A DNA stretch of 64,000 nucleotides, from the NCBI GenBank assembly GCA_001313365.1, contig BBFS01000011.1, forward strand, positions 7,700 through 71,699, in the 5' to 3' direction. Positions within the stretch are counted from its first letter, which is position 1; each line of letters starts with the position of its first letter. Below the pieces are notes generated by a model. The model was not told where the DNA came from, made no database searches, and worked only from the letters and a program-made list of their open reading frames with translations. Below, piece by piece: positions 1 to 64,000 of the stretch. Origin of the DNA: Paenarthrobacter nitroguajacolicus JCM 14115. GTDB taxonomy: Bacteria; Actinomycetota; Actinomycetes; Actinomycetales; Micrococcaceae. Made by a program: the position numbers and the translations under genes.

Positions 1-271
1 AGCCCTGGCCTCCGACTGTCATCATCTCGCCGCGGAAATGGATGTCGATGTCGGACCAGCGGGCGAAGCGGCGGCTCATGTATTCAGCCACAACGGGATC
101 GGCGTTGCCGATGCCACCGAGCGTCTCATCGGAAAATACGACGCCGAAGCCAAAGGTGTCGCTGGCAGCGTTGCGTTCCCAGAGAGTGATGTCGTGCGAC
201 GGGTCCAGCTGCTTCATCAGTGCTGCGAAGTACAGGCCACCGGGGCCGCCTCCAACGATTGCGATTTTCAT
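1..271 (-). CDS. FAD-dependent aromatic-CoA monooxygenase, N-terminal part (salicylyl-CoA 5-hydroxylase type)
   Basis: Partial gene running off the window start. The first 90 residues are readable without frameshift from ATG 269-271. They open with the dinucleotide-binding motif MKIAIVGGGPGGLYFA, then WERN and GFGVVFSDETLGGI. This is the N-terminus of the class A flavin monooxygenases that hydroxylate salicylyl-CoA or 2-aminobenzoyl-CoA; in many members an Old Yellow Enzyme domain follows, but that part is outside the window. It lies 15 bases downstream of the aryl-CoA ligase stop, in the same direction, so the two are probably co-transcribed: the ligase makes the CoA thioester and this enzyme hydroxylates it. 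The choice between salicylyl-CoA and aminobenzoyl-CoA cannot be made from this fragment. Confidence 0.82.
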   Translation of the reverse strand, partial: MKIAIVGGGPGGLYFAALMKQLDPSHDITLWERNAASDTFGFGVVFSDETLGGIGNADPVVAEYMSRRFARWSDIDIHFRGEMMTVGGQG

Positions 272-286
272 GGGTGTTGCTCCTTC

Positions 287-1995
287 TCAGCCTGGCTCTG
301 GCCGGCGGGGGTGAAGTTGTTCGGTCTGGTTCGCGTTCGCTATAACGCCCTCGGCGAGAAGGCTGTCGCGGAGCTTGAAGTGCTGGAGTTTGCCGCTGGG
401 ATTGCGTGGCAGTTCGTTGACGAAGCGGACGTCCCGGGGGGGGTACTTGTACGGGGGGGCGATGGCCTGCTTCACGAAGTCCTGGATTTCCTTGCGCTTT
501 GCGGCGTCGCCGGTGACACCTTCGCGCAGCACGATGAAAGCGCAGACTATGCTGCCTCGCTCTTCGTCCGGAACTCCGATGACGGCGTTTTCCACCACGT
601 CGGGGGGGTGCTGGTCGATGGCCGTTTCAACCTCGGGTGCGCCGATGTTGTAACCGGAAGAGACAATCATGTTGTCCGAGCGCGCCTGGTACGTGAAATA
701 GCCGTCGGCATCCATGGCGAACGTATCGCCGGTGACGTTCCAGCCACGGACCACGTAGTTGGCCTGCCTGGCATCGTCGAGGTAGCGGCACCCGGTAGGG
801 CCGATCACGGCCAGGCGGCCGATGCTGCCCGGGCCGAGTTCGTTGCCGTCGTCGTCCAGGATGGTGGCCCGGAACCCCCCCGGAACAGCGCGCCCGGTGG
901 TTCCTGGGCGGATGTCATCGCCGGCAGCGGAGATGAAGACGTGCAGCAGCTCAGTAGCGCCGATTCCGTTGACCAGGCGCAGGCCGGTAATCTCGCGGAC
1001 AGCTTCCCAGGTCTCCTTGGACAAGTGCTCTCCGGCAGAGACGGCAACGCGGAGGCCGCGGAGGAGGTCCCCCCCCGCTTCTCCTTCAGGATGGCGCGGT
1101 AGGCAGTGGGTGCAGTGAAGAGGATCGTGGCACCAGCCGCGGCGGCGTGCTCTGCCAGTTCCACGGGCCCGGCTTTCTCAGTCAGGAGCGAAGATGCGCC
1201 GAAACGGAGCGGGAAGACCACCAGGCCGCCCAGCCCGAAGGTGAAAGCCAGAGGCGGGGGAACCGGCGAAGACGTCATCGGCGGTTGGCTCAAGGATGAA
1301 GCGGGCGAAGGTGTCCGCGTTGGCCAGGATGTCCCGGTGGAAGTGCATGGTCACCTTCGGCACACCGGTGGTGCCCGACGTCGGACCCAGCAGCGCAACG
1401 TCGTCCGCTGAAGTGTCCACAGCCGTGAACACGCCGCTCTTTTGCCCACAGCGGGAGGTGAGGTCGTCGTCGTCGGACGCGTTACGGGACCCGTACGTCA
1501 GGACCTTAACCTGGTCCCCCCCCGCCGCGACCCTGAGCTCGTCCACGAAGCGGTGATCAGAGATGGCCACCACCGGCTTGGTGAGGCCGATGAGGGTGGA
1601 GACTTCGTTGGAGCGCAGCATGGGCATGGTGGTGACCACCACGGCGCCGACTTTCAGAACACCAAGCCAGGCAGCGACGATCCAGGGGTTGTTGGGCCCG
1701 CGCAGCAACACGCGGTTGCCCGGCACAACACCGAGGTCTTCAGTGAGGACCTGGGCCACCTGGTTGGAACGCTGCTGAAGCTGGCCGTAGGTCCAGACAA
1801 CGCCGTCCGGGGTCCGCAGGGCCGGGCTGTCCGCGCCGTACTGTTCGACGCCGTCGTCGATCAGTACCGCAGCAGCATTGAGCCGTTCCGGGTAGTGGAG
1901 TTCGGGAAGGGTGAATTCAAGCGCAGGCCAGGTATCGGCGGGCGGCAGGTGGTCGCGGGTGAACGTGTCCACGTGGCCGATGGCATCATGCTCAT
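287..1995 (-). CDS. Aryl-CoA ligase (benzoate-CoA ligase family, AMP-forming)
   Basis: Acyl-adenylate-forming enzyme that would activate an aromatic acid to its CoA ester. Visible landmarks: the P-loop-like LLGPTSGTTGVPK, the acceptor region GYRAIL, and the C-terminal motifs DGYFTYQARSDNMIVSSGYNI and PRNPSGKLQ with the catalytic lysine. Reconstructed length is about 560 residues, normal for the family. I chose ATG 1993-1995 because AAAGGA precedes it by about 6 bases. The reading is broken near 1977 (a C missing), 1252 (C4 read as C5) and 1070 (G run of 8). Extra Pro or Gly codons near 436, 452, 604 and 877 look like the same error. It is followed by the monooxygenase and preceded by the thioesterase on the same strand. 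Confidence 0.85.
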
Positions 1996-2069
1996 GGCCG
2001 TTCCTTTCAGTGGTGCGTCGTTGAAGCGGAGTGGGTTTGGGGGGCAAACTGTTTAGGAGCCGGCCCGGA

Positions 2070-2927
2070 TCATGCCCTCTTGGGCACCGTGGCCAGCAGT
2101 CTTCCTTGCCGATCAAAGAAGCGGCCCATGGCGAGGCCCCCCCTGTTGCTTTGACCGGAGATAGCATCCTGGACGTAGAGCACCCAGTCGTCAGCGCGAC
2201 CGTCCCGGTGGAACCACATGGAGTGGTCCAAGCTGGCGGTGGCGAGTCCCGGGCTGGACCAATTGAGTCCGTTCACCCGGAGCAGCGGCTCCAAAATTGT
2301 GTAATCGCAGACGTAAGCCAAAGCTGTGCGGTGGAGGTCGGCGTCGTCAGGCAGGGCATCAAAGGCCTTGACCCATATCGCCTGCTGCGGCACTGAGCCG
2401 CCTTCCAGTTCTATATATACCGGTCCTGGAATATGACGCATATCGAAGCTGCGGCCCGTGGACCAGTAGTCCGCCGCCGGACCATCCGTTCCGTCCAACG
2501 CTTCGGCAGCGGTCCGCAGCGATTCAGGCTCGACGGCGGCAGGAGCCTCGGGCTGGAAGTCCGGCCCGTTCTCGGGAACCTGGAACGAGCCCATGGCCGC
2601 ATAGACGGGCTTGCCGTTCTGAAAGCCCCTGACGGTGCGGGTGGAATACCCGCGGCCGTCCCGGAGACGCTCCACTTCGTAGCGGACACTGGAACCGATA
2701 TCCACGGGACGCATGAAGTAGCTGTGCATCGAGTGCAAAGTCCTGTCAGCATCAACGGACCGCATCATTGCGGCCGCAGCCTGTGCCACCATGTCTCCAC
2801 CATAGGCTTTGGGCCACGGCACGTACTGGGTGGTTGCTTCATAGGCTTCGTCGAAAACCTCGGCCGTTGCGGGCGTGAGTTCAACGGCCTTGAGGAAGGT
2901 CTCGGACGTCAGGGTTCCAGTGATCAT
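2070..2927 (-). CDS. tesB: Acyl-CoA thioesterase II (TesB-like double hotdog)
   Basis: Intact 285-residue protein with the two hotdog halves of TesB thioesterases. Landmarks are YGGDMVAQAAAA and LHSMHSYFMRP in the first half and ASLDHSMWFHR near residue 235. It would hydrolyse an acyl- or aryl-CoA ester. In this cluster it may release the free hydroxylated acid (such as gentisate) after ring hydroxylation, which is inference from position. Its ATG at 2925-2927 starts 3 bases after the cupin stop codon, so the two genes are tightly coupled. One Gly in NRGGLAMG comes from a G run of 7 at about 2137 and looks like a duplicated codon. Confidence 0.86.
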   Translation of the reverse strand: MITGTLTSETFLKAVELTPATAEVFDEAYEATTQYVPWPKAYGGDMVAQAAAAMMRSVDADRTLHSMHSYFMRPVDIGSSVRYEVERLRDGRGYSTRTVRGFQNGKPVYAAMGSFQVPENGPDFQPEAPAAVEPESLRTAAEALDGTDGPAADYWSTGRSFDMRHIPGPVYIELEGGSVPQQAIWVKAFDALPDDADLHRTALAYVCDYTILEPLLRVNGLNWSSPGLATASLDHSMWFHRDGRADDWVLYVQDAISGQSNRGGLAMGRFFDRQGRLLATVPKRA

Positions 2928-2930
2928 GGC

Positions 2931-3421
2931 TTAGGCCCGGCGGTAGTCGGCGAGAGTTTCGTCTGCGACATCTTCGAGGTTGACCACGAGGTTCTCCGGT
3001 GTGCGCGCGGTGAGCCAGACGAGCTCCTCTGTGATGGACATGTTGGCTTCTACGTGGGGGGGCATGAACGGCGGAACGAATACCCAGTCGCCTGCCTTCA
3101 TGTCGATGAACTCTGAGTAGTTCTCGCCGAAGTAGATCCTGCCGTGGCCGCGGAGCACGTAGCCACCGGTCTCTGCCTCACCGTGGTGGTGCGGAAGTGA
3201 GCGGTAGCCGGGGGGGTGTTGGACACCTGGCCGAACCAGATCTTGGTTGCCGGGGTGTGCTGGATGCTCACGCCGGAGACGCGGATGCAGTCGCCGGATT
3301 GAGCCGTGTTGGTGTCTTCGGCACCGGCGCGGGTGACAACGGGGGGGACAACCTTGCCGTCGGCCTGCGCGTAGATGGAGTTGTCGCCTTCGAGACGGTA
3401 TTCGGTGGTGGTATGGCTCAT
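2931..3421 (-). CDS. Small cupin protein, possible ring-cleavage dioxygenase
   Basis: Single-domain cupin of about 160 residues. The first part reads from ATG 3419-3421; the rest follows after a frameshift at the G run at 3210-3216. The second frame carries the cupin metal motif HHHGEAETGGYVLRGHG (three His and a Glu) and then PPFMPPHVEAN with a further His. Classical gentisate 1,2-dioxygenases are about 350 residues with two cupin domains, so this is a shorter enzyme. Its place between a fumarylacetoacetase-family hydrolase and a thioesterase in an aromatic CoA cluster suggests a role in cleaving or isomerising the ring product, but I do not recognise the exact function. Confidence 0.7.
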
Positions 3422-3451
3422 GGGTCTCTCCTTTTGTTGAGGTGTGAGGCT

Positions 3452-4326
3452 TTAGGCGTTTGCCGGGACTGGTGCGTGGATCCGGAACTGGTTCTCCAGC
3501 CGGCCGATCCCGTCGATTTCGGTGGTGAGGATGTCGCCGTCCTTGAGGAAGCGCGGCGGGGTCATTCCCATCCCCCACTCCTCCGGGCGTTCCGGTGAGG
3601 ACGAGGTCGCCGGGGGGGCGCAGGGTGGTGAATTGCGAAATGTAGGACAGGAGCTGTGCCGGGCCGAACACCAATGTGCTGGTGTTCCCCTGCTGCACAA
3701 GCTCGCCGTTGACGTAACCGCGGACGTCGAAATGTTCGCCGGCTTCATCTGCCGTGACCATGACCGGGCCTACAGGGGTTGTGCCGTCCCAGGCTTTGCC
3801 CTGGAACCACTGCAGCGTCCGGTTTTGCCAGTCGCGCATGGAAACATCATTGGCCACGGTGTACCCGGCAATGGCCTCACGGGCTTGGTCTTCATCCGCC
3901 CGGTACAGCTCGGAACCCACGACGACGGCGAGCTCGGCTTCCCAGTCGACGCGGCCGCTGCCGTGGACTTCCACAGCGTCGTTTGCTCCGACCAGGGTGT
4001 CCGCGTACTTGGCGAAGAGGGTGGGGGGGTATTCGGGAAGCTCGCGCCCCATTTCCTGGATGTGGTCACCGTAGTTCAGACCGCAGCAGATGACTTTGCC
4101 GGCGCGGGGGAAGGAGCGGTGCGAGGTCTGCTTCGCCTGCCGCGATGACTTTCTGCTCCCTCGACGCGGCAGCCCCTGCTGCCTTCTCGACGACCAACCG
4201 CCACTCCGGCTGCGCCAGGAGTGCCCCCCCGACGTCAGTGGCGGGCAACGCGAGGTAAGAGCCGGCACCCGTGGCGAGTGCCGCCGTCGTACTTCCGCCG
4301 GCCGTGCGCAAGGTGGCTAGTTTCAT
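3452..4326 (-). CDS. Fumarylacetoacetate hydrolase family protein (fumarylpyruvate/maleylpyruvate hydrolase-like)
   Basis: FAH-family C-C bond hydrolase of about 285 residues. Landmarks: CCGLNYGDHIQEMG, DWEAELAVVVG with the metal-binding acidic residues, GYTVANDVSMRDWQ, KAWDGTTPVGP, and the C-terminal LTGTPGGVG. Family members cleave fumarylpyruvate or related dicarbonyl products of gentisate-type ring fission. ATG 4324-4326 is the first start and faces the divergent ridA gene. Frameshifts sit at 4106-4110 and 3572-3576, both runs of 4 read as 5. Duplicated Gly/Pro codons lie near 3613, 4021 and 4224. It is the first gene of a leftward operon with the cupin, thioesterase, ligase and monooxygenase. 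Confidence 0.85.
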
Positions 4327-4352
4327 TGCGGGGTTCCCTTCGAGATTTTATG

Positions 4353-4381
4353 ATGTGTCGACTTTTTTACGATCGTCACAT
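4353..4381. promoter_or_regulatory. Candidate operator in divergent ridA/FAH promoter region
   Basis: The 137-base gap between the divergent FAH-family and RidA genes is AT-rich compared with its surroundings. It contains the near-perfect inverted repeat ATGTGTCGA (4353-4361) and TCGTCACAT (4373-4381), separated by 11 bases including a T tract. A single symmetric site between two divergent catabolic promoters is typical of a local repressor or activator. No regulator gene lies next to it, so the cognate protein is unknown; the IclR at 5330-6138 is one candidate. Confidence 0.4.
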
Positions 4382-4463
4382 ATGCTCAACGTAGCACGGC
4401 GGAAATGATCTGCACAGAGGCTTTCCAAAAGTTTTTGCAGCTGCCACAACGAGGAGGAACAGC

Positions 4464-4862
4464 ATGAGCCACCAGACGATCAACCCGGAATCGCTGCCCA
4501 AGCCATCGGGCTTCGCGCACGGCATCCTTGCCGGAAACACTGTCTTCCTGGGCGGGCAGACTGCCTGGACAAGAACATGAACATCGTTCCCGGCGGGATT
4601 GTGGAGCAGTTCACGCAGGCGTTCTCCAACGTGATCACCACGCTGCGGGAGGCCGGCGGAGAGCCCGAAGACCTGGTCAACGTGACCATCTACCTCACCG
4701 ACGTGGACGACTACATGGCGAACGGCCGCGAAATCGGACGAATCTGGCGGGAAATGGCGGGCTCGCAGTACCCCCCGCAATGGCCGGCATCGGCGTCACG
4801 CGCCTCTGGCAGAAAGAGGCCCTGATCGAAATCCAGGCATCGCGGTGATTCCGGAACGCTAA
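4464..4862 (+). CDS. ridA: RidA family (YjgF/YER057c/UK114) protein
   Basis: Reconstructed 132-residue RidA-like protein starting at ATG 4464 behind a perfect AGGAGG (4452-4457). Landmarks are SGFAHGILAGNTVFLGGQTA, VEQFTQAFSNV and VNVTIYLTDVDDY. RidA proteins hydrolyse reactive enamine/imine intermediates; in aromatic degradation clusters, relatives act on amino-muconate type products. That fits the possibility that the upstream cluster handles aminobenzoyl-CoA. Frame breaks at 4564 (CCC read as CC), 4771 (C4 read as C6) and 4836 (GGG read as GG) are probable sequence errors. It is divergent from the FAH-family gene. Confidence 0.82.
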
Positions 4863-4902
4863 ACCTCTGGCCCTTGCGGTGCCCGTGGTGAAGCATGTCC
4901 CT

Positions 4903-5249
4903 ATGGGAACCGTCACCGAATATCTTGAGGGCGTCAGCGAGGCCAACCGCTCGATTCTGGCGCGGATTGTGGGGGATCGCCCGCGAGTTGGCCCCCCGAC
5001 GCCGAAGAAGGCATCAGCTACGGAATGCCCGCGCTGCTGGTTGATGGCAAGGGCTTCCTGAGCGTGCAGGAAACCACAAAGCACCTGGCCCTGTACCCGT
5101 TCAGCGGGCAGATCCTCCCGGAGATGTCGGAGGAGCTTGGGGGTTATTCGTGGTCGCCGGGAACGCTGCGGTTTTCTGCGGATAATCCCGTGCCGGACTC
5201 CATGGTGCGGCGGATCCTGGAGACGCGGTTGGCAGCGATCCGGAAATAG
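4903..5249 (+). CDS. DUF1801 domain protein
   Basis: Small protein of about 115 residues: MGTVTEYLEGVSEANR at the start, GISYGMPALLVDGKGFLSV and KHLALYPFSG in the middle, and LRFSADNPVPDSMVRRILETRLAAI at the end. This pattern matches DUF1801 (YdhG-type) proteins, whose biochemical role is poorly known. ATG 4903 is used; an in-frame GTG at 4879 is an alternative with no better ribosome site. Two runs (4968 region, G4 read as 5; 4994, C5 read as 6) break the frame. It follows ridA by 40 bases and ends just before a palindromic repeat. Confidence 0.72.
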
Positions 5250-5260
5250 TCCCGTCCGGA

Positions 5261-5325
5261 CCAACTAAGTCGCAGTTCAGGCCGTTTTGAGTTCTCATAA
5301 CGGCATGATCTGCGACCTACTTGGG
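5261..5325. repeat. Palindromic intergenic repeat, family A (copy 1)
   Basis: Outer arms CCAACTAAGTCGCAG (5261-5275) and CTGCGACCTACTTGGG (5310-5325) are imperfect inverted repeats, with an inner stem GCCGTT/AACGGC (5281-5304). The same outer arms recur at 8941-9008 with a different inner stem, so this is a dispersed REP-like element. Here it separates the convergent DUF1801 and IclR genes and could act as a bidirectional terminator. Confidence 0.7.
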
Positions 5326-5329
5326 TGGG

Positions 5330-6138
5330 TTAGTGCTTGGCGGAAACATCCTGCGAGATTGCGTTGGCCGTCGCGACCACTTCCTGGCGCACGGCGTCGA
5401 GGTACTTCACCGGGTTCGGCTGGGACGCGACTGCCTGAGCTTGCAGGGACACGTTGATCGCGGCCACGTTGTCGCCATTGTTGTGGTTCCACACCGGCGC
5501 TGCAATGGACATCAACCCGATCTCCAGCTCCTGGTCCAGAAGGCACCACCCTTGCGAACGGACATGCTCGACGGCGGCCTCAAGTCGGGAACGCTGGCGA
5601 CGGTTCGCGGCGTGATCGGCGTAAGTTCCGCCGTCGAGAGGTAGGCCTCGAACTTGGCCTGCGGCAAACCGGCCAGCAGGACGCGACCCATGGATGTGGC
5701 ATAAGCCGGGAATCGCGTGCCCACGGTGATCCCCCCCACATTCATGATCCGGCGCGTGGCGACGCGGGCCACGTAGAAGATGTCCGGACCGTCCAGGACC
5801 GCGGCGGACGTCGACTCCCCCCCAGCTTCAGGCTCAACTGTTCCAAGTGCGGCTGGGCCAACTGCGGCAGGGACAACGCCGACAAGTACGAGTAACCAAG
5901 CTGCAGCACTTTGGCCGTGAGCGCGAAGGTCTTGCCGTCGGTGCGGACGTAGCCGAGCTCAACCAGGGTATGCAGGAACCTCCGGGCGGTGGCGCGCGTC
6001 AGGTCCGTGCGGGCTGCGACTTCGCTGAGGGTCATCACCGGGTTATTTGCGTCGAACGCCCGGATCACGGCCAGACCCCGTGCCAACGACTGAACATACT
6101 GGTCGCTGGCCTGCGGGGGTTACTGGGGAATCGGTCAT
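5330..6138 (-). CDS. IclR family regulator of the pca operon (PcaR-like)
   Basis: Reconstructed IclR protein of about 265 residues. The N-terminal winged helix is MTLSEVAARTDLTRATARRF; the C-terminal effector domain contains FPAYATSMGRVLLAGL and WNHNNGDNVAAINVS. Start ATG 6136-6138 is recovered by reading the C run at 6115 as 4 instead of 5. Further breaks lie at about 5551, 5726 and 5817. It follows pcaJ on the same strand, the position typical of pcaR/pcaU-type regulators, so it probably controls pca genes in response to a pathway intermediate such as protocatechuate or beta-ketoadipate; that effector is inference. Confidence 0.82.
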
Positions 6139-6158
6139 GGTTACCAATCCTAGGGTGC

Positions 6159-6336
6159 GTTGCGGGGGCCTACTCTGCAGGCTAAGTTCCCGAAATACCC
6201 CCCCGCAGAGCGGGCCTCACAACGAGGCGCGCGCAACTTGCGGGGGGCCTACTCTGCAGGCCAACTTCCCGAAATACCCCGCAGAGCGGGCCTCACAACG
6301 GGGGGGAGCGCGCAACTTGCGGGGGGCCTACTCTGC
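6159..6336. repeat. Array of palindromic repeats, family B (two copies plus a half copy)
   Basis: Unit 1 has arms GTTGCGGGGGCCTACTCTGC (6159-6178) and GCAGAGCGGGCCTCACAAC (6205-6223). Unit 2 has the same arms at about 6237-6258 and 6281-6299 with a nearly identical loop. A third 5' arm (6316-6336) runs into the end of pcaJ, so the pcaJ stop codon (6328-6330) lies inside the repeat. A related element is at 16253-16324. The tandem arrangement between pcaJ and its downstream regulator suggests a transcription terminator or mRNA-stability element. Confidence 0.75.
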
Positions 6337-7007
6337 TTTCTTCAGGGGGGGCAGCGGAACGAGCTCCTGGATTTCTTCGAAGGTGCAGCCGAAGGTCTCG
6401 CGCACGGTGACGCCGTCGGGACCTGTCAGGAACACTGCTTTGTCCGTGTACACGCGGGTGACGCAGCCGACGCCGGTGAGCGGATAGGTGCACTGTTCCA
6501 CGAGTTTGGACACGCCCTCGCGCGTCAGGAGCGTCATCATCACGAAGACGTCCTTGGCGCCTGTCGCCAGGTCCATCGCGCCACCCACGGCGGGGGATGG
6601 CGTCCGGGGGCGCCGGTGTGCCAGTTGGCCAGGTCACCTGTGGCGGAAACCTGGAACGCACCGAGCACGCAGATGTCCAGGTGCCCGCCGCGCATGATCG
6701 CGAACGAGTCGGCGTGGTGGAAGTACGAGGCTCCGGGCAGTTCGGTGACGGGGATTTTGCCGGCGTTGATCAGGTCGCCATCGACGTCATCCCCCCCAAG
6801 AGCGGCCGGGCCCATGCCGAGCATCCCGTTCTCCGTGTGGAGCGTGATGTTCTGTTCCTCGGTGAGGTAGTTGGACACGAGTGTCGGCTGGCCGATGCCC
6901 AGGTTCACGAACGAGCCGGGGGGGACGATGTCGCGGGCCACCAACTGGGCGAGTTCGTCGCGGCCCAGCGGCTTCTCCGAGGTCTGGATGCTGGTTTGTG
7001 TGCTCAT
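6328..7007 (-). CDS. pcaJ: 3-oxoadipate CoA-transferase subunit B
   Basis: Subunit B of the transferase that moves CoA from succinyl-CoA to 3-oxoadipate. Landmarks: FVNLGIGQPTLVSNYL, then TENGMLGMGP, whose Glu is the catalytic residue in this family, then GGHLDICVLGAFQVS and VFLTGPDGVTVRETF. About 225 residues. ATG 7005-7007 is preceded by the pcaI stop with only 2 bases between. One frameshift lies at the G run near 6591. Duplicated Gly/Pro codons occur near 6343, 6795 and 6921. It is the last enzyme gene of the leftward pca operon. Confidence 0.92.
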
Positions 7008-7009
7008 GA

Positions 7010-7696
7010 TCAGGCCACCTGTTCTGCGCTGGAACCGCCGACGCGGACCACGCTGTTGACGTAAATACCCGGTGTCACCACGTTCTCCGGATCCAGGGAA
7101 CCGGTGGGCACGATTTCCGTGACCTGCACGATGGTGTGCTTGGCTGCGGCGGCATGATGGGGGGGCCGAAGTTCCGTGCGGTTTTCCGGTAGATGAGGTT
7201 GCCCTTGCCGTCGGCTTTGAGTGCTTGATCAGGCGACGTCGGCGTGAATGGGGGGGGTCTCAAACACCTGGCCCCGTCCATCGATAATGCGGGTTTCCTT
7301 GCCTTCGGCCAGCGTGGTGCCGTATCCGGTGGGCGTGAAGAAACCCCCCAATTCCGGCGCCGGCAGCCGGATGCGCTCGGCAAGGTTGCCTTGCGGGACG
7401 AGCTCCAGTTCGATCTCGCCGGCGTGGAACTTGGCGTCGAAGTGCCAGGAATCGGACTGCCGCGGGAAGGAACAGATCATCTTGCGGACCCGGCCTTCCT
7501 TGATCAGCAACGCCAGGCCCTGATCTCCCTGGCCGGCGTTGTTGTTGACCACGGTCAGGTCTTTCGCACCGCAATCCATCAGTGCGTCGATCAGTTCGAA
7601 CGGTTGCCCGGCGTTGCCGAAACCGCCGATCATTACCGTGGAACCGTCCTTGATGCCGGCGACAGCCTCGCCAACAGTGTCAATGAAATTCAGCAT
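7010..7696 (-). CDS. pcaI: 3-oxoadipate CoA-transferase subunit A
   Basis: Subunit A partner of PcaJ. It begins MLNFIDTVGEAVAGIKDGSTVMIGGFGNAGQ and contains FELIDALMDCGAKDLTVVNNN and GYGTTLAEGKETRIIDG. The C-terminal part (ending VNSVVRVGGSSAEQVA) is recovered after breaks at the G runs near 7155 and 7250. The overall span is exactly 229 codons, the normal family length. ATG 7694-7696 has AGGAGG 12 bases upstream. It lies 14 bases after the pcaF stop codon. Confidence 0.9.
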
Positions 7697-7710
7697 GACC
7701 CTTAACCCTC

Positions 7711-8921
7711 CTATGCCGATGCGCCGGCAGTAACGTTTTCGAGCACCACGGCCAGGCCTTGGCCCACGCCGATGCAGATCGCTGCGACGCCCCAGCGCTG
7801 CCCGGAAGCCTGCAAGGAACGGGCGAGCGTTCCCAGGATGCGCGTACCGGAAGCACCGAGCGGGTGGCCCATGGCGATCGCCCCGCCGTGCTGGTTCACG
7901 ATTGAGGGGTCGATCCCCCCACGCGTCAACGCACGCCAGCGATTGCGCGGCGAACGCCTCGTTAAGTTCGACGGCGCCAACTTGGTCCCAGCCGATGCCC
8001 GCCTTCGCGAGGGCCTTGTTCGCGGCCTCCACGGGTGCGAAGCCGAAGAACTGGGGGTCGTTGCCGTGCGCGCCACGGCCGGCGATGCGGGCCAGGGGCT
8101 CCAAACCAAGAATCCCGGCAGCGGCCTCGGAACCGATCCATGCGGCCGAAGCACCGTCAGACAAAGGCGAGGCATTCCCGGCGGTAACCGTACCGCCGTC
8201 GGGCCCCGACGACTCAGGCCGGAAAACGGTCTTCAGCCCAGCCAGCTTCTCCGCCGTGGAACCCGCCTGATGCCTCATCCCGGACCAGGTCAGTGCCGGA
8301 ACCTGCGAGACCAACGAATCGTAGAAGCCTTCGTTCCACGCAGCGTCGGCCAGATTGTGCGAATCAGCCGCAAAAGCATCCTGCCGCTCACGCGTGATCC
8401 CGTACTTCTCACGGAGCGTTCGGTGGCTTCACCCAGGGAGATGGTCCAGTCCTTGTTCATGGCCGGGTTCACCAAACGCCAACCCAACGTGGTGGACGCC
8501 AAGGTCATGTCACCGGCCGGGTAGGGCTTGGAGGTCTTCGGCAGGACCACGGAGCCCGGGACATGGATTCGGCGCCGCCCACCAGCATGAGGTCGGCGTC
8601 GCCGGCGTTGATCTGGCGCGAGGCAATTATCGCCGCGTCAAGCGACGAGCCGCACAGCCGGTTCACCGAGGTGCCCGGAATCGAGACCGGAAGGCCGGCC
8701 AGCAGGGTAGCCATGCGGGCGACATTGCGGTTTTCCTCGCCGGCACCGTTTGCGTTGCCGAACACCACTTCGTCGATCCGCTCAACATCCAAACCGGGAG
8801 CACGCTTGACGGACTCGCGGACCACATGGGCAGCAAGGTCATCAGGACGGACAGCAGCAAGACCGGAGCCGAACTTGCCAAAGGGCGTGCGCACGGCGTC
8901 GTACACGAAAGCCTGGTTCAT
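7711..8921 (-). CDS. pcaF: Beta-ketoadipyl-CoA thiolase
   Basis: Thiolase cleaving beta-ketoadipyl-CoA to succinyl-CoA and acetyl-CoA. It starts MNQAFVYDAVRTPFGKFGSGLA, carries the acylated cysteine in SVNRLCGSSLDA (near residue 90), NEAFAAQSLA, the histidine in GGAIAMGHPLGASG, and the C-terminal CIGVGQG. About 400 residues, normal for the family. Apparent frame breaks near 8550 and 8419 look like lost single bases, and one near 7914 is a C run of 7. It is followed by pcaI after 14 bases; the palindromic repeat at 8941-9008 lies between it and pcaC. Confidence 0.92.
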
Positions 8922-8940
8922 GGGTTTCTCTTTCTATCTG

Positions 8941-9008
8941 CCCAACTAAGTCGCAATAGTGCGCGTTTTGGGGGGGGTCTAAACGCGCTTAACTGCGACT
9001 CAGTTGGG
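8941..9008. repeat. Palindromic intergenic repeat, family A (copy 2)
   Basis: Arms CCCAACTAAGTCGCA (8941-8955) and TGCGACTCAGTTGGG (8994-9008) with an inner stem GCGCGTTT/AAACGCGC. It matches the outer arms of the element at 5261-5325. It sits inside the pca operon between pcaC and pcaF, and the pcaC stop codon (9000-9002) is contained in its 3' arm. It could set differential expression of the upstream and downstream halves of the operon. Confidence 0.7.
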
Positions 9009-9464
9009 TTCGTTGGAGGGGGGGGAAGCCGCGTCGATGTCGGCGAATACTTTTTGGGCCGTCTTGAAGGCCGAGTTGGCCGACGGAACACTGCAATAGA
9101 TAGCGGTCTGCAGCAGGATTTCCTTGATTTCATCCCTGCTCAGGCCATTGTTGAGGGCCGCCCGGACGTGCATGGCGAGCTCCTCCCAGTGACCGTGCGC
9201 CACCAGTGCCGTAAGGGTGACGGCGGAGCGCATTTGCCTGCTGAGGCCGGGCCGCGTCCAGATGCCACCCCAGGCAATCCTGGTGATCATGTCCTGATAG
9301 TCCTCGGTGAAGGAGTCCTTGCCGGCGTTGGCGCGGTCCACATGGGCATCGCCGAGCACTTCGCGGCGGACCACCATGCCGGCGTCGTAAATGTCCTGGG
9401 CGGTGGCGTCGGGCTGGACTGCGCCATTCCGGGCGAAGCTGTCGGGGGGGGAAGAAATGCTCAT
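9000..9464 (-). CDS. pcaC: 4-carboxymuconolactone decarboxylase
   Basis: Intact 154-residue protein converting 4-carboxymuconolactone to 3-oxoadipate enol-lactone. Landmarks: RREVLGDAHVDRA near residue 33, WGGIWTRPGLSRQMRS, the VTLTALVAHGHWEELAMHVRAALNNG segment with the catalytic His, and TAIYCSVPSANSAFK. ATG overlaps the pcaD stop as ATGA (9461-9464), indicating translational coupling. In some actinobacteria this enzyme is fused to PcaD as PcaL; here they are separate. Confidence 0.93.
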   Translation of the reverse strand: MSISSPPDSFARNGAVQPDATAQDIYDAGMVVRREVLGDAHVDRANAGKDSFTEDYQDMITRIAWGGIWTRPGLSRQMRSAVTLTALVAHGHWEELAMHVRAALNNGLSRDEIKEILLQTAIYCSVPSANSAFKTAQKVFADIDAASPPSNEPN

Positions 9465-10270
9465 CGTCCGTTCTCCTTCATGAAGGTGCGCATCAAATCA
9501 GCCACCGCGGTCGGTGCCTCTGCGGGGGGGCGAGGTGACCTACGCCGTCGAGCGTTTCCACCGCGGCGAATCCACCGCCCGCCCGAATGCCTGCGGCCGT
9601 CTCTTCAGCCATCGACGGCGGCGCTACTGAATCCTCGACGCCGGCAATCACCTGTGTGGGGACGGTGATGCTGCCGAGCTGCTCGCGGACATCGAACACG
9701 GCGAGGGCCTCGCAGCAGAAGGCGTAGCCGAAGCGGTCGGCGTCGCGTAGGGCGTGCAGTAGGCGGCTGCTGATGTCCGGCTGGCGGTCCATGAATCCGG
9801 GACCGAACCAGCGCTCGGCGGAGCCTTGGATCATGACAGGGGGTGCCGAGTTTGCGAACGGTTTCGGCGCGCTCCAGCCAGCCTTCCGGCGTGCCGAGCT
9901 TGGCGCCACTGCACTGGACGGACAGGCTGAGCAGTCGGTCGCCGTGCTTGATGCCGAGCTGCAGGCCGGTGGCCCCCCCACCCAGCGAGACGCCAGCGTA
10001 GTGGAACCTTGCGCCCGGGCTCACCGAATCGACAAGGTCGACGACGGCGTCAGCCAGTTCCGCCACATCGAAACCTTCGTTGACGGTCGGCGAGATGCCG
10101 TGGCCGGGGAGGTCCCAGCCGATGACGTCAAAGTCGTCGCCAAGGAGTGCCGCGGTTTCGGTCCAGAGAACGGTGGACGTACCCAACGACGGACCCACCA
10201 CCAGAAGCGGATTGGTTCCCAGTTCGCGCTGCGGGGAAAGCAGCACCGCCTTGACAGTTGGCTTAGCCAC
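9461..10270 (-). CDS. pcaD: 3-oxoadipate enol-lactonase
   Basis: Alpha/beta hydrolase of about 268 residues hydrolysing 3-oxoadipate enol-lactone. Landmarks: LVVGPSLGTSTVLW, WDLPGHGIS, nucleophile serine in YAGVSLGGG, DVREQLGSITVPTQVIAGVEDSV with the acid residue, and the His in GVGHLAP. The start is GTG 10268-10270, preceded by GGGAG and overlapping the end of pcaB. Breaks at about 9839 (C4 read as C5) and near 9524 are probable errors. Confidence 0.9.
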
Positions 10271-11725
10271 GAGTGGCTCCCTTCGTTGGGGTTCCGGTGT
10301 TTTCGGCTGGCGCCACGAAGTCGGGGTAGGCGGCCAGCACGCGCCGTGCGATCCCGGATGCTTCACCGAGGTAGCTGGCGGGGTCCAGGAGCGCTTTTAG
10401 TTCGGCGTCAGAAAGCTTGTCCGCGGGGGGGACGGTTTCGCGCAGGAGTTTGGTGTAAATCCGGCCCTGCTCTGCGGCAGGTGCTTGAGGGTTTCGTCGA
10501 CGACGGCCTGCAGCTTCTGCTTTCCGTCCTCACCCAGGAGCGGGGGGGCGACGGCGGCCGCCACACCTTCGCTGAGCAGCAGCGGTCCCGAGATCTCAAG
10601 GTTCCGGCGCATCGCATCGGGGGGGAAGATCCGGATGCCTTCGGCGAGCTCGCGGAGGTGCCCGGCTGCACCCAAGGCCAACGCGAGCAACTGCCGCAGG
10701 GCCGGCCACTCGCTGTGCCAGGCGCCGTCTGGTCGCTCGTCGTTGAAGGTCGCAGCGGCCAGGTGCAACTGTGATGCCAGCCCCCGGAGCCTGCAACGCC
10801 GCGCTGCGAATTAGCACCGACAGCACAGGGTTCTGCTTCTGCGGCATGGCCGAGGATACCCCCCCGCGTCCGGCGGCCAACGGTTCGCCGAGCTCGCCCA
10901 CTTCAGGACGGCTCAGGAACAGCAAGTCCGCGGCGATCTTCCCGAAGGAATCGAGGAGGGCAGCGAGCCATCCCCCCCAGCGCCGTGACAGCGAGGCGGT
11001 TGGTGTGCCAGGGAGCAGGAGCTGGTGCGAGGCCAAGCCGGGACGCCAAGGAATCGGCCAAATCGAACGGCGTGGAAGCAGATCCCGCAGTCAACCTGGT
11101 CCCCCCCGAAGCCAGCGTTCCACCGGCCCCCCCGCCAAACTGAACCGGCAACTGAAGCAACTCCAGCCGGGCAGCCGCAGCCGCGACACCCTGGAACCAC
11201 TGGGCAGCCTTGAGCCCGAACGTGTACGGCAGCGCATGCTGCGTGAGGCTCCTGCCCACGCACAGCGTTTCCGCATGTTCCCCCCCTACCAAGGTGGCGA
11301 GCGCCGTCGTCGTGCTCCTTACGTCAACCTGCAAAGCAGAAACGGTGCGGCTGGCGAGCAGCATCAGGGCGGAGTCGAGGACGTCCTGGCTGGTCAGCGA
11401 GGTGTGGACAGCTTTGGCCGCGCCGATGCCGGAGGTGTCCAAGGACTTGACCGGGCGCGCAGGTCACCGAGCAGCGGAATCACCGGGTTGCCGCCACCTT
11501 GGGCGCGTTCGGCGATTTCGGCTGCGTCATATGAGCCGGCGTCGGCGGCTTCGGCCACCACAGCGGCGGAGCCGGCAGGGACCAGCCCCCCCGCTTCCTC
11601 GAGGACACCAGCCAGGAGGCTTCGACGTCGAGGATTGCCGCAATGACGGCATGGTCGCCCGTCAGTGCCGCCACAGCGGACGACGCCGAGACGGGGCTGA
11701 GGAGGCCGAAGTCGCCGTGGGTCAT
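10263..11725 (-). CDS. pcaB: 3-carboxy-cis,cis-muconate cycloisomerase
   Basis: Member of the fumarase/argininosuccinate lyase superfamily, about 480 residues, that lactonises 3-carboxymuconate. Landmarks: GDFGLLSPVSASSAVAALTGDHA at the N-terminus, TSLTSQDVLDSALMLL, and the superfamily signature SSAMPQKQNPV near 10840. ATG 11723-11725 overlaps the pcaG stop as ATGA. The frame is broken repeatedly at C and G runs (11587, 11100, 10973, 10620, 10548 and others), more than in any neighbour, yet residue conservation remains high across all segments. Confidence 0.9.
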
Positions 11726-12344
11726 GCCTTGTTTTCCCTTGCAGAATGATCGGCGTTGACGCTGGTTTCCAGCGAGCCGTCCTGTTGGAAGTCCAGGAAG
11801 ACGGTCTCATCGCCGCCCTGCAGGCGGATGTCCCAAGTGAGGCCTCCGTCGGGGGGGTCGCGGCGGGCGATGAGCGTCTTACGGCGTTCGGGTTCCAAGG
11901 AGCGCAGCAGCGGATCGTTGGCCAGTGCTTCCTCGTTTTCCGGCAGGTACACGCGGGTGAACAGGCGGTTCATGAGGCCGCGGGCGAAGACGGCCACGGA
12001 GATGAAGGCGGCAGCACCGGGTGCCGTGGGGCCGGGGTTGACCGTGGTGAACGTATACACCCCCGGAGTTGCCAACAGAGCCGCGGCCCCAGCCGGTGAA
12101 CGTGTAGCCGTCGCGGACCAGGGAGCCGGTGCGCTGAACGATGTTGCCGTCGAAATCCGGCTGCCAGATCTCCAGGATGGCGTCCGGGATGGTGCTGCCC
12201 GAGCCGTCGTATACCGTGCCTTGCAGGCGGATGCTGCCGGGGGGGCTGCCCGGTGCCAGCAGTTCGTTGTCCTTGTTGAAGGGAAGTGCGTAGCCGTAGA
12301 AGGGGGCCTACGGTCTGGCCCGGTGTGGGTGTCAGCTTGCCCAT
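11722..12344 (-). CDS. pcaG: Protocatechuate 3,4-dioxygenase alpha subunit
   Basis: Alpha subunit of the intradiol ring-cleaving dioxygenase. It starts MGKLTPTPGQTVGP at ATG 12342-12344 and continues through LEIWQPDF, then VYTFTTVNPG, FISVAVFARGLMNRLFTRVYLP and RRDPDGGLTWDIRLQG. About 205 residues. Frame breaks at 12303 and 12063 are both runs of 4 read as 5. It overlaps pcaB by 4 bases and starts 4 bases after the pcaH stop, so alpha and beta subunits are co-translated. Confidence 0.92.
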
Positions 12345-12348
12345 GTGC

Positions 12349-13242
12349 TTACTCCTCGTCCCCCGGCGTCGCCGTATGCTTCGTTCTCTGTCCAGGTCCG
12401 CTTGGAACCGGTCAGGATGATGTCCCACTTGTAGCCGAGCGCCCATTCGGGCTGGTGAGCTCGTGATCATACTCAGCCACGAGGCGGTCGCGGGCGTCCT
12501 GGTCCACGATCGACTGGTAAATGGGGGGGTCCAGCGGGAACAGTTGTCACCCGGGAAGTACATCTGAGTGACGATGCGCTGCGTGAATTCTGATCCGAAC
12601 ATGGAGAAGTGGATGTGCGCCGGACGCCAGGCGTTCAGGTGGTTCTTCCACGGGTATGCGCCGGGTTTGATGGTGGTGAAGCTGTAGGAGCCGTCGTCAC
12701 CGGTGATGCAACGGCCGACGCCGGTGAAGTTCGGGTCCAGCGGGGCGGGGTGCTGATCGCGCTTGTGGATGTAACGTCCGGCGGCGTTGGCCTGCCAGAT
12801 CTCCACGAGTTGGCCGGCAACAGGGCGACCGTCGCCATCAAGTACACGGCCTGCAACGATGATGCGCTCACCCTGCGGCTCGCCGTTGTGCTGGATGGTC
12901 AGGTCGGATTCCAGCGCGTGCACGTCCTGGTGGCCGAAAGCGGGCGAGTAGAGCTCGATGGTCTCCGGGTCCGCGTGGTGCAGGCTCTTGGTGGGGGGGT
13001 GGCGCAGGATGCTGCTGCGGTACGGCGCGTAGTCCAGACGCGGCATGGTCTCCGGCCCCCCGGCCGTTCTTCAGGGCCTCCGCGTAGCGGTCGCTGATGC
13101 CTTCATCTCAGCACTGAGGTCCGCTTGGGTTTCCACCTTCTTGGGGGGAAACGTGCGCGGCGTGCGCCTCTGCGGGCGGTACGAGTTCCTCGGATTCGAG
13201 CGCTTTTGCGGTAGTGACTTGTGCGGTCTGTTCTTGCGGCAC
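12349..13242 (-). CDS. pcaH: Protocatechuate 3,4-dioxygenase beta subunit
   Basis: Iron-bearing beta subunit. Landmarks: LVEIWQANAAGRY with the first ligand tyrosine, GAYPWKNHLNAWRPAHIHFSMFG with the second tyrosine and the HIH ligands, and MYFPGD. I extend the gene to GTG 13240-13242 because AAAGGAG lies 7 bases upstream and the reading MPQEQTAQVTTAKALESEE joins the core after correcting the C run near 13145. This gives a protein of about 297 residues with an unusually long N-terminal segment. Frame breaks also occur at 12535 and 12360. It is the first gene of the pca operon proper. Confidence 0.9.
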
Positions 13243-13291
13243 GGCCGGCTCCTTTCGGTTTATGGTTCTCTTGGTTTGCTGGGCGGCGGGC

Positions 13292-15190
13292 CTAAACCCG
13301 GTGGAGCGAGTCGTATTGGACGGCGTGGCGTACGGGAGCATTGGGCGCCCCCCCGTAGCCGTCGTAGTTGCCCCCCCGGCGTTCCACCATTTCGAAGAAC
13401 ACACTGCCCACGGTGGCGGTGTAGAAGTGGAGGAATTCGCCGTTGGCGTCCCGGTCATACAGGAGATTGAGCTCCTTGAGGGTGGCCAGGAATCCAGGGT
13501 CGAGATCGAACCGGGCGTCCAGGTCCTCGTAATAGTTGGCCGGAATCTGCAGGAACTCAAGGCCACGATCGCGGGCGGACCGGGCAGTCGCCACGAGGTC
13601 GTCCACGGCGAAGGCGATGTGTTCCTGGTACGTTTTGCGGGCTGCCTGTGCCTGCTGCGCGGGTGCCAGGTTCAAGACCAGCCTGACCGCTCCGTTGCTG
13701 GTCTCCATGACCTGCGAGCGGACCAGCCACTGGGGGGGCTGGGGGGGACCTCGGCGAACGGCTGCGGTTCAAGGGCAAGGGCGCTGGTGTAGAAGAGGAC
13801 AGCTTCGTCAAAGTGCTGCCAGGGCTGGGCGAGGTTCACGTGTCAATGACGGCGTTCTGCTGCGCTGCGGAGCGCTCCAGCCTTCGCCGAATTCATGCGT
13901 CCATGCAGCGGTGCCATCGGGGGCTGCCCTGGCACAGGAAAATCTCGGTGGAGTCCGGAGCTGAGATGCTTGGAAGACTTCCTCGTCGGCTTGGACCTTG
14001 CGAGCCACTACCGGCGCCTTGAGTTGCTGGGCGCGAGCGGAGGCAATCACCGGAGAGTCGACGTCGAACCCCCCCAATGCTGCGATAGCCGGTTCCGAGT
14101 GCGAAGCTGCTTGCTCGTTGATGATCACGCGGGCTTGGCCCATGGTCCAGAGCTGGACGTCCTTGGTGCGGTGCCGGCCCTTGAATCCGAAGCCGAGCTG
14201 GCCCAGGAGCTTCTCGAGCTGCACGGTGTCGTCGGCCTTGACCTCGGCGAAGTTGAAGCCGGCGGGCTCGTTCACTTTGGGCAGCGTGGCAAGTTCCATG
14301 GGATAACGACGGCGGGACGCACTGCCGTTGCCGGCCGCGGTTTCAGTTTCCGTGGGGGGGCTACTCGCGAGCCACTTGGCGCTCTGCTCCTCGAGCCAGA
14401 TCAAGGAGCGCATGGCGTCGACGGCCGTGCGCTCGGTGTCCGACTGACGGAAGACGTCGTTGAAGACTTCGAGGGAGACCGGACCTGTGTATCCTGCGCG
14501 GACTACATGGCCCATGAACTTGGCGAGCTCAAACTGGCCCTCACCCGGGAAAACGCGGTAGTGGCGGCTCCAGGAGAGCACATCCATGGACAGTTTAGGG
14601 GGGGCGTCGGCGACTTGGACGAAGAAGATCTTGTCCGCGTTGATGTTCTCGATCGGCGCGGTGTCCCAGTCGCGGGAAAGGATGTGGAACGAGTCCAGGC
14701 AGGTGCCGAGGTTGGGGTGGTCAACCATTTCAACCAGACGGTACGCGTGCTCATAGTCGTTGACGTACTTACCCCAGGCGAGGGCCTCGTAGGCAACCTT
14801 GACACCGTGGTCCCCCCCGGCCAATTCTGCGAGCTCGGTCAACTGCGCGGCGCGGAGTTCGTCGTCATCAATGGTGGCCGTGGCCACGTTGGAGCAGACC
14901 AGGATGGTGTCCATTCCCAAGCGGGACATGAGCTTGAACTTGGCCTCGGCCCGGCGAAGGTTGGCTTTGAGCAGGTCCGGAGTGACGCCGTCGAAATCCC
15001 GGAACGGTTGGTAGAGGTCCAATCCCAGGCCGAGGTCCGCAGCCATTTTCCGGACGTCTTCAGGACTGTGCGGGGACGTGACGAGGTCCTGCTCGAAGAT
15101 TTCGATGCCGTCGAAGCCCGCGATGGCGCAGGCCTGCATCTTCTCCTTCAACGTGCCGGACAGGCAAACCGTGGCGATTCCGGTGCGCAT
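13292..15190 (-). CDS. qsuB: Fused 3-dehydroshikimate dehydratase with HPPD-like domain (QsuB type)
   Basis: Two-part protein of about 630 residues. The N-terminal 280 residues form a sugar-phosphate-isomerase-like TIM barrel (MRTGIATVCLSGTLKEKM, FDGIEIFEQDL, ALAWGKYVNDY, LDSFHILSRDWD) that dehydrates 3-dehydroshikimate to protocatechuate. The C-terminal half is a pair of VOC modules resembling 4-hydroxyphenylpyruvate dioxygenase, with HIAF, LHFYTATVG and FFEMVERR supplying His, His and Glu metal ligands. The architecture matches QsuB of Corynebacterium glutamicum. ATG 15188-15190. The join between the halves is disturbed by short indels near 13740-13930. It feeds PcaGH. Confidence 0.88.
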
Positions 15191-15206
15191 CAGTTGCCCG
15201 CCTTCG

Positions 15207-16112
15207 TCAGCTCGGGGGGGTCAGCGCAGCCGCAGCGTCTTCCACTGCGATCAGCTCCAGGAAGTGCGCCCGCATCCGTTCACGATCAGCTTCGCGTCCG
15301 GTGATGAGTTGGAAGGCATCAGCCGCCTGGCCGACTGCCATCCGGCCTCCGTCGAGCACGTCGCAGCCCTTGCCACGTGCCTCGCGGACCAGTTGCGTTT
15401 CGATCGGGCGGTAGACGATGTCCGCGACCCAGTGCCGCGGTTCCAGGAGATCGATGTCGAGGGGCAGGCCCGGGTGCTCGGCCATGCCGATCGGTGTGCA
15501 GTGCACCAGGCCGTCGGCGAGGGGCATGATCCCGCTTAGCTCTGCGGTAGTGCGCGGCGTGACTGTGGCCGCCGGGAAGAGTTCGCCGAGTTCCGCGGCG
15601 CGTTCCGCGGCGCGGGATGGGTCCATGTCAACGAGGTCCAGCGTGACGACCCCCCCTGCTTTGAGGAGCGCATACGCGACGGCCGAACCGGCACCGCCGG
15701 CACCAAGCTGGACCACGCGGTCGAGCTTTGCGCTCGGCAGCCCAGAGGTGAGTGCCGCGCCGAAGCCGGAGAAGTCTGTGTTGTGGCCGATGAACCGGCC
15801 GTCCTGGATGAGGACCGTATTCACGGCACCCAGCCTGCGGGCGTCGTCGGAAATTTCATCCAGGTGCTCAAGCACCAGCTGTTTGCACGGGTGCGTGATG
15901 TTCAGGCCGTTGAAGCCCATCCGCCGGGCTGCGATGAGGAGGTCCCCGACGGCGGCGGCCGGCAACGCGAGTTCCAGCAGGTCGATGGGGGGGCGGTACA
16001 GCAAGCGAAGGCCCTGCACATCGGCTTCGCGCTCGTGCATGGGCGGCGTGAGCGAGGGCATGACGCCTTCGCCTATGAGGCCCACCAGAACGGACTCGGC
16101 TCGGTTGCTCAT
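15207..16112 (-). CDS. Quinate/shikimate dehydrogenase (AroE family, catabolic type)
   Basis: Protein of about 300 residues of the shikimate dehydrogenase family. Landmarks: GLIGEGVMPSLTPPMHEREA at the substrate site, NITHPCKQ with the catalytic lysine, VVQLGAGGAGSAVAYALL for the nucleotide, and DGLVHCTPIGMAEHPG. The SLTP-MHE form and pathway context point to the NAD-dependent catabolic quinate/shikimate enzyme rather than biosynthetic AroE. It reads without interruption to 15207, but if the C run at 15212-15218 is too long the true stop is TGA 15190-15192, overlapping the next start as TGATG. ATG 16110-16112 has AGGAGC upstream. Confidence 0.88.
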   Translation of the reverse strand: MSNRAESVLVGLIGEGVMPSLTPPMHEREADVQGLRLLYRPPIDLLELALPAAAVGDLLIAARRMGFNGLNITHPCKQLVLEHLDEISDDARRLGAVNTVLIQDGRFIGHNTDFSGFGAALTSGLPSAKLDRVVQLGAGGAGSAVAYALLKAGGVVTLDLVDMDPSRAAERAAELGELFPAATVTPRTTAELSGIMPLADGLVHCTPIGMAEHPGLPLDIDLLEPRHWVADIVYRPIETQLVREARGKGCDVLDGGRMAVGQAADAFQLITGREADRERMRAHFLELIAVEDAAAALTPPS

Positions 16113-16252
16113 CCTAAAGCTCCTTTGACTTCAGCACCTCGGACTCTAAGCGCCTTCTGAGGGCGCCGCCTGACCGGGTGTTATTTAGATTACTACAAGT
16201 GTTCATATTCCGCACGCTTGTTCTTATCGCGAACATTTGCCCGAGGCGGTGC

Positions 16253-16324
16253 GTTGCGGGGGCCTGCTTTACACCCTTCGTCGCCCATTTGGCGCGCAGA
16301 GCGGGCCTCGCAACGAAGGTGGCC
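16253..16324. repeat. Palindromic intergenic repeat, family B (distant copy)
   Basis: Arms GTTGCGGGGGCCTGCT (16253-16268) and AGCGGGCCTCGCAAC (16310-16324) form an imperfect hairpin and match the arms of the array at 6159-6336; the loop differs. It is placed directly after the stop codon of the IclR gene (16329) and may terminate its transcript. Confidence 0.7.
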
Positions 16325-16328
16325 GAGG

Positions 16329-17115
16329 TCATCGCTGGGGTAGGCGGGCCGCGAGTTCAGCCGCGGCCTCCTGGAGGGTGGGTACGTGCGCTATTAGTTC
16401 TTCCATGGACATGCGGAACACCGGCACGGCGGTGGCCAGTGATGCGAATGCGTGCCCTTGGGAGTTGAGGACCGGCACCGCAACCGCCCGCATGCCGATC
16501 TCGTTTTCCTCGTCCATCACCGCGTACCCCCCCTGGCGGCGAACCTGCTCAATTTCCTCCCGAAACTTGTCCCTGTCGGTGATCGAGCGCTCAGTCAATG
16601 GATCCAGGGGCAGCTCCTCCAGGAGCCGCTTGCGCTCAATCTCGTCCTCGAACGCGACGATCGCCTTGCCTACGGAGGTGGTGTGGAGTGCGCCAAGATG
16701 GCCGGGGGGGTCACTGGTGACGCGAAAGGTTTTGGGGGGGCCGTCGACCTTGTTCACGGTGAGGTGATGGTTGCCATCACGAACGGACAAGATCGTGGCC
16801 TCATGCGTACTCTCCGTGACTCGTTGGAGGACCGGCAGCGCGGTGGCAGCAAAGCCATGATGATTCGAGACGCGCTGCCCCCCCAGCTGGAAGACGCGCA
16901 GCCCCAGGTGGTAGCGACGGCCATCCGGCTCGTAGTCCACAAACCCATCGCGCGTCAGCGAGCCCAACAGCCTGTAGGTGGTGCTGAAGGGGGAGGTTCG
17001 CGCTCCTCGCCAGATCCGCCGCACTCGCCCCCCCACGGGGTTCATTGCCCAGTAAAACCAACAGGCTCAAGGCCTTGCCGACCATGTCGGTCTTTGTGTC
17101 CTCTTTCACACTCAT
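16329..17115 (-). CDS. IclR family regulator of quinate/shikimate genes
   Basis: IclR protein of about 258 residues. N-terminal winged helix: TDMVGKALSLLVLLG followed by ASAADLARSANLPFSTTYRLLGSLTRDGFV. C-terminal domain: LGALHTTSVGKAIVAF, ERSITDRDKFREEIEQVRRQG and MDEENEIGMRAVAVPV. ATG 17113-17115. Frame break at about 17030 and duplicated Gly/Pro codons at 16525, 16706, 16735 and 16876. It lies between the dehydrogenase gene (same strand) and the divergent MFS transporter. A perfect palindrome sits 9 bases upstream of its start, so it probably autoregulates and controls transporter and catabolic genes. Confidence 0.86.
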
Positions 17116-17123
17116 AGTTCGAT

Positions 17124-17142
17124 GCTCTCATATAGTGAGAGC
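17124..17142. promoter_or_regulatory. Palindromic operator candidate for the IclR regulator, with divergent promoter region
   Basis: GCTCTCA-TATAG-TGAGAGC is a perfect 7-base inverted repeat with a 5-base spacer, placed 9 bases upstream of the IclR start and inside the 210-base gap shared with the MFS gene. A TTGACA hexamer at 17168-17173 points rightward toward the transporter, with a weak -10 around 17195-17203; the C run of 7 between them makes the spacing uncertain. Symmetric sites of this kind next to an IclR gene are commonly its operator. Confidence 0.6.
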
Positions 17143-17325
17143 TATTTCTAGATGGTGGCGACTTCTCTTGACAAGTGACCCCCCCACTCACAGTCAGTAT
17201 TGCTGTATTGCACAAGCAGCTCTCACCATGCGGTTACTCGTGCAGGGATCGACCGGCCGCACCTCGCTTGGGTCTCCCCCCCAAAGAAGCCAGATCCGCG
17301 ACATCGTCGTCACAGAAGGAACACC

Positions 17326-18665
17326 ATGAGCCAAACAATGCCGTCAGCGACGCCAGGCACTGAAACCACCGCCGGAACCCCCCAAAGAAAGCTGCGCTTG
17401 CCAGCTTCCTGGGCAGCGCCGTCGAGTACTACGACTTCTTCATCTTCGGCTCTGCCGCGGCGCTGATCTTCCCCCACGTCTTCTTCCCCTCCGCCGACGC
17501 CAACGCGGCCATCATGTCCTTCGCGACCTTCGGTTTCGCCTACATCGCCCGTCCCGTGGGTGCCGTGATCCTGGGTCACTTCGGTGATCGGATTGGCCGG
17601 CAAAAGGTCCTCATGTTCACGCTGGTCCTCATGGGTGCCGCCACTTTCGTGATTGGCTGCCTCCCGGACTTCAAGACCATTGGCTGGTGGGCTCCCGTCC
17701 TGCTGGTAGTTGCCCGCCTATGCCAGGGACTTTCTGCCGCTGGTGAGCAGGCCGGTGCTTCCTCCATGACTTTGGAGCACGCCCCGGACAACCGCCGCTC
17801 CTTCTTCACCTCTTGGACCCTCACCGGCACCCAGGGCGGCCAGATCCTCGCTGCGTTGGTCTTCATCCCGGTGGTGGCACTGCCCGACGACATCAAATAC
17901 GGCATCGGTTGGCGCATTCCGTTCTGGCTGAGCGCCGTGGTTGTTCTGGTGGCCTTCTTTATCCGCCGCACCCTCCACGAGCCGCCGGCCTTCGCGGAAG
18001 CCAAGAAGAACAATGAGATCTCCAAACTCCCCCCCGTTGCCGATCTCCTGAGGCTGCACTGGCGCGACGTTCTCCGCGTCGTCTGCTGCGCCTTCATCGC
18101 CGCAGTGAGTACGGTCTTTGGAACACTGGCCATCAAATACGCCCAAGATGTTGCAGGCGTCAACAGCACCATCACGCTCTGGCTGGTGGTTGCGGCCAAC
18201 GTTGTTGCTTTGGGAACGCAGCCGCTGTTCGGCATGCTCTCGGACAAGATCGGCCGCAAGCCCGTGTTTATCTACGGAGCCCTTTCCAGCGCGATCATGA
18301 CGCCGGTGTTCCTGCTGACCCTCGAAGGCGGTAACGTGCCGCTGATGTTCCTGGTCTCCGTGGTGTTCTTCTCCTTCGGATACGCCGCCGCCAACGCCGT
18401 ATGGCCGTCCTTCTACGGCGAAATGTTCAGCACCAAGGTCCGTTTCTCCGGCTTGGCTATTGGCACCCAGCTCGGATTCCTCATGGCAGGCTTCGCACCG
18501 GCCATCGTCACGGCTTTGGGTGGCACCAAGCCCGGCGGATGGGTCCAGATCTCCATCTTCACCGCGGTGATCTGTGTGATCGCAGCTGTCTCGGCCATGA
18601 CAGCCCGTGAATCAGCCAAAACTCCCACCACGGAACTCGGCCTGCACAAGCAAGCCCAGCACTAA
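17326..18665 (+). CDS. MHS-family MFS transporter (shikimate/aromatic acid:H+ symporter)
   Basis: Twelve-helix symporter of about 445 residues. After a frame break at the C run near 17384, the N-terminus reads SFLGSAVEYYDFFIFGSAAAL, the family signature. This is followed by GHFGDRIGRQKVLMFTLVLMG, LCQGLSAAGEQAGASS, GWRIPFWLS and GMLSDKIGRKPVFIYG. These match the metabolite:H+ symporters (ShiA-like) rather than drug exporters. ATG 17326 is preceded by AAGGAACACC. It is divergent from the IclR gene and from dehydroshikimate/quinate catabolism, so shikimate, dehydroshikimate or quinate is the likely cargo. Confidence 0.87.
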
Positions 18666-18707
18666 ACAAGACCAGCGCTCCTTCCGGGTTACCTGTCCTG
18701 GAGCGCG

Positions 18708-18750
18708 GAAATGCCCGGCACGTCATCCTGACATGCCGGGCATTTCGTTG
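18708..18750. terminator. Hairpin terminator, probably bidirectional
   Basis: GAAATGCCCGGCA (18708-18720) and TGCCGGGCATTTC (18734-18746) form a perfect 13-base stem with a 13-base loop. It lies 43 bases after the MFS stop and 4 bases from the stop of the convergent SLH-domain gene. Confidence 0.8.
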
Positions 18751-18753
18751 TCC

Positions 18754-20662
18754 CTACTTATCCAATGCGTTGAATCTGTACATGAAAGCAGCCATGGCAT
18801 CCCGCTTGACGGGTGTGACGGGCCGGTAAGTGTGGTCATCCCAACCAGTGCTGATTTCTGCGGAAGCCAACCAAGCAATTTCCTTGTAGAACTGGCCATT
18901 GGCCGGAACGTCGGTAAACGGCGAGGTGGCCGGCGGCTCAAAGTCTGTGACCTTGGAGAAGCGGTACAAGAACGCAGCCATCGCGTCGCGGTTCACTGGC
19001 TCCACGGGTCGGAAGGTTTTGTCCGGCCATCCACCCGAAATCTTGGTGGACGCGAGCCACGCGATTTCCTTGTAGAACTGGTTGGTCGTGGGGACGTCCA
19101 CGAACGGCGACGTAGCTGGCGGCGTGAACGCGGGTTGCCCTGCCAACCGGTACAGGAACGCAGCCATGGCGTCACGGTTCACGGACAGCAAGGGACGGAA
19201 CGTGGCGTCAGGCCAGCCCGTGGAGATGCCGGTGGACTTCATCCAACTGATCTGGTGGTCGAACTGTTGGCCTTCGAAGACGTCGGTGAAGTCGGCGCGG
19301 GACCAATAGCCCACCGTTCCGACGTCGGTCTTGGTGCCGCTGCTGACCGCGATTTCTTTGGCCTCGGATTGCTCCGCAACGCTTCCTGAATAGGTGAGAC
19401 CAGCGAAGCGCACATTCGTCGTGTTGCCGCGGAGGCGATAGGACGGTGGTCAGGCCAGTGATTTCGAACCTGCCTTGGCATCCGTGACGGCTTTCCTCGT
19501 CGCGAGCGCATCGTCGCGGGTGTAGGCCTCGACTACCGCGAACGGCAAAGGATGGCCGCTGGCATCGCGGAGGTATCCCTTCATGCTCCCGCCATCCGTG
19601 CCCGAGAAATCGAAACGGGTTTTCTGCTCATTCGCCGTGAGTGTGATGGTCTGCGCAGGACCGGGACCCTTGTCCTCACTCACACCGCTGTAGTACTGCC
19701 CCCCCTCATAAGAGCTCTTCGCCTGGTGGGCGCTGCTGACGGTCACCATATCCAACGCAAGCTTGTATTGGCCGGGCTGAAGCCCGCTGACAGTGTAAAA
19801 ACTGCTATTAACCGGGACGTCCTTCACCACTTTGCCAGTGAGGTCATGGACAGAGACCCTGTGCTCGCCTGCACCCGTTGCCGGCCAAGCACTGGACACC
19901 CAACCACTGATGCTGGAGCCCGGATCACCGGCCAGATCTGCGTTGTAGACATCCTGCTCGCCCGCGATGGAGATAGTGGAGGCCTCAGCGAACGAAGCGC
20001 CTCCTCCATGCCAGGAAGTAATGACGCCACCGCTGGCCCGGATCCGATAGAGGCCATCAGGGATTCCACGGAGATCATAGTAGCCACCGCTGCTTGGAAA
20101 CTCTGAAGCGACAACGGTTCCAGAGGAGTCCAACGCCTCGACAACCACGGTGGTCGTGTCCACGTAGTAGGGCATCAGGACCCTGCCTTGGATCCTGCCG
20201 CCGCCCATGTTTTGGTCGATTCCCGTAACGTCCTGTCCCTCGTTGACCAGCACCGGAGTGGAGGTGCTCAGGTCCGAGCCGCCATAGACCTCCATGCTCG
20301 TCCACCCGGGGGGGTCGCTGGAATGGAAATAGACCTTGTATTCTGCGGCCGGCAGGCTGGGAAGCGTATAGGTACCGTCGGGGGGGTTCACCGTCCCTGA
20401 CGGAGCGTTCGAGGACGGACTATAGAGATTAATTGCAAAGACGGAGACCGACCCCCCCAGGTCCACATTTGAACGGACAGTAACGGTTCCGCTGATCGAA
20501 CCGCCCGTCGAGCCGCCGGCCGTTGCGGTCTCGGCTGGAACCGTCGCTCGGCCCACAGTCAAGGCCTGCGCCGGAACCATCCCCCAACACCAGTGATGCC
20601 GTCAGTGTTGCGATCATCGCCGGAGCGGCCGCACGCCAATGCCGGATCCTCAAAAAAGACAC
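18754..20662 (-). CDS. Secreted Ig-like/carboxypeptidase-regulatory repeat protein with C-terminal SLH domains
   Basis: Cell-surface protein of about 635 residues. GTG 20660-20662 starts a signal peptide (MSFLRIRHWRAAAPAMIATL ... AQA). Several beta-sandwich modules of the carboxypeptidase-regulatory or CnaB kind follow (GTYTLPSLPAAEYKVYF, GGRIQGRVLMPYYVDTT, GLQPGQYKLALDM). The last 200 residues hold three SLH-like units, each with SPF-DVP, FYKEIAWLAS and W-D-TFRP followed by NRDAMAAFLYRF. These would anchor it to the envelope. Frame breaks at 20580 (G4 read as G5) and 19465 (GGG read as GG) split it. It is convergent with the MFS gene. Binding function unknown. Confidence 0.82.
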
Positions 20663-20761
20663 GGAATTCCCCCAAGATTAAGAGTGGATTGCCGTGGCAG
20701 TCACGACGAATAGGGCCAATGCTAGCGCCTCGCCACGACAAAAATGGAATCCGGATCTCAC

Positions 20762-23516
20762 CTACGGCAAAGACCCTATCGAGTCCATAACCACCGTTTG
20801 GAACGCTCCCCCCCGGCCGGTGCCGACGTATAGGAAGAGTGTCCCGTCGCCGGCCACGCCAACCACGGAAGGATTGCCCGCACCGGTAAAGGCATTACCC
20901 AAGGCAGCGAAGGAAGTGAACATGTTCCATCCAGCCCCCATGGCCACCCGGGCCAGGAAGCCTCCGTTGCCATTGCCCGGATAAAGCCAGAGCGAGCCAT
21001 CGGTTCCACGGGCCATGATGTCTTCGCGGCCATCCCCCGTTGAAGTCGCCGCCCTGCATCACTGAATTGAAGATGTTCCAACCCGTGCCGACCTGACGCC
21101 ACGGCTGGAAACCTCCAACGCCATTACCTGGGTAGAGCCACAGGCTTCCATCGGCAGCCCGGGCCACAAGGTCCGCTTTGCCGTCACCGGAAAAATCACC
21201 CGGTGCGAGCATCTGCGTGAACCCTTGCCACCCCCGTTCCGATTTGCTGGCGGGCCAGGAACTGCCCGCGACCATCCGTCGGATACAGCCACAACACCCC
21301 CGTCGGAAGTCCGCGCCACAAGATCCGGGTGGCCATCGCCGTCGAAATCCCCCTGCGGTGAGGACCGCATTAAACGCACCCCAGCCCGACCCCACCTGGA
21401 CCCGCGGCAGGAAAGCGCCGGAACCATTGCCTGGGTAAAGCCACAGGATGCCATCGGTGCCGCGCGCCAGAATGTCGGCGACAGCATCGCCGTCGAAGTC
21501 TCCCGCCTCCCACACCTGGCTGAACTGGTTCCATCCGGCCCCCCCAATGGCCAGGCGTTCGGCAAAACCTGAGCCGCTGCCCGGGTAGAGGCGCATGGTT
21601 CCCGCCGATGTAACCGTCAGGACGTCGGAGCGCGTGTCACCCGTGAAGTCTTGCCCGCCACGATGTCGCCCACGGCATTCCAGCCACTTCCGACGGCGAT
21701 GCGCGGCACGAAACCACCCCCCCAACCATTGCCGGGGTACAGGTAGAGAGTGCCGTCGCTGGCCCTTGCGAGCAGTCCCGCTCCGGCACCGCCGAAGGAG
21801 CCGTCGGAAGTAATGCTGGTGAAGCCGTTCCAGCCCGAGCCGACCTGCGACCATGCACGGAAACCCCCCCCTGACCGTCGCTTGGGTAGAGCCAGAGCGT
21901 GCCATCCGGCTTGGTTGCCATGACATCGGGCCGGGCGTCGCCGTCGAAATCCCCCATACCAATGAGGTTCGAGAAGCCCTGCCAACCGGATCCGACCTGC
22001 CGTTTCGCCAGGAAACCGCCATTTCCGTCACCCGGATACAGCCAGAGGACACCGTCGCTGGTTCGCGCCAGGATGTCGCCCCCCCGCCGATCGCCGTTGA
22101 AGTCCGCGATGCCGGTGATGGCGTCAAAGATGTTCCACCCCGAGCCGATCTTTCGGGGATTATCAAGCCTGTTGCCGGGCAGGCCGGCGTAGAGCATCAG
22201 GGAGCCGTCAGCCTCGCGGGAGAGGACATCGGCGAGCCTGTCGCCGTCGAAGTCTCCGGCCGAGAATCGGATCTTCGCCGTGAGCTTGGGATCGGCAAAG
22301 ATAGTGACCGACGCCGACGTGGTGGACACCGAATTGATGGTCACCTGAGTGCCGGTATAGGTGGTGAAAGTGCTGCCCGCCTGCCATGCGTGGTTGCTGG
22401 CGTACCAGGCTTCCGGGAACGGCTTGGTGGACGGCATGAGGATCAGGGACGAAGCGATGGTGGCTCCGCCGCGCTGGACGATCTTAACACCCCTGTTTCC
22501 GGCCGGCTTCCCGAGTCGTCAAGGTAACTGTCATAGCCTGCGGCCTGCCGCAACTCCAGGTAATAGACCTCTTTGCTGATGGGATCGGTGAACTTGATGG
22601 CACGCTGTGCTTCGGTCCCGCCCCACGGTTTGAGCGTGTAGGTCTTGGCTCCCGTTGCCACGCCAACATCACGGATTTCATCACCACGGCCAAATCCTGC
22701 GTAGTCCCACAGCGAGCTGCTGACCACGGGTGATTCAAATTGGGCTGCGCCCATGATGTCCGTGGTGTCGCCGTACTCCCGGATGTAGCAGGAAGGATCC
22801 GTGAACCGTCCGCTACCGTCAACTCCGACGTCGGACGCGCCACTGCCGCACTGCAACGCGTCCGCATGCATGAGGCCGATGACGTGCCCGAACTCGTGGC
22901 TCATCACGTTGTTCGTGAACCCGCTGATCTGCGGCAGGAGGACGCGGCCACTGTAGCTTCCACTGCTGTATCCGGCTCCGAGGGCGTTTCCGGACAGAGT
23001 GGAGGTAGGAATGAAAATTACCAGCGCCGTATACGGACTGGCCGACCAATTCAGTTCGCTGGTGATGATGGAAATGATGGTGCTGTAGCTATCCGTGGAC
23101 TTCGCCTTGGATTGGTGGCCGGCAACTTGGTGTTCACCGTCAGGGACAGCTTGTTGGCTGTCATCGCTTTCCAGTAGTTGCTGGACGCGGCAACAGCCTG
23201 TTCAGCGCCCGCCATGGACACCGTATTGGTGTTGTCCGCCAGCTTCGCAGTGACCAGCCGAACCCGGATGTCGCCGCTGGGTCCCGCCGCTGCCGGACCG
23301 GCGTCGGGCGACGTGTTGAACGGCGTGGCGAGCTCGGGGGGGGAACCTCGAACGTATGCTCCGAGTGCGGGGGGGTTCCCTCCACGAACTGGACATTTGG
23401 GTTGTCAGGCCCGGGCAACGGCACCGCAGTCGCGGGGGGGTTTGTACAAAAAACAGGCCGGTAGCAAACACCACCAAGCCTGTAGACAACGCGATTGTTC
23501 GCCGTAGCGCACCCAT
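20762..23516 (-). CDS. Secreted metzincin-type metallopeptidase with C-terminal FG-GAP/VCBS repeats
   Basis: Large exported protein of about 915 residues. ATG 23514-23516 starts MGALRRTIALSTGLVVFATG, a signal peptide. Around 22850-22910 it carries MMSHEFGHVIGLMHAD, the HExxHxxGxxH zinc signature of metzincins, then DIMGAAQFESP, whose Met may form the Met-turn. The C-terminal half is a beta-propeller of at least nine FG-GAP-like units with the recurring cores DFDGD, DVLARxxDGxLWLYPG and GWNxF. The frame changes at many G/C runs in the repeat region. Members of this architecture are secreted peptidases or adhesins; the substrate is unknown. Confidence 0.8.
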
Positions 23517-23749
23517 TCGATCTCCCCCCCGGGGACGGAGCCTGTGGTTGCTGTGAGACTCAACAACCGAGATCAGGCTACAACCGGGTAGGCGGCGATC
23601 CCGGCAGGCGGGGGGGCTGGCCACGTGGAAACCCAACCATCCCGGAATGCTAACGGGACCCTAACCAGGCCGAAATACCGTGGCAACATTGCCGCGCCAC
23701 ACTGGAATAGCCGGCAAGTGCAGGCACCAGCTCCAGCCAGGAGGAAACC

Positions 23750-23986
23750 ATGCTGAAGGAAGCCACCACTCACACAACACGCATACGTGCTATCAGCCAG
23801 CTCCACCGCGGAGACGAGATCGAAGCCCGCCTGTCCGTAGGGCCCGCTTACGACGACGTAGTGATCCGCCGCGGACGCGTCCAGGAAACGGCGCCGGGAA
23901 TCGGCGTTGTGTGGATCATGGACCACGCCTCCGGGATGCGGAAAGCCATCAACACTGACGAATGCAGCGTTTGGCGCGTCGCCTGA
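23750..23986 (+). CDS. Small conserved-looking hypothetical protein
   Basis: 78-residue intact reading frame starting at ATG 23750 with AGGAGG 5 bases upstream, which strongly supports translation. The sequence includes ISQLHRGDEIEARLSVGPAYDDVVIRRGRVQETAPGIGVVWIMD, a probable small beta-barrel-like fold with no recognised catalytic motif and no membrane segment. It stands alone between the divergent peptidase gene and the convergent MoaD-like gene. I do not recognise a family. Confidence 0.68.
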   Translation: MLKEATTHTTRIRAISQLHRGDEIEARLSVGPAYDDVVIRRGRVQETAPGIGVVWIMDHASGMRKAINTDECSVWRVA

Positions 23987-24014
23987 TCCGGCTTGACCCC
24001 CCCAAACCCCCCTC

Positions 24015-24310
24015 TCAGCCGCCGGCCACGGATTGGATGATCAAAACCTCCTGGCCAGCCGCAACCTCCGTATCAAGACCTTTCACACGCCGGATCTCAT
24101 CACCGTTCACGTAAATATTCACGTAGCGGCGCAGCGCCCCCCCGGTTTCATCACGCAAACGCCTGGCCAGTACTGGATAATCTCCGGTTACCGAGTCCAG
24201 CAACTGTCCAACGGTCACAGCCCCCCCGTCGCGGACGCAGTCAGATAGGACTGTCCGCCTACGAGGGGGGGCTGCAGGACGCCAGGCAGCAGGACCGTAA
24301 AGTCAGCCAC
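24015..24310 (-). CDS. MoaD/ThiS-like small ubiquitin-fold protein
   Basis: About 95 residues. The recovered start is GTG 24308-24310, seven bases after the sialidase-like stop. It begins MADFTVLLPGVLQP and continues with VTVGQLLDSVTGDYPVLARRL, YVNIYVNGDEIRRVKGLDTEV and ends LIIQSVAGG. The VNGDEIR segment and the C-terminal Gly-Gly are the hallmarks of MoaD/ThiS/SAMP sulfur carriers. The frame is broken at the G run at about 24223. No molybdopterin or thiamin genes adjoin it; instead it is tightly linked to the sialidase-fold gene, so the job of the pair is unknown. Confidence 0.8.
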
Positions 24311-24316
24311 GGCCGG

Positions 24317-25465
24317 CTACCCAGACACCGATGCGTTGGCTTTTGTTTCGGGTTCGGCAGATGCGCCCACCACGACGGCGGCACGCACGCAGAGCACGTC
24401 CGGCAAGTGCGACGCCACTTCAGTAAATGTTTCGCCTTCGTCAGCACTGGCATACACAGCGCCCCCGCGGGTTCCAAAGTACACGCCGGTAGGTTCAGCG
24501 GTGTCCACGAAAGCGGCGTCCCTGAGCACGGCGTTGTATTCGTGGTCCGGGAGGCCTGTGCGCAGTTCTTTCCACGTTCCGCCGGCATCGTCTGTGCGGT
24601 GGACGCTGAGCCTACTGTCCGGCGGGATGCGTTCGCCGTCCGCTTTCAAAGGGATCACCCACGCCGTGCCCTCGCGGCGCGGATGGGTCAGCATGACGAA
24701 CCCAAAATCCGCCGGCAGCCCGTCCGCGATTGAGTCCCAGTTCTCGCCGCCGTCGTCCGTGCGGTACACCCCCGTGGTGGTTCTGCGCGTACAAACGATT
24801 CTCGACGGCGGCATCCGCCGCGATCTTGTGAACGCACTGGCCGAACTCGGGGGGGTTGGGATCAGGCATGAAGTAGGCCGAAATTCCCTTGTTGCGGGGG
24901 GCTCCCAGGAGGCACCGCCGTCGAGCGATCTGTAAACGCCGCCCGTGCTCATGGCGATGTGGACCTTCTCGCCTGACGGATCAACCACAATGGAGTGCGC
25001 AGCCGCTCCTCCGTAACCGGCGCCCCACTCGCTGCGGTGGGGGGGATGGTCCCAGAGTCCGCGGTTCAGCTCAAAGTGTTCGCCGCCGTCGGTTGATTTC
25101 CACACCGAAATAGGCTCACAACCCGCCCAGACCACGCCTGGTCGGGAGTCGCGTCGGGGGTATATCTGCCAGATGCGTTCCAGCGCGGCGTCTGTGCCGT
25201 CCGGAAATCTAATGGCGCCCTGCTCGGGCTCGGTCCACGTGGCGCCAAGGTCGTCGGAGTGGGCCACTGTGGGACCCCAGTGCTCGGATCGTACGCCAAC
25301 CATGATTCGTGTAGTGCCGTTCCGCGTGTCTATCCCGATGCTGGGTATCTCACTCATCAGGAAGTGCGGGCCGGAGAGGGACCATTCTTTGCGGTCCGGG
25401 CTGGTTGCCAGCCACAGGCCTTTCTTGGTCCCGATCGCGATGACGTAACTCTCTGCAGTAGCCAT
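24317..25465 (-). CDS. Sialidase-fold (BNR/Asp-box repeat) protein
   Basis: Beta-propeller protein of about 380 residues with Asp-box repeats: SDDLGATWTEPE, STDGGEHFELNRG, SLDGGASWEP, TDDGGENWDSIADGL, TDDAGGTWKELRTGL and SADEGETFTEVASHLP. It begins MATAESYVIAIGTKKGLWLATSPDRKEWSLSG. No signal peptide is visible, so it is probably cytoplasmic, unlike true sialidases, and the catalytic Arg triad is not evident. ATG 25463-25465 is used, with ATG 25472-25474 as alternative. Frame breaks near 24776 and 24857 to 24900. The stop lies seven bases from the start of the MoaD-like gene, implying one operon. Confidence 0.8.
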   Translation of the reverse strand: MATAESYVIAIGTKKGLWLATSPDRKEWSLSGPHFLMSEIPSIGIDTRNGTTRIMVGVRSEHWGPTVAHSDDLGATWTEPEQGAIRFPDGTDAALERIWQIYPRRDSRPGVVWAGCEPISVWKSTDGGEHFELNRGLWDHPPHRSEWGAGYGGAAAHSIVVDPSGEKVHIAMSTGGVYRSLDGGASWEPPATREFRPTSCLIPTPPSSASAFTRSRRMPPSRIVCTRRTTTGVYRTDDGGENWDSIADGLPADFGFVMLTHPRREGTAWVIPLKADGERIPPDSRLSVHRTDDAGGTWKELRTGLPDHEYNAVLRDAAFVDTAEPTGVYFGTRGGAVYASADEGETFTEVASHLPDVLCVRAAVVVGASAEPETKANASVSG

Positions 25466-25783
25466 GGTCCCCATCGAACCATCAGGGCGTATGGGTGGCA
25501 ACGGTTTTTTGCTCCTATGTGGATAGCCCGGTTTCCGGACAAAACCCTCCTTACGGTTACAGTGCGGCCAACCTCCGAATCGTGACGCGAAAATCGAGAA
25601 AAACTTTTTCCCGTGATGTGGCGGCTGTTGTCCACTGATTGGAAAAAACGTGCTTGACTGTGGTTCGCGGTCAAGAGGCCGCAGCAACTTACTGGGGGGG
25701 GAAAACATGTTTTGCGAGGTCAAAGAGCCATGAGACCAACAAAAAGGAAATCCGCGGTGGTCGGCCGGTAGCGGGATCGAGCC
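25466..25783. other. Intergenic region between divergent genes
   Basis: 318 bases between the sialidase-fold gene (left) and the GGDEF gene (right). It is more AT-rich than its flanks and contains a TTGACT hexamer near 25653 that could serve the rightward gene. An 8-codon ATG frame (25709 onward) is too short to support. No hairpin or RNA motif was recognised. Confidence 0.5.
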
Positions 25784-26996
25784 ATGATTGCAGTCTCTAT
25801 GCAAGAGGGAGCGGTAGTCCTGGACCCGTTCTCCGTAAGAATGGTCCTCGGGGGGGCCGTCATCCTGACCCTGATAGTTCTCTCCTGCGTCTCCTCCCGA
25901 CGTCTCCGGCCGCCGTTCACCTCTTGGTGGCGGGTTTCCCTGTGCCTTTTCTTTGCCGGAAATTGCGCCTTCCTGCTCAACGGAACCTCCTTGCTGGCGT
26001 GGGCCAGTCCGCCCGGCAAAGCGCTGGTTGTCGCCGGAGCTTTCAGCGTCTGGGCAGGAGCACGAAAACTTCGGGACCGTAAAGTCAGCGCTTGGCACTT
26101 GGCCCCGGCACCACTGATCACCTACGTTGCGTCGATAACGGACACAGCGGAATCCAGTATCTGGTCCGGTGGTTTGGTCTATCTGGGCCTGACGGCGGCA
26201 GGCTTGGCATGTCCGGGGGGGCAGAATTGTGGTTCGCGAAATCAACCCATTCCCGGGCGACCAAGTTCCTGGCCCTCACCGCAGCACTTACCTCCCTGTA
26301 CTATCTGGGCCGGGCAATCACGTTTGTGCTGGAAGGGCCCGACGGGAATTCGTTCCGGACCTACTTCGCTACGCGCCGGCGGCGTGGTGCACCTGATCCT
26401 CCTGGTGTCGCTGTCCTTCACCATGAACGCGCTCAGCAACAACCACCTGATCATAAAACTCAGGGAACGCGCCGAACGGGACCATCTCACCGGCCTGCTA
26501 AACAGGGGGCGCCTTCCTTGGCCTGGCTGCCAAGGAACTGGCCGGTCCGGCTCCCAACGAGGAGGGGGGGCCTTGATCCTGGCGGACCTCGACTACTTTA
26601 AAGCCGTCAACGATGAACACGGACATGCGGCCGGGGGGGACGCCGCCTTGTGTGCCTTCGCCGAGGCCTGCACCGCTTCGGTTCGGTCAACCGACCTTGT
26701 TGGACGGTATGGCGGAGAAGAATTCATCCTGTTCCTGCCGGGAGCGACGCAACAGCGGCCGAAGCCATCGCCTCAGAGATCAGCCATCGCCTATCCGCAA
26801 TGGAAGATCCGGATGGTTTGCCGTTTCCCACAGTCAGCTATGGCGTCACGTCCACTGGTACTGAGCTCCCGACCTGGATTTCATGATCAAGGTGGCAGAC
26901 GCCGCGCTATATAGCGCCAAGGCCCAGGGACGTAACAGAGTCGTGGGCGCAGACCCAGTGGAAATTTCGCTGCCCGAGTTTCACCAAGGGCCGTAG
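25784..26996 (+). CDS. Membrane diguanylate cyclase (GGDEF domain)
   Basis: About 400 residues. The N-terminal 220 residues form roughly six to seven hydrophobic helices (for example MVLGGAVILTLIVLSC and FFAGNCAFLLNG). The C-terminal GGDEF domain includes RDHLTGLLNRG, DLDYFKAVNDEHGH and the active site RYGGEEF. RSTD lies five residues before the active-site motif and fits the RxxD inhibitory site. It should make cyclic di-GMP at the membrane. Frame breaks occur at 26214, 26372, 26510, 26563 and 26635, mostly at G runs. ATG 25784 is used; 25799 is possible. No EAL domain is present. Confidence 0.85.
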
Positions 26997-27102
26997 TGCA
27001 AGCGCTTGGTATCGCGTTGTGCGACGTTATGCCTAGGCTGTGGGTGGCAAGCGAGAGTTCCCACCCGTGGATGACTGAGAACAACGATGATGGAGATCAA
27101 CG

Positions 27103-27888
27103 ATGACTGAAGCAAACACCAACGCACGTGCACAACAGCTGAAAGCCCTGCACGAGGCACCGGAAATCCTGAGCGTGGTTAATGTGTGGGACGCCGTCAG
27201 TGCCCGCACTGTTGCAGAACTTCCTGAAACCAAGGCCATCGCCACTGCAGGGCATTCCATAGCTGCAGCCTTCGGCTATGCCGACGGAACGATGCCGTTG
27301 GACGTCGCGCTGGATGGGGGGGTCAAGCGAATTGTCGACGCCGTGGACCTCCCGGTCACTGCCGACTTGGACGATGGGTACGAGAACCCTGCCGAGACCA
27401 TCCGCCGGGCGATTGGGATCGGCGTCGTTGGGGGCGAATGTTGAGGACCGCTTGCGGCCCTTCGACGAAGCCGTTGCCCGTGTGCAGGCCATCATTTCGG
27501 CCGCCGCGGACGAAGGCGTCGCCTTCCAGCTGAACGCACGCACTGACGCTATCGCCCGGGGTGGGGATCGTCCTATCAACGTCAGCATCGAGGACGCCAT
27601 TGCCAGGGGGGGCCGCGCCTTCCTCGACGCCGGTGCTTCGCTGGTCTTCGTGCCCGGCGCCATGACCCGTGAGGTCATCGAGCCTCTGGTTGAAGGCCTC
27701 GGACACGGGAAGCTCTCCGTGATTGGCGCACCCGGCGCCTCCCGGCAGCAGAGCTTCAGAAACTTGGTGTGGCCCGTGTTTCCTATGGGCCCTTTACCCA
27801 GCGGGTGGCTCTGCGGGCACTTCGGGACCTGGCCACGGACCTCTATGGTTCGGGCGTGGTCCCTACTGACACGCCTGCGCTGAACTAA
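27103..27888 (+). CDS. Isocitrate lyase/PEP mutase family protein
   Basis: About 260 residues of the PEP mutase/ICL superfamily. Landmarks: VVNVWDAVSARTVAE, ATAGHSIAAAFGYADG, the metal-binding ADLDDGYE, the VGANVEDRL loop and FQLNARTDA. Proteins with this layout cleave or lyse C-C bonds in small 2-methylisocitrate-like or oxaloacetate-like substrates; the substrate here is not evident. ATG 27103 follows GGAGATCAACG. Frame breaks at about 27430 and 27750. It is convergent with a LysR gene, with a hairpin between them. Confidence 0.82.
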
Positions 27889-27898
27889 CTGACGCCTG

Positions 27899-27926
27899 CC
27901 TGTCCCGCCTTTCGTGGCGGGACAGG
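27899..27926. terminator. Hairpin terminator between convergent genes
   Basis: CCTGTCCCGCC (27899-27909) pairs with GGCGGGACAGG (27916-27926), a perfect 11-base stem with a 6-base loop, immediately after the PEP-mutase family stop. There is no clear T tract, so it may act as a Rho-assisted or bidirectional terminator. Confidence 0.6.
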
Positions 27927-28856
27927 TCAGGACTGAACGGGTGTCGAACGCGGCCGCCGATTCCCGAAGCAGTCGGGCCACCGTGTCCAAGGGCAGGCTG
28001 GCGGCCTTTCTCCGGTCGAACCTCCGCAAGGCGATGTGCCGGGTCCCCCAGGCCGGGAACATCCAGGATATCCACTTGGTCATGGACAACTCCCGTCAGC
28101 GCCAGGGTGGGCACAATCGCAACCCCCCCTCACCAGCAGCGACGAGCGCCAGCGCGGTAAGTGTGTCGTGATACTGATGAACAGTCTCAATCCGGGCACC
28201 CGTCGAGTGACGGAGGCGCCCAAGTACTGCAGTGTTGGCCGCTGATGGCTCGACTCCCAGCCACGGCAAGTGCAACCGGCTCAGGTCAATGTTGTCCGTT
28301 CCCAGCAAGGTTCCTGCGGGCACCACGAGCTTCCACGGCTCGTCAAGCAGGGGTTCCTGGACCATTCCGGCCGCCATCGGACGCTGCTCTGCCGCCGTCG
28401 AATCCTGTTCGATCACCACTGCATCGAGCTGTCGCTGCCGGAGCAGCCGCATCAGAGCCGGAAAGCCGTCCTCAACGATCTGAATCTGCAACTGGGGGGG
28501 TATTGGCTGCGCCATTCGGGAAGTCGCGGGATCACCACGGTGCGCATGAAGCTGGTGAATCCGCCAACCCGCACCACCCCCGCAATATTGACTTCGCTTT
28601 GCATCCGGGCCCGGGCCACGTTGAGTGCCCGTTCTATCTCTTCCCCTGCCTCCGCCATGGCCAAACCTGCAGGTGTAAGCACTGAACCTTTGGGGGGGGT
28701 GCGGAGGAGTAGCGCCTGCCCTGCCTCGTTCTCGAGTTTGCTCAGCTGCTGCGACACTGCGGACGCCGTAATCCGCAATTCATCAGCTGCCGCAAGGACG
28801 CCTCCAGTGCGCGCGACCGCAAGAAGCACGAGCAACCGGCGCGGATCCATCTCCAT
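27927..28856 (-). CDS. LysR family transcriptional regulator
   Basis: About 300 residues. N-terminal helix-turn-helix: RRLLVLLAVARTGGVLAAADELRITASAVSQQLSKLENEAGQ, then LLRTPKGSVLTPAGLAMAEAGEEIERAL, as in LysR proteins. The effector domain continues with VRVGGFTSFMRTVVIPRL and PWLGVEPSAANTAVLGRL. ATG 28854-28856 is used, with a second ATG at 28848-28850. Frame breaks lie at 28498, 28125 and near the 3' end, so the exact stop is uncertain; I place it at TGA 27927-27929 because other frames read on through the terminator. It is divergent from a small membrane protein gene. Confidence 0.8.
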
Positions 28857-29037
28857 GTTAAGTACTCCTAAACACCGGCTTCAGAATATTGCAATTGAAC
28901 TAAATGGCTTCCTCACTCAATATTGACTCAAAAGCACGATTCAGTCGCCCAATACCGACTACCGAATCAAGCCCCCATCCCGGATCGAACGCCGCCCGTC
29001 GGCTTCATTTGGATGCCCAAATCCTGAAAGGACTCCC

Positions 29038-29381
29038 ATGGAACTGCTGTTCGAAATTGCCGGTTGGGCCGGCGCAGTGGCGATGCTCGGCGGCTACATG
29101 GCGGTGTCCATGGGCTGGTTGCAGGCGGGCAGCACCTTCCAGACCGTAAATCTTTTCGGTTCGTGCGCTTTATCGTCAATGGCACGCTCCACGGAGCCTG
29201 GCCCTCCGTGGTAACCAACGTGGCTTGGTTCTTGATTTCGGCGGTGGCGCTTCTCCGCATGAGGGCCAAGGATCGGCCTGCGCGGGCGGCGGCCCAAATT
29301 CAAGAGAGCCCCTCGCTTGGTCCGGACACTGCCGCCCAGGTCATCGTCACGGCCGCTCGGCCTGCCGCCAGCTGCGCATAG
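29038..29381 (+). CDS. Small membrane protein (CBU_0592-like)
   Basis: About 115 residues with three hydrophobic stretches: MELLFEIAGWAGAVAMLGGYMAVSMG, TVNLFGSCAFIVNGTLHGAW and VVTNVAWFLISAVALLRM. The pattern resembles the CBU_0592 family of short bacterial membrane proteins of unknown function. ATG 29038 has GAAAGGA 6 bases upstream. A base appears to be lost near 29169, which splits it in the raw sequence. It lies 181 bases from the divergent LysR gene and could be its target, since LysR genes often control the divergent neighbour. Confidence 0.68.
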
Positions 29382-29422
29382 CGGGTTCGCAGGGAACGGC
29401 CGCCCCGCTGGTACAGGCTCCG

Positions 29423-29623
29423 TCAGTCCACGAATTCCGACTGGGTCTCGATGAAGTCCCAATCCGCAACGGTCAACACACCACTGACCTTGTCCGGATG
29501 AGGCCCGCCGGCCTCGGCAATGTGCTGCAGCACCTGCAGCGGCAGTTCTTCGGCGCGCAGGTTTTCGCGCAGCCATTCCTTGCTGTCCAAGTGCAGATCG
29601 AGCCACCACATGTAGATTTCCAT
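29423..29623 (-). CDS. Small acidic hypothetical protein
   Basis: 66 residues from ATG 29621-29623: MEIYMWWLDLHLDSKEWL at the start and VLTVADWDFIETQSEFVD at the end. Acidic, Trp-rich, no membrane segment and no frame break. GGAAGG lies 11 to 16 bases upstream. I do not recognise a family; intact coding in a region with many errors and the ribosome site support it as real. Confidence 0.6.
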   Translation of the reverse strand: MEIYMWWLDLHLDSKEWLRENLRAEELPLQVLQHIAEAGGPHPDKVSGVLTVADWDFIETQSEFVD

Positions 29624-29754
29624 CGCGGACCGCCTTCCTTCGGATGAGCCGTGGACCCGAATTAACCGTAGGCCCCCCCGTCAGGAACGTCTACAAGGGT
29701 GCGTGCGAGCCCAAGTAGCTGTTCAAGCACGCGCCGCAGCGCAACAATAAGGGT

Positions 29755-30266
29755 ATGGCTGCGGAAGGTTTCAGCGGACGGATCCCCCCCTTGGTGGTCG
29801 GAGTGCTGCCGGATCAGCATGTGGAGGTCCTCCAAACTGCCAGGACCCTCGCCGAGCAAATGGGCGTGCCGCTGGTTTGCGCTTATGTGGATGAGGCCAG
29901 CTACCTGGTGGAGTGGGACCCCCCCTCGCGCGAGACACACCGGATGTCGCTGCATCCCGAAAAGGATGACGAGGACGTCGCGGCCGTCCGTGGTGATCTG
30001 GGAAAGGCCATCGCGGAGGCTATGGACGGCGGCACGGCGGATTGGACTTTGCGCTTGCTCGCCGGGGATCCTGCCCGTGCCCTGGGCCGCTTGGCCTCGG
30101 ATATTGATGCGTCGATGATCATCGTAGGGACCCTGAACCTGGATTGGGGCACCGGATTTCCGAAGCCCTGAATGGCTCGGTGGCAGCCTGGCTGAGTCAT
30201 CACCAACGGCGGCCGGTGCTGATTGTGCCGCAAAAGAAGAGGCATGAAGCTGCCCATAAAAACTAA
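29755..30266 (+). CDS. Universal stress protein (UspA family)
   Basis: About 170 residues. Landmarks: PLVVGVLPDQHVEVLQTARTLAEQMGVPLVCAYVDE at the N-terminus, GDPARALGRLASDIDASMIIVGT in the nucleotide-binding half, and the recovered C-terminus SVAAWLSHHQRRPVLIVPQKK. GDPA and the G-x9-G(S) layout match ATP-binding USP proteins. The frame breaks at 30154 where GGG appears as GG; the raw frame would stop at 30171. ATG 29755. The downstream hairpin at 30361 probably ends the transcript. Confidence 0.82.
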
Positions 30267-30360
30267 AGCGAAAGTACTTATTCGAGGTGGTGGCGAAGGC
30301 GTCGCACGGCACGTAGAGTAATTACTGCAGGACGGCGAGAGCCCCCCCTGCTCAAAGACC

Positions 30361-30408
30361 GCTCCGGAGTGCGTATCCCCCCCCAATAACGCACTCCGGA
30401 GCTCTTTG
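30361..30408 (+). terminator. Rho-independent terminator after the USP gene
   Basis: GCTCCGGAGTGCGT (30361-30374) pairs perfectly with ACGCACTCCGGAGC (30389-30402), followed by TCTTTGTTTAAA. The C run of 8 in the loop is another of the window's long tracts. Confidence 0.82.
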
Positions 30409-30508
30409 TTTAAACGACGGATTACACCGCGTGCGGCCACCACCTTCTTTCACGCAAAAACGCCCCCCCGACACACCCTTTTGTAGGCGCGTCGAGGCCG
30501 TTCTCATT

Positions 30509-30775
30509 TCAAAGTGGGTGGTGACGGTTCGGCTCTTCACGTGGCTGGCGATGATGGGAAGCCGGTAGGGGGGGACAGCTTCACGCGAACGGTCTCTCAC
30601 GTCCCCCCCGCTGACGTACGACGGCGGCACTCACCTTGTGTGCCGCCGTCGAGCTTGGTGGGTGGTTGGCCTGGCTGCGTGCCGCCACCACCCACTTTGA
30701 TTTCCCAAGCGAGGCAACACGCCGCGTTCCCGGGCGTGTCCAGGTCTCCCCCGGGTTCAAAGTTGGTGGTGGAGG
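30509..30775. repeat. Inverted-repeat-bounded intergenic segment, family C; no gene in 30409-30781
   Basis: TCAAAGTGGGTGGTGACGG (30509-30527) and CCACCACCCACTTTGA (30685-30700) are inverted copies enclosing about 160 bases, and a further variant TTCAAAGTTGGTGGTGGAGG lies at 30756-30775. More copies are at 31457-31475 and 31531-31540. I see no convincing reading frame in 30409-30781; several short frames lack ribosome sites and family similarity. The arrangement resembles a REP cluster or a small non-autonomous element. Confidence 0.6.
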
Positions 30776-30781
30776 CACACC

Positions 30782-31417
30782 CTACTTTTGAAACCGAAGC
30801 TTCCACGGCGTCAGCGCGGACTCCAGCTGTTCACGGAGATTCATCTTGGAAGCACCCTCCACGCGTTCTTCAAAGTGAATGGGTACCTCAGCGATTTTCA
30901 GGCTCCGCCTGGCCGCCCGGTAATTCATCTCAACCTGGAATGAGTAGCCATCGCTTCGAATCGACGCCACATCAACTTGGTGGAGAGCGGAGGCTGTCCA
31001 CGCTTTGAATCCCGCTGTGGAATCTTTCACCTTCAAACCCAGAATTACACACACGTAGAAATTCGCCCATGCAGAGAGTGCCTTTCGGTGCCAAGGCCAT
31101 TCTGTCGCCGTAGATCCACCGGCAACATAGCGTGAGCCGATAACCAGCTTGGCGCCGGAGGTGCGGATACGGTCAAGCATCGTGGGAATGGCCGACACGG
31201 GGGGGTGGGACAGGTCCGCGTCCATTTGGATGACCACGTCGGATTCCTCGGCGAGAGCGCGGGTCATGCCTGCGACATATGCCCGGCCGAGCCCATCCTT
31301 CTCTTTCCTGTGCAGGACAGACACCGTTCCGCCGGATTCTGCAGCCAACTTGTCAGCAACTGCGCCTGTCCCATCCGGCGAATTGTCATCCACTATCAGC
31401 ACCTTGAGATCCTGCAT
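30782..31417 (-). CDS. Family 2 glycosyltransferase, N-terminally truncated (polyprenol-phosphate mannose synthase-like)
   Basis: 211 residues from ATG 31415-31417. It begins directly at KVLIVDDNSPDGTGA, which in dolichol/polyprenol-phosphate mannosyltransferases is preceded by about 30 residues holding the conserved P-TYNE nucleotide motif; that part is absent. Then come LHRKEKDGLGRAYVAGM, the metal-binding MDADLSHP, VIGSRYVAGGS, VKDSTAGFKAW and FEERVEGASKM. No C-terminal membrane helices follow. Upstream sequence runs straight into the family C repeat at 31457-31475, so the 5' end seems to have been lost. It may be nonfunctional. Confidence 0.75.
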   Translation of the reverse strand: MQDLKVLIVDDNSPDGTGAVADKLAAESGGTVSVLHRKEKDGLGRAYVAGMTRALAEESDVVIQMDADLSHPPVSAIPTMLDRIRTSGAKLVIGSRYVAGGSTATEWPWHRKALSAWANFYVCVILGLKVKDSTAGFKAWTASALHQVDVASIRSDGYSFQVEMNYRAARRSLKIAEVPIHFEERVEGASKMNLREQLESALTPWKLRFQK

Positions 31418-31456
31418 TCCCTCCGGGGGGGAGTAGCGGCGCTGACCAGGCGTGTA

Positions 31457-31540
31457 CCGTCACCACCCACTTTGAATCTGAAACTACCCCCGACGCGCCG
31501 CGAAGGACGGCGCGTCGGACCCAGTCGCCCTCAAAGTGGG
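31457..31540. repeat. Inverted repeat pair, family C (second cluster)
   Basis: CCGTCACCACCCACTTTGA (31457-31475) is the exact reverse complement of 30509-30527, about 930 bases away, and TCAAAGTGGG (31531-31540) faces it. The element abuts the truncated glycosyltransferase on one side and the stop codon of the LssY-domain gene (31541-31543) on the other. Confidence 0.7.
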
Positions 31541-32860
31541 TCAGGAAGGTACCCGCCGGCCAACTACCGACGCCGGAACCGCCGGAATGCGCTGCCGCTT
31601 TGCGTACACACGGGCACGTTGGCTGGACAGGGCCAGGAGCACCAGAATGTCAGTGGCCAAACCGGAGAGGCCAGCTTCGAGGGTGATGTTTGCGCTGCCC
31701 GTGGAGTAGTCGATTGCCTGGACCAGGATCGAGATGGAGCTCAAGCCCATGGCAATCACGCGGGCACCATTGCTGCCAAGAAGATGCGCCAGGCCAGGAA
31801 AACTTCACCCAGCCCGAACACCAGGACCACAGCTGCTATCAAGGCGATTGCCGCCGTCGTGCTTTGCGGGTCTGACGAGTCGTCGTCGAAGGTGAGCCCG
31901 GAAATTTCACCGCCGGAGGTGAACAACGTGATCGCCAGAACCAAAGCCGCCACCGCCCTGGCCACCACCAAAGCAGCCCCCCCCATCAAGATGGGGGGGC
32001 GGGCCGCCTGTCCCTGCTATCGGTGCGGCTGGGCGGCTGATCCGAGGGAACCAGGACGCCGCGTGCGTCGACGATCGGCAAGTCGCCGTCAGTAGAGATT
32101 GAATCCCCCCCGCCGCCGTTGCGTGAGTGGTATCCGGTGGAGAAGTCCTTGATGACTTGGACTGAGACAGCTGGTTCCGCCGCCGAAACGGTTGAAACGA
32201 TGTGGTCCCGCTCCACGTCGGTGTTCTGCTCAATCTTGTGCGTGATCTGCAGGGTGAACAGGGAGAAGCCAACGCTGCGGTCGTAGGTTCCGGCGGCAAG
32301 CCAATCCACTTTGTGTCCACCCGGTAGGAGCCAGCCTTCGGGCAACGCCAGAAGCGGACGTGGTGGCGTTTGCCCGGGTTGTTGTCCACTTCCTGCTGGT
32401 AGGCGAAGTCTTGCTGTCGATCAAAGAGATACAGCGGACTGACGGGCGCCTCGGAGTAGCTACGCCGGAAAATAGTTGAGCTGATGATGCGCCGGCTGCT
32501 GACGAAAGTGACGTCGTCGGCCTTGGTCCATCCAGCAGACTCCATGATGGCGTGGATCTGGGGCTCGGCACCCAGCAAGGCAACGTTGACCGGGTCACCC
32601 AAGAGCCCGTCGCTGGTCCTTGCCCGGCCAATGAAATAGCCCGGCACATAGATGGTGGTCAGGATCCGGTGGAGCCGTGGGAGCAGCAAATAGGCGAGGA
32701 ACGCCAGAACACCACGTAGAACCACACCTGCCCCCCACCCCAGCTGGAAGCTCTCGCCCACCAACAAGAATGCAAGCCATGCTGCGGCGACTCCGCCCAG
32801 GACGAAGAAGGCGTGGTCGAGCCGGGTGTCTGTCACTCCTTTGTTGGCCGCTTTGAACAT
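31541..32860 (-). CDS. LssY C-terminal domain membrane protein
   Basis: About 435 residues from ATG 32858-32860. Two N-terminal helices (HAFFVLGGVAAAWLAFLLVG and a second at VVLRGVLAFLAYLLL) are followed by the LssY-like soluble domain: GRARTSDGLLGDPVNVALLG, GWTKADDVTFVSSRRIISSTIFRRSYSEAPVSPLYLF, RHHVRFWRCPEG. The C-terminal part adds about four helices (AALVVARAVAALVLAITL and onward). Breaks at 31770, 31981-31999 and 32325 split the raw reading; I join them because the last soluble stretch runs in frame into ILMGAALVV. Function of the domain is unknown; LssY is associated with a type I secretion locus in Legionella. Confidence 0.75.
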
Positions 32861-33009
32861 GGATGCTCCCCCTCCGCTCCTTAAGCTTCGGCGTTGGGGG
32901 GGCGGCTGTTGTACAGACCAATACATACAGCGCCGGAAACCAAGCGGCCGCGACCGGCGCCTCCACCTTCGTCACCGAACGCAGGGAGGCACTGAAGGCC
33001 AAGGTTTAG
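32859..33009 (+). CDS. Possible small protein or gene remnant
   Basis: If the C run at 32868 is 4 and the G run near 32896 is normal, a 48-residue frame opens at ATG 32859. It ends SAGNQAAATGASTFVTERREALKAKV with TAG 33007-33009. The last 30 codons have typical high-GC codon use. There is no ribosome site, and the start overlaps the LssY start on the other strand, so this may instead be the tail of a lost gene. Confidence 0.25.
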
Positions 33010-33059
33010 TGTCCTTCAGCGCTGAGGCGAGTCCCGGCGTCGAGCGTTACGCCTTGGTA

Positions 33060-34033
33060 TCAAGTGATCTGAACCTGAAGCTTGTTGTTCCCGATAAGCC
33101 ACTGCAGCGCCTCACGAACGGCCTGTTCCGGCTCGTAGCGGGGGGGCGTAGCCCAGGAGGGACCTGGCTTTTTCGATGGTGAGGCAGTGGTTTCGGGAGA
33201 GGTGGGCCCAGCTCGTGTCGGCGTGTTCGGGCGTGGTGGTTTCGCGAAAGTCCTCCCAGCTGACCATCTCCGAGTGTGGCTCCCGCCCGAACCACGATGC
33301 CGCGATTTCCAGGTAGCCACGAACTGTCAGGGCGGACGGAGCAACAATGTTGAAGTCCTCGCCGGCGGCCGATTCCCGGCTCTGCATTGCTTTCTCGAAG
33401 GCCTGCGCGAGGTCGTCCGCATGGACGTGATGCATCAGTTCGGTGCCACCTCCCGGAATCTGAAGTGGCTGTCCGGCCGCGATCTTTTGCCACACGGAGG
33501 GATCGAAATTTCCGAGCGGACCCACGGGATGCCATCCGGGACCGACAATGTGTCCGGGGGGGTGCAGTGACGTAGTGATGAGCCCTCCGGAGGCCGTCTC
33601 ATCCTTCAGCATCCCGGCAATATCGCGCTTCTGGATGCCGTATTCATCCAGCGGCTCCGCGGTGGAGTCCGACCCCTCTGAGATGGGCAACTTCCGACTG
33701 GCACCATAACGCCAGATCGACCCGCAATGCAGCAGATGCCCCCGTCTCGCCGCGCAGCCGGTTCACCAGCGCCGTGGCGGAGTCGAGCGTGAAGCACACC
33801 AGGTCAATTACGACGTCGGCTCCCAGTCCGGCGACCCGGTCACCGAAGGTGCCCTCCCGATCTTCGAGGTGGCGGTCCGCAGTAACCTGCCGGACCTGCT
33901 GCCACTCGGGCGCGTCAACGTATGCCGCGCTGGTCCCGCGGCTGATATTGATGACGTCGTGTCCGCCCCGGACGAGCCGGGGGATGAGGAATGAGCCAAT
34001 ATGGCCGCTTCCGCCGATAACAACAATTTTCAT
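33060..34033 (-). CDS. NAD-dependent epimerase/dehydratase (extended SDR)
   Basis: About 320 residues. ATG 34031-34033 begins MKIVVIGGSGHIGSFLIPRLVRGGHDV, the NAD-binding GxxGxxG motif. ADVVIDLVCFT follows, then a YGIQKRD segment fitting the catalytic YxxxK, HPGHIVGPGWHPVGPLGNFD, HHVHADDLAQAFEKAM and LTIEKARSLLGYAPRYEPEQAVREAL. This matches nucleoside-diphosphate-sugar epimerase-like proteins. The frame is broken in the 33700-33740 segment and at 33147. No sugar pathway genes adjoin it, so the substrate is unknown. Confidence 0.8.
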
Positions 34034-34150
34034 GTGTCTTCCGATCTTCACCAGTCACGGTAATGACTGTTCGGTGCCGCCCCCCCGTAGGGCCGGATAG
34101 GGCTTTCGCGGACCGTTGACTGTCTCCGGCCAGATGCTTACTCTATCGAA

Positions 34151-34400
34151 ATGACTAACGTGAAGAAGAAGATTGCGTCCGTATTCGCGGCCACCTCTAT
34201 CCTGGCTGGCGGTGGAATTGCTTTGGCTGCCCCCGGCCGAGGCGGCCAGCACCTACGTCTATTGGTTTCATACGAAGGCGACGTGCGAGTCGAACCTGGA
34301 TGCCGCCAGGCCCGGATTCGGTTCCTACGTGCGCCTGGTCGAGGGGGGGTGTGTCCGGAACGGCAACGGCTACGCCTACACGGTGGTGTGGCGGTACTGA
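34151..34400 (+). CDS. Small secreted protein
   Basis: About 83 residues. MTNVKKKIASVFAATSILAGGGIALAAPAEAA is a clear signal peptide with an Ala-x-Ala cleavage site. The mature part is about 50 residues (STYVYWFHTKATCESNLDAAR ... YAYTVVWRY) with two cysteines that could form a disulfide. The frame is broken near 34232, where the C run seems one base long. It is followed by a strong terminator. I do not recognise a function. Confidence 0.62.
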
Positions 34401-34430
34401 CAGCCCCCACACCCAGCCCGCACAATTCCA

Positions 34431-34473
34431 AGCCCGACGTCGGCACCCACCTGAGTGCCGACGTCGGGCTTTA
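34431..34473 (+). terminator. Strong Rho-independent terminator
   Basis: AGCCCGACGTCGGCAC (34431-34446) pairs perfectly with GTGCCGACGTCGGGCT (34455-34470), then TTTAT. It ends the small secreted protein gene. The core CGACGTCGGCAC recurs in the palindrome at 36973-37005. Confidence 0.88.
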
Positions 34474-34666
34474 TCGTGGCCACCGCAGCGCCGCCAACGT
34501 CAACCCACCACATAATAACGAGACTTACTTGTTCCCGGGTTAGACAAACGGCGGGCTCCCCCCCGACTAGCATGAATAGTCCGGGTAAGCCCGGGTACGT
34601 GACCTCTTGAACGACCCCCCCTCGGACGGTCGGCGTTGACGCGGCGACCACGTAAAGGAGAAAACT

Positions 34667-36966
34667 GTGCGGGAGCCTGCAGTCAACGAGAGCGTGTCAG
34701 AAATCAGCGAAGCTCCGGAAGAAAATCCAGAGGAGACGCCACAGGAAACGCCCGATGAAACCGCAAGCGAACCGGCGGAAATCACCTTTGACGAACAGTT
34801 TTATCCAGCTCGGCCCAAGGCGCTGCGGCCGATCGCCCGGAGGCGGCAGTTCTTCGCCGCCCGGCCCTCCTTGGAATTCGACGGCCTGAACTCCACCTAT
34901 GTGGACTGGCTCAGGAACCAGTCCATGTTGGGTGACGCCAACACCATGGCCCGGCAATTGTCCGGGCAGGCCAGCATGTGGCAGAACTCGTACGCCAGGC
35001 CGAATCCGCGCGCAGCCGTTGAGCGTTCACCCGTCTGGTTCACGGCCTACCCCCCTGTCCTTCATCACCAAAGACGGGCAGTCCTTCCTTTCCGCGTTGG
35101 GCGATCCCGCACTCTGGGACGCGTTCAGCGAGATCGGAATCCGGGGGGGACTGCACACTGGACCGGTCAAGCTGGCCGGTGGTATCCGCGGCTGGTCCCA
35201 GACACCCAGCGTGGACGGCCACTTTGACCGGATCAGCATGGCGATCGACCCCGCATTCGGCACCGAAGAAGAGTTCCGCCAGATGTGCGAGGTGGCCAAT
35301 GACCATGGCGGCACCGTCATTGACGACATCGTTCCCGGGCACACAGGCAAGGGGGGGCGGACTTCCGACTCGCCGAAATGAACTTCCGGGACTACCCCCG
35401 GCATCTATCACATGGTGGACATCCCCGAAGAGGACTGGCACCTGCTGCCGGACGTTCCCGAGGGCGAAGACTCGGTGAACATCAGCCCGGCGGCCGAGGA
35501 AGCCCTGCAGCAGGCCGGTTACATTATTGGTCGGCTCCAACGGGTGATTTTCTACGAACCCGGCGTCAAGGAAACCAACTGGAGCGCCACCAAGCCCATC
35601 ATCGACACCACCGGCAAAACCCGCCGGTGGGTCTATCTCCACTACTTCAAATCGGGCAGCCTTCCATCAACTGGCTGGACCCAACGTTCGCCGGGATGCG
35701 CCTGGTGGTTGGCGACGCCCTGCACTCATTGCTGGATTTGGGGACCGGCGCCTCCGGCTTGATGCCAACGGGTTCCTGGGCGTCGAGAAGAGTGCTGAAG
35801 AAGAACCGGGCTGGTCGGAGGGCCACCCACTGTCCGAGGCCGCCAACCAGCTGATTGGTTCCATGATCCGCAAGGTGGGCGGGTTCTCCTTCCAGGAGCT
35901 CAACCTCACCATCGATGACATCAAGACGCAGTCCGAGTCCGGCCCGGATCTCTCCTACGACTTCATCACCCGGCCCGCTTATCACTACGCTTTGGTCATC
36001 GGGGATACCGAGTTCCTGCGCCTGACCTTGCGGCTTTCCATGGAGATCGGCGTGGACCAGGCATCGCTGGTACATGCCCTCCAGAACCACGATGAACTGA
36101 CCTACGAGTTGCTCCATTTTGCCGCCGGGCACAGGGATGACGTCTTCGAACTTGCCGGTGAGGAGCTCACCGGCGCAGAGGTGGCGGAGAAGGTCCAGAA
36201 CACCATGCGGGAACGACTTACGGGTGAGAACGGGCCCTACAACGCAGTCTTCACCACCAATGGCATCGCCTGCACCACGGTCAGCTTCATCATGGCGGCC
36301 CTTGGCATCAAGGACCAGGACGCCATCACCGAGGAGCAGGAAGCGCAGGTCCTGGATGCCCACGTGCTGCTGTCCATGTACAACGCTTTGCAGCCTGGGG
36401 TTTTTGCGCTTTCCGGTTGGGACCTCACGGGCATCACAGCGCTTGACCGCGAGACGGTCCGCGAGCTCACCTCGCAGGGTGACACCCGCTGGATCAACCG
36501 TGGCGCACACGATCTCATGGGCACCAGCCCGGACGCGAAAACCTCCCTTGCCGGAATGCCCCGCGCCCGGAGCCTCTACGGTCCGCTGCCCGATCAGCTG
36601 AAGGATCCGAACTCTTACGCCCGGCGGCTGCAGCAGATCCTTACTGTGCGGGAGGAGTCGGGGGGGATCGCCACCAGCACGCTGCTGGACGTGCCCGACG
36701 TTTCCCACCGAGGGCTGCTGGTGCTGGTCAACCAGCTCGCCGACGAAGCACTGCAGGTTACGGTCCTGAACTTCTCGGACCAGGACATCGCCGGCAGTAT
36801 CCAGTCCTCTCACCTTGTTCCGGGCTCCACCGTCCACGATTTGTTCTCGGGCGAAGACGTCGGCCAGGTAGACGACCTCCACAGCTTCTTCCTCGAACTG
36901 CCTGCCTTCCAAGGCACGGCGCTTCTGCTGAAGGACCCGGTAGTGGAGGACGAGGTCACCGAATAG
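34667..36966 (+). CDS. GH13 alpha-amylase superfamily enzyme (trehalose synthase-like)
   Basis: About 760 residues from GTG 34667 with AAAGGAG upstream. An acidic N-terminal tail ([24 protein letters not shown]) precedes the catalytic domain. GH13 motifs are present in a modified form: DDIVPGHTG for region [11 protein letters not shown] with the nucleophile Asp for region II, FQELNL with the acid/base Glu for region III, and LQNHDELTY for region IV. The C-terminal beta domain ends [14 protein letters not shown]. Such proteins act on trehalose, maltose or related disaccharides; which one is not clear. Frame breaks between 35045 and 35800. Palindromes flank the gene on both sides. Confidence 0.8.
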
Positions 36967-36972
36967 GACGCA

Positions 36973-37005
36973 CGACGTCGGCACTTACGGTGGGTGCCGA
37001 CGTCG
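36973..37005. repeat. Palindrome sharing the core of the 34431 terminator
   Basis: CGACGTCGGCAC (36973-36984) pairs with GTGCCGACGTCG (36994-37005), seven bases after the GH13 stop. The same 12-base arm occurs in the terminator upstream of the GH13 gene. There is no T tract. Confidence 0.7.
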
Positions 37006-37047
37006 AGGCTCCTGTTCCGTCCGCACCCTCATAACCCCTAACATTCC

Positions 37048-37108
37048 CGCGAGTTGGCATTTAATGGCGATGTTTTTGGGAAACATCGGCATTAAATGCC
37101 AACTCGCG
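37048..37108. terminator. Long near-perfect hairpin between convergent genes
   Basis: The arms CGCGAGTTGGCATTTAATG followed by CGATGTTT, and AAACATCG followed by CATTAAATGCCAACTCGCG, pair over about 27 bases with one G-G mismatch and a 5-base loop. It lies 5 bases from the ppk2 stop codon and downstream of the GH13 gene, so it can end both transcripts. It resembles a dispersed REP element more than a simple terminator. Confidence 0.75.
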
Positions 37109-37113
37109 GAGGG

Positions 37114-38063
37114 TTAGTCGCCGACGGCGTCGCGGCCGCGTCGGAGGATGAGCGGATCGGCGTCGTAAACCACTGAGGTGTCCTTGTCCTCATAGTCGAA
37201 CTGGTTGAGGAAGTAGCGCATGGCGTTGATCCGGGCGCGCTTCTTGTCGTTGGACTTGATGGTGATCCACGGTGCGTGGTCAGAGTCCGTATGCAGGAAC
37301 GTTCGTTCTTTCGCGTCCGTGTATTCGTCCCAGCGATCCAGCGACGCCAGGTCCATGGGCGAGAGCTTCCAACGGCGGACGGGGTCGATCTGGCGGATGG
37401 CGAAGCGGGTGCGCTGCTCCTGCCGGGTCACGGAGAACCAGAACTTGGTGACGTGGATGCCGGCGTCAACCAGCATCTTCTCGAAGACCGGCGCCTGGCC
37501 CACGAAGGTGTCGTATTCGTCGTCCGTGCAGAACCCCCATGACGCGTTCCACATTGGCGCGGTTGTACCAGGAGCGGTCGAACATGACGATTTCACCCGC
37601 AGTGGGAAGGTGCTGGATGTAGCGCTGGAAATACCACTGGCCTTGCTCACGGTCAGAGGGCTTGGCGAGCGCTACCGTCCGGGCAGAGCGGGGATCCAGA
37701 TGCTCGGTGAAACGCTTGATAGTGCCACCCTTGCCGGCGGCGTCGCGTCCCTCGAAGACAATGACGTGCTTCAGACCGAGGTCCTGCCCCCCCAGTACTG
37801 GAACTTCAACAGCTCGATCTGCAGGCGGTACTTCTCGATCTCGTACTCGTCGCGGGTCATCCGCTGTTCGTACGGATAATCTTCGTTCCACGTTTCCACC
37901 GCTGATCCACCGGGATCGATGAGGTCCGGGTCTTCGCCCTGCCCTCCGCTGATGGTGTAGCCGAGCTCCACCAGGTGTCGATGGTTTCACGCAGGTTGTC
38001 CCTGACCCACCAATCGTCCAAAGATGTGGCTTGCGCGGTGGGTGGGGGGGTTGCCTCCGTCAT
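37114..38063 (-). CDS. ppk2: Polyphosphate kinase 2
   Basis: About 315 residues. ATG 38061-38063 with AGGAGG upstream. Walker [17 protein letters not shown], Walker [21 protein letters not shown], then [31 protein letters not shown] with lid-loop basic residues, and [22 protein letters not shown]. This is a single-domain PPK2 that transfers phosphate between polyphosphate and nucleotides; the direction preferred cannot be told from sequence. Breaks near 37545, 37790 and 37970 are probable errors. Confidence 0.92.
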
Positions 38064-38143
38064 ACGGTCCTCCTGGTCTGCCGGGTAGTGCGCGGCAGCC
38101 TAGCAGTGCTTGGTGACGGGAACGTGAACGGGCAATTCAGCGG

Positions 38144-38827
38144 TCAGCCGTGGTTGTGGCGGGCCTCTATCTGCGTGAAAAGCAGCCAGGTCAACCAGAC
38201 ACCCACAAGGATCGCAACGCCAGGAAGCAGGTCAACGGGAGCAAGTTCGCGTCCTGCGGGGAGAAGCGCAAAGCCCATCCACACAGCCACGACCACCACA
38301 ACGATGCTCAGTGCCTCTGGAACCAGGTCCAAAGTCCTGCGTCGGAGCAGCTTAGCCACCAACTCCCCCCCAAGCATGATCACCACGATGGCTGCTCCCA
38401 TTCCCAGCGGGTAGGCGCTGAAGCCGGGGACGAAGTCCTGGCTGGTGCTCCACACCATAAAGACAATCAAGCCCACCAAGAGCGCCGAGGACTTGATGAG
38501 CGCCCCCACCAATGAGCAAGACCGGAATCCTCCGCTCCTTGTCGTGGCGCTTCCGTGGAATGTAGTCCCATGCGCCTCGGGTGAGCTTGGAGCTGATCCA
38601 TCCGGCAACAAGCACCAGGCCAGCGGGACCAGCACGGGCGTCACGTAGTTGTTGCTGACGGCCCAAAAGAAAGCCAAAAGCGCCGTGTAAACCTGAGGGG
38701 GTGGCAATGATTCCCAACCACCAGCCCGTCAGGAATTCCTTGCGGCTCCGGGGGGGAGGTCAACAGGATGGACCAGGAACTGGGTTTCCGGGTCCGGTAG
38801 TTGGACCTTTTCTTCGATGGGATTCAT
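38144..38827 (-). CDS. Multi-pass membrane protein of unknown function
   Basis: About 228 residues from ATG 38825-38827 with GGAGGCG upstream. A polar N-terminal 40 residues is followed by five to six helices: LAFFWAVSNNYVTPVLVPLAW, ALIKSSALLVGLIVFMVW, GMGAAIVVIMLGGELVAKLL, LSIVVVVVAVWMGFALL and LLPGVAILVGVWLTWLLF. A basic loop KLTRGAWDYIPRKRHDKERR lies between the first helices. Frame breaks near 38508, 38600 and 38700. Its start overlaps the stop of the gene before it as ATGA, so the two are coupled. Confidence 0.7.
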
Positions 38828-39304
38828 GACGCCTCCAAGGGACCTGCTCGATGTAGGGCGGTCGCAGACCCGCTCTGGCGATTTCGTATACCTTTTGGCG
38901 CGCCACACCGAGCTCAGCAGCTACGGTTACCGCGCTGTATTCGTCCAGCAGTTCGGCAACAGCTGCCGACCTGACTCCGGACGCCCTCGAGTTCAAATGC
39001 GCAGCGAAGATGCTCACCTCGGCTGAGAGGAGTGCAACGGCGAGGGGGGGCCGCCGAATGGATCTGCCCAGCCTGGCTGGCCCCCCGGCGGCAGCCGCAT
39101 AAAGGGCATCCCCCACCATCGGCGAGGACGGCCTTGAGCTGTTCCGGGGGTGATGCCGCGTTCAGCGAACCTTGCGGCTGCGGTTTCCCTGGTTCCGTCG
39201 TCCACGGGACGGTGGGTAAGGACCTGCTGCCACCGTGAATCCGAGGGGGGGCTGGACGCGGGGGGGATGTCACCCCGGGGGGGTTGACTGCTCATGTCGT
39301 CCAT
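38824..39304 (-). CDS. Hypothetical protein with C-terminal helix-turn-helix
   Basis: About 160 residues. The N-terminus MDDMSSQPPRGDIPPASS is disordered; RWQQVLTHRPVDDGTRETAAARFAERGITPEQLKAVLADG follows. The C-terminal part AVAELLDEYSAVTVAAELGVARQKVYEIARAGLR reads like a helix-turn-helix that could bind DNA. Frame breaks at 39046, 39082 and 39145. The 3' end is uncertain: the raw frame runs to 38760, but one extra C near 38837 would end it at TGA 38824-38826, overlapping the membrane protein start. Confidence 0.6.
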
Positions 39305-39348
39305 AGTGCGCCGCCCATGGCTGCGGCGTCAACCCCTGGGTGACAAAT

Positions 39349-39903
39349 CTAATCTGCGGCAGGTTTTCCCAAATCAATCCAGTACCGGCGGAAAAGCCGC
39401 CCGCCTTCACCCGTACGCACATCTTCGAGCAGCCCATCGCAACGCTCGATAGTCCTGATTGACGCCGAATTGTCGTCATCACAGGTCAGCAGAACACGAT
39501 CCGGCAGAGCCTCACCCGACTCGCCCTGCACAACCAACCGGGACAGCAGTTCCCTCAGCGCCCAGGTTGCCGCCCCCCTCCTGCGGTCCGAGGTCGAATC
39601 CCGTAGCCGATGTGCCCGCCCGAGTTCAGGAGAGCCTGGGTCAAGTGGTGCCGGAACGCAATCGCCCCCCCACGTAGCGTGGACCTTCCGTGATCCAGAG
39701 GTAGGTGCACGGAACAATGCCGTCCTTCTCCGTCGCGCTTTCAGCGTCCAGCAACTTGCCAACCCAATCAGCGAAGCCCTCCGGCTGGTGACGTCTTCCG
39801 CCATGAAGACGGCGGCGCCATCCTGATGGACGCCGGCCCACTCACGGTGGGACTCGAGGAAGGACCTGTGGAAGGCGGCGTTGGGCGGTACGAGTTCAAA
39901 CAT
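39349..39903 (-). CDS. GNAT family N-acetyltransferase
   Basis: About 185 residues from ATG 39901-39903: MFELVPPNAAFHRSFLESHREWAG, YLWITEGPRYVGAIAFRHHL, then GYGIRPSDRRRGAATWALRELL, which carries the acetyl-CoA binding R-x-x-G-x-A pyrophosphate loop, and CDDDNSASIRTIERCDGLLEDV. Breaks near 39666 and 39580. It is divergent from the microcin C-like operon, with 146 bases between them. In classical systems a GNAT domain (MccE) inactivates the processed toxin, so an immunity role is possible, but similar stand-alone GNAT proteins are common. Confidence 0.75.
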   Translation of the reverse strand: MFELVPPNAAFHRSFLESHREWAGVHQDGAAVFMAEDVTSRRASLIGLASCWTLKARRRRTALFRAPTSGSRKVHATWGGDCVPAPLDPGSPELGRAHRLRDSTSDRRRGAATWALRELLSRLVVQGESGEALPDRVLLTCDDDNSASIRTIERCDGLLEDVRTGEGGRLFRRYWIDLGKPAAD

Positions 39904-39970
39904 GCCCTCGACTCTATACCGCACACGCCTTGACGGGGGACCCGATAAAGCGACACGCAGAAAAGTTATC

Positions 39971-40007
39971 GACAAACTTGTCATATCTATGACATGTGTC
40001 GTAGATT
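39971..40007 (+). promoter_or_regulatory. Promoter and nested palindromes upstream of the microcin-like peptide gene
   Basis: TTGTCA (39978-39983) and TAGATT (40002-40007) are 18 bases apart and fit a sigma-70-type promoter, with the start expected near 40014. It overlaps three short palindromes: GACAA-AC-TTGTC (39971-39982), TCATA-TC-TATGA (39981-39992) and GACA-TG-TGTC (39991-40000). This dense symmetry is not seen at most other promoters here and suggests control by a repressor. Confidence 0.55.
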
Positions 40008-40049
40008 CATTCCGTCCAACAAGTTTATAAACACAAAGGAGTGATTCAA

Positions 40050-40109
40050 GTGCTTAAGCTCAAGCGACTGGCCAAGCGCCGTTCCAAGCTGAACTTCGTG
40101 TTCAACTAA
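40050..40109 (+). CDS. mccA: Microcin C-like precursor peptide, 19 residues ending in Asn
   Basis: GTG 40050 follows AAAGGAG by 8 bases and encodes MLKLKRLAKRRSKLNFVFN, then TAA. Seven of 19 residues are Lys or Arg and the last is Asn. It is directly followed by a hairpin and an MccB-type gene. In Escherichia coli the MccA peptide (MRTGNAN) also ends in Asn, the residue MccB couples to AMP. The frame contains no run longer than 3, so it is not touched by the homopolymer problem. Expected product: a peptidyl adenylate taken into target cells through the basic peptide, releasing an inhibitor of aspartyl-tRNA synthetase. That is inference from the family. Confidence 0.78.
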   Translation: MLKLKRLAKRRSKLNFVFN

Positions 40110-40122
40110 ACCAAGAATAAAT

Positions 40123-40156
40123 AGTGGGGGGGGCCACGCACCGCGTGGTCCCCACT
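40123..40156 (+). promoter_or_regulatory. Hairpin between peptide gene and mccB
   Basis: AGTGGGG plus CCACGC (40123-40139, with a G run of 8 that is probably 4) pairs with GCGTGG plus CCCCACT (40143-40156), leaving an ACC loop and one bulged T. No T tract follows. A hairpin in this position is known from the Escherichia coli mcc operon, where partial termination yields far more peptide mRNA than enzyme mRNA. Confidence 0.65.
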
Positions 40157-40174
40157 CATCATTGGAGGCAAGAA

Positions 40175-41220
40175 TTGGCAGCCGTAACCTACTCCCTCAA
40201 GCAGTCGCTACCGGTCATCACCACGGAAACGGCCGTGCAGATCGGATTGGCACCGCCCAACGCAATCGAAATCGAGGACGCTCCAGACGGGCTGGCTGAA
40301 CTACTCAGCTTCGCTTCACAGCCACGGACACTCGACGATCTGGGAGCAAGGCCGAACTCCTGCTGGGTGAAGGCTCCGGAGAGATCGTCGAGGAACTTAT
40401 CGACGCCGAGATTCTGGTGCCGTACAGGTTCGACCTCTCCGGCCGGTACAGCCGTCATGACCTGTACTTTGAACTTGCGCACAGCACGGGCCCGGAGCCA
40501 GCGATCTGCTGCGCAGCCGAAAGGTCACGCTGATCGGTGTGGGCGGGATCGGGACGAACGTAGCCATGCAGCTCGCAACAGCCGGCGTGGGTTCCATTGT
40601 CCTGGTCGACGGGGACACTGTAGAAGAAAGCAACCTGACCCGGCAGTACCTCTTCACGGCGCAAGATATTGGTACCCCCCCAAAATCCAGGCCGCTGCAC
40701 GGAACCTTCACCTCAGGGCCCCCCCGACATCAACACGGTGGAAGTCGCCTCCATGATCTCCGGGGGGGTGGAAGATCTCCTGCCTGTTTTTCAGGACTCG
40801 GACTTCGTTGTGGTCTCCGCCGACACGCCCCCCCAGGAAGTGCTCGAGTGGTCTAACCAGGCGTCCATCGCCACCGGCACGCCTTTCACCTGCGCGGGGT
40901 ATCAAGATACGCGTGGAGTGGTAGGCCCTGTTGTACGGCCAGGAGTCACCCCTTGCCTGCAATGCGCAGCAACAGATAACGACGGCAGGACCCAATCACA
41001 GGCCTCGCTCTCCACAACAAACCTCAATAGCTCGTACCAGGCTCCTAGCTTTGGGCCGCTTAACTCCATCGTGGCTTCCATTACCGCCATGGAAGTGTTC
41101 CGCTACCTGCTTACCGGATCCACCAACCTTGACGGCAGGAGGCTGGTGTTTGACTCCCTGGAGTTGGCGTCGGAGTTCGAGGGTTTCGCCAGGAATGGCC
41201 ACTGTGCTGCCTGCTCCTGA
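40175..41220 (+). CDS. mccB: MccB-type ThiF family peptide adenylyltransferase
   Basis: Reconstructed 350-residue protein, the length of E. coli MccB. TTG 40175 has GGAGG six bases upstream. Residues 1-110 form an N-terminal region fitting the MccB peptide clamp (TLDDLGARAELLLGEG, AEILVPYRF). The E1-like domain follows: VTLIGVGGIGTNVAMQLATAG, LVDGDTVEESNLTRQYLF with the ATP-binding Asp, Asn and Arg, FVVVSADTP, and FTCAGYQDTRGVVGP. CLQC and CAAC supply four zinc cysteines. NLTRQ-LF-DIG and the APSFGPLNS segment resemble MccB more than ThiF or MoeB. Breaks at 40349 and 40490 are lost G bases; 40675, 40722, 40763 and 40831 are long runs. Confidence 0.85.
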
Positions 41221-41687
41221 CTGCAATAAGGGCACGGCGCTCGTTGCCCTAACGGGGGGGCCTACGTGGTCGCCTCGATCGCGGCAACGGTGGCCAACAG
41301 AAATTTCTGGCCCATCGCGTCAAACAATATGTTCAATGCCAAGTTCAGGGACCGCGTCTCAAGATTCGCAGTTGAATTCCACATGCCTGATGGAACAACG
41401 GTTGCCTGCGGCCCGGCGAACTGCCTTCCAACCCAGTTCTTCCGGGCCGGAGCAGTGTTCGCCAGCATCTTCATGGGTGAGGATGAGCAACCGAAGAACG
41501 TCCTCTGCCAGAGAATCGTCCGGAGGCTTCGCAGCAACGCGTGGCGACCGTTTGACGAGGTTCGCGCCCCCCCGCTCACCTGCCCGACCCTCCCTTGAGG
41601 ATGGACATCCTGGTGGCAACTACTGTTCGGGGAATGCCTGAGGAAAAGGAAATTGTGTACAGCTATGTTCCGACAACTTCGCAGTAA
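41195..41687 (+). CDS. Small membrane-anchored protein, SdpA-like partner of HTTM
   Basis: About 163 residues from ATG 41195, which lies inside the last 26 bases of mccB. One N-terminal helix (TALVALTGAYVVASIAATV) is followed by NRNFWPIASNNMFNAKFRD and a soluble domain with RFAVEFHMPDGTTVACGP, FASIFMGEDE and the recovered tail MDILVATTVRGMPEEKEIVYSYVPTTSQ. The W-P-x-x-x-x-N-M-F pattern after a single helix is typical of small proteins encoded beside HTTM membrane proteins, as with SdpA and SdpB. Breaks at 41254 and 41570. Its end overlaps the next gene. Function unknown. Confidence 0.6.
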
Positions 41688-42507
41688 ACCAGTCCAACTC
41701 CGTCGGGTACGCAATGCGGCAGTGTGGGCTGTTGCCGCCCTGGCGCTGACGCTCCGCCCCCGGCCCGGCTACAGCCCGGGACTATCGAGCTGCAGTTTCT
41801 GCACAGGAGTCAGCGGCCGATCGCAGGCTGATGACGGGATCGCCTGGAAGAGCCGACGCACGGCAGCCGGACTGCTGATGGCCGCCGCGGCGGCCAGCGA
41901 GGTTTGTGGAGACCCCCCCGGGGCAAAGCCCTCTTCTTGGATTCGGCGGGCCGCGCTGGGATTGTTTTTGGGAACACGGGCTTTGGATGCCCGCTCCCTA
42001 CCGGGCCGCTGGCCGTATGACACATTCATTGAAGCGGTACTCGTCATCAGTCAGATGTCCAAGCCGGGCAGTGGCCAGTCCCCCCCGAACCTGCCGCTTT
42101 CGGTCTCACGGGTTGCGCTATACCTGCCCTACACGCAGGCCGGTTTGTCCAAACTCCTCCACGGCTATGACGCTTGGGTCAGGCGCGGCGATGCCAACCA
42201 TATTTATCACTCGCACCTGTTGGCCTCGGATACTCACCCGTTTGCCCAAGAGCGATACAGAGTGCCGGTTCGTGCCCTGACCCGCACAATTCCCTTTCTT
42301 GAATTAGTCGCACTCCCCCCCCTTGCGCTCATTCTTCCCGGCAAGTGGCGGATTGTAGTTCCCTGCTGCACCACCATCTTTCACATGGTCATTGCCCGCA
42401 CGTGGAATATCAGCTTTTGGCAGGCTCCCGTAATGCAATGGCTTCTCACTTCAGTGGAAAAGCAGCCCGACCTTGTCACCATTCTCCAATCATCCCGAGG
42501 TAAATGA
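41665..42507 (+). CDS. HTTM/SdpB-like membrane protein
   Basis: About 280 residues from ATG 41665 (an in-frame TTG at 41653 is possible). Several hydrophobic helices: AVWAVAALALTL, AAGLLMAAAAASEV, FLELVALPLALILPGKWRIVVPCC. In the middle are VALYLPYTQAGLSKLLHGYDAW and NHIYHSHLLASDTHPFAQ, and near the end TTIFHMVIARTWNISFWQAPVMQWLL. The layout (Y-x-x-A-x-x-x-K-L near the centre and a late H-x-x-x-A helix) fits HTTM proteins, the family of vitamin K-dependent carboxylases and SdpB. A four-base gap would separate its stop from the MFS start. In the Sdp toxin system such a protein is needed for toxin maturation; a modification role here is inference. Confidence 0.65.
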   Translation: MFRQLRSKPVQLRRVRNAAVWAVAALALTLRPRPGYSPGLSSCSFCTGVSGRSQADDGIAWKSRRTAAGLLMAAAAASEVCGDPPGAKPSSWIRRAALGLFLGTRALDARSLPGRWPYDTFIEAVLVISQMSKPGSGQSPPNLPLSVSRVALYLPYTQAGLSKLLHGYDAWVRRGDANHIYHSHLLASDTHPFAQERYRVPVRALTRTIPFLELVALPPLALILPGKWRIVVPCCTTIFHMVIARTWNISFWQAPVMQWLLTSVEKQPDLVTILQSSRGK

Positions 42508-42508
42508 C

Positions 42509-43734
42509 GTGTCATTAGCAAAGCCATGGCAGCGACGTTTGCACCTCACGGGCATGTGGGTGAATTCGTTGGGTGGCGGTGCTACAACATCGCCCTGCCG
42601 CTCATAGTTCTGCAGACAAGCGGCAGCCTTGCCCAGATGTCCATTGTTGCCGTGGCATCACAACTTCCGAAGGCTTTCCCCGGAGTGCTCATCGGAGGAC
42701 TCGCAGATCGGATGTCCCCCCCGCGCCATGACCCACATCGGCTATTGGGGTCAAGCACTGGTTGTTGCTGCAATGGCGCTGCTGATAGGCCCTTGGCACA
42801 CTCCCTTTTGGGTCCTCGTACTAGGCGCCTTCCTACGCGGCAGCCTCGACATGTTCGCCCGGACAGCCACCTTCGTGGCCATCCCGAAGATGTACGGTGA
42901 CGGCACTGCGAAATTCAACGCAGCAGTTTCCACCGCGTGGACCTCAGCTTCCATCGTGGGGCCGGCAATTGGTGGAGCCTTGAGCGCCGTCTGGGGTCCG
43001 TGGTGGTTGCTGGCCGTTGACGCAGTGTCGTTTACGGCTATTGCCTTGATCATGAATTTCCTGCCGTGGCCGGAGCGCCCCAGCAGCCTGCCGGACCGGC
43101 CAGGTTTCTACAAGGAACTGTCTGCCGGGTACCGGAGACTTACCCAAATCCATGGTTGGTGGCGTTTTGCCGGGACAGTTGTCCTCGTCGGCTTCCTGTC
43201 AGCCCCCACTGTCAACTCTGGCGATCTTCCAGACCTCCGTTGGCCTCAAGGGTTCCACCACGGAAGTAGGAATCGTGGGCGCAGCGGCCGCTGCGGGCCT
43301 CTTCTGCGGTTCGATTCTGTCAGGATTGTTCTCCGATTGGCGCCCAAACGTACTGATGCAACGCTCCTCATGGCTTATGGCAGCAGGAGCCTTGCTCTTC
43401 TTCATCCCGTCGTGGATTGCCGTGGCTAGTGCCTTTTCGTCGTCTGTACGGGCGGCATTGCATGGACGGTGGGACGCACATCCCTCATCCATCAACAGAT
43501 TCCCTCGTCTGACCTGGGCAAGACCATGACGGCAGTCCAGTTTCTTGAAACTGTATCCAGTCCCCTCAGCCTTGCAGTTGCCACGTTTCTTATGGGCGTC
43601 TCGTCATTCATGGCCTTTGGCTCCATCCTCCTGGCAGCCCTGCTTTCGGGGGGGTGCTTGCGATCAATTCAGACTCCATGCTGAAGCCAAGTGAAGTGAA
43701 AGGAGAGATCAAGCAGGCGGAACCTGTCCAGTAG
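42509..43734 (+). CDS. MFS exporter (MccC-like)
   Basis: About 405 residues, twelve helices, from GTG 42509 one base after the HTTM stop. Landmarks: MSLAKPWQRRLHLTGMWVNSLGGGATTIALPLIVLQTSGSLAQ, FPGVLIGGLADRMPRAMTHIG with the motif A loop, VLGAFLRGSLDMFARTATFVAIP, ASIVGPAIGGALSAVWGPWWLL and IHQQIPSSDLGKTMTAVQFLETV. It matches the drug-efflux-like MFS type that includes MccC, the exporter and partial immunity factor of microcin C. Breaks at 42598, 42716, 43207, 43441 and 43650. A CCTGTCC/GGACAGG hairpin overlaps the stop. Confidence 0.8.
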
Positions 43735-43767
43735 TTTCACGCTGTCCCGGACAGGCAGCTGCGTTTG

Positions 43768-44673
43768 TCAGTTGCCCCCCCGGCGCAACTTCCGGCTTTG
43801 GACAACTGCATGCGTTTTGCGCAGCGCATCAATGGAAGCCTCATATGACTGCTGGGCGACGCCCACGAACAGGCAGTCAACGAGCATCATCTGCGCTATC
43901 CGGCTACCCATGGCCCCAGGCGGAATGGGGGGGTCTCCCGTGCTGCCGTGGTCAATACAATGTCCGCTGCCAGCCCCAGGGTGAGTCTGCATGGTTGGTG
44001 ATGGCGATGGTAACGGCTCCGGCCGCTTTGCCCGCTTTCAGGTAATCGACAGTGTCGTCGGTCGCGCCTGAGTGCGAGATGGCAACGGCGACACATTCGG
44101 CGTCGAGCAGTACCGCTGAGGTGAGGGCGGCATGCACTTCTGACCAGACGAAGGAGACCAGGCCAATCCTATGCAGCTTTTGCTGCAGGTCCTGACCCAC
44201 CAATCCTCCCGCTCCCACGCCGAAGATGTCGATCTTCCGGGAGCTGGCCACCACGTCAATGGCTCGAGCCAGCTGTTCGACATCCAGCACCTGGCAGTAT
44301 CGGCGATGGACATGGTTTCGTTGAATGCGATTTTGGAGACGATGTCTTGCAGCGAGTCGGCAGTGTTGATGTCCTCGTAGACCTCGGCCGGAACGCCATG
44401 GGCCACACTTTCACGGGCAGTTTCACGCGCAAGATCCAGGCGGAGATCCGAGTAGCCGCCGTAGCCCACCTTTTTGTAGAACCGGACCACCGAGGTGGTG
44501 GACGTCCCGCACTCCTCAGCCAAATCGCCGATGGACATGGTGGCAGCCCGCGATGGGTCCGACAGGACCAACTCAGCCACGGCACGCTCCGATGGGCGTA
44601 ACGCTGGCAGGACAGAGCGAATCCGCACCAAAACAGTGCGGGACAACTGTGCGTTAGCCGACGCTTCCAGCAT
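43768..44673 (-). CDS. RpiR/MurR family regulator
   Basis: About 295 residues. N-terminal HTH_6: VLPALRPSERAVAELVLSDPSRAATMSIGDLAEECGTSTTSVVRFYKKVGYGGYSDLRLDLA. C-terminal SIS domain: RKIDIFGVGAGGLVGQDLQQKLHRIG and CVAVAISHSGATDDTVDYLKAGKAAGAVTIAITN, a phosphosugar-binding layout. ATG 44671-44673 is preceded by GGAAATC. Frame breaks near 44290, 43976 and 43925. It is divergent from namZ and nagZ, so it very probably controls muropeptide use with a MurNAc-6-phosphate-type effector, as MurR does; the effector is inference. Confidence 0.86.
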
Positions 44674-44761
44674 GATTTCCTTCCGAAGGGTCAAACCGGA
44701 TCCAGGGTTTCACCCGAGCTTTGTCATTAAGTTACACAAGCATGGACGCGAAGGTAAGTCA

Positions 44762-44790
44762 TTGACGCGCTACCGGCAAGCGAATACGGT
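44762..44790 (+). promoter_or_regulatory. Candidate promoter of the namZ-nagZ operon
   Basis: TTGACG (44762-44767) and TACGGT (44785-44790) are 17 bases apart in the 177-base gap between the divergent RpiR and NamZ genes. The rest of the gap holds an imperfect symmetry, GCTTTGT ... ACACAAGC (about 44719-44742), that may be the RpiR site. Confidence 0.45.
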
Positions 44791-44850
44791 CGGCGTAAGG
44801 AAAGTCACAAAACTTGTCATGCTCCTCGCTCTCCTTCGAAAGGCTTCTTC

Positions 44851-46154
44851 ATGGCTCTCGACCGTAGAAAACTGCTCCATGCTTCGGGGGGCTGGCGGCC
44901 GCTGTCGCCGTCGTCGCGCCCTTTGCCCCCAGCGCAACCGCCAGCACGAACCAGACCCGGCCGGGGAAGCCGGCATCTCCAGTCAGCGGCGCCGATGTAG
45001 CCGCCGCCAACGGCTGGAGCATCTTCGCCGGCCGCAAAGTGGGAGTTATTACCAACCCCACCGGCGTCCTGGCGAACTTCCGCACAATTGTGGATGACAT
45101 GGCGGCCAAAGGTGTCGAGGTCGGAGCGGTCTTCGGACCCGAGCACGGCTTCAGGGGGGGACCGCCCAGGATGGCGCCAGCGAAGGAACATCCGTGGACC
45201 CGCGGACCGGCATCCCGGTCTACGACTCCTACGGGGGGGCCACCGTTGCCGACTATGTGGGCTTCTTCGAAGCCTCCGGGGGGTGGACACCATCTGCTTC
45301 GACATTCAGGATGTCGGCGCACGCTTCTACACCTACATCTGGACCATGTGGGGGGGAGCCATGCAGGCGGCATCCAGGACCGGTGCCACGTTTGTTGTCC
45401 TGGATCGCCCGAACCCCATCGGCGGCCAGGCACGCGGACCGGTCCTGCAGAAGGGGGTTCGAATCCGGCGTCGGCCAACTGGGCATTGCGCTCCAGCATG
45501 GGATGACGGTGGGCGAGCTCGCCAAATACTTCAACGCAGTTCACCTTCCGGCCGCCGGCCTCAAGTCCATCCAGGACCTTCAGGTGGTGGAGGTCCAGGG
45601 ATGCGCCGCGACATGACGGGACCGGACAACCGGGCGGCGTGGATCCTGCCGAGCCCCAACATGCCAACACCCGAAACCGCCACCCTGTACCCCCGGCACG
45701 GCCTTGTTCGAGGCCACCAACATGTCAGAAGGTCGCGGAACCACCCGGCCGTTCGAACTCATCGGCGCGCCCTACGTGGACTATCGCTGGGCGGAGGCCT
45801 GAACAGCAAGGGCCTTGCGGGTGTCACCTTCCGCGAGGCGTACTTCCAGCCGACACTTTCCAAGAACCAGGGCCTCATTTGTGGTGGCGTCCAAGTTCAC
45901 ATCACCGACGCGCCCGCGTTGAAGCCCTGGAAGTGGGCACCCACATGCTGGTCGAAGCCAAGCGCCTGTATCCCGGTTTCGGTTGGCGTGGCGACGGCGG
46001 ACGGTGGATGGGCCTGCTGAGCGGCTCAGCCCGCTTTGCTGAACAGCTCGACGCCGGTGCTGGCGCCAAGACGATCATGGACAACTGGCGGTCCGAACTG
46101 GACCAATTCGTGCGCGACACCCGCGAGTACCTCCTCTACAACGGCAAGCGCTAG
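44851..46154 (+). CDS. namZ: Exo-beta-N-acetylmuramidase NamZ family (DUF1343)
   Basis: About 430 residues. ATG 44851 begins [30 protein letters not shown], a twin-arginine signal peptide. The domain shows [63 protein letters not shown] and [22 protein letters not shown], all typical of DUF1343. This family includes NamZ of Bacillus subtilis, which removes MurNAc from the non-reducing end of muropeptides. Secretion suits cell-wall scavenging. Breaks at about 44888, 45156, 45235, 45286, 45455, 45690 and 45799. It precedes nagZ by 54 bases, an established functional pairing. Confidence 0.88.
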
Positions 46155-46208
46155 TCCTACAGACACACAAACCTCAACCGCAACAAGGACGATGGGATTG
46201 GGATTCAC

Positions 46209-48272
46209 ATGCAAAGACAACGAACTTCACTCATGACGGCGGCGGCCACCGCGCTGTTAATGACGGGCGCAGGGGGTGTTGGCTGGCACGGGCACTGCAC
46301 TTGCGGCCGTACCCACCACGGAAAATACGACGACGGTCTCCGCCTCGCCTGACATCGAGGCGATGATCGCCGGCATGACTCTGGACGAAAAGATCGGCCA
46401 GATGACCTGGACGCACGTCTACGGATCATCAGCGGACGACACCTCCATGGCAGCAAAGAATCAAGAGCGGTACGGCGTCAACACACCCGCGGAGGTGGTG
46501 GAAAAGTACAACCTCGGAGGCGTCCTCTACTTCGCATGGTCCGGAAACACCGCCAACCCCCCCCAGCAGGTTGCCGGTCTCTCCAACGGCCTGCAGCAAA
46601 CGGCAATGCGGGAGGACGGAAACGGCATCCCACTGGCGGTCACCATCGACCAGGAAGGTGGTTTGGTTGCCCGCATCGGGCCACCCGCCACGGTCCTCCC
46701 GGGCAATATGGCCCTCGGCGCCACCGCTGACGCGAATCTTGCCAAGCGCAAGGTGAGATCCTGGGCTCCGAAATGCGTGCCATGGGTATCAACGTAGACT
46801 TCGCACCGGTCCTGGATCTCAACTCCAACCCGGATAACCCCCGTCATTGGCATCCGTTCCATGGGTGAGGACCTGCACTGGTCAGTGCACTCGGGGTCGC
46901 CCAGATAGCGGGCATTCAGGCGCACAACGTAGGTGCGGCCGCCAAGCACTTCCCCCGGCCACGGCGACACCTCAGTGGATTCCCACTACGGCCTGCCCAC
47001 CGTTACCTACGATCGCGAGACCCTCAACCAGCATCTGAAGCCATTCAAAGCCGCAATCGATGGCGGCGTGGACATGGTCATGACGGCACACATCATTGTG
47101 GAGGCAATTGACCCGGAGATGCCCGGCACCCTGTCCCACAAGGTACTCACGGGCTTGCTTCGGGATGAAATGGGCTTCAAGGGTCTGGTGACAACCGATG
47201 CCTTGGATATGGCGGCAATGGCTGCCGAATGGCCTCAGGAAGAGATCGCAGTGAAGGCGATCCAGGCCGGCTCCGACATCCTCCTCAACTCCCCCCCGAT
47301 GTGGATGCGTCGTTCGCCGGGGGGGTTCGCGCCGCCGTCGGATCCGGCGAGATCACCGAGGCCCGCCTGGACGAGTCAGTCCGAAGGATCCTTGAATGGA
47401 AGGTCAAGCGCGGGGGGGTCTTCGAGCAACCCTTGGCCGACCCCGCCGCTGTGGACACCCTCGTGGGCAGCGCAGAGAACCTGGCCACGGCCAAGCTGAT
47501 CTCCGAGCGTGCCGTCACGCTGCTCCGCAACGAAGGCCAGGTTTTGCCGCTCGCTTCGGGCAGCTCGGTCCTCATGGTGGGCGCCGGTTCAGCATGGCCG
47601 GAGCTCGTCGGTCCAATCCTTAAGGATCAGGGATTCGCGGTGACGGAAGACTACGAGGATGGGGGGGCCTCACCGTCCGCGGCCTACCGCGCGCGTGCCG
47701 TAGCCGCCGCCGGCAACGTCGACGCCGTCGTCTTCGCTTCTTACAACGCGACCAGCAACGCTGCGCAGCAACAGATGGTAGCGGAACTCGCAGCCACGGG
47801 GGGACGCCGGTCATCGTTGTGGCCACGCGAAATCCCTACGACATCAGTGTCTTCCCCCGGTGCCGACGCGGTGCTCAACAGTTATGGGGGGGTCAAGGAG
47901 GTTAACTTCCACGGCGCCGTCCGCGCCATTTCGGGCTCCATCAACCCGAGCGGCAAGCTGCCGGTCAACATTCCCGAAGCCGACGGCGACGGCGTCCTGT
48001 TGCCGTTGGGCTTCGGCCTGAGCTACGAAACGGCGACGCCGGCGGCCGTCACCTTTACCGACCGACCCGGCCGTGGGCAGGATGACTACACCATCCCCTC
48101 CGTCGCGGGTGTGTCGTACCTGGTTGACGGGAAGGTAGTCGCGGCCGGGAGCTACAGGAAACCTGCCGGCACGGTGACCGTCACCGCCGAACCCAAGCCG
48201 GGATACGTCTTCACCGCTGGCTCCGTCACCGAGTGGAGCCACGCGTTCACCACCGGGCTACCCAAGTCCTAG
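46209..48272 (+). CDS. nagZ: Secreted beta-N-acetylglucosaminidase (GH3, NagZ-like)
   Basis: About 680 residues from ATG 46209. Signal peptide [22 protein letters not shown] with cleavage near ALAA. GH3 domain: [50 protein letters not shown], the NagZ signature [20 protein letters not shown] with its catalytic His/Asp dyad, and the nucleophile Asp in [10 protein letters not shown] second alpha/beta domain follows, then a short C-terminal module ([21 protein letters not shown]) of the bacterial repeat type. It should release GlcNAc from muropeptides together with NamZ. Several runs break the frame (46755, 46840, 46950, 47290, 47800). Confidence 0.9.
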
Positions 48273-48278
48273 GAAGAG

Positions 48279-49293
48279 TTACACCACCGGAGAGTTCATC
48301 AGTGCGACCGTGATGAGCAGGGCAATCCCGAACATCGGCAGGCAAAGAATGATGTTGGTTAGGCGGTTGTCCCTCATCACGGCCACGAACTCCCGGAGGA
48401 AGGCACTGGGCACGAAGTATCTGGCCGTGGGAGCGCCCACAACCTCGGCGTTGATCCTCTGGCGCCGGGACAGGAGCGCCGCACGGAGTACGTGGTAGTT
48501 GTTGGTGCACACAAGCAAGCCCATGAATGCCCCTATCTGCCAACAGGCAACCGAGTACGCAAGGTTCTCGCGGGTGGTGGTGGCCTGGTTCTCCTCCAAC
48601 ACGTCCGTGGCAGCCGCGCCTTTGGCCACCAGGTACTCCTTCATCGCTGTGGACTCCGGCCGGGGTTCATCCGGGCCTTGGCCCCCGGAAGGTACCAGGA
48701 CAGGCTTGGCCGGGGGGGTGTCGCCGTCGTAAATTTCCAAGGCCTTGTTCAAGCGGGCGGCGAGCAACGGCGGGACCTTGCCGTTGATCAGGCCGGAGCC
48801 GAGGACGATGACGGCCGCCGGGTTCGGGCTGAAACGCATCCGCGAATACACCACCGCGTATCCCAGGAACACCACGAATGCGCAGCCGAGGTACGAGCAG
48901 AGGAAGAAGGCCAAAGCAGCAATTCCGGCCAACACCGGCTGCCCGCTCAGCACAAAAAGGAAGGCGACTACCGGGGGCGAGGAACACTGCGAGTCCCACC
49001 ACGATCGGCAGGAAGCTGGTGATGCCGGGACCTTCCCTGCGGACCATCGTGATGCCGTTGGCTATCAGGAAACCGGCGAACACGAAAATGCTCACTACCG
49101 GGACTACCAAGACCACCAGGTTCAACCATTCGAACCACGGGTTCAGGTCTACGAGGAACTCCAGAAGGGCCTGCAGGAGGAACCATGCCGCCACCAGCAG
49201 GAACACACCGTTTCGGAGCCGACGCCGGTCGGACTGGAACGAGGCCAGGAAGAGCCCCCCCGCAAAGAGAAGTCCAAGGACCAGGTTCAGCAT
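48279..49293 (-). CDS. DUF218/YdcF-like membrane protein
   Basis: About 337 residues. Five N-terminal helices (MLNLVLGLLFAGGLFLASF, LLVAAWFLLQALLEFLV, LVVLVVPVVSIFVFAGFLI and two more) precede the DUF218 domain: AAVIVLGSGLINGKVPPLLAARLNKALE, LVPSGGQGPDEPRPESTAMKEYL, VLEENQATTTRENL and CTNNYHVLRAALLSRR. One helix follows. YdcF-type proteins are linked to envelope carbohydrate or vancomycin-sensitivity functions without a defined reaction. A single frame break lies at the G run 48973-48977. It is convergent with nagZ. Confidence 0.82.
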
Positions 49294-49338
49294 GATCCAA
49301 GCCTATGCGCTGGGACTGGTGCCCTCGCGCTGCGCCGG

Positions 49339-50360
49339 TCAGGCCGATTCGCGGATGACCAACTCGGTGGGGATGGTGACGGCCGCCGGGCGCTTGCCGC
49401 TGATGACGTCCAAAAGCAGGCGTACCATCTCCTCGCTAATTCGATCGAACGGCTGCCGGACCGTGGTGAGCGGCGGCGTCGCCTCCTGGGAGACCTTGAT
49501 GTCGTCGAAGCCGACGACGGCGACGTCACCTGGCGTTGTCAGGCCTGCCTCCCGCAACACGTCCATGGCACCGAGCGCCATGAGGTCGTTCGCGGCGAAA
49601 ACGGCGTCGATGTTCCTGCTTCGGTTGAGGAGTTCGCGCATTGCTTTGGCCCCGCTGTCGCGGCTGTAATCGCCGTGGGCAATGAGTTCCTCATCGATGT
49701 CCGCGCCTGATCGTCCCGGTACGCTTCGAGTCGGCGCGTACCGCCCGAGGTGTCCGCAGGGCCGGCGATGTGGCAATCCGCTGCCGTCCGCCGTCGCGCA
49801 TGTACCGCAAAACGTCACGCGCGCCCTCGTAATCGTCGGCCGCAACGTAGCCCATCTTCTTTTCGAAGCCCAAGGGGGACACCACACGCAATGGCAGGGA
49901 CGCCCGCAGCAATGATGTCCGCGATGATGCCCTTCCGACTCCCATGGGAGGAGATAAGAAGGACACCGTCAACATGGCCCGCAGTGAGGAAGTCCGTGGC
50001 ACGCCGTTGTTCATCATCGGTCCCGGCCATGATCAAGACCAATGGGATGTCGTGCACGGCCAGGGCATCCGCTGCCCCCCCGCGCATGAGGACAGCAAAG
50101 TTGGGGTCCTCGAACAACCTTTCCTGTGTCTCCGTGAGCAGGAACGCCACAGAGTTGGCCCGGTTGGTGGCCAGGTTCCTTGCGTGCGGGTTGACGCGAT
50201 AGCCGGTCTTCTTGATGGCCGCGTTAACAGCGGCCAGCGCGGACGGGCTAACCCAGTGGCCCCCCCATTGAGAACCCGCGAGACCGTACCTCGCGATACG
50301 CCGGCTTCCGCGGCAACATCGTCGATTTTGGGCCTTGGCCGGGGGGGTGGGTTGAGTCAT
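49339..50360 (-). CDS. LacI family repressor of the galactoside locus
   Basis: About 340 residues. ATG 50358-50360 opens MTQPTPPAKAPKIDDVAAEAGVSRGTVSRVLNGGHWVSPSALAAVNAAIKKTGYRVNPHARNLA, a LacI helix-turn-helix. The periplasmic-binding-like domain shows VAFLLTETQERLFEDPNF, DGVLLISSHG, RDVLRYMRDGG, IDAVFAANDLMALGAMDVLREAG and VAVVGFDDIKVS. Breaks near 49702, 49752, 49872 and 50263 to 50340. It lies downstream of the transport genes on the same strand and should bind the sites between the binding protein and GH42 genes. Confidence 0.87.
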
Positions 50361-50378
50361 GACCAAAGCCTACCTAGA

Positions 50379-51306
50379 CTATGCCTTCACGGCGCCGGCA
50401 GCCAGATCGACCCGCCAATAGCGCTGCAGCAGGAGGAACATGATGACCAACGGAATGATGGAGAGCAGCGCGCCCGCGAGGACCAATGTGTAGAGGGCCG
50501 GCGCTGAGGCACCCTGGTTGAGCAGACCGTTGAGGCCCACGGTAATGGGGGGGAACAGCTGGTCGTCGCCGAGCATGATGTACGGGAGCATGAAGTTATT
50601 CCAGATGGCCACGAACTGGAAGAGGAAGATGGTCACCAGGCCCGGCAGCATCATGGGAGCGGCGATGCGGTTGAAGATGTACATCTCCTTGGCGCCCTCG
50701 GTGCGGGCAGCTCAATAACGTCACCCGGAACGGACGCAGCAGCGTAAATGCGGGCCAGGTAAATGCCATAGGGCTGATGATCTGGGGGGGCAACAGGACT
50801 GACCAGTAGGTGTTGGTGAGACCAGCCTGGGCGAGCATCAAGTACTGCGGGATGGCGAGAATAACGCCGGGAACCAGGACGCCCATCAGCAGGACCTTGA
50901 AGACACCGGACTTGCCCGGAAAATCAAACTTCGCCAGAACATAGCCGGAGAGGGCGGATACCCAGGTGGACACAATGGCTCCGACCCCCCCGCGTACAGG
51001 GCAGTGTTAAGCATCCAACGCCAGAACAGGCCATCGCGATATTCCGTGAGCTCCACGATGTTGTCCCAGAGATGCGTGCTGGGAGCCAAGGTAAAGGTGG
51101 AAAACAGCTCAGTGCCGTCCTTGCTCGCGGCAGCCACAACCCAGATCACTGGGAAGAGGCAATAGAGCGCACCGAGGATCAGGATTCCGGTGGAGAGGTA
51201 GCTGGGCTTCTCCTTGACGTACTCGGCTTTGCTTGCCCGGCCGGTCCTGGTCGCCTTGGGGGGGTTTTCACGGCGGTTTTTCGGGGGGCGTGGCGAGGGC
51301 AGTCAC
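50379..51306 (-). CDS. ABC sugar transporter permease (MalG type)
   Basis: About 305 residues, six helices. GTG 51304-51306 with GGAGAA upstream. Landmarks: ALYCLFPVIWVVAAASKDG, LNTALYAG, STWVSALSGYVLAKFDFPG, VLLMGVLVPGVILAIPQYLML, then the EAA loop EAARTEGAKEMYIFNRIAAPMMLPGL that contacts the ATPase, and FQFVAIWNNFMLPYIML. Breaks at 50710, 50782 and 50986. It overlaps nothing but starts 3 bases beyond the partner permease stop. No ATPase gene is in the locus, so a shared MsiK-type ATPase is likely. Confidence 0.9.
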
Positions 51307-51308
51307 GG

Positions 51309-52289
51309 TCAGTTCTCCTGTCCGAAGGCCCGCTTCTGCACGATGCGCAGGAACAGGAACGAAATGATGAAGGTTGCCAGGGCAATCACGATGCTTGTGG
51401 CGGCCGCAGAGTAGACGTCGTTGCGTGTGAAAGCGTCGCGATACACCAGCATGAGCGGGGGACCAGCTGGTGGAAAGGCTGTTGGCCAAGGGGCGCAGGG
51501 TGGTGGGTTCGGCGAAGACCTGCAGCGTGGCGATCATGGAGAAGAGGGCGGTCATCACCAGCGACGGGGGCGATGATGGGGGGGATCTTGATCCTGATGG
51601 CCGTTTGGATCTCGGAGCAGCCATCCAGCTTGGCGGCCTCGTAGATTTCACTGGGAACGGCTTTCAGCGAGGTGTACATGACGATCATGTTGAAGCCCAC
51701 CCCCCCACCCCCCCACAGCGCGATGTTGCAGATGGCGAACGTCACCAGGTTGGGATCCAGGAGCGAGGGCAGTTCCATGCCGAACTGCCGGGCCAGGAAG
51801 TGGAACGGGCTAACGCCGGGCAGGTACAGGAAACCCCCCCACAGGAGCGAGCTGATCACTGCCGGCACCGCGTACGGCAGGAAGATGGCAGTGCGGGAGA
51901 AAGCACCGGCCGGGTACGCCGGGAATCCAGCAGGAGTGCAAACAACAGGGCGAAGCCGAGCATCAGCGGGATGAGAATGAGTCCGTAGGTCAGGACACGC
52001 AGGACGCTACCCAGGAATTCCGGGTCCGTCAGCGCGCTGACGTAGTTATCCAAACCGGCGAACGCAGTGCTCTGTGAGCCTTTGCCGAGGCCCAGTCCGC
52101 TGACCTTCTTCTTCTGGAAGCTGAGCACCAACGTGTAGATGATGGCGCTGCCATGAAGACGAGGAAAAGGATGATGCCGGGCGCAAGCATCACATAGGGA
52201 ATGAGCACCCGGGATTTGAAGTTCTTGGCCCGCCTCGGGGGGGCATCGGCTGTTCTTCCGGCCGCCGGACCGGGCCTGGTTACGGTCAT
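51309..52289 (-). CDS. ABC sugar transporter permease (MalF type)
   Basis: About 320 residues from ATG 52287-52289. Landmarks: RVLIPYVMLAPGIILFLVFMAAP, FAGLDNYVSALTDPEFLGSVLRVLTYGLILIPLMLGFALLFALLLD, AVPAVISSLLWGFLYLPGVSPFHF, FNMIVMYTSLKAVPSEIYEAAKLDGCSEIQTAIRIKIPII (EAA loop) and MTALFSMIATLQVFAEPT. Breaks at 51460, 51565, 51702, 51912 and 52152. It pairs with the MalG-type permease. Confidence 0.9.
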
Positions 52290-52402
52290 TGCCACGGGGG
52301 GGTGCACTTCCTTGTGGTGGGTCGAAGGTAAGACTCTGGGTGGGAAACGCTGCGGGAAGATGGCGTACCAGCTCCCGCAGCTGAAGCACTTAGTTGGATC
52401 GG

Positions 52403-53731
52403 CTACTTGACCGTGAAACCGGTCTTCTTCAGGTCATCTACGGTGACCTGCTGCATGTTGCTGACTGCGTCCAGGAAGGCACTCTTCTGCTTGGACTGCG
52501 CGGCCTTCGCGAACTGATCGTTGTAGCGTTGTAAGCCACGTTGACGTTGGGGGGGCCGTAGGTGAAGGAGCCCACGTTCTGCGCAGCCTCACCAACAACC
52601 TTGTAGAAATCGGGCTGGTTTGAGAAGAAGGCAGGAGCCTCAGTCAGGGACGATTCCGCACCTGCGGTGTCTGCGGGGTAGATGCCTGCTTCCTTGACCA
52701 GGGCCTTGACTGCTTCAGGGTCGGTGTTCAGCATGTGGCGAACTTGGCTGCGGCGTCGAGGTTCTTGGACTGAGACGTCACAGCAGTGGAAGATCCGCCC
52801 CCAGTTGCCGGTGGAGGGCTTGGAAGCATCCCACTGCGGCATGGGTGCCACTTTCCACATGCCGGCTGTGGCTCCGGCGTTACCCTCGAGAACGCCCGGG
52901 CCCCAAGCTGCGCTGAGCCAGCCAACCTGCTTACCGGTGTTCAGTGCAGTGTTCCACTCCGGGGTGTACATGGGCTTGTTGTCGATGACGCCCTCTTCTA
53001 CGAGGCCGCCCCAGAATCCAGCCACCTTGTCCGTTGGCTCTTCTGCGATCTTCACATTCCAGGCGTCGCCATCAACGCCCCACCAGGAAGCTCCGGCCTG
53101 CTGGGCCATGCCTGTAAACCATCCGGCATCGTTGGAGGAGAACGTTCCGAGGTAGGCCTCGGGGGTCAGCTGCGTGAACAGTCTTTGCTGCGGCCGCATA
53201 CTCTTCCCAGGTTTTCGGAACAGCGATGCCCAGTTTCTCGAAGATGTCGGCACGGTAGTAGAAGACCATGGGGCCGGTGTCCTGGGGAACGGAGTACAGT
53301 GCGTCGCCGCCCAGCGTCACATCGTTCCAGACGCCATCGGGAAAGTGGCTCTTGGTTTCGTTGGCCACGGTGCCGGAGAGGTCGGCGAGCGCATCGGCTG
53401 CAACGAGTGTTGGGATCTTCTGGTACTCGGCTTGGATCAGGTCCGGGGCGCCGCTGCCGGCTTTGACTGCGGTGAGCAGCTTTGTCACGGCCGGGTCTCC
53501 ACCGTCCTGCTTGTTGACGGTGACGTGGATGGTGGGATTTTTCTCGTTCCAGAGTTCCACCACCTTCTCCAGGTTGGGGGCCCAAGCCCAGTAGGTCAGT
53601 TCCACTTTTTGGTTGGGATCACTGGTGGCCGCGCTTTGGCTGCCTGCCGTGGATCCTCCTGAACAACCTGCGGCGAGCATTGTGGCCGCGGCGAGCATGA
53701 CTACGGCGCCTGCACGAAATGACTTTCGCAT
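52403..53731 (-). CDS. ABC sugar-binding lipoprotein
   Basis: About 440 residues. MRKSFRAGAVVMLAAATMLAAGCSGG has a lipobox (LAAGC), so it is a membrane-anchored binding protein. The family 1 solute-binding core includes VELTYWAWAPNLEKVVELWNEKNPTIHVTVNK, APDLIQAEYQKIPTLVAADALADLS, ALYSVPQDTGPMVFYYRADIFEKLGI and NTDPEAVKALVKEAGIYPADT. The C-terminus ends TGFTVK. Breaks near 53180, 52797, 52736, 52549 and 52530. It is the first gene of the leftward transport operon and faces the GH42 gene. Confidence 0.9.
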
Positions 53732-53805
53732 TTCGTCCTCCTTGTCGAAAAGCTGAATGGTGCTGTCTGGGATTCATCGCTCATCCGAGCGGAAGTCGGT
53801 ACGAC

Positions 53806-53906
53806 TGTGAGCGGTTCCAGTTAGTCACAGCCACGTGATCCATGTCAACACTCAATTTGATCTAGGCAGCGTAACTATTGCTGTGATAATACTGGGAGCG
53901 CACACA
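53806..53906. promoter_or_regulatory. Divergent control region with two LacI-like operator candidates
   Basis: The 194-base gap between binding protein and GH42 genes holds TGTGAGCGGTTCCA (53806-53819) and TGGGAGCGCACACA (53893-53906). Both have the central GAGCG and flanking pseudo-symmetry of LacI-family sites. The second follows directly after an extended -10 element TGTGATAAT (53882-53890) pointing toward GH42, so a repressor there would block transcription. Confidence 0.5.
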
Positions 53907-53925
53907 GTTCTAAGGAGATCATTCG

Positions 53926-55985
53926 ATGACAGACGTCCTGCAGGCCCCCGCCACCCAACGCGCACCCGCGCCTTGGGTACAGCGACCGGCCGGCCTTTGC
54001 TATGGCGGGGACTACAACCCCCCCGAGCAATGGCCCCCCCGCGAGGTCTGGGTGGAAGACATCGCGCTGATGAAGGAGGCCGGGATCAACCTGGTCAGCA
54101 TCGGCATCTTCTCCTGGGTGTTGCTCGAACCGCGCGAAGGTGAATACGACTTCGAATGGCTTGATGCCTTGATGGACCTGCTCGCCGATGCCGGCATCAG
54201 TGTGGACCTCGGAACACCTACCGCGGCACCACCTGCCTGGTTCTGGAAGAAGTACCCCCCAAGCGTGTCCCGTGACCCGCGAGGGCGTCACTCTGGGCAA
54301 CGGATCGCGTGGCATGGTCAGCCCCAGCTCGCCGGAATACCGACGGGCCGCCACCAACATCACGGAGCAGCTCGCACGCCGCTACGGCACCCACCCCGCG
54401 CTGGTTCTTTGGCATGTCCACAATGAATACGGCGCTCCGGTCAGTGAGTCCTACGACCGGAATTCCGTGGTGGCGTTCCGCGACTGGCTTCGATCACGCT
54501 ATGGCACCCTGGACGCCTTAACCAGGCCTGGGGGCACCCTCTTCTGGGGCCAGAAGTACGGCGAATGGGACGAGATCGACGCACCCAGGCTTTCGGCCAG
54601 CGTCAGCAACCAAGCCCAGCGGCTCGACTTCCGGCGGTTCACCTCGGACGCCATGCTGCAGTGTTTCATTGCCGAACGCGACGTCATCAAGAAGTACACG
54701 CCCCACCTTCCGGTGACCACTAATTTCATGGCCACAAACTGCCTTTCTGCTGACTACTGGGCATGGGCCAAGGAGGTGGACATCGTGGCCAACGACCACT
54801 ATCTGGTTGCCCAGCGCACCGACAACCACGTTCTGCTCTCCATGGACGCCGACCTCACGCGGTCCTTGGCAGGCAACCGCCCTTGGATGCTGATGGAACA
54901 CTCCACGGGCGCCGTGAACTGGCAGGGCCGGAACATCGCCAAGCGACCCGGCGAGCTGGCCCGCAACAGCCTGTCACACCTGGCACGCGGGGCCGATGCC
55001 ATCATGTTCTTCCAGTTCCGGGCGTCCCGCTACGGCGCGGAAAAGTTTCACTCCGCAATGCTCCCCCCCACGCCGGCACCGGCACGCGCATCTGGCGGGA
55101 GGTCCTGGACTTGGGTGACGACCTCAGGAAGCTCGCCCCGGTGAAGGGCTCAACCGTGCAGTCGCGGGTGGCCATCCTCTGGGATGTGGAGTCGTTCTGG
55201 GCGCAGGATCTGGAATGGCGGCCCAGCAGCGACCTTGACCATCGCGAACGGATCGAGTCCTTCTACTCCGTCCTCTGGAACCACGGCATCAGCGTCGACT
55301 TCGCCCACCCCGAGGCCGACCTCTCCGGGTACGACCTGGTTCTCGCCCCCCCGGCCCTCTATTTGGTGGGCGACAAGGCAGCGGCGAACATCAGCCGCTA
55401 TGTCCACGCCGGCGGGCATCTGATGGTGTCCTATTTCTCCGGCATCGTGGACGTCAACGACACCGTTCCCGCAGGTGCCTCCCCGGGCGGCCTCCGCGAC
55501 GTACTCGGCTTGGAGATCCACGAATTCCTGCCCTTGCGCGAGGACGAGATCATCACACTGGCAACGGCGCCACCGGCACAGTGTGGTCCGAGGAAATCCA
55601 TCCCGTCACTGCCAGCGTGTTGAGCCGCTACACGTCCGGTCCCGCGGCCTCCGGCCCGGCCATCACCCGGAACGAGTTCGGCAACGGCACCGCTTGGTAC
55701 GTTTCCACAAAGCTCGACGGCGGCCACCTCGCCGACGTTGTACTGGACGCAGTGGGGGGGGCTGCAGGAATTGAGCTTGGAGTTCAACCGGTCGCCGGGC
55801 TGGAGGTAGCTTCACGCGGCTCCGACGAAGGCACGTTCACCTTCCTCATCAACCACACGGACGCCGACGCCGAATACCCCCCCGCTACCGGGCTCAACCT
55901 GCTCTCCGGTGAGAAGGTCAGCGGAACCGCGCACGTCCCCGCCGGTACCATCTGCGTCGTCCACACGCCGGCGGACCAGCACTGA
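53926..55985 (+). CDS. Beta-galactosidase, GH42
   Basis: About 680 residues from ATG 53926 behind AAGGAGATC. Landmarks: LCYGGDYNPEQWP, EDIALMKEAGINLVSIGIFSWVLLEP, TPTAAPPAWF, the acid/base Glu in LWHVHNEYGAP, ANDHYLVAQRTDNHVLLSMDADL, the nucleophile Glu in PWMLMEHSTGAVNWQ, and QFRASRYGAEKFHSAMLPHAG. A trimerisation-type domain and a beta domain follow. No signal peptide, so it acts in the cytoplasm on galactosides brought in by the ABC system. Breaks near 54257, 54528, 55064 and 55570; duplicated prolines elsewhere. Confidence 0.92.
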
Positions 55986-56197
55986 CCCACTGAACCAGGC
56001 TGCCGTTGAAACCAGACCGCTGGCCCAGACCGCCGGCCCGGACCGACTACGGTTCGGGCTGGCAACCCACCGCCCCCCTGGCTGAACAGGTCAGCCAACC
56101 ACCCGCGGTCGTGCTGGCACCCGCGGCCACTGCCTGTGCCTTGAAGCGCCCGTGATAGATTCGACAGGCGAAAAAACGCAAACAAAGGTGGTTGACC

Positions 56198-56860
56198 ATG
56201 GGCGACGCGAGGACATCCCGGCCGCGGTATTTCAAGGCTGTTGCTGCATCGCTGTTGCTGGTGACCGTATCCGGCGGACTCTCGGCATGCCGGGAGGAAA
56301 AGAGACCCGCACCTCCTTATCCGGCCGTTGAATGGCAAGGAACTGCGCCGAGCGGGCCCATAGAGGCTGACCCGTGGGTCATGGCGGCCCGCAAATCCCT
56401 CGAGGCGCAGGCTGTGGCACAGAATATTACGGACTTCACCCTGCCCGAACTGGTGGAGACCACTGGCCTGGAAGTCCGCGTCCGCATTTCCAGGCCTCCG
56501 TTGAACGACATCGCACAGAAACGTCGCCCGGACATCCGACCCGGACCTGATCCTTTCCTCCCTATGAAGGTCCAGCCGGGCCCGGTTCCCGGCACCGCCG
56601 AGGTGCACGGTTGCTTGGTGCATTGGGCATCCGAAACTGGTGACGTGCCGGATGAACTGAGTGCCTCCGGCGTGATGTTCCGGATGGAACAACTCCAGGG
56701 AGGGCAACAACGGATCAGCAGCGTCGTTACACTTCCGGATCTGGACTGCAGTGCCGCCGCACCGCCCCTTGCATTGTTCGTGCCTGCTCCCCAGCCGTCG
56801 GATGTCACCGACGCAAAGGACGTTGTCCGGGCAAAGCGAACAGACATCGATCCTGCCTAA
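56198..56860 (+). CDS. Putative lipoprotein of unknown function
   Basis: 220 residues with no frame break from ATG 56198, preceded by AAAGGTGG (an in-frame TTG at 56192 is less likely). The signal peptide YFKAVAASLLLVTVSGGLSAC ends in a lipobox Cys near residue 31. The mature part is proline-rich and includes WVMAARKSLEAQAVAQNITDFTLPELVETTGLEVRVRI. No catalytic motif is recognised. It is convergent with the alpha/beta hydrolase; the stop codons overlap. Confidence 0.72.
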   Translation: MGDARTSRPRYFKAVAASLLLVTVSGGLSACREEKRPAPPYPAVEWQGTAPSGPIEADPWVMAARKSLEAQAVAQNITDFTLPELVETTGLEVRVRISRPPLNDIAQKRRPDIRPGPDPFLPMKVQPGPVPGTAEVHGCLVHWASETGDVPDELSASGVMFRMEQLQGGQQRISSVVTLPDLDCSAAAPPLALFVPAPQPSDVTDAKDVVRAKRTDIDPA

Positions 56861-57525
56861 CCGGTTCCTCGGCGTTCCCTGGCGGTCCGTTCAGCAAAAT
56901 CGGTGAGTACTGCCGCCACAGCGTCCGGATGGCTCAGGGTAACGTAGTGGCCCCCTGGAATCTCGACGGGTTCAATTCCAAGCCGCTGTTGTACCTGTCT
57001 CCTCATGAAGGGCGCTGGGAAGAACTGGTCATCCCGGCACAAAATCGCCAAGGTGGGAACTTCCGGATGACGGCCGGGCCACGGCCCTGACATCCAAGCG
57101 CCTTGCTGGTCCCGTTCCCTCTCGGTGGCTTCGCGAGCCAACTCAGCAGGCACAAGATTGAAGAAAGCGTCATCGGGGGGGATCGTCTCCCGGTCATGCC
57201 CGGTGTTGATCCACCAGTCGCCAAAGGTCTCGCCCGGCATCGGAATCATGGCTGAGAGATACACCAGGCCGTCGGAGTGGAGTTCGTCGCACACCAACGG
57301 TGCCGTGAAGCCACCCAGCGAGTGCCCCACCACGATGGTGCGCTCAGCATCGCCAACTGCTTGCGTCACCGCGTGGGCATAGTCCTCAAGTCCGGCGTCG
57401 TTGTCTTCGATGGGCAGGTCAACTGCCACGACGCCATGGCCGGATGCTTCAAGCAACGGGCTGACCAGATGCCAGTCCCATGCGGTGGAACCACCACCGT
57501 GAATCAGTACGAAAACCGCCATCAT
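56857..57525 (-). CDS. Alpha/beta hydrolase (salicylate esterase/hydroxynitrile lyase-like)
   Basis: Intact 222-residue protein from ATG 57523-57525. FVLIHGGGSTAWDWHLVSPLLEASGHGVVAVDLP starts the fold. The nucleophile Ser is in VVGHSLGGFTAPLV, the acid is likely in ILCRDDQFFP and the His in GGHYVTLSHPD. The short size and VYLSAMIPMPGE segment resemble the small esterase family that includes plant-type methyl esterases and many bacterial EstA-like enzymes. Substrate unknown. Confidence 0.82.
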   Translation of the reverse strand: MMAVFVLIHGGGSTAWDWHLVSPLLEASGHGVVAVDLPIEDNDAGLEDYAHAVTQAVGDAERTIVVGHSLGGFTAPLVCDELHSDGLVYLSAMIPMPGETFGDWWINTGHDRETIPPDDAFFNLVPAELAREATERERDQQGAWMSGPWPGRHPEVPTLAILCRDDQFFPAPFMRRQVQQRLGIEPVEIPGGHYVTLSHPDAVAAVLTDFAERTARERRGTG

Positions 57526-57639
57526 TCCCCCGTTTCAATTCAGGACGTGGGTGCTGTCACCTGTGAATCCGGGTGAGGAACTCATCGTAGCCACAGGCAC
57601 TCGGCTTGGCACGCGCGTGATCCAACCCGAGCGACACCC

Positions 57640-57687
57640 ATACCCCCCCTGGGGGTACTTGACGGGATACCCCCCCATGGGTATACT
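57640..57687 (+). promoter_or_regulatory. Copper-responsive promoter and CsoR operators
   Basis: TTGACG (57659-57664) and TATACT (57682-57687) are exactly 17 bases apart, just upstream of csoR. Two GC-rich palindromes flank and overlap it: TA-C7-T-G5-TA (57641-57657) and ATACCC...GGGTAT (57667-57684), the latter lying between -35 and -10. Such ATACCCC/GGGGTAT sites are the usual CsoR targets. Both contain C runs of 7, so their exact lengths are uncertain. Confidence 0.7.
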
Positions 57688-57695
57688 TTCGACTT

Positions 57696-58065
57696 ATGAG
57701 CACGCCAGACCTGAGCATGAGCCATCCGGACGCACCCATCATCGAGGTGGATCTGGAGCACGCCGCACCCCCCCACGGGTACACCAGCAACAAGGATGCC
57801 TACCTCAAACGCTTGAAACGGATTGAAGGGCAAGTCCGCGGTATCGCGCGGATGGTGGAGGACGACAAATACTGCATCGACATCCTCACCCAGTAGCAGC
57901 TGCCACCAAGGCCCTCCATGCAGTCAGCCTGGGACTCGTAGAGGAGCACATCGGCCACTGCGTCGTGGGTGCCGCCTCCGAGCCCAACCCCCCGAAGCCC
58001 GCGCCGAACAGATCTACGCCAAAGTAAAGGAGGCCACCGATGCCATCGGGCGCCTGCTGCGGTAA
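57696..58065 (+). CDS. csoR: Copper-sensing repressor CsoR
   Basis: About 122 residues from ATG 57696. The four-helix DUF156 core reads [31 protein letters not shown], then [21 protein letters not shown]. Cys in KYCIDIL, His in ALHAVS and Cys in GHCVVG are the three Cu(I) ligands of CsoR. The frame breaks at 57895, where GG appears as G and creates a false stop, and again at 57990. It should repress its own operon with copZ and copA until Cu(I) binds. Confidence 0.9.
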
Positions 58066-58114
58066 TTCCGCCAACAACCACCACACCATTCAACTCATCA
58101 CCAAGGAGAGCGCC

Positions 58115-58348
58115 ATGAGCCAGACCATCCAGACCAACGTCAACGTTTCGGGCATGACCTGCGGCCACTGCGTCTCCAGTGTCAGCGAAGAAATTGAGTC
58201 ACTCAGCGGCGTCGAAAACGTGGCCGTGGACCTCAACCCAGGTGGCCTGTCCACTGTGACCATCACATCAACCAAGGAGCTCTCGCCGTCTGAAATCGGC
58301 GAGGCCGTGGCAGAAGCCGGCTACCTGGTGGTAGCCAACGAAGCTTAG
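58115..58348 (+). CDS. copZ: Copper chaperone CopZ
   Basis: 77-residue HMA domain protein from ATG 58115 with AGGAG upstream: VNVSGMTCGHCVSSVSEEIESLSGVENVAVDLN with the CxxC Cu(I) site, then LSPSEIGEAVAEAGY. Intact. It lies between csoR (50 bases upstream) and copA (8 bases downstream) and would hand Cu(I) to the ATPase. Confidence 0.93.
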   Translation: MSQTIQTNVNVSGMTCGHCVSSVSEEIESLSGVENVAVDLNPGGLSTVTITSTKELSPSEIGEAVAEAGYLVVANEA

Positions 58349-58356
58349 GAGTCCTC

Positions 58357-60911
58357 TTGAGTAGCCAGGAGACTTTCAACCAACCCGCACACAGGGTCAT
58401 CGAGCTGGACATCGAGGGCATGACCTGCGCCTCGTGCGTCAATCGAGTGGAACGAAAACTGGGCAAGCTCGAGGGCGTGGAGGCCAGCGTCAACCTGCCC
58501 CTCGAATCAGCCCACGTCACCGTCCCGGCAACCGTGACAGATCAGCAGATTGTGGACACCGTCAATGCGACGGGATACAAAGCCACCGTCCGCCAAGCCC
58601 CCGCGCCGCACACCCGCAAGCCCCACTCTCCCGAACCCCAAACCAACCACGAACACACCAATGACCTACAGGCCCACGAGGCCCACGAGGCCCACGAGGC
58701 CCACGGACACACTCCCACAAAACAAACCCAGGAACACCGTGCCGACGTCGCGGGTCAGGAAGGTCCCAGGTGAAGCCTTCGGCGGCGTGCGGCAGCATGC
58801 GTCTAAGGGAGGAACGACCGAGCATGCAGAGCACGGCGCCGAAGGCGCCGCGGAAGCCAACCACACTGACCACGCCACACACGAAGACCACATGTCCCAC
58901 GGCCCTGCTGCATCAACCCTGCGCCCACGCCTGATCGTCGCAGCACTGCTAACCATTCCGGTGTTCGCGATCTCGATGATCCCTGCCCTGCAGTTCGCGA
59001 ACTGGGGGGGATGGGTTGTGGGCGCGATGGCCCTACCGGTGGTGAGCTGGGCGGCCTGGCCCTTCCACAGGCAGCCGCCATTAATGCCCGGCACTTCGCC
59101 TCCACCATGGACACGCTCGTTTCCATTGGCGTCATCGCTGCTTACCTTTACTCGGCGTGGCAACTCTTTGGGGGATCCACGCATGACTGAACACCCCCGG
59201 CATGGAAAACATGTCCGGGGGGGGCGGCCTGTACTTCGAGGTTGCTGCAGTGGTTACAACGTTCCTGCTTCTGGGCCGCTACCTTGAAGCGAACGCGAAG
59301 GCCAAAGCCGGCAACGCGCTCAAGGCGCTGCTCAACCTGGGTGCCAAGGATGCAACGATCCTCGTGGAGGGCGTGGAGCAGAAGATTCCTGCCGATCAAC
59401 TCCTCGTAGATGACGTCATTGTTGTCCGCCCGGGGGGGAGAAAATTGCCACTGACGGCGTAGTCACGGACGGTGCTTCCGCCGTCGACGCCTCACTGGTC
59501 ACCGGCGAATCGGTGCCGGTGGAGGTTGGACCGGGCAGCCTGGTGACGGGCGCTACGATCAACACCTCCGGTCGCCTGCTGGTCCGGGCCACCCGCGTGG
59601 GCTCCGACACGACGCTCGCTCAGATGGGGGGGCGCTTGGTCAGCCAGGCACAGACGGGCAAGGCACCCATTGCGCGGCTCGCGGACAGGATCAGCTCCGT
59701 CTTCGTTCCGATCGTGCTGGTGATTGCCGTGCTCACGTTCGTCCTTTGGCTGTTTATCTCGGGCGACCTCAACACGGCCTTCACGGCAGCCGTTGCCGTG
59801 CTGGTGATCGCCTGCCCCTGCGCCTTGGGCCTGGCAACTCCCGTCGGGCTGCTGACGGGGGGGACGGGCCGCGGAGCTCAACTGGGCATCCTCATCAAAG
59901 GCCCCCCCCAGGTTCTTGAGGACACCCGCCATGTGGACACCATCCTGCTGGACAAGACGGGCACCGTCACCAGCGGCAAGCTCGCTGTGGACACACTGTG
60001 GGCCTCAACGGCTTCGCCCCCGGCCGCCGTCCTAACACTGGCGGGAGCTGTTGAATCGGCCTCTGAGCATCCGATCGCCCACGCGATTGCTGCCGCGGCA
60101 AAGGACGCCATGCCCGACGCCGGCACCCTGCCTGGTGTTGCCGGTTTCAGTTCCGCTCCCGGCGGCGGCGTGAGGGGAACCGTTGCAGTAGACGGCGCCT
60201 CAAGGACTGTGGTTGTCGGACGATCGGGCTGGCTCGAGGAGAACGGCATCGCGCTCGATTCAAGCCAACGGGAAGCCTTGGCGTCAGAAGAAAACGGCGG
60301 CGCTACAGCTATCTGGGTTGCAGTGGACGGTCAGGCTGCAGGAATCGTCAGCCTGAGGGACACCATCAAGCCCGGTTCCGCAGCGGCGATACAAAAGTTG
60401 AAGGACATGGGAATCCGCCCCCCCATCCTCCTGACCGGCGATAACGCTGCAGTAGCCGCCCAAGTGGCTGCCGCCGTCGGGATTTCACCGGTCGACGTGT
60501 TCGCCGGCGTACTGCCGGAGGGGGGGAAAGTTGAGGCGGTCAGGAAGCTCCAGGCGTCCGGCGCACGGTGGCCATGGCAGGTGATGGCGTCAACGACGCC
60601 GCGGCTTTGGCACAGTCGGACCTCGGTATCGCGATGGGTTCGGGAACGGACGTTGCCATCGAAGCTTCTGACCTGACCGTGATGGGCAGTGATCTGGGTC
60701 AGCTGGTGCAGGCAATTGAGCTGTCCCGCAAGACACTGTCCACCATCAAGACCAACCTGTTCTGGGCGTTCTTCTACAACGCGATCGGCATCCCGGTGGC
60801 AGCACTTGGATTCCTGAACCCGATGATCGCCGGCGCAGCATGGCAGCCAGCTCCGTGCTGGTAGTTGCGAACTCGCTGAGGCTGCGCTCGTTCGGAAGTA
60901 GACCCACCTGA
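58357..60911 (+). CDS. copA: Cu(I)-exporting P1B-type ATPase
   Basis: About 850 residues from TTG 58357 with AGGAG upstream. N-terminal HMA domain [22 protein letters not shown]; a His-rich linker with tandem HEA repeats near residues 100-125 and more His around 165-185. Then come the membrane entry [20 protein letters not shown], actuator [11 protein letters not shown] transport motif [13 protein letters not shown], phosphorylation site [16 protein letters not shown], and hinge [33 protein letters not shown]. Breaks at 58735 to 58800, 59085, 59160 to 59225, 59430 and 60570. Duplicated Gly/Pro codons elsewhere. Confidence 0.93.
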
Positions 60912-60930
60912 CTGGCAGTTGTGGCCTGGG

Positions 60931-61203
60931 CTACGCGGTTCCGAAGCGGACCGCAGCCCGGGCCTTCGCTTTCGCAGCTTCCTCGTCACGGTTCTTCGCC
61001 GGGCCGTGGCTCACCAAGGAGTCCAAGAGATGCTGCGTAATGTGCGCGATCTCGTGCACAGCCTCCGCGAAGGCTTCCTCGTTGGCCTTGGAGGGCTTGG
61101 TGGATCCGCTGATTTTGCGCACATATTGCAGGGCAGCGGCCTCCACTTCGGCGCTCGTAGCGTGCGGTTCGAAGTTATGCAGGGTCCTGATATTGCGGCA
61201 CAT
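60931..61203 (-). CDS. DUF2277 family protein
   Basis: Intact 90-residue protein: MCRNIRTLHNFEPHATSAEVEAAALQYVRKISGSTKPSKANEEAF, then AVHEIAHITQHLLDSLV and a basic tail. This is the conserved layout of DUF2277, of unknown function. It lies 20 bases from the copA stop on the opposite strand. Confidence 0.85.
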   Translation of the reverse strand: MCRNIRTLHNFEPHATSAEVEAAALQYVRKISGSTKPSKANEEAFAEAVHEIAHITQHLLDSLVSHGPAKNRDEEAAKAKARAAVRFGTA

Positions 61204-61364
61204 AACCCCATGCTAACTATGGGCAGTGCTACATGGGGGAGGGGGTGCCCATCGACGGTTTTTGGATTCCCGGGATAGGTTTTAGTTATTGGATCTTCCG
61301 GATGAGCCGGAGGCCGTTGGGGGGATGCCGAAGAGCTCGGGTCCGAAAAATGAAGGAGAATCTC

Positions 61365-61629
61365 ATGGCTATTTGGGGGTGCAGATGTTGATCAGCTTCG
61401 TCAGCTCGGTAACAAGCTGAAGGCCGGTGCTGAGAACATCGAGCAGCAGCGTTCACAGCTCAAGGGCGCACTTGACGGCACCGACTGGAAGGGCCCGGAC
61501 GCTGACAAGTTCCGCGGCGAGTGGGACAGCCAGCACGCTTCCAACCTGAAGAAGGTTGCCGACGCACTTCGCGAAGCCGGCGATCGCGCTCAGAAGAACG
61601 CTGAGCAGCAGCAGCAGGCTTCCAACTAA
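61365..61629 (+). CDS. WXG100-family protein
   Basis: 87 residues from ATG 61365 with AAGGAG upstream. Reading the G run at 61374-61378 as 4 rather than 5 gives MAIWGADVDQLRQLGNKLKAGAENIEQQRSQLKGALDGTDWKGPDADKFRGEWDSQ, then a second helix ending AEQQQQASN. The W-x-G turn (DWKGPDADKF) between two amphipathic helices is the WXG100/ESX signature of type VII secretion substrates. No ESX machinery gene is in the window. A strong terminator follows, so it is monocistronic and probably well expressed. Confidence 0.85.
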
Positions 61630-61639
61630 GACAGTTGGG

Positions 61640-61671
61640 AAAACCCCGGACGCATCAGCGTCCGGGGTTTT
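61640..61671 (+). terminator. Rho-independent terminator after the WXG100 gene
   Basis: AAAACCCCGGACGC (61640-61653), loop ATCA, GCGTCCGGGGTTTT (61658-61671): a perfect 14-base stem ending in T residues. Both arms keep runs of 4 C and 4 G, showing that not every such run in the window was altered. Confidence 0.92.
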
Positions 61672-61758
61672 CGCTGTTAAGGGCATGGCTCCCGGTGTTG
61701 TTCGCCCGTACCGCCGTTGTATGGCAGGGACTTCGAACAAACCCGGGAGTTCCGTGGC

Positions 61759-62806
61759 TTAGCTGCGGGGCGCCTTGGTGACATGTCCGGAGGGGACGGG
61801 TTCCACGTCGTTCGGGTGATCAAGAACGCGGGCCGCTTCTTGGGCAGTAACGGCCGCCCTGCGATCTCCCCCCCGCAGCTCATCGACCCGGACCAGGACC
61901 ACGCCGCCCACAATGAGGAGGCCGCCCAGCAGCTGAATGGGGCCGGGGAGTTCCCCCCCAGGAGCAGCCATGCCCAGATCACGGCGAACAGCACTTCAGT
62001 GAGAGACACGAAGGACGCTACCTTCGAGCCCAGGCTGCGGGCAGCCATGATGCCGGAAACGTACGCGAGCACTGTGGCCAGGATGATGAGTCCGACGGCG
62101 GAAACCCACCATGGAGTGGTCCACGGCCCCAACGTTGTGTCCTCGACACTGAAAGTCATGGGCAGCAGTCCCAGCAACCCGACGAGCCACATGACCAGCG
62201 CGCCTACTAAGAGACCCCCCCGGAAGCGAGCACCAGCGGAGGGAGGCTGTCATTCTCCTTGGCTGTGATGAAGAAGTAGATCACCAGGCAGACGGCGGCG
62301 GCCATACCCCAAAGGACACCAATGAAGTCCACCTTCACGGCACCTGTCAGATCAAGCACCAGGACCAGTCCGCCCAGGGACAACAGCGCCGGAAGCAGTG
62401 AGCGCACGGGGGCCGCCGTCGGCTGGCGATCCAGAGCCAGAGGACAATCATCACCGGAGCCAGATACTCAAGCAGCAGCGCGACGCCCACGGACAATCGG
62501 GCCACGGCATTGAAGTAAAAGAGCTGGCACCCCCGCAACTCCGATGAGCCGAACAGCAGGATGGTGAGCCAGTTGTCCTTGAGTTGGTGCCACCGGCCGC
62601 GGAGAACCACGACGGCGGGGGATCACCAATATCAGTGCGGCACCAGTGAGGCGCACGGCAACAGCGGCGCCGGGTGACCAGCCGGTTTCAAGCATCGACT
62701 TGGCAAACGAGCCGGACGTGCCGAAAACGGCAGAAGAAAAGAGTGCGATGCCGAGTCCTGATGCCAGGAAACTCTTTGCATCAGCCTTCGTCGTTGGAGC
62801 TGACAC
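61759..62806 (-). CDS. EamA family drug/metabolite transporter
   Basis: About 345 residues, ten helices in two EamA halves. ATG 62804-62806. First half: LGIALFSSAVFGTSGSFAKSMLETGWSPGAAVAVRLTGAALIL and RLSVGVALLLEYLAPVMIVLWLW. Second half: LVLDLTGAVKVDFIGVLWGMAAAVCLVIYFFI, GLIILATVLAYVSGIMAARSLGSKVASFVSLTEVLFAVIWAWLLLGE and LLGGLLIVGGVVLVRVDEL. Breaks at about 62615, 62535, 62425, 62215 and 61950. Substrate unknown. It is divergent from the CGNR regulator, a common pairing. Confidence 0.85.
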
Positions 62807-62877
62807 AGCAGCCTCCTGTCAGGAGTAAAGTGGGCTTATGGTCATGACAGTACTCTCGAAACATGTAAGGAGTCAAA

Positions 62878-63425
62878 GTGCTTTTTGCGCCTGACACCGA
62901 GGTAGCCCTTCGTAGCGTCGTCAATCTGATCAATACGGCCGCCAACGGCGCGGAATCTCTGGTCACAATGGAAGACCTCGATTCCTTCCTGGAAGCTGAA
63001 GAGTTCACCGGATCACGGGTGAACACTCCTGCGGAACTGAGCAGCATCAAGCGCCTCCGCAGCGAACTGGCGGCACTTTGGAGCGCTGACGAGGACACGG
63101 CAGCCAAGTCCGTCAACAAACTGCTTGCCGACGCAAAGGCACTCCCGCAACTGGTGAAACATGACCACTGGGACTGGCACCTCCACGCCACCACCCGGAA
63201 GCACCGCTGGCAGTCCGAATGGGAACCGAAGCTGCCATGGCCATCATCGACGTCATCCGCAGCAAGGAAATGGACCGCATGCGCGTGTGCGCGGCGGACG
63301 ACTGCGACGCCGTCGTGCTGGACCTCAGCCGCAACCGTTCCAAGCTCTACTGCGATACAGGGAACTGCGCTAACCGCGCCCACGTTGCTGCGTATCGCGC
63401 GCGGAAGGCCGCCGAGGGCGAGTGA
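62878..63425 (+). CDS. CGNR zinc-finger/ABATE domain protein, likely regulator
   Basis: About 182 residues from GTG 62878 with AAGGAG upstream. N-terminal ABATE domain: LFAPDTEVALRSVVNLINTAA, LDSFLEAEEFTGSRVNTPAEL, HLHATTPEAPLAVRMGTEAAMAIIDVI. C-terminal zinc finger: RVCAADDCDAVVLDLSRNRSKLYCDTGNCANRAHVAAYRARKA with four Cys; this copy has CANR rather than CGNR. A break near 63200 splits the raw reading. These proteins are thought to bind DNA. It is divergent from the EamA gene and could regulate it. Confidence 0.85.
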
Positions 63426-63602
63426 TAAAGGCCGACGCGCCGCTTACTCTGGCGGCAACGTCGCACGCTCAATCTCAGTGTGACTAGATTCACGCCTCGT
63501 TTTGCATCACGAATCCCGTATTGACGTCACCTATCCCTAAGCAAGGACATTCGGGCAACCCTCGACGAGGCGGCCCGCCAGCGCGTCAGGGATAGGAATT
63601 CC

Positions 63603-64000
63603 ATGCGGAAAAAGTTCGAGCGTACACGCACCGTCACCACAGCGATTGCCGGAGCGGTGTTGGCAATGTCTTTCTCCGTTGCCCCGGCGTCTGCCGCCCC
63701 CCCGTGGTTGACGCGGGCCAGACGGGTTCCATTACTATCCACAAATTTGAGAAACCACCGCGACCCCCCCGATCAATGGCGGCGGGAACAACTTTGGGGG
63801 CCGGGGGGGACGCTGTCGCCATGGCAGCACCCGACACCTCCGGGTTGACGCCGTTGGGTGGCATCGAGTTCACCATTCAGCAGGTCAATACCATTGACCT
63901 GTCTACCAATGCCGGTTGGGATGCTGCCCATAACCTGAGCAGCGTCTTCGCCCCCCCGCCGATCCGGAAGGCTCCATCACCGGCGCCGGGTACACCTTGG
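63603..64000 (+). CDS. SpaH/EbpB-type LPXTG major pilin, N-terminal part
   Basis: Partial gene cut by the window end. ATG 63603 has AGGAAT upstream. MRKKFERTRTVTTAIAGAVLAMSFSVAPASAAP is a signal peptide. After correcting the C run at 63698 the mature start reads VVDAGQTGSITIHKFEKP, the pattern of sortase-assembled major pilins of the SpaA/FimP kind. It continues with GLTPLGGIEFTIQQVNTIDLSTNAGWDAAHNLSSVF, the first CnaA/CnaB-like domain. The LPXTG and isopeptide residues would lie beyond the window. Breaks at 63755, 63805 and 63950. Confidence 0.8.

Follow-up and report, generated by a model that had tools for sequence, protein, structure and literature searches.

The five consecutive genes described here raise the question of whether some Arthrobacter strains from soil carry a microcin C-like (mcc) operon and, if so, what role is played in it by two membrane proteins encoded between the nucleotidyltransferase and the exporter. 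The window, i.e., the whole stretch of 64,000 nucleotides that was analyzed, had been read in an initial annotation as holding five same-strand genes with overlaps or gaps of 1–65 bases, encoding a 19-residue peptide ending in Asn, an MccB-type ThiF enzyme with four Cys, an SdpA-like protein, an HTTM/SdpB-like protein and an MFS exporter, with MccD, MccE and MccF absent. The coordinates (Table 1) and the intact counterparts in relatives agree with this run of real genes: the peptide gene is followed after a 65-base gap by mccB, gene A and gene B each overlap the preceding gene (by 17 and 23 bases, respectively), and a 1-base gap precedes the MFS gene.

Table 1. Operon, regulatory candidates and flanking genes, in window positions
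Feature	Position	Strand	Remark
GNAT acetyltransferase gene, divergent, left flank	39358..39903	-	11/11 loci
Promoter-like TTGTCA / TAGATT, spacing 18; palindrome TTGTCA-N6-TGACA over the -35	39978..40007	+	consensus match
mccA-like precursor peptide gene, 19 residues, GTG start, Asn end	40050..40109	+	11/11 loci
Hairpin between peptide gene and mccB	40123..40156	+	14-bp stem, 3-base loop in relatives
mccB-like gene, ThiF-type nucleotidyltransferase, two CxxC motifs, TTG start	40175..41220	+	window copy frame-broken
Gene A, one N-terminal membrane helix, 159–160 aa in relatives, without known family	41204..41687	+	window copy frame-broken
Gene B, polytopic, 277–279 aa in relatives, distantly SdpB/HTTM-like	41665..42507	+	
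MFS gene of 407 aa in relatives, exporter in an mccC-like position	42509..43734	+	window copy frame-broken
Right-hand flank gene	43774..44742	-	adjoins GNAT gene in 5/14 operon-less loci

In the window, the similarity of mccB, gene A and the MFS gene to the intact copies is split into pieces lying in two or three frames, and gene B forms a single open frame whose N-terminal stretch diverges from the relatives and contains extra prolines. The lengths of G/C runs across the whole window are bimodal (for G, 73 of length 4, 39 of 5, 10 of 6, 86 of 7 and 11 of 8); the broken frames are therefore likely a sequencing artefact at G/C runs. Scans of the window for tRNA genes and Rfam families, as well as plasmid searches with pieces of it, returned no match.

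The same gene order was found in 10 related genomes. The four larger genes are all open in nine of these, the exception (L006) having a shift inside mccB, and A and B accompany mccB in 10/10 carriers. The operon genes are under purifying selection, with dN/dS values, each from five strain pairs, of 0.06–0.11 for mccB, 0.13–0.46 for A, 0.20–0.32 for B and 0.05–0.07 for the MFS gene; L006, with its shifted mccB, and four G-genome carriers were left out of this calculation. Within the genus, the operon is present in 7 of 150 sampled genomes, which argues that the enzyme is not a housekeeping one. The operon is a presence/absence cassette, a discrete block at one site, and the genes that flank it lie side by side at 5 of 14 operon-less loci. 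The right-hand flank gene encodes what we take, from its sequence pattern, to be an RpiR-type regulator.

The peptide encoded by the first gene, VLKLKRLAKRRSKLNFVFN in the window, is nearly invariant, with at most one residue changed among 11 loci, start codon aside. It ends in VFN at every locus, has a single Ser and lacks both Cys and Thr. An AGGAG-type site lies upstream in 11/11 loci (AGGAG in the window), so that a short peptide gene with a Shine-Dalgarno site and a C-terminal Asn codon, a feature of mcc operons, precedes mccB in all of them. A putative promoter is suggested by TTGTCA and a -10-like hexamer in 11/11 loci, with the palindrome present in 9/11 (absent from L004 and L036). 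The hairpin downstream of the peptide gene folds at -30.5 to -31.7 kcal/mol, and for each of four sequences none of 200 shuffles was equally stable; its pairs are kept in 10/10 relatives, and the window copy, which was left out of the hairpin alignment, has a longer G run. Covariation in the stem is almost nil (119 of 500 shuffles reach the observed level), and no T-run was found 3' of the hairpin.

Among solved structures, the enzyme matches MccB best (2.4e-41), followed by ThiF (5.8e-20) and MoeB (4.8e-16). In relatives it comprises 345 aa and consists of the ThiF domain alone, and its two CxxC pairs are conserved across 23 relatives (Cys 258, 261 and 341 invariant, 344 nearly so). Two trees place the enzyme on the MccB side of branches that separate it from MoeB/ThiF with support of 100/99 (tree 1, computed without L006, whose mccB frame shift also kept it out of the MccB alignment) and 100/100 (tree 2, computed without six long-branch rows); in an AU test on the tree 2 data, placement next to MoeB/ThiF gave p 0.106 and was not rejected. 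Neither of the two outcomes named beforehand as fatal to the initial annotation, a firm grouping with ThiF/MoeB activators and a lack of conservation of the Asn-ending frame, was observed. The enzyme's relatives include methyltransferase fusions, 37–42% identical to the Arthrobacter enzyme, and one GNAT fusion. A search of viral contigs with the MccB alignment returned 28 stretches with the pattern and no relatives. The last gene of the operon encodes a predicted exporter, matching MFS_1 at 3.3e-22 in locus L002.

Considering the conserved Asn-ending peptide, the MccB-type enzyme, the hairpin and the five-gene operon in 10 genomes, we propose that the cassette is probably a microcin C-like operon, in which MccB joins a nucleotide to the peptide Asn, A and B mature the product or hand it over, and the MFS protein exports it. 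The hairpin would stop most transcripts after the peptide gene, leaving the peptide in excess, and MccB would form a P–N bonded peptidyl-nucleotide on the C-terminal Asn of the 19-residue peptide. By analogy with SdpA/SdpB and with the HTTM proteins of linaridin clusters, A and B may act at the membrane, helping to remove the basic N-terminal part or passing the compound to the exporter. The exported product would probably be a Trojan-horse antibiotic, from which trimming in the target cell would yield a modified Asp-nucleotide as the inhibitor of aspartyl-tRNA synthetase, and self-immunity could come from export together with core-genome enzymes. The chemistry, the target and the role of the A/B pair are here inferred.

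The two membrane proteins differ in how far they can be tied to known families. For A, the earlier designation as SdpA-like found no sequence support: its protein matches no Pfam or NCBIfam model, PF17418 (SdpA) is unmatched in the carrier genome, and profile comparison with SdpA gave 0.3%, with SdpA proteins ranking 5, 33 and 96 of 110. For B, the HTTM/SdpB-like designation was missed by the family models, since B has no NCBIfam match at E 10, the SdpB model TIGR04033 is unmatched at 0.001 in carrier genome G002 (and matched in B. subtilis), and one of two B proteins reached 0.0055 with the LMF1 model, below the cut-off. The designation stands in a weaker form by profile comparison, which gave 35% against SdpB and HTTM together, 15.9% against SdpB, 0.2% against HTTM and 0.2% against an MFS control, with SdpB proteins ranking 1 and 2, but also 43, of 73. 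Structure models reached a mean pLDDT of 50.4 for A and 52.0 for B. Neither gene occurs at nine distant actinobacterial MccB loci (0/9). SdpA and SdpB are reported as needed for SdpC processing (PMC6818787), and an HTTM protein is described in a linaridin cluster without a leader protease, its mechanism, like that of SdpB-type proteins, being called unclear there (PMC9927463). We tentatively suggest that the HTTM-like B and its partner A, of a new family, form a membrane maturation module recruited into an mcc-type operon, trimming and releasing the peptidyl-nucleotide in the manner of the SDP and linaridin machinery. Such a module might, on an equally tentative footing, be a dedicated in-operon answer to precursor trimming, for which the Yersinia system borrows TldD/E.

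It is also conceivable, if unlikely, that the product is microcin C-like and that A and B confer self-immunity, for example as a membrane pair blocking re-entry. No MccE, MccF, MccG or MccH homologue is encoded among the five genes, which together with the constant association of A and B with mccB and the faster evolution of B relative to mccB and the MFS gene would suit such a role. However, the McC immunity proteins described in PMC9239234 and PMC7157772 work on the compound in the cytoplasm, and the published accounts cited above link SdpB- and HTTM-type proteins to maturation. Another source of immunity may lie outside the operon. Peptidases of the S51 family can give immunity, and one is encoded elsewhere in 10/10 carriers, which further argues against A and B in this role; the weight of this finding is small, as matches were also obtained in 10 of 14 control genomes. 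The flanking GNAT protein was considered as the cluster's own MccE and rejected as operon-specific: with an identity of at least 66% (E at most 2.2e-69), its gene is found in 30 of 150 genus genomes, of which only 7 carry the operon, and it adjoins the right flank at 5 of 14 operon-less loci. The GNAT protein is weakly similar to E. coli MccE, with 21% and E 1.7e-5 for that of L003 and at best E 1.8 for that of L002, and recruited immunity is possible for it.

Less probable still is that the ThiF-type enzyme performs other peptide chemistry, such as azole formation with a TOMM partner, macrocyclization or formation of a C-terminal thioester, so that the product would not be a peptidyl-nucleotide. 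Of the NCBIfam models, the enzyme exceeds the cut-off of TIGR03882 alone, a TOMM leader-binding domain (40.4 vs 36.9 bits), relatives of it are named 'TOMM precursor leader peptide-binding protein' by NCBI, and different ThiF-like enzymes are reported to cyclize peptides (PMC12150305). Against this stand the lack of Cys and Thr in the peptide, with its single Ser, and the C-terminal Asn, described as the mark of an MccB substrate (PMC6495379); moreover, a general rather than targeted look at the neighbouring ORFs revealed no YcaO-like gene. That the enzyme is a sulfur-carrier activator and the short frame a regulatory leader peptide, a reading to which the AU test lends some room, is very improbable given the separation in both best trees, the sparse distribution of the enzyme and the separate MoeB/ThiF-type gene in 6/6 carriers.

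Within the microcin C-like reading, the nucleotide may be a cytidylate or an adenylate. A class of mcc precursors of 17–56 residues ending in Asn has been described (PMC6495379); that of Nocardia vaccinii has 21 residues, and the tested Nocardia MccB attaches cytidylate. Fusion to a methyltransferase is the architecture reported for cytidylating MccB enzymes. The 19-residue precursor fits this class, and the trees do not decide: the enzyme groups with the long-precursor MccB clade at 92/90 in tree 1, and AU tests on the tree 2 data rejected neither of the two MccB clades (p 0.495 and 0.122). An adenylate is unproven, a cytidylate is at least as likely, and CMP is slightly favoured over AMP.

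Actinobacterial mcc-like clusters have already been published (PMC9239234, PMC7157772); searches of the text of open-licence PMC papers revealed neither an mcc operon with an HTTM/SdpB-like gene nor any Arthrobacter mcc operon. If the proposal is true, HTTM/SdpB-type proteins, which recur in peptide-toxin operons, would be tied to a chemically defined kind of substrate, making their activity directly assayable. Antibiotics directed at aminoacyl-tRNA synthetases would then also gain a further source in Arthrobacter, with a peptide part that is long, basic and nearly constant.

The operon can be compared with several known systems. The long-precursor cytidylate clusters of Yersinia, Bacillus amyloliquefaciens and Nocardia vaccinii share its precursor length range and Asn end, whereas the Arthrobacter MccB lacks the C-terminal carboxymethyltransferase domain of the characterized members and the operon shows A and B in place of any mccS/mccD-like gene. 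The Nocardiopsis and Thermobifida clusters share an actinobacterial MccB (36–41% identity over 74–90% of the query for Nocardiopsis among the matches listed, and one at 34%), but have a gene for a HIT-domain hydrolase (MccH) after mccB (L044), which the Arthrobacter operon lacks, and no A or B. As in B. subtilis sdpABC, genes for a small protein with one helix and for a polytopic one accompany that of a peptide product, and B aligns collinearly with SdpB; in contrast, no relationship to SdpA is seen for A, TIGR04033 does not match B, and an MccB is present instead of an SdpC-like precursor. Linaridin clusters with an HTTM protein, such as that of corynaridin with crdG, are likewise RiPP clusters with a membrane protein of this type and, as described in PMC9927463, no leader protease gene, but their core chemistry is unrelated and B shows no significant relationship to HTTM taken by itself. 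Compared with E. coli mccABCDE/F (microcin C7), the Arthrobacter peptide has 19 rather than 7 residues, MccD, MccE and MccF are missing from the operon, and A and B lie between mccB and the exporter gene; the Asn-ending peptide gene, hairpin, ThiF-type MccB and MFS exporter nevertheless follow in the same order, with the E. coli mccA–mccB terminator sitting where the Arthrobacter operon has its hairpin.

The predicted microcin C-like (mcc) operon comprises five genes, lying where the initial annotation had placed them, and its organization is conserved among relatives. A genome contig scan recovered six loci: L001 (a Paenarthrobacter MAG), L002 (Arthrobacter sp. M2012083, which shares 93% DNA identity with the window across the part that aligns), L003 (Y81), L004 (P. 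aurescens TC1), L005 (cf158) and L006 (UNC362MFTsu5.1); whole-genome searches added four carriers, L035–L038. The order peptide, mccB, A, B, MFS is maintained in 10/10 carriers, so the five-gene synteny for which the annotation had suggested a search does exist. All four larger genes are open in nine carriers (L001–L005, L035–L038), and in Arthrobacter sp. UNC362MFTsu5.1 (L006:8524-9876) mccB carries a frame shift near residue 234 while the other operon genes are open.

Genes of the mcc-like operon in the window
Gene	Position
Precursor peptide	40050-40109
ThiF-type enzyme (mccB)	40175-41220
Small membrane protein (A)	41204-41687
Polytopic membrane protein (B)	41665-42507
MFS protein	42509-43734

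In the window itself, mccB, A and the MFS gene align to relatives piecewise and in different frames; B is a single open frame that diverges from relatives over its N-terminal stretch and has additional prolines. G and C runs across the whole window (1-64000) cluster at 7–8 bases, with 73, 39, 10, 86 and 11 G runs of length 4, 5, 6, 7 and 8, respectively. This pile-up is likely a sequencing artefact and the likely cause of the broken operon frames, and many genes of the record are therefore probably frame-broken through sequencing or assembly error.

The short Asn-ending frame upstream of the enzyme gene is kept in all 11 loci, as the annotation would predict. The window, L001–L005 and L036 encode the peptide VLKLKRLAKRRSKLNFVFN, allowing for an ATG start, and the variants are confined to A to T in L006 and L037, L to I in L035 and F to L in L038; every peptide ends in VFN and is preceded by an AGGAG-type site (11/11). 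Since mccB dS is at least 1 in three of the five strain pairs compared, the near-identity of the peptides points to selection and not recent copying. A palindrome, TTGTCA-N6-TGACA (window 39978-39994), overlies the -35 hexamer of the predicted promoter in 9/11 loci and is a possible operator.

Between the peptide gene and mccB lies a hairpin with a 14-bp stem and a 3-base loop, whose stability of -30.5 to -31.7 kcal/mol was equalled by 0/200 shuffles in each of four sequences. In an alignment of 10 relatives (9 distinct rows) 126/126 cells are paired, 12 of the 14 pairs are invariant and one pair is changed on both sides; as 119/500 control shuffles reached the same covariation, the case for the hairpin rests on conservation and stability rather than covariation. 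It occupies the position at which, in the account of PMC6495379, the E. coli mcc operon has a terminator driven by ribosome binding to mccA, but no T-run follows the Arthrobacter stem.

The kinship of the enzyme was assessed with the intact L002 protein (345 aa), which matches solved MccB at 2.4e-41, ThiF at 5.8e-20 and MoeB at 4.8e-16. In maximum-likelihood trees of 66 and 60 rows, a branch with support 100/99 and 100/100, respectively, separates it from MoeB/ThiF and leaves it on the MccB side, in agreement with the proposed MccB identity; in AU tests, however, placing the Arthrobacter enzymes beside MoeB/ThiF is not rejected (p 0.106), nor is a choice made between the methyltransferase-type (p 0.495) and classical (p 0.122) sides. 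In the second tree the five Arthrobacter rows belong to no larger well-supported set of up to half of the rows. The sole NCBIfam cut-off passed by the enzyme is TIGR03882, a TOMM leader-binding domain, and an additional MoeB/ThiF-type gene is present in 6/6 carriers. Among the best 120 of 703 related proteins, the closest outside the group is ~50% identical, and relatives at 37–42% include methyltransferase fusions (P0037, P0040, P0041, P0048, P0049). One metagenomic MccB-type enzyme (P0034, 41% identical) is fused to a GNAT domain weakly similar to E. coli MccE (E 5.9e-7), a fusion that would join nucleotidyltransferase and immunity in one chain.

The "SdpA-like" label for A does not hold: neither SdpA (PF17418) nor SdpB (TIGR04033) is matched in the carrier genome G002 at E 0.001, a B. 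subtilis control matching both, and in a single-sequence ranking of 110, true SdpA proteins take places 5, 33 and 96, which amounts to nothing. Resemblance of B to SdpB/HTTM proteins is weakly supported, with two of three SdpB proteins, compared as single sequences, at ranks 1 and 2 among 73 (56 background membrane proteins and 17 SdpB/HTTM); against it stand the third SdpB at rank 43, the unmatched TIGR04033 and a profile comparison giving SdpB and HTTM together 35%, SdpB 15.9%, HTTM alone 0.2% and MFS 0.2% (positive control, SdpB versus HTTM, 99.4%). At E up to 10, A has no NCBIfam or Pfam match, and B has none apart from LMF1 (0.0055, below cut-off, in one of two proteins). Hydropathy gives A one N-terminal membrane helix; distant relatives are P0144 for A (39%) and P0016 for B (40% over 54%). 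Across five pairs, dN/dS is 0.13–0.46 for A, 0.20–0.32 for B, 0.06–0.11 for mccB and 0.05–0.07 for MFS.

The distribution is narrow. Searching B against about 5.8 billion proteins yielded 16 matches, the window's own protein at the top, and those with a named source are all Arthrobacter or Paenarthrobacter; in a phylum sample B occurs in 1/396 genomes, namely the seed. MccB of the Arthrobacter kind is found in 7/150 genomes sampled from the genus. Matches number 2/100 in the family (the seed and a 39% relative), 2/396 in the order (both carriers; query P0031, a 50% relative) and 15/394 in the class at 1e-25, where all except the seed are 32–41% relatives; neither A nor B lies near MccB in the nine loci fetched from those 14. 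The operon adjoins a divergent GNAT gene in 11/11 loci. Fourteen loci without the operon were retrieved around the GNAT gene. In five of them (L094–L097, L100) it is the immediate neighbour of the right-hand flank gene, about 45–60 bases away, and the operon is thus a discrete presence/absence block there; in the other nine this neighbour pair is absent.

We propose that the hairpin would end most transcripts early, leaving peptide in excess, and that MccB would activate the C-terminal Asn and leave a nucleotide attached, after which A and B would act at the membrane. In Yersinia, the long-precursor compound is reportedly activated by TldD/E within the cells that produce it. SdpA and SdpB are needed for processing of SdpC to SDP (PMC6818787), and the corynaridin cluster is described as having no leader protease gene, its HTTM protein being assumed to join maturation (PMC9927463). 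By analogy with these three precedents, A and B may provide trimming or hand-over of the 19-mer. The MFS protein would export the product, and in the target cell this would finally yield, as in the McC family, an Asp-nucleotide that blocks aspartyl-tRNA synthetase. Core genes may confer immunity, a possibility raised for minimal mcc operons in PMC9239234, which also reports standalone MccG homologues as protective in 5/7 cases, an Arthrobacter sp. FB24 protein being among those tested.

Published accounts already describe mcc-like clusters of Nocardia and Mycobacteroides (PMC9239234) and of Nocardiopsis and Thermobifida (PMC7157772); our search of the main text of open-licence papers turned up no mcc operon that encodes protein A or a protein of HTTM/SdpB-like type. 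Other actinobacterial arrangements were also observed. On the reverse strand of L043, the heptapeptide frame MLKLGGN has a GAGGAGG site and is accompanied by genes for an MccB-like enzyme and an MFS protein, a set that looks like a classical mcc operon of three genes. L093 (reverse strand), in the carriers' family, has an MccB-methyltransferase fusion preceded by an MFS-like gene and followed by a further methyltransferase gene, and looks like a carboxymethyl-cytidylate type cluster. At L044:7869-8360 a HIT-domain gene directly follows mccB, resembling the published MccH arrangement. PMC6495379 separates MccB enzymes into two clades, the major one having precursors of 7 residues and the smaller one precursors of 17–56, and the Nocardia vaccinii enzyme, with a carboxymethyltransferase domain, adds cytidylate to a 21-residue precursor (PMC9239234). 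The 19-residue Arthrobacter precursor fits this long-precursor class, and we therefore lean towards CMP as the nucleotide, although, unlike that of N. vaccinii, the Arthrobacter enzyme has no carboxymethyltransferase domain.
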